Virus record (IMG/VR): IMGVR_UViG_3300044577_000140
Span: 1-22,795 of that record
Direction: 5' to 3' (one strand)
DNA: 22,795 nt
From: a virus
Shown here one piece after another: positions 1 through 22,795 of the stretch (position 1 is the first letter of the stretch; every line of letters starts with the position of its first letter). The notes under the pieces were generated by a model. That model saw only the letters and a list, made by a program, of their open reading frames with translations. It made no database searches and was not told where the DNA came from. A program made the position numbers and the translations under genes.

Positions 1-3
1 CAC

Positions 4-438
4 ATGGCAGACTTCGGACACCTCAAGGCCCTTGAGGTCAAGGCCGAGAGCACGGTAGAGTACCGGCTCTGGCAGATTAAGGGCACCCCCCTGCTCACAC
101 TGGCCCCGGCCACCGAGAGCAACATCCCCTTATTCAACGCGGCCCTCAAGCGCTCTGGCAAGGGCGCCAAAAATGTTAGGGTGAACGCGCAGGCCGACCT
201 CGGCACCATCAAGGAGGGCCGCCTGCACGACTGCGAGCTGTACTCCAAGTTCGTCGTAAAGGGCTGGAGCGGCGTGGTGGACTCGAGCGGGGATGAGCCG
301 CCTTTCACCGTGGAGAACGTCCACGACTTCCTGACCGCGCTGCCGGACTACATCTTTGATGATGTGAGGGAGTACGCGCGGAACCCAGCCAACTTCGTCG
401 ACGAGATGCCAGATACCGGGGCCGTCTCGGGAAACTGA
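4..438 (+). CDS. Tail assembly chaperone, short (pre-frameshift) form
   Basis: This 144-residue protein is the short form of the tail assembly chaperone, which keeps the tape measure protein soluble while tail tube subunits polymerise around it. Recognition rests on position directly before the tape measure gene, on an N-terminal stretch around residues 27-46 with the PATESN...NAAL pattern of phage chaperones, and on a C-terminal helical part (residues about 100-132, VENVHDFLTALPDYIFDD) typical of the family. The gene ends in a canonical slippery heptamer followed at once by TGA, so a fraction of ribosomes should continue into the next frame. The ATG lies three bases from the window edge. No ribosome binding site can be seen, and the true start could be further upstream. 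The family is confident; the exact start is less so. Confidence 0.82.
   Translation: MADFGHLKALEVKAESTVEYRLWQIKGTPLLTLAPATESNIPLFNAALKRSGKGAKNVRVNAQADLGTIKEGRLHDCELYSKFVVKGWSGVVDSSGDEPPFTVENVHDFLTALPDYIFDDVREYARNPANFVDEMPDTGAVSGN
429..435 (+). promoter_or_regulatory. Programmed -1 ribosomal frameshift site GGGAAAC
   Basis: The heptamer reads G GGA AAC in the chaperone frame, the X XXY YYZ form required for tandem -1 slippage. The next zero-frame codon is TGA (436-438). Slipping back one base places the ribosome on CTG at 435, in frame with the open extension to 818. Lambda uses the close variant GGGAAAG at the same place in its G/GT genes. Six bases downstream a small nested structure is possible: GGCG (442-445) with CGCC (467-470), enclosing CTCC (447-450) with GGAG (455-458). 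The heptamer and frames are read directly. The stimulatory structure is inference. Confidence 0.88.
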
Positions 439-818
439 GCAGGCGACTCCTCTGGGAGCTTAGGTACGCCAGGGACGGGTTTTCCGTCGAGGCTGCGCAG
501 CGCAAGGGTCGGGCTCTCCCCGACTGGTTCCTAGACGAGCCGCCGATCATGCCCGGCGACGAGTTCTATGTCATCGCGTTCTGGAGGCTGAACACGGAGC
601 GCCAAGTGGGCATGAGCGTGGGACCCATACCGCACAGCAAGTGCGTGGAGTACGCCATACTGAGGGGAGTGTGCCAGGAGTTGCTGGACCACTTCTGCGA
701 TGTTATGCGGGCCATGGACGAGGCGTACAGAGACTGGATGGAGAAGGGGCGGCCCAAGCCACCCCCCACCAAGCCTCAGCCGGGCAAGATGATAGTCAGG
801 GGTAAGAGCGGTGGCTGA
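435..818 (+). CDS. Tail assembly chaperone extension, made by -1 frameshift (GT-type)
   Basis: This is the second half of the chaperone, read after slippage at 429-435. The extension adds 127 residues, giving a fusion of 271 residues from position 4. It is open without a stop from the slippery site, and the stretch before the first internal ATG (549) already looks protein-like: LLWELRYARDGFSVEAA, then LPDWFLDEPP. The core (GDEFYVIAFW, LNTERQVGMSVGPIP, then a helical region with MDEAYRDW) matches the domain that usually lies between the short chaperone and the tape measure in GTA-like phages. In lambda the equivalent T domain recruits the tape measure protein. Its stop overlaps the tape measure start by eight bases. 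An independent start at 549 is possible but would discard the conserved upstream part. Confidence 0.8.
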   Translation: MSRRLLWELRYARDGFSVEAAQRKGRALPDWFLDEPPIMPGDEFYVIAFWRLNTERQVGMSVGPIPHSKCVEYAILRGVCQELLDHFCDVMRAMDEAYRDWMEKGRPKPPPTKPQPGKMIVRGKSGG

Positions 819-3354
819 GTTCAGGATAATAGTCACGGTGGATCCGTCGCAGGCGGTGCGAGGCACGCGACGCGTCGACAAGGCGCTCAACCGTACTGCC
901 AGCACGGCGCAGAGGCTACAGTCCACCCTCAGGCGCGCGTTCGTCTTCCTAGGCCTGGTCGAGGGCTCCCGCAGACTTATAGGTCTGGCCGACGCGTTCA
1001 CGCAGGTACAGAACCGGATCCGGGTCGTCACCAAAAGCGAGGCGGAGCTGGAGGTGGTGACTAACAAGCTGTTCGAATCCGCTACCCGGACCAGGTCCGA
1101 ATTCCGGTCCACGGCCGAGGTCTATGCCAGGGTCAGCCTGGCCACCAGGGAGCTCGGCATAAGTCAGCAGCAGACGCTCGACTTCACCGAGTCCCTGAAC
1201 CAGGCCGTCATCCTGTCCGGCGCCTCCGCCCAGGAGGCTAGCGCGGGCCTCATACAGCTAGCCCAGGGCCTCGGCTCCAACCGGCTGAGCGGTGACGAAC
1301 TGCGGTCGGTGCTGGAGCAGTTGTCCGTGGTCGCCGACGTCATAGCCAAGAAGATGGGGGTCGCGCGTGGGGCCCTACGTGGGCTGGGCGAGCAGGGTAA
1401 GATCACAGCCAGCATAGTCCTTGAGGCCTTCAAGGAGGCCCGTCAGGAACTTGCTATAAAGTTCGCCAAGACCATTCCCACCATAGGGCAAGCCTTCGTA
1501 CTGTTGAACAACCAGGCTGTCAAGCTATTCGGTGAGTTCACCACTGGCACCGGCGTATCGCGGGGGCTCGTGGATACCATCAAGTTCCTAGCCGAGAACC
1601 TGGAGACGGTGCTGCGTACGGCCGCGGCGCTGGGAATAGTGCTGGCCATCAACCTAACCCGGCGCGGGATTGTGGTCGCTACCAGGGCTATGATAGCCTT
1701 TACTGCGTCCATAGTCACAAACCCGATCGGGGCGCTACTCACCACGCTGACCGTGGCCACCGCGGCCTTCATAGCGTTCGCGGACGAGGTACCTATAGGC
1801 ACGGGTAGGCTAGCTACCCTGGAGGACGTAGGTGTCGCAGCCTTCGAGTCCGTCTCCGAGGTGGCTGCGGACTTGTTCGTCATGTTCCAGGAATCGTTTC
1901 CGGAGATGGCAGAGCTGGCCCGCACGGCCTTCAAGGACGTGGATTTCTCCGTGGAGGGTTTCGCCAGGGGCGCAGCCCGCTCCGTAGACTTTGTGATCGG
2001 TGCCTTCAAGGGCCTAGTGACTGCGGTGCCCAAGATATTTGAAAACTTCGCCGTGGATATTGACAGGATATTTACATCCATACTCAACTCCCTGCTGCAG
2101 ATTTTGGTGAAATCGTCGAACCTCATATCTAAGGCGATCAATTCAATACTGGTCCCCCTTGGTGCCCAGGCGCTGAGCATACTGAATCCCGTAGTATTGG
2201 ATGTGCCAGCCAAGAGTAAGAGGCTAGGCTCCATAATAGGGGAATCAATAGCCGAGGGCATAGAGTCGCAGACCGCAGCCGAGGACGCCCTAAACAGCCT
2301 GTTAGCGAAGGCCGAGGACATCGCGCGCAGGCGTCTGGCTGGTGAGGCCGAGGCCGAGAGGGCGCGCAAGGCCGCGGAGCAGGGCTTGCTGATACCAGGC
2401 CAGAAGGTGAACAGGGCCGACCCTGCGTTCGAGAAGCTACTGGAAGATCTTGCCAAGGAGGCTCGCGGGCTGCGCGAAGTAGGCCGCGAGCGTGAGATAG
2501 TGACCACGCTCCTGAAGGCGGAGAAGGACCTGAAGCGCGAACTGACCGCGACGGAAGAGGGCCGCATCAGGCCCCTCATAGAGGGCAACCTAGCACTAAA
2601 GGATCAGCAGGAGATACTGGAGGACATACGGGCGCCCGCCGAGGAGTATGCCCTGGCGCTCGCCGCCTTGATTAAGCTGGAGAAAGCTGGCAAGATAAGC
2701 TCGGACCAGTTGACCGTATCCCGCAGGCAGGAAAGGATAGAGCTGCTGGAGACGCAGCGCACGGCCGCCGCCGGCGTGGAGCGCGCCCTGCTTAAGATAC
2801 AGGAGAGCTCCTCGGACTTTGCCACGTCCTTCGAGCAGGCCGTAACGAACTCCTTCAGCGCGGCCACTACGGCGCTAGAGGACTTCTTTGCCACGGGCGA
2901 GTTTGGCTTCGAGCAGATGATTAACTCTATAATAAAGGACCTTACCCGGCTGGCCATACAGCGTGCTATACTGGCGCCTCTGGGCGACCTGTTCAGCGGC
3001 GGCGGCAGTGGCGAGGGTGCCGCGGGCGCGGCTGGGGGGCTCCTGTCCAACTTGGGCAGCTTCGAGGGTATATTGAATGGCGGCAGTTTGAGCAGCTTGT
3101 TCAGCTTCGGCGCTGCGCATGGTGCTCAGTTCACGGTCGGCGGTTCCGGTGGTACTGACCAGACGCCTGTGAGCTTTATGGCTACACGCGGCGAGGAGGT
3201 GACGGTCAGGACTCCAGGGCAGCAGCGTTCGGGACGCGGCATAACCCAGCAGTTCTTCCTGAATGACGCGGCATCCGACGAGTTCCGCAGGAACCCGCGC
3301 CAGGTAATGTCCAGGGCCGCGGCTGGCATCACCCGGGCAAGCGGGAGGGCTTGA
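811..3354 (+). CDS. Tail tape measure protein
   Basis: This 847-residue protein sets tail length and sits inside the tail tube. Residues about 65-200 match the conserved tape-measure N-terminal domain (TIGR02675 type), including QNRIRVVTKSEAELE and GDELRSVLEQL. Residues about 264-328 are strongly hydrophobic and probably membrane-active, as expected for a protein that helps DNA cross the inner membrane. Residues about 487-660 are charged and helical, likely coiled coil. Residues about 667-725 (FATSFEQAVTNSF...QMINSIIKDLTRLAIQRA) match the lambda-family tape-measure C-terminus and are followed by a glycine-rich tail. The start is GTG, with an AGGGG ribosome site about eight bases before it, overlapping the chaperone extension. 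Length would predict a tail of very roughly 125 nm using the usual 1.5 angstrom per residue rule (inference). Confidence 0.95.
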   Translation: MAEFRIIVTVDPSQAVRGTRRVDKALNRTASTAQRLQSTLRRAFVFLGLVEGSRRLIGLADAFTQVQNRIRVVTKSEAELEVVTNKLFESATRTRSEFRSTAEVYARVSLATRELGISQQQTLDFTESLNQAVILSGASAQEASAGLIQLAQGLGSNRLSGDELRSVLEQLSVVADVIAKKMGVARGALRGLGEQGKITASIVLEAFKEARQELAIKFAKTIPTIGQAFVLLNNQAVKLFGEFTTGTGVSRGLVDTIKFLAENLETVLRTAAALGIVLAINLTRRGIVVATRAMIAFTASIVTNPIGALLTTLTVATAAFIAFADEVPIGTGRLATLEDVGVAAFESVSEVAADLFVMFQESFPEMAELARTAFKDVDFSVEGFARGAARSVDFVIGAFKGLVTAVPKIFENFAVDIDRIFTSILNSLLQILVKSSNLISKAINSILVPLGAQALSILNPVVLDVPAKSKRLGSIIGESIAEGIESQTAAEDALNSLLAKAEDIARRRLAGEAEAERARKAAEQGLLIPGQKVNRADPAFEKLLEDLAKEARGLREVGREREIVTTLLKAEKDLKRELTATEEGRIRPLIEGNLALKDQQEILEDIRAPAEEYALALAALIKLEKAGKISSDQLTVSRRQERIELLETQRTAAAGVERALLKIQESSSDFATSFEQAVTNSFSAATTALEDFFATGEFGFEQMINSIIKDLTRLAIQRAILAPLGDLFSGGGSGEGAAGAAGGLLSNLGSFEGILNGGSLSSLFSFGAAHGAQFTVGGSGGTDQTPVSFMATRGEEVTVRTPGQQRSGRGITQQFFLNDAASDEFRRNPRQVMSRAAAGITRASGRA

Positions 3355-3355
3355 C

Positions 3356-4003
3356 ATGGCATTCCACGACGTGAGACTGCCCGACGACATAGAGAAGGGC
3401 GCCAGTGGTGGGCCGGGGTTCAAGACCACCGTGACTCCCCTGACAAGTGGTCACGAGCAGCGGAACATAGACTGGGACAAGGCGCGCGGCCGCTGGGACA
3501 TAGGCTACGGCCTCATGAAGCAGGACGACGTCACGCTGCAGGCGACGGTGGACATCATACTCGCCTTCTTCTACACGCGGGAAGGCAAGGCACACGGCTT
3601 CAGATTCAAGGACTGGTCCGACTTCAGGATAGGTACCTTCTCTACCCCAACTACGGATAACCAGTCTATAGGCACAGGGGACGACTCCCAGACGACCTTC
3701 CAGGTATTCAAGCGGTACTCCTCGGGTGGGATAGACTACGACCGCGACGTAACGCACATAGTCGCCGCCACGTTCGCCGTGCTGTTCGATAACGTGGTAC
3801 AGGCCACGCCCGCCGTGTACACCATAGACCTGCTGACCGGCATCATCACCTTCGTGTCACCACCGGGTGGGGGCGTGGACGTGCAGGTGGCGCTCGAGTT
3901 CGACGTGCCGGTCCGGTTTGATACTGACCTGATGGATCTCAATGTGCAGATATTCGAGAGCGGCGCCTGGCCCAACATACCCATCTTGGAACTCAGGCAA
4001 TGA
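3356..4003 (+). CDS. DUF2460 distal tail protein (GTA gp12-like)
   Basis: This 215-residue protein belongs to the DUF2460 / TIGR02217 family, the distal tail protein that joins the tail tube to the baseplate hub in GTA-like particles. The N-terminus shows the family signature: FHDVRLPDDI, a GGPGF turn, then SGHEQRNIDWDKARGRWDIGY. The middle contains FYTREGKAHGFRFKDWSDF, another strong family block, and the end (FDVPVRFDTD ... ELRQ) is the usual beta-rich finish. The length is normal for the family. The ATG follows the tape measure stop by one base, and the gene ends in an ATGA overlap with the hub gene, which suggests translational coupling. Confidence 0.95.
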   Translation: MAFHDVRLPDDIEKGASGGPGFKTTVTPLTSGHEQRNIDWDKARGRWDIGYGLMKQDDVTLQATVDIILAFFYTREGKAHGFRFKDWSDFRIGTFSTPTTDNQSIGTGDDSQTTFQVFKRYSSGGIDYDRDVTHIVAATFAVLFDNVVQATPAVYTIDLLTGIITFVSPPGGGVDVQVALEFDVPVRFDTDLMDLNVQIFESGAWPNIPILELRQ

Positions 4004-5253
4004 AGTCCATATCCGGTGGACTGACTACGCACATCACGGGCGAGACCACCTCCCTCACCACCTGCTGGAAGCTAAAGAGGACTGATGGCGTCATCCTGGC
4101 TGCCACCAGTCTGGACACCGACGTCCCCTTCGACCTGAGCGATGGCGACGGCGTGCTGACGTACAAGGCCGCTACCGGTCACGACCGATCGGCACTGGAC
4201 AACACGGCTGACTTCAAGGTCGACAATATGGAGGTCCAGGGCCTGATAGAGAGCTCCACGGTCACCAAGGCAGACGTTCGAGCCGAGTTGTACGACTACG
4301 CCGAGGTGAAGATATTCCAGGTCAACTTCAGGGACCTGACGCAGAACGAGTTGAAGATGACGCGCGGGTTCCTGGGCCAGGTAAGCCTGAAGGACACCAT
4401 ATTTGTGGCCGAGCTCCGTGGCCTGATGCAGCTATACGCCCAGGAGATAGGGGACATCATCACCCCTGAGTGCATCGCCGACCTGTTCGATACCAAGTGC
4501 AAGGTAAAAGAGACACCGCCCGTGCGAGTAGGGTCCACAGCATACACGCTGACGGACATAAATGACGCTAACGTGGGAAGCTACGTGAGGCCCGCCACGC
4601 CGAACGATAGGTACTTCAGGTGCACCGTTGCGGGTACCTCTGCCGCGGACTTCGGTCTGGAGCTCGAGGACGGCGCCGGCTTGCTACAGCTCGAGGATGG
4701 CTCGGGCAACCTCATACTCGAGGCCGCCACAGGCCTCTTGCTGGAGGACGGCGCCGGCCTACTGCAGCTCGAAGACGCCACGGGCGTGCTCATATTCGAG
4801 GGTCCCGAGGGAGGGGAGCCACTGTGGAACCTCACCCTGGGCGGGACGACGGTGGACGGCACGGTAACCTGGACCGCGGTGCGTGCCAACCAGATACCGG
4901 CGACCGTGGACATAGTCACAGACCGCCGGGTGTTCACCATAAACGGAATACCAGCCACGGACGCACCGGACATCTTCTTCCGGGAGGGTCTGGTGTTATT
5001 CAGTTCGGGACTCAATTCCAACTTGGTTCTGAAGAGGGAGGTCAAGGATTGGGATCTGTCCTTGCGTCAGGTGACGCTCTGGCGTCCCATGCCATTCGAC
5101 GTGGTCAGTGGCGACGCCCTAGACATGTCGTCCGGCTGCAACAAGTCCACGGGCGTGTGCAACGCCACCTATCTTAACATATTCAACTACAGGGGCCGAC
5201 CGCACGTGCCAGGCGAGAACCGGAGATGGGAGGCCCCCTATGCCGGGTCGTAA
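4000..5253 (+). CDS. DUF2163 tail hub protein (GTA gp13-like) with an inserted LEDG repeat
   Basis: This 417-residue hub protein has the two expected domains. DUF2163 covers residues about 1-180, with WKLKRTDGVILAATSLDTDV, NMEVQGLIES and MTRGFLGQVSL. The C-terminal phage_BR0599 domain covers about 310-410, ending in GCNKSTGVCNATYLNIFNYRG and HVPG, with paired cysteines and the usual closing motif. Between them, residues about 205-300 resemble a small module common in phage tip proteins (YFRCTVAGTSA ... PLWNLTLGGTTVDGTVTW). That module is split by about 48 residues of tandem LEDG-type repeats, which is not a normal part of the family. The gene starts in an ATGA overlap with DUF2460 and overlaps the peptidase gene by 14 bases. 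The domain call is sure; the role of the insertion is unknown. Confidence 0.94.
   Translation: MKSISGGLTTHITGETTSLTTCWKLKRTDGVILAATSLDTDVPFDLSDGDGVLTYKAATGHDRSALDNTADFKVDNMEVQGLIESSTVTKADVRAELYDYAEVKIFQVNFRDLTQNELKMTRGFLGQVSLKDTIFVAELRGLMQLYAQEIGDIITPECIADLFDTKCKVKETPPVRVGSTAYTLTDINDANVGSYVRPATPNDRYFRCTVAGTSAADFGLELEDGAGLLQLEDGSGNLILEAATGLLLEDGAGLLQLEDATGVLIFEGPEGGEPLWNLTLGGTTVDGTVTWTAVRANQIPATVDIVTDRRVFTINGIPATDAPDIFFREGLVLFSSGLNSNLVLKREVKDWDLSLRQVTLWRPMPFDVVSGDALDMSSGCNKSTGVCNATYLNIFNYRGRPHVPGENRRWEAPYAGS
4657..4800 (+). repeat. Tandem LEDG-type peptide repeats inside the hub protein
   Basis: Residues 220-266 of the hub consist of successive eight- or nine-residue units: LELEDGAG, LLQLEDGSG, NLILEAATG, LLLEDGAG, LLQLEDATG, then a final VLIFEG. 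A 15-base string (GAGGACGGCGCCGGC) occurs identically at 4666-4680 and 4744-4758, 78 bases apart. The codons around it differ mostly by synonymous changes, so a duplicated block has drifted under protein-level selection. The alternating hydrophobic/acidic pattern with a glycine turn suggests stacked short beta strands, possibly acidic-loop metal-binding turns (inference). Confidence 0.85.
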
Positions 5254-5656
5254 TGAGTTCGTAGAGATTGTCCGGTCGTGGATTGGCGTGCCCTGGAGAA
5301 ATGTGGGCACCCGGCGGGAGGGGGTGAATTGCCTGGGCCTCCTAGTCGGCGCCGCGCGCGAGATGGGCGGCCTAGAGGACCTGGTGTACAAGGCCGAGCC
5401 GTACGCCAACTTCTCGCGTCCCCATGGCGAGATGCTACGCAAGATGAAGGAGCACCTAGGGGTTATCGGCATGGGCGAGGCCTTGCCTGGCGACCTAGCG
5501 CTCTTCCGGATAGGCGCGGAGCCGCAACACGTCGTGTTGCTCACGGATCCGGGCATGGTGGTGCACAGTTGGAAAAGGGCCGGTCGGGTCAGGGAGCAGC
5601 CCATAATGTCGGACTGGTCGCTGTCCTCCGTGTTCAGGATAGAGGAGCTGGACTGA
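5240..5656 (+). CDS. NlpC/P60-type cell-wall peptidase (GTA gp14-like)
   Basis: This 138-residue protein is a cysteine peptidase of the NlpC/P60 superfamily, carried on the tail tip and expected to cut cell-wall peptide during DNA entry. The catalytic cysteine is C31 in GVNCLGLLV. The candidate histidine is H97 in QHVVLLT, preceded by the PGDLALF block typical of the family, and H109 in VVHSW is a possible third polar residue. Many relatives have DCSG or DCWG at the nucleophile; here Asn replaces Asp before the cysteine, a mild deviation. It overlaps the hub gene and is followed by a TGATG junction, so the hub, peptidase and tip proteins are probably translated together. A purine-rich ribosome site (GAGATGGGAGG) lies just before the ATG. 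Confidence 0.92.
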   Translation: MPGRNEFVEIVRSWIGVPWRNVGTRREGVNCLGLLVGAAREMGGLEDLVYKAEPYANFSRPHGEMLRKMKEHLGVIGMGEALPGDLALFRIGAEPQHVVLLTDPGMVVHSWKRAGRVREQPIMSDWSLSSVFRIEELD

Positions 5657-8600
5657 TGCTCCGGCACGTGTCATCGTTGCTGCGCAACCTGTGGCTGGAC
5701 GAGTCCGGCGGCAGTGAGGGTGCGCGGCTGGGTCTCGGCCTCGGCGGCGCGGCCATCGGGTTCGCGTTGCTCGGCCCGTTCGGCGCCTCGGTCGGATTCC
5801 TGGCAGGCCAGACGGTGGGTAATATACTGTTCCCACAGGAGCTGCCAGACATAGACGGCCCGCGCCTGGAGGGCAGCCGTAACATGACCGCGTCCTATGG
5901 GGATCCGATTAGGATCGCGTATGGCAGGGTCGTGTGCGGTACCTCCCTGACATACTACCCCGGGTTTGAGGAGCACGTTACAACGGAAGAGTCCGGCGGT
6001 AAGGGTGGAGGCCCCACGCAGACCTCCAGGAGCTACACGTACACCGGCGACTTCGCGGTGGATGTGTGCGAGGGCCCGGTGGACTCCATTCTGAAGATAT
6101 GGGCCAACAAGAAGCTCATATACAACGCTGAGGGCACGACGAATCCTATAGTGGATGTGGCGCGGCTGAACAGGGCGCCGGGCGCGAACGCCATACGCCT
6201 ATACCTCGGTACCGAGACTCAGTTGCCGGATCCTACGGAGACGGCGGACAAGGGCGTGGCAGCCACGCCTGCCTACAGGGGCACGGTCCGCGCGTTCTTC
6301 CAGAACTACCCGCTGGATGATACTAGCGGCGTGCCCCCTGAGATACTAGTTTTGGTGGCCACTAATGCCACGGAGGTGCTGTCTACGACCACCGTAGACA
6401 ACCCGGGGGAGGGCGACGCCGCGTGGGAGTGGCAGCCCGGACTAAACTCCTGGCTGATAATGAGCATGTCCAGGGTAGACAACGCCTCACAGAGGGTGAT
6501 TACTACTGACTCCAGCGTCAACGGGGACCAGCTGTTCCCTTGCGCAGATAGGAGTGGGAACTTCTGGTCTGTATCCCGGGGTCGCTCGTTCCGCAAGTAC
6601 GACGGCATCACGCTGAAGCAGATCGGCGCGACCCAGACGTGGCTGGACCCCTTCGACGGCACGGGCATAGGTGATGACAGTCTACGCTGGGAGGACGGCA
6701 TTGTGTTCGGGGGCATACGTATGCCGGACGGCACCATGGCTAGTGAGAAGCTGTTCTTCGCAGAGCAATACTTCGGGGGCGACCAACCCATAGTCGTGGT
6801 GGACCTCGACAACTGGGATCAAGGGGACTTCGGCGGCGTCATAAACACATACCTGCAGCTGGACGAGCTGGAACCCACCCTGGTCGTGGACGAAGACGGG
6901 TACTGCTGGTTCATATCCCAGAACGGTGGTATATCCACCCTGTCCAGGGTGAGCCCGGGCGACGGAAGCGTGGTGGAGACCCACGCGTTGGATACGTCAT
7001 ATGGGGACATAACGTTCGATCGACTGACGAACAGCATAATCTGCATCAAGGCGCTGAGCCACATGATACGCTGGAGCGTGGACAGCAACTCCGAGACGGC
7101 GCGCCTGGTCTTTACCGACAAGTTCCCCGTCACTTCGTCCGGTAAGAACCTAACGGCGTACCGTGCTGGCGTGAACCAGGACGGCAGGATATTCATACAG
7201 ACTGGGGCCTCACTAGGGGAGACCACGGAATTCTACGTGCAGGGCGTCATGTCGCAAGGCAGGTCCTACTCTATGGGAGGGGACTTCGGCCTGCCCTCCT
7301 CTACGACACACCGCGGCTTCTTCGACGAAAGCCGTAACGCGATCATTAAGAGGCACGATACTACGGGCGACATATTCTATCTGTACCTGGACCGCAAGAC
7401 CGGCGGCACGATCACTGTGAAGGAGATAGTGGACGATGTGTCCGCCAGGGTAGGACTAGCGGCCTCGGACATAGTGACCACCAACCTGACCGACACGCTG
7501 CATGGGTACCTGATAGATCGACGCATGCCGGCCCGCAACGCGCTCGAGCCTTTGCGCAAGTTCTTCTTCTTCAACCCGGTGGAGGAGGACTTCGTGGTGA
7601 AGTTCCCGAAGCTAGGGGGCGCGTCGGTCGCCACCATACCGAACGATGACCTGGCCGCGGGGGAGGGGGGACCGAGGAACACCGTGCAACGCCTGGAGGA
7701 GGACGTGGTCCAGGTGACCGAGCTGCCGGAGCTGCTGGAGCTCACCTATGCGAACGCGCTCGGGGAGTACCTGCCGATAGTGCAAAGGGCCAAGCGCCCG
7801 CGCGCCACGACCAACTCCAGGAGGCGGAGGAACATGACCTTCCCCGGCACCTTCCTGACCAACGAGGACGCTGCCCGGAGGCTGGAGACCTTCCTGTACA
7901 ATATATGGACCAAGCGCAGGCCGATAAGTATCAGCGTGTCCCAGAAGTGGCTGACGCTCAGTCCCGCCGACGTGGTGGACGTCGTGGAGGGTGGCGTGAC
8001 ACAGGAGGTCGTGCTAGGCGACGTGGCCGTGGGCGCCAACAACGTCATCGAGATGAAGGGAGCGGCAGACGACCCGTCCACCCTGGTCAGCGCGGCCACA
8101 GGTGAGGACGCCGATACGCCCGTGCAGGTCCTGGAGTTCACCGCGGCCTCCGCGATCTTCATACTGGACATACCGCTGCTGCGCGACGTGGATGACGGGT
8201 TCGGAGTATACGTGGCGGCTGGCCCGCTAAATAACCTGGCGTGGCCCGGCGCTGAGGTCCTGCGGTCCTCGGACGGCACGCTATACTTCCCGCTAAGCTT
8301 CGTGGCCAGTCCCCGGGAGGTAGGCCACGGGTTCGCCGCGGCGGCCCTGGCCACGGCCACGGACGAAGGCGTATTCGACAGGACCAACACAATACAGATA
8401 ACCATGTTCAACGGTACCCTGCCGTCCTCCACGGAGGCGCTCGTGCTGGATGGTGCCAACGCACTGCTGATCGGCAGCGAGGTGGTGAACTACGTCACGT
8501 CGGTCGACGACGGCAACGGCCTGTTCACCATATCCACGCTGTTGCGCGGGCGCGCGGGCACTGAGGGGGAGATGGGCAGCCACGTAATATCCGAGAAGGT

Positions 8601-9117
8601 GGTGTCCCTGGAGGATACGTCGCTGATACGCAAGCCGCTGGACGTGTCCGACAAGGACGTCGCGTTCTTCTACAAGGGCGTTACCCGGGGCGGCGCGCTG
8701 AATGACGGGGCTTCCCTGCGCAAGTCGGTTACCGTCCTGGGCAAGTCGCGGTGGCACCGGGCCGCGGCCCATACGCGTGGCACCATAACGTCGGACGACT
8801 GGACCATACTCTGGGACTGGAGGGCAATAATCAACGGCTCGTGGAAGAACCTGGTGGGTGTGCCGCCCGGCATAGTCCTGGACTTCGAGGTCGACGTACT
8901 CAGCGGTCCGGCAGGCACGGTGCTGGCCACGTACACGTCCACGATCACCGCGAACGGTTCGGTGGTCACGGACGCCACCGCGACCTTCTTCTACGACGAC
9001 GCGGACCAGGTCGTCGACTTCGGAGCGGTGCAGACCACACTGACCGTCAAGATATACCAGGTAGACCTCGTGGTGGGCCGCGGCTTCCCACGGGAAGTCA
9101 CACTGGTGGGAGGCTGA
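5656..9117 (+). CDS. Large tail tip / hub protein (GTA gp15-like, Phage-tail_3)
   Basis: The start is placed at the ATG in TGATG with the peptidase stop, giving 1153 residues; the longer open frame upstream only runs over the peptidase gene. Residues about 65-150 (IDGPRLEGSRNMTASYGDPI, SYTYTGDFAVDVCEGPVDSI) and about 180-225 (TETQLPDPTE, TPAYRGTVRAFF) match the N-terminal hub part of gp15/J-like tip proteins. Residues about 256-585 are an insertion with repeated D-x-x-G-x-x-W/F blade-like motifs, read as a beta-propeller. Residues about 590-790 fit the Phage-tail_3 region (LRKFFFFNPVEEDFVVKF, KRRPISISVSQKWLTLSPAD). The end carries LLRGRAGTE and beta-rich, probably receptor-facing sequence. 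Residues about 29-55 are glycine-rich and hydrophobic. It should cap the tail and contact the receptor. No TIM-barrel motif was recognised. Confidence 0.9.
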   Translation: MLRHVSSLLRNLWLDESGGSEGARLGLGLGGAAIGFALLGPFGASVGFLAGQTVGNILFPQELPDIDGPRLEGSRNMTASYGDPIRIAYGRVVCGTSLTYYPGFEEHVTTEESGGKGGGPTQTSRSYTYTGDFAVDVCEGPVDSILKIWANKKLIYNAEGTTNPIVDVARLNRAPGANAIRLYLGTETQLPDPTETADKGVAATPAYRGTVRAFFQNYPLDDTSGVPPEILVLVATNATEVLSTTTVDNPGEGDAAWEWQPGLNSWLIMSMSRVDNASQRVITTDSSVNGDQLFPCADRSGNFWSVSRGRSFRKYDGITLKQIGATQTWLDPFDGTGIGDDSLRWEDGIVFGGIRMPDGTMASEKLFFAEQYFGGDQPIVVVDLDNWDQGDFGGVINTYLQLDELEPTLVVDEDGYCWFISQNGGISTLSRVSPGDGSVVETHALDTSYGDITFDRLTNSIICIKALSHMIRWSVDSNSETARLVFTDKFPVTSSGKNLTAYRAGVNQDGRIFIQTGASLGETTEFYVQGVMSQGRSYSMGGDFGLPSSTTHRGFFDESRNAIIKRHDTTGDIFYLYLDRKTGGTITVKEIVDDVSARVGLAASDIVTTNLTDTLHGYLIDRRMPARNALEPLRKFFFFNPVEEDFVVKFPKLGGASVATIPNDDLAAGEGGPRNTVQRLEEDVVQVTELPELLELTYANALGEYLPIVQRAKRPRATTNSRRRRNMTFPGTFLTNEDAARRLETFLYNIWTKRRPISISVSQKWLTLSPADVVDVVEGGVTQEVVLGDVAVGANNVIEMKGAADDPSTLVSAATGEDADTPVQVLEFTAASAIFILDIPLLRDVDDGFGVYVAAGPLNNLAWPGAEVLRSSDGTLYFPLSFVASPREVGHGFAAAALATATDEGVFDRTNTIQITMFNGTLPSSTEALVLDGANALLIGSEVVNYVTSVDDGNGLFTISTLLRGRAGTEGEMGSHVISEKVVSLEDTSLIRKPLDVSDKDVAFFYKGVTRGGALNDGASLRKSVTVLGKSRWHRAAAHTRGTITSDDWTILWDWRAIINGSWKNLVGVPPGIVLDFEVDVLSGPAGTVLATYTSTITANGSVVTDATATFFYDDADQVVDFGAVQTTLTVKIYQVDLVVGRGFPREVTLVGG

Positions 9118-9118
9118 C

Positions 9119-10126
9119 GTGACGCTGCCGAATCTAATAAATGATCCGCGTACCATAGACATGCCCGCGCCCCCGATCAAGTGGCGCGAGATCCGGTCCA
9201 ACGAGCGCGACCTCCTGCTGGACCTGAACGCGAACGAGAGCGTGGACGTGGACTGCACTGCGGGCGGGACCATAGTGTTGACGGTGGCGCAGCGGGAGCC
9301 GGTATACCTCGCGCGACTTACGGGTACCCCCGGCGCTGGCTTCACGGTAGAATTCGCGGATGGGAACAAGCAGGTTACCATAGAGAATGCCTCCGGGCAG
9401 ACTGCGACCATCGAGACGGCGACAGGGGCCGCGTCTCCTCCCACCGTCCTAGACGGCGACACCGCGATCCTGCAGGTGCGCGGCACGGACATCTCCGTCG
9501 CCACGGTGGTGAGCCTAGTAGATGGTTCCCTCCTACACGGAGGACAGGTCGACCCGACAGGTAACTTCGACTGGCTGGACCTTGAGCTGAAGGGCGCCGA
9601 GCTCCTGGACACGGCCTACGTGATGACCTCGCCCTCCAGCAGCGGCAACATCCTCAACCTGGACTGCGAGCTCGGCAACTGGTTTGACGTGACGCTCACC
9701 GAGAACGTGGACCTTCTCAATATCCTTAACCCGGCGATTCACTTCTCTGGGATCAGGCTGGAGGACGGTTCGGGCGAGCTCATTCTGGAGGACGGATCCG
9801 GTAAGCTCCTGATCGAGGACAACGACGCTGTAGCAAACGTGTTCCTGATAACTCGGCAAGATGGTGGCGGTGGCCACGTCTTGACGTTCCCAGCCTTCTT
9901 TAAGTGGGAGCAGAATACTGGCGACAGTCCCTCACCCTCCACCGCAGCAAATGAAGTAGACATATACTGGTTCTTCCGCCTAAATTCGAACTCATTGAAC
10001 CAGCTGAAGTTGGAGACGGGCATAGACGACCACCTGGGCCTGGAAGACGGAAGCGGCCGGCTCCTCTTGGAGGATTCGGGCTCGACGGTATGGTTCTCGA
10101 ATCAGCTCGGAAAGAACATGGGGTAG
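9119..10126 (+). CDS. Tail appendage protein, paralogue 1, with LEDG inserts
   Basis: This 335-residue structural protein starts at GTG one base after the tip protein stop. It aligns along most of its length with the next gene: both begin with a PNL motif, share ARLTGTPGA / IRLTGTPGA, then IENASGQTATIETATGA / FENVSGQSATIDTVTGA, then GNFDWLDLELK / GDFDWADNELK. Both end with a RQDGGGGHVLTFP / RQDGAGGHVPTFP block and a closing VWF...GKN. That last block is common in phage fibre and appendage proteins. Unlike its sister, it carries LEDG repeat insertions at two loops in the C-terminal domain. It probably decorates the tail tip. The exact function is not known. Confidence 0.8.
   Translation: MTLPNLINDPRTIDMPAPPIKWREIRSNERDLLLDLNANESVDVDCTAGGTIVLTVAQREPVYLARLTGTPGAGFTVEFADGNKQVTIENASGQTATIETATGAASPPTVLDGDTAILQVRGTDISVATVVSLVDGSLLHGGQVDPTGNFDWLDLELKGAELLDTAYVMTSPSSSGNILNLDCELGNWFDVTLTENVDLLNILNPAIHFSGIRLEDGSGELILEDGSGKLLIEDNDAVANVFLITRQDGGGGHVLTFPAFFKWEQNTGDSPSPSTAANEVDIYWFFRLNSNSLNQLKLETGIDDHLGLEDGSGRLLLEDSGSTVWFSNQLGKNMG
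9758..9820 (+). repeat. LEDG insertion 1 in appendage paralogue 1
   Basis: The units LEDGSG, then ELILEDGSG, then KLLIED interrupt the strand that in the paralogue runs straight from NPPATGRVGSF into TLILRQDG. The Gly and Ser codons differ between units (GGT TCG, GGA TCC), so conservation is at the protein level, not the DNA level. The motif is the same as in the hub protein at 4657-4800. Confidence 0.82.
10040..10075 (+). repeat. LEDG insertion 2 in appendage paralogue 1
   Basis: The motif LEDGSGRLLLED lies at the end of an extra stretch of about 35 residues placed between ANEVDIYWFF and TVWFSNQLGKN. The paralogue joins these directly through VTVDGGTVWFGF. A third synonymous codon set is used here (GGA AGC GGC), again indicating protein-level conservation. 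Confidence 0.8.
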
Positions 10127-10132
10127 AAGAAG

Positions 10133-10966
10133 ATGGCACTACCAAACCTAGGCGGCGCCACTACCGGTGGCACGATCACCGAGGGCCAGGACAATAAGGA
10201 GGTTACCTCCAACAACCTGGACAGCCTCCTGGACAACTCGCAGAACGCGTCCTCCGACCTCGTCGTTACGGCCGGCGGCACGTTCAACCTCGACACGCCT
10301 CAGGCGCAGCTCGACATTTACCTCGGCAGCGGCCTGATCCGACTGACCGGCACGCCGGGCGCTGCGACAACGATCATAGTCCCGGACGGTGATCGGCGCA
10401 TCGCCTTCGAGAACGTCAGTGGACAGTCCGCCACCATAGACACGGTGACGGGTGCCACACCGTCTATAGCCCTACCCACCGGCGTCTCGACCGTACTGCA
10501 TGTCCGAGGCATCGAGATCACTAAGACGGGTGACACGGCCGCCACCTCCGGCGCCCTGCAGGCCGATGGCTCCGTGGCGGTGACGGGCGACTTCGACTGG
10601 GCCGACAACGAGCTTAAGCGTGCCTACCTGATCGACTATGCGGAGGGGTTGTTCAACCCGGTGGCGGCGGCTGCGATCACCCTGGACTTCGAGGTGGCGT
10701 CCGTCTTCGACGTGACCATGGACCAGGCCACGACGTTCACCTTTACTAACCCACCGGCTACGGGCAGGGTGGGAAGCTTCACACTGATACTGCGGCAAGA
10801 CGGCGCAGGTGGACATGTCCCAACATTCCCCGGGTCCGTGGACTGGAACGAGGCGAGCGCGCCGACCTTCTCCACGGGCGCGAACGACATAGACATCGTA
10901 ACCTTTGTAACTGTCGACGGCGGCACTGTGTGGTTCGGCTTCCTGGGGGGTAAGAACTTCGGATGA
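10133..10966 (+). CDS. Tail appendage protein, paralogue 2, without inserts
   Basis: This 277-residue structural protein is the compact sister of the preceding gene and gives the uninterrupted form of the fold. It runs PNLGG, a linker, IRLTGTPGAATTI, FENVSGQSATIDTVTGA, GDFDWADNELKRAY, a beta-rich FDVTMDQATTFTFTNPP block, then LILRQDGAGGHVPTFPG, VDWNEASAPTFSTGANDIDI and DGGTVWFGFLGGKN. The last segments match a domain seen at the end of many phage tail proteins (QDGxGGxxxTFP...TANDIDIxxF...DGGTxWFGF). It begins six bases after the previous stop, behind a purine stretch (AGAAGAAG), and ends in an ATGA overlap with the next gene. A tail-associated role is inferred from context and paralogy. Confidence 0.8.
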   Translation: MALPNLGGATTGGTITEGQDNKEVTSNNLDSLLDNSQNASSDLVVTAGGTFNLDTPQAQLDIYLGSGLIRLTGTPGAATTIIVPDGDRRIAFENVSGQSATIDTVTGATPSIALPTGVSTVLHVRGIEITKTGDTAATSGALQADGSVAVTGDFDWADNELKRAYLIDYAEGLFNPVAAAAITLDFEVASVFDVTMDQATTFTFTNPPATGRVGSFTLILRQDGAGGHVPTFPGSVDWNEASAPTFSTGANDIDIVTFVTVDGGTVWFGFLGGKNFG

Positions 10967-11769
10967 GTTTCGCCTCTGCCAGAGTTGCTATAGGAAACAT
11001 CCCGCTCCGGGGCTTAACCTTCGGTGACGCCTTTCCTGTGGTGCAAGCTACGAATGAGACCATCATCACCAGTCCTGGGACGCTGACGATAACTAAGCCC
11101 TCGGGGACTATCGATGGTGATCTGCTCCTGGCTCATTTCTCTCGCCGCTGGGACAGCTCGACCGATCCGCCGTTTGTCCAGACCTCGGGCGGGACGTTCA
11201 CGGTGGTGTATCAGAACACCTACGGGTCGGGCTTCCAGGCCGGGGCGGAAGCTACCATGTACCGGATCGTTCAGGCCGGCGACACCACGTGGGACTTCGA
11301 CGTGCAGTCTTCTGGACGATCCTCGGTCTTCGTGTCGAGGATCGACGGACACGACCCGGTCAATCCCATTGGGGCGTTCGCTTTCGCCGTCCTCGGCGGA
11401 ACGGACCTTATCACGTTCGACGGCATCTTCTGTGACCGGACAAACGGACTGCTTATGCATCATCCCACCTGTAGCCACAGCTTGAGCGGCGTCGGGTTCA
11501 CGTCAGGCGATCCTGATACTACTGAGATACATGACGCATCCCACGGGTCAGGCACAAACGGCCACCAGCACGCGGTGGCGACGGAAGAGTTCGCCGAGGG
11601 TGGGGGGACTGGCCCCAGAACCTGGACGTGCGCGGCCAACGGCACCGACCGCCGTGGCGGCGGATGGTCCTGGGTGCGACCGATCCTCGGCACGCCGGAT
11701 CACCTCGAGTTCGAAGGCAGCGGAGATGATCTCCTGCTGGAGGGCGGCGACTTCTTGATATTGGAATGA
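10963..11769 (+). CDS. Putative tail structural protein with LED-like C-terminal tail
   Basis: This 268-residue protein has no catalytic motif that I recognise. It is rich in beta-prone, Gly/Thr/Ser sequence, with LTITKPSGTIDGDLLLAHF near residues 41-60, a phrase seen in phage and bacterial surface proteins of lectin-like or fibronectin-like appearance. The middle has SRIDGHDPVNPIGAF, two cysteines (C165, C176 approximately) and several histidines (MHHPTCSH, HDASHGSG, NGHQH), which could bind metal (inference). The last 20 or so residues, LEFEGSGDDLLLEGG and so on, are a degenerate LED-type repeat. It starts in an ATGA overlap with the previous gene. Base composition is visibly less GC-rich than in the upstream tail genes. 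Confidence 0.7.
   Translation: MSFASARVAIGNIPLRGLTFGDAFPVVQATNETIITSPGTLTITKPSGTIDGDLLLAHFSRRWDSSTDPPFVQTSGGTFTVVYQNTYGSGFQAGAEATMYRIVQAGDTTWDFDVQSSGRSSVFVSRIDGHDPVNPIGAFAFAVLGGTDLITFDGIFCDRTNGLLMHHPTCSHSLSGVGFTSGDPDTTEIHDASHGSGTNGHQHAVATEEFAEGGGTGPRTWTCAANGTDRRGGGWSWVRPILGTPDHLEFEGSGDDLLLEGGDFLILE
11704..11766 (+). repeat. Degenerate LED-type repeat at a protein C-terminus
   Basis: The protein ends in LEFEGSG, DDLLLEGG, DFLILE: three short hydrophobic/acidic units with glycine turns, matching the spacing of the LEDG repeats in the hub and in appendage paralogue 1. Here the repeat is terminal, not inserted in a domain, and the Asp of LED is replaced. Confidence 0.65.
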
Positions 11770-11772
11770 CAG

Positions 11773-14700
11773 ATGGCTGATACAAAACTATCCGCACTTG
11801 CGCTCGGCGTACTAGCCGAGGCAACCGAGATATACCTCAATGCGACTGGTTCCAGGCGGACCACGTTTACTGCGGCGCGAGACTTCTTGCTGACGGCGGC
11901 GTGCCGCGCCAACTGCGTGGCCGCTACCACCGCCGCCCAGGTCCTGGCCGACGACTTCGAGTCGGGCGACGTCATAGACGGTGTGACCCTGGCGCTGGCG
12001 GATCGCGTGCTCATAAAGAACCAGACGCTCGGCGAGGAGAATGGCATATACACTGTCAACGTCGCCGCGCCGCCCACCCGCGCCACCGACTTCGACACCG
12101 ATGCCGAGGCCGTCTTAGGCGCCCTGGTCGCCGTGTCGGGCGGTACCGCCAACGGCACGAGCGTCTGGATGCATAGCACGACCGGCGCCATCACCCTGGA
12201 TACCACGCCCCTAACGTTCGCCGAGCTCCTGGCCGCCTCCAACTTCCTGCAGCTGGCTGACACCCCCAGCAACTACACGGCCGATAGCCGCAAGTTCCTC
12301 AGGGTGAACGATGCCGAGAACGCAGTGGAGTTCGTGGCCGAGCACAACAAGGAGCCGGTCAAGTTCGCCACGACCGCCGCTCTCACGCTGGCCGACGACT
12401 TCGAGAACGGCGACCCCCTGGACGGCGGCACCCTTACCACGGGCGACCGCATCCTGATAAAGGATCAGGCGTCCGGTGCCGAGAATGGTCTCTACACCGT
12501 CCAGGGCTCCGGCGGTCCCGTGCGCGTGCCAGACATGGACGACGACCCGGACGTGGTGCAGGGCATGACTGTGGCCGTCCTCCAAGGCACCGCGAACGCC
12601 AACTCCATATTCCAACTGACCACCACCGGCGCCATAACGCTGGACGTCACGGCCCTGACCTTCGTGCAGATAAGCGGCGGCGGTGGGGCCAGCGACTTCC
12701 TGAGCCTGACCGACGTGGACCCCAGCTCCTACTCGGGCCAGTCCGGTAAGTCTGTCAACGTGAACACGGCGGAAGACGGACTGGAGTTCCTCATTCCTTC
12801 ACCTGGGGGAACCGTGGTTGGTGCGCCGTTCTCCGGTGCCGTAGTGAAGAACGCATCTAATCTAGCGGGGAATTTCCAATCTGCGGCTGATGCCGTCACC
12901 TTCGATACTGAGACATATGACATAGGTGGGTGGCATAGCACCTCAGTCAACACCGAAAGACTTACGGTCCCCGCTGGTATAAACAAAGTGAGGATGACGG
13001 CAGCCATCAGAGATGTTGGAGCTTCGGCAGAGCAATGGGCTTTCGCAGAGTTCCGAAAGAACGGCAGCGTTGCTGTGGGCACCTCAAGGTCTATTGTCGA
13101 TGTGGGCGCTAATCCAGCTATGACATTGGCCTCTCCGGTTCTAGATGTGGTGGAGGGAGACTACTTCGAACTCTTTTACCAAATCCAAACCGACACATCG
13201 TCGGACCTTCTCGCGATAGGAACGCATTTTTCCATAGAGGCCGTCGAGGCCGTAGCCCCGTCGTCCAAGGTAATCGGGCCGTGGCTTGAGCTCGACCGGC
13301 AGACGGCGGTCGCCTCGTCAGAGATAGACTTCACGTTTGATCCGGCTCTCTATGACGAGATAGAGGTTGCCATATCCGGTCTCCACTCCTCTTCTGATAG
13401 TGACACCCTGGACTTCCTAGTGTCAACAAACGGCGGCGTCAGCTTCCTAGGTGGGAGTAATTACAGACATGTTCGAGCTGCCCTGTCGGATGGCGGGGGC
13501 AGTGGTGCTGAGGCCTACGCCGGTGTGACGAGTGACTCGACCATTCAACTATCTGGCAGCTCATCGATCAGTAACGTAGCTACAGAGGTCTTCTCAGGGA
13601 CTGTGACACTGCACGAGCCATCCGCCATCGTGTCAAAAGTCGTTGCTTGGTCTCTCCAGGCACAAACATCGGCGGACGTGGCGCAACAGCATGAGGGAAC
13701 GGGACATCTAATATCCGATACTGCCGCTATAAATGCCATCAGGTTCATCCTGGTGACGGGGAACCTGACGGGGCAGTTCATCCTGCGCGGTCGGCCCAAG
13801 GCGGGAGTGGACTTCTTCCACGCAACGCCGGTCAACGGCGTGGGCCAGCCGTTCAAGGGCGCGCTGGTCAAGATGACCGCCGACCTGGCGGTCAATACCC
13901 AGGTGACCCAGTTGATAGCCTGGGAGGAGATCGTCTACGACCTCGGCGGGTTCTGGTCCTCCCTCACCCCGTCTCGCCTCACCGTTCCTGCCGGCGTCAC
14001 CAAGATTCGGCTGAACGCCGCCGTGTACGACTCCACAGGAGGTGCTTCGGACTTCAACCTATTCCAGTTCCACAAGAACGGCGCCCTGTTCACCGGGTCC
14101 AGCACTCTCAGGAACCATCCCGATATTGGGACCCACCTGCTCTCGATAGCCTCCCCCGTCGTCGAGGTGGCTGAAGGGGACTACTTCGAGGCGTTCTACC
14201 AGCAACAAAGTGATACCTCCTCGACCATCAACGCGGTGAGGTCCCACTTCTCCGTAGAGGTGGTGGAGGGCATCGCGACCAGCAACACTCCGCGCGGCGC
14301 CATGGTCAAGCCTGCGGCCGACATCATCGGGGCGAACTACACGGCACAGACGGCAGTTCCATTCGACGCCGAGGTCTACGACACGGACAGCGTCCACAGT
14401 ACCAGCGTGAACAACACGAGGCTCACCGTCCCGGCCGGCGTCACCCACGCCCGCGTGCACTTTAACGTCAGGCTGAACAACATCGTCGAGGGCCAGTACA
14501 CCAGGGTGGACATATTCAAGAATGGGTCTGGTACCTTCGACGGCGCCACAACGCTCAGGGCCGACAACGCGGGGACGGGGCAGGGGTTCTCCATAAGTAC
14601 GCCGGTCCTGGAGGTCGTGCCGGGGGACTACTTCGAGGGCTTCGTCCTCATAGAGACGGAGACGACGATAGACGTGACGGCGAACCAGACCTCCCTCTCA

Positions 14701-17118
14701 ATGGAGTTCATCAACGACGCGCTCATCGTGGCGACCACCGATCCCAGCGCCGTGGGCGTCCCGTTCAAGGGCGCCCTGCTACAGATCGATAGCGATTTCA
14801 CTCTAGTCGACGTCACTACAACGACCATAGACTGGGGGAGTGCCACTTACGATGTTGGTGGATGGTTTAGCTCCGGAGCAGTCTCTCGTCTTACAGTTCC
14901 GGCGGGCGTCACCAAAGTGCGAGTCAGTTCCAACCTCGCTATGACTGCATGGGGTACTGGCGTCAGGTTCATTGGATTTTTGCAGAAGAACGGTGCTGAT
15001 GTTAGGGGCGGCTCCTTTAGCGATATGACGGGAGACCCCAACAATCAGGTTGCGATTAACCTGACCAGCGCCGTCCTCAATGTGGTTCCTGGCGACTACT
15101 TTGAGATCAGAGCGTTTCAGGATAGTGCTGGCAACGAGACTTTGGGCCCGGCCAGTAGGGGAGAATACAACTGGTTCTCCATAGAGGCCGTTGAGGCCAT
15201 CGCCCCCTCGACGGCAATCCGCGGGGCCTTGGCCACTCTTGTGGCGGATGACATAGGCGTGAACTTTGTGGGCGCCGCTGCTGTCGTGTTCGACAAGGAT
15301 GTATACGATACCGACAGCATCCACGACACCGTTTCGAACAACACTCGCCTGACGGTTCCGGCGGGAGTCACGCATATTCGTCTAAACTTCAATGTCCATC
15401 TAAGCAACATTATCACTAATGAGTTCACAGTTATCTCTATCCGAAAGAATGGGAGCCTTGACTGGGATGGCGTCGCTACCCAACGATCCGATGCCAACTC
15501 TTCTATTGCTCAATTGAATGCCATAACTGGAGTGGTCGAGGTGGTTCCCGGTGACTACTTCGAGGCCTTCATTCAGATTGAGGCCGAGACGACGGTAGAC
15601 GTGAATGCCAGCAGAACGAACTTCGGCATGGAGATCGTAGAGCGGACCGCCCTCGTCCAGGCTCCGGCAACTGGCAATACCTTCAAGGGCGCCCTGGTCA
15701 ACTTGGCCGCTGACGAGGTGGACACAGTCAACTACACATCACCCGTGGCGATCGCGTTCGACGAGGAGGAGTACGACATCGGAGGTTGGCATGACGATGT
15801 GACCGATAATGAGCGTCTGACCGTCCCCGCTGGTGTGACCAAGGTGCGCGTCAACGGCCAGGTGCTGCTGATAACAGGCGTGTCCGGGGACTTCCTGCAG
15901 CTGGAGATCCGCAAGAATGGATCCGGCGTCTACATAGGCTCCGCATTCACGAAGGTCGAGCCCAATTCCACCACGCAGTACGGAAACGTGACGACCTCCG
16001 TGATAGACGTGGTGGAGGGGGACTACTTCGAGCTGGCCCTAACGGTGGAGTCCGACACCACCATCACCGTAAGGAGCGACCGCACGTCCTTATCCATAGA
16101 GGCCGTAGAGACCGTCGCCCCCTCTACCAATCCGCGCGGCGCCCTCGTCACCCTGGCCGCGGATGAGGTTGACGCGGACTATACCACCGCGACGGCAGTT
16201 CCGTTTGACGCCGAGCAGTACGACACGGATACCGTTCATGACAACTCCACCAACAATACTCGCCTTACAGTTCCGGCGGGTGTCCGACACATCCAGCTGG
16301 TCGGACAGGTACAAGCGTCCAGCGTCATAGCGGACGAGTGGATGCAGATCGACATCCGCAAGAACGGCAGCGCGGCGTATATCGGCTTCGCGCAACAGAT
16401 GAACGAGATCGGGAAGACCGAGAGCGGCACGCAAGTCGTCTCACCTATTCTTGAGGTGATCGCGGGGGACTACTTCGAGCTGTTCCTGCGAGTGCAGACC
16501 GAGGCCACGATCACCTTGGTCGATGACCAGACGTGGTTCGCCATGGAGATCGTCGAGCCGGCAGTTGTTACCGGTAACACCGGGATGCAGTTCATAGAGA
16601 AGCAAGAGGGCAGCAACCAGGCGTCCATGGACTTCACTGGGTTCAACTCCACGCTGTATGACTCCTACCTGTTCGTGATCGCGAATCTCGTACCTGCGAC
16701 CGACAACGTGAATTTTCAGATAAGGACGTCCGGCGACGGGGGAAGTACATTCGACAGCGGAGGCTCCGACTACGCCCGAAACAGGGCCGGTCGAACCGAC
16801 GCCGCCGCGAATGACGTGTGGCTCACGAGGGGCGAGGCTACGGCCACGGGAATCGCCGTGACATCCAACGAGAATATCGGCAGCGCGGCCAATGAGGACG
16901 GACTGTCGGGCGAGTTCAAGATATTCGGTCCGCACCTGGCCAAGAGAACCATAGTCGCGTTTGACGTACACTACTTCACCTCGGCGGGTAACCTGGAGAT
17001 AGATATTGGGAATGGCATGAGGGATGAGGCTGCCGCGGTGGACGCCGCACAGTTCCTCTTCGCCTCCGGCAATATCGAATCCGGTACGATCACAATGTAT
17101 GGGCTACGAAACTCGTAG
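11773..17118 (+). CDS. Giant multi-domain tail fibre-like protein with seven C1q-like modules
   Basis: This 1781-residue protein is the largest product here and probably a tail fibre or side fibre that contacts the host. The N-terminal anchor (MADTKLSAL ... ATEIYLN) is a common phage fibre start. Residues about 47-152 and 197-300 are two copies of a module with LADDF(E)xGD, DRxLIKxQ and ENGxYTV. Each is followed by a linker of the type LADTPSNYTADSRKFLRVN or LTDVDPSSYSGQSGKSVNVN. From residue 350 onward come seven beta-rich modules of about 150 residues with YD, R/ERLTVPAG, KNG and GDYFE landmarks, read as C1q-like jelly rolls (inference). A different module occurs twice, at residues about 500-680 and 1603-1781 (FVIANL...GGSTF, ASGNIESGTITMYGL). 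Base composition varies between modules. The ATG lies three bases after the previous stop. No autoproteolytic chaperone or enzyme motif was recognised. Confidence 0.82.
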   Translation: MADTKLSALALGVLAEATEIYLNATGSRRTTFTAARDFLLTAACRANCVAATTAAQVLADDFESGDVIDGVTLALADRVLIKNQTLGEENGIYTVNVAAPPTRATDFDTDAEAVLGALVAVSGGTANGTSVWMHSTTGAITLDTTPLTFAELLAASNFLQLADTPSNYTADSRKFLRVNDAENAVEFVAEHNKEPVKFATTAALTLADDFENGDPLDGGTLTTGDRILIKDQASGAENGLYTVQGSGGPVRVPDMDDDPDVVQGMTVAVLQGTANANSIFQLTTTGAITLDVTALTFVQISGGGGASDFLSLTDVDPSSYSGQSGKSVNVNTAEDGLEFLIPSPGGTVVGAPFSGAVVKNASNLAGNFQSAADAVTFDTETYDIGGWHSTSVNTERLTVPAGINKVRMTAAIRDVGASAEQWAFAEFRKNGSVAVGTSRSIVDVGANPAMTLASPVLDVVEGDYFELFYQIQTDTSSDLLAIGTHFSIEAVEAVAPSSKVIGPWLELDRQTAVASSEIDFTFDPALYDEIEVAISGLHSSSDSDTLDFLVSTNGGVSFLGGSNYRHVRAALSDGGGSGAEAYAGVTSDSTIQLSGSSSISNVATEVFSGTVTLHEPSAIVSKVVAWSLQAQTSADVAQQHEGTGHLISDTAAINAIRFILVTGNLTGQFILRGRPKAGVDFFHATPVNGVGQPFKGALVKMTADLAVNTQVTQLIAWEEIVYDLGGFWSSLTPSRLTVPAGVTKIRLNAAVYDSTGGASDFNLFQFHKNGALFTGSSTLRNHPDIGTHLLSIASPVVEVAEGDYFEAFYQQQSDTSSTINAVRSHFSVEVVEGIATSNTPRGAMVKPAADIIGANYTAQTAVPFDAEVYDTDSVHSTSVNNTRLTVPAGVTHARVHFNVRLNNIVEGQYTRVDIFKNGSGTFDGATTLRADNAGTGQGFSISTPVLEVVPGDYFEGFVLIETETTIDVTANQTSLSMEFINDALIVATTDPSAVGVPFKGALLQIDSDFTLVDVTTTTIDWGSATYDVGGWFSSGAVSRLTVPAGVTKVRVSSNLAMTAWGTGVRFIGFLQKNGADVRGGSFSDMTGDPNNQVAINLTSAVLNVVPGDYFEIRAFQDSAGNETLGPASRGEYNWFSIEAVEAIAPSTAIRGALATLVADDIGVNFVGAAAVVFDKDVYDTDSIHDTVSNNTRLTVPAGVTHIRLNFNVHLSNIITNEFTVISIRKNGSLDWDGVATQRSDANSSIAQLNAITGVVEVVPGDYFEAFIQIEAETTVDVNASRTNFGMEIVERTALVQAPATGNTFKGALVNLAADEVDTVNYTSPVAIAFDEEEYDIGGWHDDVTDNERLTVPAGVTKVRVNGQVLLITGVSGDFLQLEIRKNGSGVYIGSAFTKVEPNSTTQYGNVTTSVIDVVEGDYFELALTVESDTTITVRSDRTSLSIEAVETVAPSTNPRGALVTLAADEVDADYTTATAVPFDAEQYDTDTVHDNSTNNTRLTVPAGVRHIQLVGQVQASSVIADEWMQIDIRKNGSAAYIGFAQQMNEIGKTESGTQVVSPILEVIAGDYFELFLRVQTEATITLVDDQTWFAMEIVEPAVVTGNTGMQFIEKQEGSNQASMDFTGFNSTLYDSYLFVIANLVPATDNVNFQIRTSGDGGSTFDSGGSDYARNRAGRTDAAANDVWLTRGEATATGIAVTSNENIGSAANEDGLSGEFKIFGPHLAKRTIVAFDVHYFTSAGNLEIDIGNGMRDEAAAVDAAQFLFASGNIESGTITMYGLRNS
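11911..12672 (+). repeat. Duplicated LADDFE-GDR-NGIYTV module with linker
   Basis: There are two copies, 11911-12228 and 12361-12672. Shared landmarks are LADDFESGD / LADDFENGD, DRVLIKNQ / DRILIKDQ, ENGIYTV / ENGLYTV and TTGAITLD. At DNA level, CTGGCCGACGACTTCGAG is identical in both. The joining segment holds the first of two LxxxDxxPSxYxxxxxKxxxVN linkers; the second follows copy two. This module pair is typical of phage fibre shafts. Confidence 0.85.
12820..16578 (+). repeat. Array of seven C1q-like modules in alternating A/B subtypes
   Basis: Approximate modules: R1 12820-13269, R2 13840-14280, R3 14281-14751, R4 14752-15216, R5 15217-15669, R6 15670-16131, R7 16132-16578. R1, R2, R4 and R6 are subtype A: they start with PFSGA, PFKGA or TFKGA and have YD(I/L/V)GG(W/F). 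R3, R5 and R7 are subtype B: they start with RGA and have YDTD(S/T)(V/I)H, then NNTRLTVPAGV. R2-R3, R4-R5 and R6-R7 are therefore three two-module super-repeats. Every module carries GDYFE near its end. R1 is separated from R2 by an unrelated domain at 13270-13839. Confidence 0.86.
13270..13839 (+). repeat. Fibre domain copy 1 of 2 (second copy 16579-17115)
   Basis: This domain of about 180 residues occurs here and again at the C-terminus of the same protein. Shared pattern: an xDFTFxxxLYDxxxxxISxL start, then D(S/N)(D/V)xxF and NGGVSF / DGGSTF, a Tyr-Arg or Tyr-Ala-Arg step, a beta-rich middle, and an ending (AIRFILVTGNLTGQFILRG / AAQFLFASGNIESGTITMYG). Similar domains end many phage structural proteins. 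Copy 1 is internal and copy 2 is terminal, so they bracket the six paired C1q-like modules. Confidence 0.78.
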
Positions 17119-17153
17119 CCACGCGGTACTCTAAGGAAAAGGGAGAAGAAACC

Positions 17154-17792
17154 ATGGCTGATACCAAACTGTCTGCACTCGCGAGCGCCACGCTCACCGA
17201 GGTGGACACCCTCTACATCGAGGATGGCGGCACAAGTAAGAAGGCCACCGTCGCTGAACTGCGGACGGCGCTGTGCCCGAAGGGGTTCGTCCCGATGCCG
17301 CTTGGTCTCTTTCGAATTATCGGTGACGATACAGCGGATGAGATCGGAGACCTCGCAGCGAACGCCGGTCTTCTGGCCAATGATGCCACTCCGCTCTTGG
17401 AGCGTGTCAGCACTAGCACGGACAAGGCGCTGCGTATTGCATGGGCGGCGTCGGACGTGACCGAGATGCAAGCGGACCCGGTCATGATGCCGCCGGACTT
17501 GGCCGAGACCGTGGATGTAACCATCCACCTGCTTGCCCAAATGTCCGGTGCGACCGACACCCCCACCATTAACGCTGAGGTGTTCGATGCTGTGGGTGAC
17601 ACGGAGATGGGTGGAGTCACGGCTGCGCTGTCTGCCTCAATTCAGGAGCTGACAGTAACCATCGCCAACGCTGACATCTCAGGCAATCCGCTCGGGTTCT
17701 TCAATGTCTCGTTGATCCCCGGCGCGCATGGCACAGACATCTTGTGGCTGTATGGCGCGTGGATGGAATACACCCGCAAGCTGCCGGTGTGA
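17154..17792 (+). CDS. Putative structural protein sharing the fibre N-terminal anchor
   Basis: This 212-residue protein begins MADTKLSAL and continues L.E.D.LYIEDGG.SKKATVAEL, the same anchor as the giant protein upstream. The ATG lies behind GGGAGAAG, a clear ribosome site in the only real gap (35 bases) of the plus-strand operon. After a short linker the body (residues about 45-212) fits a beta-rich phage structural module: RIAWAASDVTEM, MMPPDLAETVDVTIHLLAQM, GATDTPT, then SLIPGAHGTDILWLYGAWMEY near the end. That ending is familiar from other phage tail proteins. It could be a second, short appendage using the same docking site, or a shortened fibre. The gene ends in TGATG with the peptidase gene. 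Confidence 0.75.
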   Translation: MADTKLSALASATLTEVDTLYIEDGGTSKKATVAELRTALCPKGFVPMPLGLFRIIGDDTADEIGDLAANAGLLANDATPLLERVSTSTDKALRIAWAASDVTEMQADPVMMPPDLAETVDVTIHLLAQMSGATDTPTINAEVFDAVGDTEMGGVTAALSASIQELTVTIANADISGNPLGFFNVSLIPGAHGTDILWLYGAWMEYTRKLPV

Positions 17793-18268
17793 TGATCCTC
17801 TGGCCTCCTCGCGGCTACACCGCCTTGGTGCGACGCAACCCCTCGCTGTCCATGGCAGGGGTTGCGTCGGCCGAGGTGCCGGAGCCGGCCTGGGACGAGC
17901 TGCACGAGGTCAACTCCCGCGTGAACTTGTCCGCCAGGTACGAGCCCGACCCGCCGGGCAAGGATACCTGGGGCCAGTTTAGGCTGGTGAATGGCCTCAG
18001 GGCGGGCGACTGCGACGACTTCGCGGTGCGCAAGCTGAAGCAGCTGATGTACCTGGGGTGGCCGCGCGGCGCCGTGCGGCTAGCCACCTGCCTGGTGGAT
18101 GGCACGGGACACTGCGTCCTCCGCGTCGCCACTAAGGGGGGCTCGATGGTGCTAGACAACAGACACGCCGGCATAGCGCCACCGCACCACCGCCTATACT
18201 CGGACTATGCGTGGATCGGGGAGGAACTGCCCGGCAGCCCATTCTGGTGGAGGAAGATCTCACAATGA
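17792..18268 (+). CDS. Transglutaminase-like cysteine peptidase (BTLCP family, LapG-like fold)
   Basis: This 158-residue protein matches the bacterial transglutaminase-like cysteine proteinase family (PF06035). The conserved blocks are in order: a VNSRVNLSARYEPD start, KDTWGQ, then GDCDDFAVRKL with the nucleophile C74, GHCVLRV with H107 and VLDNR with D122, so a full Cys-His-Asp triad is present. In bacteria this fold includes LapG, which cuts surface adhesins in the periplasm. No signal peptide is visible, so in a phage the enzyme could be virion-borne, act on host proteins at lysis, or work in the cytoplasm. The start is the ATG in TGATG with the previous stop. It ends in an ATGA overlap with the lipoprotein gene. 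The family is confident; the substrate is unknown. Confidence 0.88.
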   Translation: MILWPPRGYTALVRRNPSLSMAGVASAEVPEPAWDELHEVNSRVNLSARYEPDPPGKDTWGQFRLVNGLRAGDCDDFAVRKLKQLMYLGWPRGAVRLATCLVDGTGHCVLRVATKGGSMVLDNRHAGIAPPHHRLYSDYAWIGEELPGSPFWWRKISQ

Positions 18269-18828
18269 ATAAGATACTTATGGCCGCCTTCGCGGCATTA
18301 ATACTGATGGGATGCACGGCTTCGGATCCCGGACTGGCGCAGGTCGCGGTGGACGAGGCACTGCCCGTGGCGGAGGAGCACCGCCCGCTCCGCATATGCC
18401 TGATCTCGGCCATGTCTGTGGAGCTGATGGTGGACCGCGTCCGGCTGTTCGAGCCGAGCAAGGCCGAGGAGACACTGGGACGACTACTCACCCTGCAGGG
18501 CGCCATGGAGGATGCCCGGATGGCCGATCCCATGTGGCGGAACACGGACATGGCGGACGTCCTATTTACCTTCTCGAGCGTCGTGACCGACACCGTGCGC
18601 GAGCGGGCGAGGGGCTACCTGTCCAGGGGGTTATCAGCGGGGTCCGTAATAACGGGGGCCAAGCGGGTGAGCGCGCAGAAGGTTAAGGCCCACGCCATGC
18701 TGAGGGACATAGGCATCATGATGGATTCCATGGTCGCGGGCAAGGTCACCGAGTCGGAACTCTGGCTGGCGTGCGAATCGCGCGTGGCTCACAACGAACG
18801 GCGTATAAGGAACCTACTGGGTCTTTAG
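18265..18828 (+). CDS. Predicted phage lipoprotein, function unknown
   Basis: The start is set at the ATG overlapping the peptidase stop (ATGA), giving 187 residues; a longer in-frame start at 18211 would lie inside the peptidase gene and spoil the signal peptide. Residues 1-16 form a lipoprotein signal (MNK, a hydrophobic core, then LMG before C17). Met at the -2 position of the lipobox is less common but acceptable. Thr follows the cysteine, so no inner-membrane retention Asp is present and outer-membrane sorting is expected (inference). The mature part is mostly helical and charged, with no second membrane segment, so it does not look like a unimolecular spanin. An o-spanin, an exclusion lipoprotein or a partner of the neighbouring hydrolases are possible. 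I do not recognise a family. Confidence 0.72.
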   Translation: MNKILMAAFAALILMGCTASDPGLAQVAVDEALPVAEEHRPLRICLISAMSVELMVDRVRLFEPSKAEETLGRLLTLQGAMEDARMADPMWRNTDMADVLFTFSSVVTDTVRERARGYLSRGLSAGSVITGAKRVSAQKVKAHAMLRDIGIMMDSMVAGKVTESELWLACESRVAHNERRIRNLLGL

Positions 18829-18830
18829 CC

Positions 18831-19505
18831 ATGAATACCGATCAGATCTTGGCCCGACTGTCCGAGCTCGCCTACTACGACGGCGTGCGGGCGCGGCTGC
18901 ACGAGCTCGGCATGGAGTTCGTATGCCCGCCGTTCGACCACGCCGGCTCGCAGGGCATGCTAGTTCGCAGCCGAGACATGGCGGCACTGGTCTTCAGGGG
19001 CACCGAGGCGAGCGCGGGCAGCGTCAGCGACATAACTAGCAACCTGGGTGTGCCCGTGCGCTGGGCCGGCAACGGCCGAGCCCACAGTGGGTATGCCCGA
19101 CACTTCTCTATGATCCGGTACGAAGCCAGGAAGATGGCCGAGCTCGTGCCGTCCGAGATCCCCCTGTACGTGACCGGACACTCGATGGGCGGGTGCCTGG
19201 CCACACTGTATGCCTCTTGGGTCGGATCTGGCAGCCCCGAGGACCACTGGCTCCACGCCTTGGTCACCTATGGTGCACCGAAGGCGTTGTCCGTCAGGGC
19301 CCTCGCCGACATGCACTGTAAAGCCGGAGCCCGCCGGTACACGAACAAGTATGACTTCGCGCCGCACTGGCCGCCGGTACTGGGCCTAACGCACCCCAAG
19401 TTACGCGTGAGAGTGGACAGTGGCGGCTGGCCGGGTCCAGTATCCAGGCACGGCGCCGACCGGTACGTGGAGGCAGTAGACCTACTGTGCGAGAGGGAGG
19501 CCTGA
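18831..19505 (+). CDS. Lipase class 3-like alpha/beta hydrolase
   Basis: This 224-residue protein has the layout of a class 3 lipase. LVFRGTE (residues about 53-58) fits the oxyanion-loop strand and YVTGHSMGG holds the nucleophile elbow with S118. VTYGAPKA follows as in the family, NKYDFAPHWPP supplies D175 at the usual acid position, and SRHGADRYV gives H207. A full Ser-Asp-His triad is therefore visible. No signal peptide or membrane segment is apparent. The start is the ATG two bases after the lipoprotein stop; the open frame extends upstream, but only through the lipoprotein gene. Substrates could be host phospholipids or other esters of the envelope. Its place in a late operon next to a peptidase and a lipoprotein suggests release or envelope damage (inference). 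Confidence 0.87.
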   Translation: MNTDQILARLSELAYYDGVRARLHELGMEFVCPPFDHAGSQGMLVRSRDMAALVFRGTEASAGSVSDITSNLGVPVRWAGNGRAHSGYARHFSMIRYEARKMAELVPSEIPLYVTGHSMGGCLATLYASWVGSGSPEDHWLHALVTYGAPKALSVRALADMHCKAGARRYTNKYDFAPHWPPVLGLTHPKLRVRVDSGGWPGPVSRHGADRYVEAVDLLCEREA

Positions 19506-19506
19506 C

Positions 19507-19728
19507 ATGGACACCCGCCTAGCCGATATACAGGGTCTGGTCGAGCGGATCGACGAGCGTACGGTCATAACGCATGACCTAATGAAGGCTCACATAGAGC
19601 GCGACGACGAGGTACATGATGCGCTGAATAATCGGATCAACAAGCTGTACATATGGGCCGCCGGTGGTGGGCTATCGGTGACGGCCGCCGGCACGGTGGC
19701 GTGGTTCAAGGGCTTGTTGGAGTTCTGA
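19507..19728 (+). CDS. Small coiled-coil plus one-membrane-segment protein (XhlA-like)
   Basis: This 73-residue protein has a charged helical N-terminus (residues about 1-46, with IQGLVERIDERT, IERDDEVHDAL and NNRINKLY) followed by one membrane segment (about 48-70, IWAAGGGLSVTAAGTVAWF). This resembles the XhlA haemolysin / holin-associated class of small phage proteins. It follows the lipase stop by one base and precedes the metallophosphoesterase by 23 bases. It may help lysis or anchor a partner at the membrane. Resemblance is at the level of layout, so the family call is modest. Confidence 0.68.
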   Translation: MDTRLADIQGLVERIDERTVITHDLMKAHIERDDEVHDALNNRINKLYIWAAGGGLSVTAAGTVAWFKGLLEF

Positions 19729-19751
19729 CAACACAGACACGGGAGATAAGC

Positions 19752-21446
19752 ATGGCTCGGTACGATAAGGTGGAAGACGCGGAACTCCGCAAGGACCTTG
19801 ACGCCTACTACGAGTGCGAGGGCAACAAGGCCGAGGCGGCCCGAGCACGCGGGCTGAAGTACACGACATATAAGAGCCGCCTGGACGTGGCCACCAAGCG
19901 CCTCGGCACAAAGCTGGGCAAGGTAGTCGGCGGCCGCGTGGAGCAGGTCACCAGCCAGCGGTACAAGCTGCCGAAGAAGGAGCATGTCAACTACTACATC
20001 CTCACCTCCGTCCAGAACAACACCAAGCTGCACCCCGGATTCAACAACCTGATGGGGTACTCCGAGTGGCTGGACGGGCGAAAGTTCTCCTCCTGCAAGT
20101 TCATGGTCGGCACCTTCACCTACGACCTCGCGTCCTACGGCGAGAGGAGCGTCAAGAAGGGCAAGGTCAAGGGACAGCGCGACCTCTGGTATGCGAAGGA
20201 GATAGAGGACTACATTGTGGACGAGAGCGTGGAGCTCGCGCCCGGCCTCTTCTGGTGCGGCGAGCAGAACATCCTGCCGACCGCAAAGCACCCACTCACG
20301 GCCATGGAGGACTACAACGGCCGCGCCTCCAACCTGGTACCCCACACCAAGATAGCCATGGAGAGTGTCCCGTCCATGGCTGACGAGGCGACGAAGTTCA
20401 ACTACTCCACCGGCGCGGTCACGCAGCGCAACTACATCCAGAAGCGCGCCGGCATCATAGCCGAGCAGAACCACGACTACGGCGCCCTGATCGTGTGCGT
20501 GGATAGCGGCGGCAACTGGTGGGTCCGGCAGCTCTACATCGGGCCGGACGACGAGGTCCTGGACGTGGGCCCGCCCGACTGCATCGGCGTGCGCGTGCAG
20601 GCCGGCTCCGTCACCGAGGAGCACGTGACCGAGGGCATCAACTGGGGTGACATACACGCCTCGGAGATGGAGCTCTGGGTGCGCGAGCTGGCGTGGGGCG
20701 AGGGAGGCATGCTCGATATGCTGCAGCCGTCCTACCAGTTCATGAACGACCTCTACTCCATGCGGTCGCGGACGCACCACGAGATGCGCGACTTCCACCG
20801 GATGTACGAGAAGCACAACTATGAGGAGGAATCCGTCGAGGACGAGATCACGCTGACGGCCGACTTCCTAGTGGAGGCATGCCGGGACGACTGCGAGACG
20901 GTGGTGGTGCCGTCGAACCACGACCGCCATCTCGATCGCTGGCTGAACGAGGCCGACTTCCGGCTGGACCCGCTCAATGCCCGGTTCTTCTGCGCCGCCC
21001 AGTACGCCATGCTGACGGCGATAGATACAGGCGACAGGGACTTCAATATACTGGAGTGGGCCATACAGAGGTCCGTGACAGGACACGACATGCTTCCTAC
21101 AGAGGCAGCCTCGAAGTTGGATGTTAGGTTCCTCGCCACGGATGAGAGCTTCGTCATAGGCAAGAGGAAGGGTGGCCGGGGCGGTGTGGAGTGCGGGCTC
21201 CATGGCGACCTGGCAGCTAACGGCGCCAGGGGCTCCACGCAGGCGCTGACCAAGCTAGGCCGGGCGCTCAACAAGGGCCACGACCACGCGGCCGCCATAC
21301 GCGGCAGGGTCTTCTCCGCCGGGGCATGCGCCCTGAACCTGGCATACATGAGGGGTCCAAACTCCCAGTCCGTCAGTCACATAGTGACCTACAAGAACGC
21401 AGCCCGGGCGATCATAACCATGTGGAACGAGGCCTGGCGGACCTGA
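19752..21446 (+). CDS. Calcineurin-like metallophosphoesterase with helix-turn-helix-like N-terminus
   Basis: The start is taken at the ATG behind a GGGAG ribosome site (19741-19745), giving 564 residues; the open frame continues upstream only across the previous gene. Metal-binding motifs appear in the expected order: GDIH (D300, H302), SNHD (N389, H390, D391), LHGD (H484) and GHDH (H510, H512). The second Asp of the usual GD(x)xD step is not obvious between the first two. Residues about 10-52, with GNKAEAARARGLKYTTYKSRL, look like a DNA-binding helix-turn-helix. The C-terminus is beyond the last metal motif by about 50 residues. Enzymes of this fold include nucleases and phosphodiesterases. 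Length and fold recall the T5 A1 pre-early protein, but I cannot verify homology. Likely activity: nuclease or phosphodiesterase; target unknown. Confidence 0.83.
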   Translation: MARYDKVEDAELRKDLDAYYECEGNKAEAARARGLKYTTYKSRLDVATKRLGTKLGKVVGGRVEQVTSQRYKLPKKEHVNYYILTSVQNNTKLHPGFNNLMGYSEWLDGRKFSSCKFMVGTFTYDLASYGERSVKKGKVKGQRDLWYAKEIEDYIVDESVELAPGLFWCGEQNILPTAKHPLTAMEDYNGRASNLVPHTKIAMESVPSMADEATKFNYSTGAVTQRNYIQKRAGIIAEQNHDYGALIVCVDSGGNWWVRQLYIGPDDEVLDVGPPDCIGVRVQAGSVTEEHVTEGINWGDIHASEMELWVRELAWGEGGMLDMLQPSYQFMNDLYSMRSRTHHEMRDFHRMYEKHNYEEESVEDEITLTADFLVEACRDDCETVVVPSNHDRHLDRWLNEADFRLDPLNARFFCAAQYAMLTAIDTGDRDFNILEWAIQRSVTGHDMLPTEAASKLDVRFLATDESFVIGKRKGGRGGVECGLHGDLAANGARGSTQALTKLGRALNKGHDHAAAIRGRVFSAGACALNLAYMRGPNSQSVSHIVTYKNAARAIITMWNEAWRT

Positions 21447-21457
21447 TCCGTGGTGGT

Positions 21458-21478
21458 TTTCGGTGACGCGCGCCGAAA
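21458..21478. terminator. Weak inverted repeat between convergent operons
   Basis: TTTCGG (21458-21463) and CCGAAA (21473-21478) can pair across a nine-base loop, 12 bases after the metallophosphoesterase stop and 57 bases beyond the stop of the last minus-strand gene. It lies in the 88-base gap (21447-21534) where the two operons meet, the right place for a bidirectional terminator. There is no clear U-tract on either side, so function is uncertain. I see no gene in the rest of this gap. Confidence 0.35.
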
Positions 21479-21534
21479 GGTGCACGTTGCCGACCGCCGA
21501 GGAGCCCGGACCTGGGTAGAATCCTGATTATGTG

Positions 21535-21621
21535 CTAGTTTAAGGCCACGAATAAGACAGCCAGGGCTAGCCAGATCAGCACGGACAGCATGGTTGCGTT
21601 GGCAAAGCACCTAACAGACAT
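21535..21621 (-). CDS. 28-residue single-membrane-segment protein
   Basis: This is a very short gene that a length cut-off would miss. It starts at ATG (21621-21619), one base after the stop of the upstream membrane protein gene, behind a strong ribosome site (GGAGGGT, four bases before the ATG and overlapping the end of that gene). It encodes 28 residues: MSVRCFANAT followed by a hydrophobic run (MLSVLIWLALAVLFVALN) that fits one membrane helix. The TAG stop is at 21537-21535. As the last member of a chain of small membrane proteins behind an endolysin, it could be a pinholin-like or regulatory lysis peptide. The coupling and the ribosome site support reality; function is inferred from context. 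Confidence 0.62.
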   Translation of the reverse strand: MSVRCFANATMLSVLIWLALAVLFVALN

Positions 21622-21622
21622 A

Positions 21623-21910
21623 TCACCCTCCGATAATTATGATCGCGTTGCTAGTGACTATCGCCAGATAGCCCACGCACACCACGCCGGCGTTGATGAC
21701 GGTCTTGCGAGTCCGCCTGAACAGGATGAACCACGCCACCAAGAGGTGCAGCGCCATCTTCGGCGCCAGCCAGTACGACCCCAACGCAGTCACGAGGTAG
21801 GCCACAAGGGGGTTGGCCTCTATGTGGCCCGCGGACAAAGCCCACTCCGTGGTCAGTGCATCGGCTCCTCCGAGTAGGAGCGCGGTGGTAGCTAGAATCC
21901 GATAGATCAT
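21623..21910 (-). CDS. 95-residue membrane protein, DUF5658-like
   Basis: The start is the ATG overlapping the stop of the upstream gene (ATGA at 21910-21907), preceded by a GGATGGGAAA stretch. A longer in-frame start would run back across that gene and is rejected. Three membrane segments are visible: residues about 4-22, 34-62 with an internal polar Lys (LAPKMALHLL), and 70-93. The motif ADALTTEWALSAGHIEANPLVAY follows the D..TT...L..G..EANP pattern of DUF5658-type small membrane proteins. In a lysis cluster it is a holin or antiholin candidate. The motif match is clear by eye, but the function of the family is not established. Confidence 0.72.
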   Translation of the reverse strand: MIYRILATTALLLGGADALTTEWALSAGHIEANPLVAYLVTALGSYWLAPKMALHLLVAWFILFRRTRKTVINAGVVCVGYLAIVTSNAIIIIGG

Positions 21911-22101
21911 TTTCCCATCCACCTTCCCGTGACCAGCCTGTACCCGATCGCCGCGATGAGCGTGACCGGGCCGAGGGCGACCAGTATCATGTAGACGCCC
22001 GGGGACAGGTTGTTGGTCGTCCTCTTGTCCCGCCTGACAACGAGCTCGCCTATGAGGAGGCCCGCGGTGACCCAGGCAGCCCACGTCCAGAACAGGCTCA
22101 T
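21907..22101 (-). CDS. 64-residue membrane protein with two membrane segments (holin candidate)
   Basis: Two hydrophobic segments (residues about 3-21 and 34-57) are joined by a basic loop (VVRRDKRTTNN). The chain ends in basic residues (RWMGK). Size and layout fit a class II holin, which has two membrane helices and a charged C-terminus. The ATG overlaps the stop of the upstream gene (ATGA at 22101-22098) and its own stop overlaps the start of the next gene the same way. The ribosome site is weak, so coupling to upstream translation probably matters. Placement two genes behind the endolysin supports a lysis role; no family was recognised. Confidence 0.7.
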   Translation of the reverse strand: MSLFWTWAAWVTAGLLIGELVVRRDKRTTNNLSPGVYMILVALGPVTLIAAIGYRLVTGRWMGK

Positions 22102-22283
22102 GACACTGCCAACATCACCAAGGCCCCAATTACCGCGAGAGCTACGAGGACGATGAAGAATATGTCCCCGTCGCTGAATTCGCTCACATCATCGCAGTAG
22201 GCCTCGAAGTCCCGCAAGTCGTCCGAGGTCATGTCGGGGTGGGGGGCGAGCTCGTCCGTGTCGGTTGTCCGGTACTCGGTCAT
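22098..22283 (-). CDS. 61-residue protein with acidic N-terminus and C-terminal membrane anchor
   Basis: The first 38 or so residues are soluble and acidic (TTDTDELAPHPD, DDLRDFEAYCDD). Residues about 40-60 (DIFFIVLVALAVIGALVML) form one membrane helix ending at the C-terminus. The ATG at 22283 overlaps the endolysin stop (ATGA) and is preceded by GGAGGA, five bases upstream. A tail-anchored acidic small protein next to a holin candidate could be an antiholin or a regulator, but this is inference from context. I do not recognise a family. Confidence 0.68.
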   Translation of the reverse strand: MTEYRTTDTDELAPHPDMTSDDLRDFEAYCDDVSEFSDGDIFFIVLVALAVIGALVMLAVS

Positions 22284-22795
22284 GTCGTCCTCCCTAGTTC
22301 TGACGTCCTGTACGCCTCGGTCCTGCGCAGGAGCTCGCCCACATCGAACGAGGGACAGTCCTTGGGCGGCGCGCCCGTCAAAGCTATCAGGTCCCGGTGC
22401 CCGAGCACGGTCACGTCCTCGAACCTCGGGTGCAGTTCCAGGAACCTGCAGATGCCGAGGATCAGCGTGGCGCCCTGTGACAACGTGAAGTTATCCTCCG
22501 CCGGTGTCGACCAGGACCTGTTTTCATCCGAGAAGGACCGGTAGGCCACGCCGCCGGATAGCGCCACGCCGAAGCTGCGTCCATTCCAGCCGCGGCCACA
22601 GCTCCCCACATGGGCGCCGGACTCGCCGATCGGTCGGCATGGGAAGCCGCCGTCCGCGTCCTGCCACTCGCCCTGTCGGGTTATGATCGCATGGTAACCA
22701 TTCATCCTCCACCCACGGATCCTGTGGATCCGGTCTACCCACGCCGCGTCGACGTCGGTCTGGGGTGACGTGGCCGTGCAGTGCACGACCAGGTG
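22280..22795 (-). CDS. N-acetylmuramoyl-L-alanine amidase endolysin, 5' end outside window
   Basis: This is a T7 lysozyme-type amidase (Amidase_2), which cuts the bond between N-acetylmuramic acid and L-alanine in peptidoglycan. The reading frame stays open to the window edge, and HLVVHCTAT precedes the apparent GTG start, so the gene continues upstream and is partial here (at least 172 codons). Counting from that GTG codon, the expected zinc ligands are H2, H130 (VLGHRDL) and C144 (PKDCPSFDV). The catalytic Tyr (Y31, GYH) and Lys (K142) are also present. GAHVGSCG and NGRSFGVALSGG are further family blocks. It is the first visible gene of the minus-strand lysis chain, with the small membrane genes coupled behind it. 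No signal peptide can be judged because the start is missing. Confidence 0.93.
   Translation of the reverse strand, partial: HLVVHCTATSPQTDVDAAWVDRIHRIRGWRMNGYHAIITRQGEWQDADGGFPCRPIGESGAHVGSCGRGWNGRSFGVALSGGVAYRSFSDENRSWSTPAEDNFTLSQGATLILGICRFLELHPRFEDVTVLGHRDLIALTGAPPKDCPSFDVGELLRRTEAYRTSELGRTT

Follow-up and report, generated by a model that had tools for sequence, protein, structure and literature searches.

When a cysteine peptidase, a lipoprotein and a lipase are encoded by coupled genes in a phage, the question arises as to what these three proteins do together and whether they take part in lysis of the host. The locus of this kind considered here lies in a 22,795-bp IMG/VR fragment (the whole of which is referred to as the window) from a phage that is siphovirus-like and has a tail module of the GTA type. 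The closest named relatives of its A1 protein are mostly phages of alphaproteobacteria, and the phage probably infects a Gram-negative host. Known outer-membrane disruptors include spanins and disruptins. About 13% of Gram-negative tailed phages lack a recognisable spanin, and whether they have other disruptors is described as an open question (PMC12819732); the role of phage lipases, according to a 2024 review, is yet to be elucidated (PMC10975011). A sequence-only reading of the window had proposed that the trio could supply outer-membrane disruption by cleavage of proteins and lipids.

The three coupled genes and their surroundings

On the plus strand, the fibre genes are followed in order by genes for a BTLCP-type peptidase, a lipoprotein, a lipase, a small transmembrane (TM) protein and an A1-like protein. 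The junctions of the block are start/stop overlaps (TGATG, ATGA) or gaps of 1-2 bp. A 1781-aa fibre protein, composed of numerous modules that repeat around the motif RLTVPAGVTKVR, is encoded at 11773-17118. The fibre-like gene directly upstream of the peptidase gene (17154-17792, plus strand) ends in a TGA (17790-17792) that shares one base with the ATG of the BTLCP gene (17792-18268, plus strand). The latter encodes 158 aa and matches PF06035 (C93) with an E value of 1.7e-19, above the 27-bit cut-off. Its residues C74, H107 and D122, which form the C-H-D triad within the PF06035 profile, are invariant in a 3-way alignment, and its sequence matches the LapG-type structure PDB 4fgo (E 5e-8). 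The protein start lies a few residues ahead of a PPRGY motif, and no signal peptide was found from any start in the reading frame, which opens at 17675. Many viral BTLCPs are split (L090, L092, L093, L095, L098, L099, L102, L110 and others), the missing N-terminal motif P..GY..[YF]C...C being borne by a tiny upstream lipoprotein ORF (e.g. L098 9735-9884); the BTLCP of the window, unlike these, is not split.

The lipoprotein gene (18265-18828, plus strand; 187 aa) has the ribosome-binding site GAGGAAG, and its ATG at 18265 and the stop codon of the BTLCP gene overlap in the sequence ATGA. The signal ends in a clean lipobox (ILMG↓C) with Thr at position +2, so that by the +2 rule the protein is probably located in the outer membrane. 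It is predicted to be all-helical, with C45 and C170 as its conserved cysteines. Neither a Pfam match nor a usable PHROG match was obtained for it, and a weak structure prediction (pLDDT 66, from two sequences) gave no fold match. It lacks a C-terminal hydrophobic segment and is hence not a unimolecular spanin, for which a C-terminal TM segment is expected; no other lipoprotein ORF was found by a lipobox scan of the 22.8-kb window.

The lipase gene (18831-19505, plus strand; 224 aa) begins 2 bp past the lipoprotein stop. Its product matches PF01764 (E 2.6e-14) and phrog_21992 (E 3.7e-15) and belongs to the class 3 lipases, as it contains the GxSxG nucleophile elbow and the Ser-Asp-His triad of the family profile (S118, D175 and H207, invariant among 17 phage lipases). 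A Pfam scan gave Lipase_3 and no cutinase family, and the protein is therefore not a cutinase-like esterase of the LysB type. Its AlphaFold model (pLDDT 87) resembles class 3 lipases/esterases of fungi as well as PLA1 of plants (best E 4e-11), and the structure of a T6SS lipase effector (9cys) is also among its matches. No signal peptide was found in the lipase. The earlier description of a complete triad in both enzymes, of an apparent outer-membrane lipoprotein, and of consecutive genes that overlap or nearly abut is thus borne out.

Downstream of the block, the gene at 19507-19728 (plus strand) encodes a small protein with an N-terminal helix and one C-terminal hydrophobic segment; it has no family match and is the positional counterpart of the phrog_6420 proteins preceding A1 in relatives. 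A small protein with a C-terminal TM segment is found before A1 in the window, in L040 (9571-9837) and in L006 (7732-8040), whatever lysis genes are present, and belongs to phrog_6420 in the latter two. The window protein was considered as an i-spanin and rejected, since its TM segment is C-terminal and its positional counterparts coexist with spanins. It is followed by the gene for a T5 A1-like DNA transfer protein (19752-21446, plus strand; phrog_1745, E 1e-140). The genes beyond A1 (21623-22795) are on the minus strand, opposite to the trio as had been noted. They encode a 95-aa DUF5658 membrane protein (21623-21910; PF18902, E 1.5e-11) and a small hydrophobic protein (21907-22101), both holin candidates, the second by its sequence; a small protein with a C-terminal TM segment that neighbours the lysis genes (22098-22283); and an amidase endolysin (22280-22795; phrog_822, E 1.6e-28), whose N-terminus is cut by the contig end. 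The endolysin is thus on the opposite strand and about 2.8 kb from the block.

The position of the block in related phages

The layout in which a slot is flanked by the tail hub on one side and by A1, its right-hand anchor, on the other is common to twelve loci, some of them near-duplicates. A slot endolysin was detected by our panel in nine of these, and the slot of a tenth, Rhodobacter phage RcSimone-Hastad (L002), contains a cell wall hydrolase that is annotated but was missed by the gene caller. The remaining two loci are the window and L040, in both of which the endolysin is positioned after A1. In six lineages (L002, L006/7, L008/9, L016, L041 and L043), an o-spanin lipoprotein is encoded just ahead of the small TM gene and A1. 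This lipoprotein overlaps a visible i-spanin in most of the lineages (in L016 only the o-spanin is clear), and the PHROG models for Rz-like spanins match at least one partner in each of the six, in some cases weakly. In the window and in L040, it is the BTLCP-lipoprotein-lipase block that occupies the position of these spanin genes.

No spanin pair was found either in the 22.8-kb window, in agreement with the sequence-only reading, or in the 94-kb L040 record. The lipobox scan used for this purpose detects the o-spanin in 6/6 control slots, and in the window and L040 its sole credible candidate was the trio's own lipoprotein; two further regex matches in L040 look spurious, one of them being antisense inside another gene. 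The lipoprotein of the window is not adjoined by an i-spanin and is thus not part of a two-component spanin.

L040 (IMGVR_UViG_3300037247_000961; 94,430 bp) was retrieved by scanning IMG/VR with an A1 alignment. Its gene order is a fibre-like gene, BTLCP, a 107-aa membrane protein, lipoprotein, lipase, small TM gene and A1. The fibre-like gene (6524-7246) is homologous to and syntenic with that at 17154-17792 of the window (E 1.9e-73 to L040 6512-7243); it has an apparent signal peptide start, MLKRLCTAALLLALVATAPYPLYA, which is missing in the window homologue. The BTLCP (L040 7313-7840), lipoprotein (8106-8921) and lipase are 48%, 36% and 57% identical, respectively, to those of the window (the lipase of L195 is 46% identical), and the A1 proteins are only 41% identical. 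Because the two blocks are co-linear, chance adjacency of the three genes is ruled out. The window A1 is closest (62-63%) to loci that bear spanins in place of the block, and the block therefore looks like an exchangeable module.

The three genes are also linked in L206 (IMGVR_UViG_3300037515_000743), where a GH24 lysozyme (7030-7470) is followed by a lipoprotein (7492-7809), a lipase (7806-8567) and a BTLCP (8560-9099). From the lipoprotein onward, the stop of each of these genes overlaps the start of the next, and the gene order differs from that of the window. The gene following this BTLCP (L206 9069-9617) encodes a signal-peptide protein with a weak HNH/GmrSD-C match, possibly an exported nuclease within the lysis operon. 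In a T4-like contig (L099, the record behind L189), a lipase, a GH108 endolysin, a small lipoprotein and a BTLCP lie within 4.3 kb. Co-occurrence in other phages had been set in advance as a check on the trio, and it is found in both L040 and L206; of the two results that would have spoken against the proposal, neither a spanin pair in the window or L040 nor an unlinked arrangement of the genes in relatives was observed. Nothing close was retrieved by single-protein scans of viral contigs with the lipase, BTLCP or A1, or by tblastn of the lipase and lipoprotein against named phages. The tblastn search with the BTLCP yielded only Rhizobium phages (~34%), and no matches to the lipoprotein or lipase were obtained in prophage scans of genome contigs.

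Phage class 3 lipases and viral BTLCPs in general

Four phage lipases used as queries yielded 80 loci in about 41 non-redundant groups, and 42 whole lipase records were searched with Pfam endolysin families. This gave 14 endolysin matches (GH24, GH19, GH108, M15_3 and GH25), and none to Amidase_2. Of these matches, 8/14 lie within 1.5 kb of the lipase, always on the same strand, compared to 1.31 expected by random placement (P 5e-6), and for matches above the curated cut-off the proportion is 7/11 (P 1.6e-5); some of the endolysin families were chosen after being seen beside lipases, although far matches would count equally. Similarly, 10/41 groups have a lipoprotein ORF no more than 400 bp from the lipase, as against 3.0 expected (P 2e-4), and the arrangement recurs with unrelated lipoprotein sequences. 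Phage class 3 lipases are hence statistically linked both to endolysins and to lipoproteins. One example of such an arrangement is L017, with the order lysozyme, small TM protein, holin-like protein, lipoprotein and lipase, and a GTGA overlap. This linkage, the homology of the slot in relatives and the position of the L206 cluster behind a lysozyme place the block in the lysis cassette.

However, the lipase need not replace spanins, because in L156 (3025-4604) it is followed directly by an intact spanin pair (phrog_739 and phrog_812). In two other loci the lipase comes after tail fibre genes and is immediately followed by an exported protease that is trypsin-like, by Pfam in L137 (7665-9859) and by sequence only in L166 (7836-10108); therefore, lipases and proteases are combined repeatedly near genes for fibres or lysis, and the protease family is not always the same.

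A BTLCP is present in 3/42 lipase records, each time within 3.3 kb of the lipase. However, viral BTLCPs are not enriched near endolysins (4/28 non-redundant loci observed, 3.2 expected), and the idea that they are lysis genes as a class was dropped on this account. For the same reason, the role of the peptidase is the weakest part of the lysis reading. In river viruses, BTLCP is reported to be the commonest "auxiliary metabolic gene" and to be transferred from one phage group to another (PMC11283719). Its cellular relative HvyA limits capsulation and alters phage sensitivity (PMC4241560), and the phage BTLCP may therefore act on the cell surface rather than in rupture.

Proposed role of the block, alternatives and known systems

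The interpretation that we favour, with a probability of about 0.55, is that the trio is a late lysis sub-module which carries out an enzymatic attack on the outer membrane of a Gram-negative host and which in this lineage takes the place of the spanin pair. The lipoprotein would be exported via Sec/Lol and anchored before lysis, probably on the periplasmic side of the outer membrane. As the lipase and BTLCP have no signal peptides and only the lipoprotein is exported alone, both enzymes must be released by the holin; they would accumulate in the cytoplasm together with the amidase until the holin opens the inner membrane and all of the enzymes reach the periplasm at once. The endolysin would then strip the peptidoglycan, the lipase, which the lipoprotein may recruit or activate, would hydrolyse inner-leaflet lipids of the outer membrane, and the BTLCP would cleave envelope proteins on which the cohesion of the outer membrane or surface layer depends. 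The pair of lipase and lipoprotein is the strongest element of this scheme and the BTLCP the least certain. The earlier proposal of outer-membrane disruption accordingly gains from the linkage of the trio in two phages and from its position in the spanin slot, and it is weakened by the coexistence of lipase and spanins in L156, by the distribution of BTLCPs and by the location of the window's endolysin on the other strand.

A different function for the two enzymes would be a post-lysis one, in which they strip surface polymers, adhesins or receptors from debris and neighbouring cells, thereby freeing the progeny, and are dispensable for rupture. Both being signal-less, they would be active only after the inner membrane opens, and BTLCPs of known function, e.g. 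HvyA, work on cell surfaces (PMC4241560). An enzyme of Bacillus phage phiNIT1, as cited in PMC12173070, is released at lysis and degrades extracellular polymer, and viral BTLCPs are widespread without linkage to lysis (PMC11283719, and our own count of 28 loci). However, this explanation accounts neither for the location of the block in the exact spanin position of its relatives nor for the coupling of the lipase to a lipoprotein that is exported before lysis, and we consider it unlikely. It is also conceivable that the three are unlinked cargo genes sharing an insertion hotspot behind the tail fibres, for which the frequency of BTLCP in river viruses and its mobility between phage groups (PMC11283719) could be cited. 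However, the same three genes are coupled in two arrangements in different phages, their active sites are conserved and the link between lipases and endolysins is non-random, all of which make this possibility quite improbable.

The block comes after tail fibre genes, and its first start codon overlaps the fibre-like gene, as could be expected if the products were virion-borne entry enzymes that open the outer membrane locally at infection. However, the slot in relatives is a lysis cassette and not a structural one, the lipoprotein has a signal peptide, and lipases elsewhere adjoin endolysins and holin-like genes. A role in entry, like the clearing of debris, is thus less likely than the lysis sub-module, and it is in our view very improbable. 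Tli lipoproteins protect against T6SS lipase effectors. An analogous pair, in which the lipoprotein keeps the lipase in check until it is needed or guards the infected cell against the lipase of superinfecting phages, would agree with the recurrence of unrelated lipoproteins beside lipases and with the match of the lipase model to 9cys, but the lack of a secretion system (no T6SS gene was seen in the window) and of a signal, the location of such pairs in lysis cassettes and the fact that an exported inhibitor would counteract lysis leave it with the slightest probability of all.

Returning to the favoured interpretation, the cassette connects spanin-less phages with phage lipases through concrete genes and mutable active-site residues, and the trio could be introduced into existing lambda lysis test systems that lack Rz/Rz1. 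If correct, it would account for many phage lipases that are at present orphans (phrog_21992 is classed under "other") and would provide a new source of enzymes for opening the Gram-negative outer membrane from inside. We further suggest, tentatively and with somewhat more doubt than confidence, that there may be a further class of outer-membrane disruptors, viz. a lipoprotein-tethered lipase with a partner peptidase, acting enzymatically in spanin-less phages and recurring in unrelated phages with interchangeable parts (a BTLCP or a trypsin-like protease, and different lipoproteins).

Other families already include known lipolytic proteins of lysis, and in the full-text literature on BTLCP, lipase and phage, or on class 3 lipase and phage, no account of this cassette was found. 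Like mycobacteriophage LysB, which in Ms6 is needed for efficient lysis, the lipase is a predicted phage esterase encoded with lysis genes and would act on an outer lipid layer (PMC5707550). However, the target of LysB is the mycolic-acid layer of mycobacteria, whereas in the present case a class 3 lipase is combined with a lipoprotein and a cysteine peptidase, probably in a Gram-negative phage. The patatin cassette of phage WO similarly contains a lipolytic enzyme and a holin-like protein and has been proposed from sequence to replace canonical lysis (PMC9203015), but its enzyme is a patatin-type phospholipase, it includes an ankyrin protein, and it lacks an endolysin, a peptidase and a lipoprotein. 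In a Pseudomonas syringae phage, a GDSL lipase is encoded upstream of the holin and endolysin, i.e. likewise within a Gram-negative lysis cassette, and a domain of it, when joined to an endolysin, shows antibacterial activity dependent on the active site (PMC12173070). However, this enzyme belongs to the GDSL family and not to Lipase_3, and a coupled lipoprotein or BTLCP is not reported for it. The peptidase shares the C93 fold and the C-H-D triad with the LapG and HvyA proteases and matches PDB 4fgo in sequence, but these cellular enzymes are exported by Sec signals and work in the periplasm prior to lysis, whereas the phage BTLCP has no signal. Based on these comparisons, it can plausibly be claimed that the cassette represents an additional means by which the Gram-negative outer membrane is breached. 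Although the two-component spanins (Rz/Rz1) act non-enzymatically by membrane fusion, and neither an i-spanin nor a short overlapping o-spanin is found in the window or the 94-kb L040 record, the block has in common with them the genomic slot, the proposed job and one apparent outer-membrane lipoprotein.
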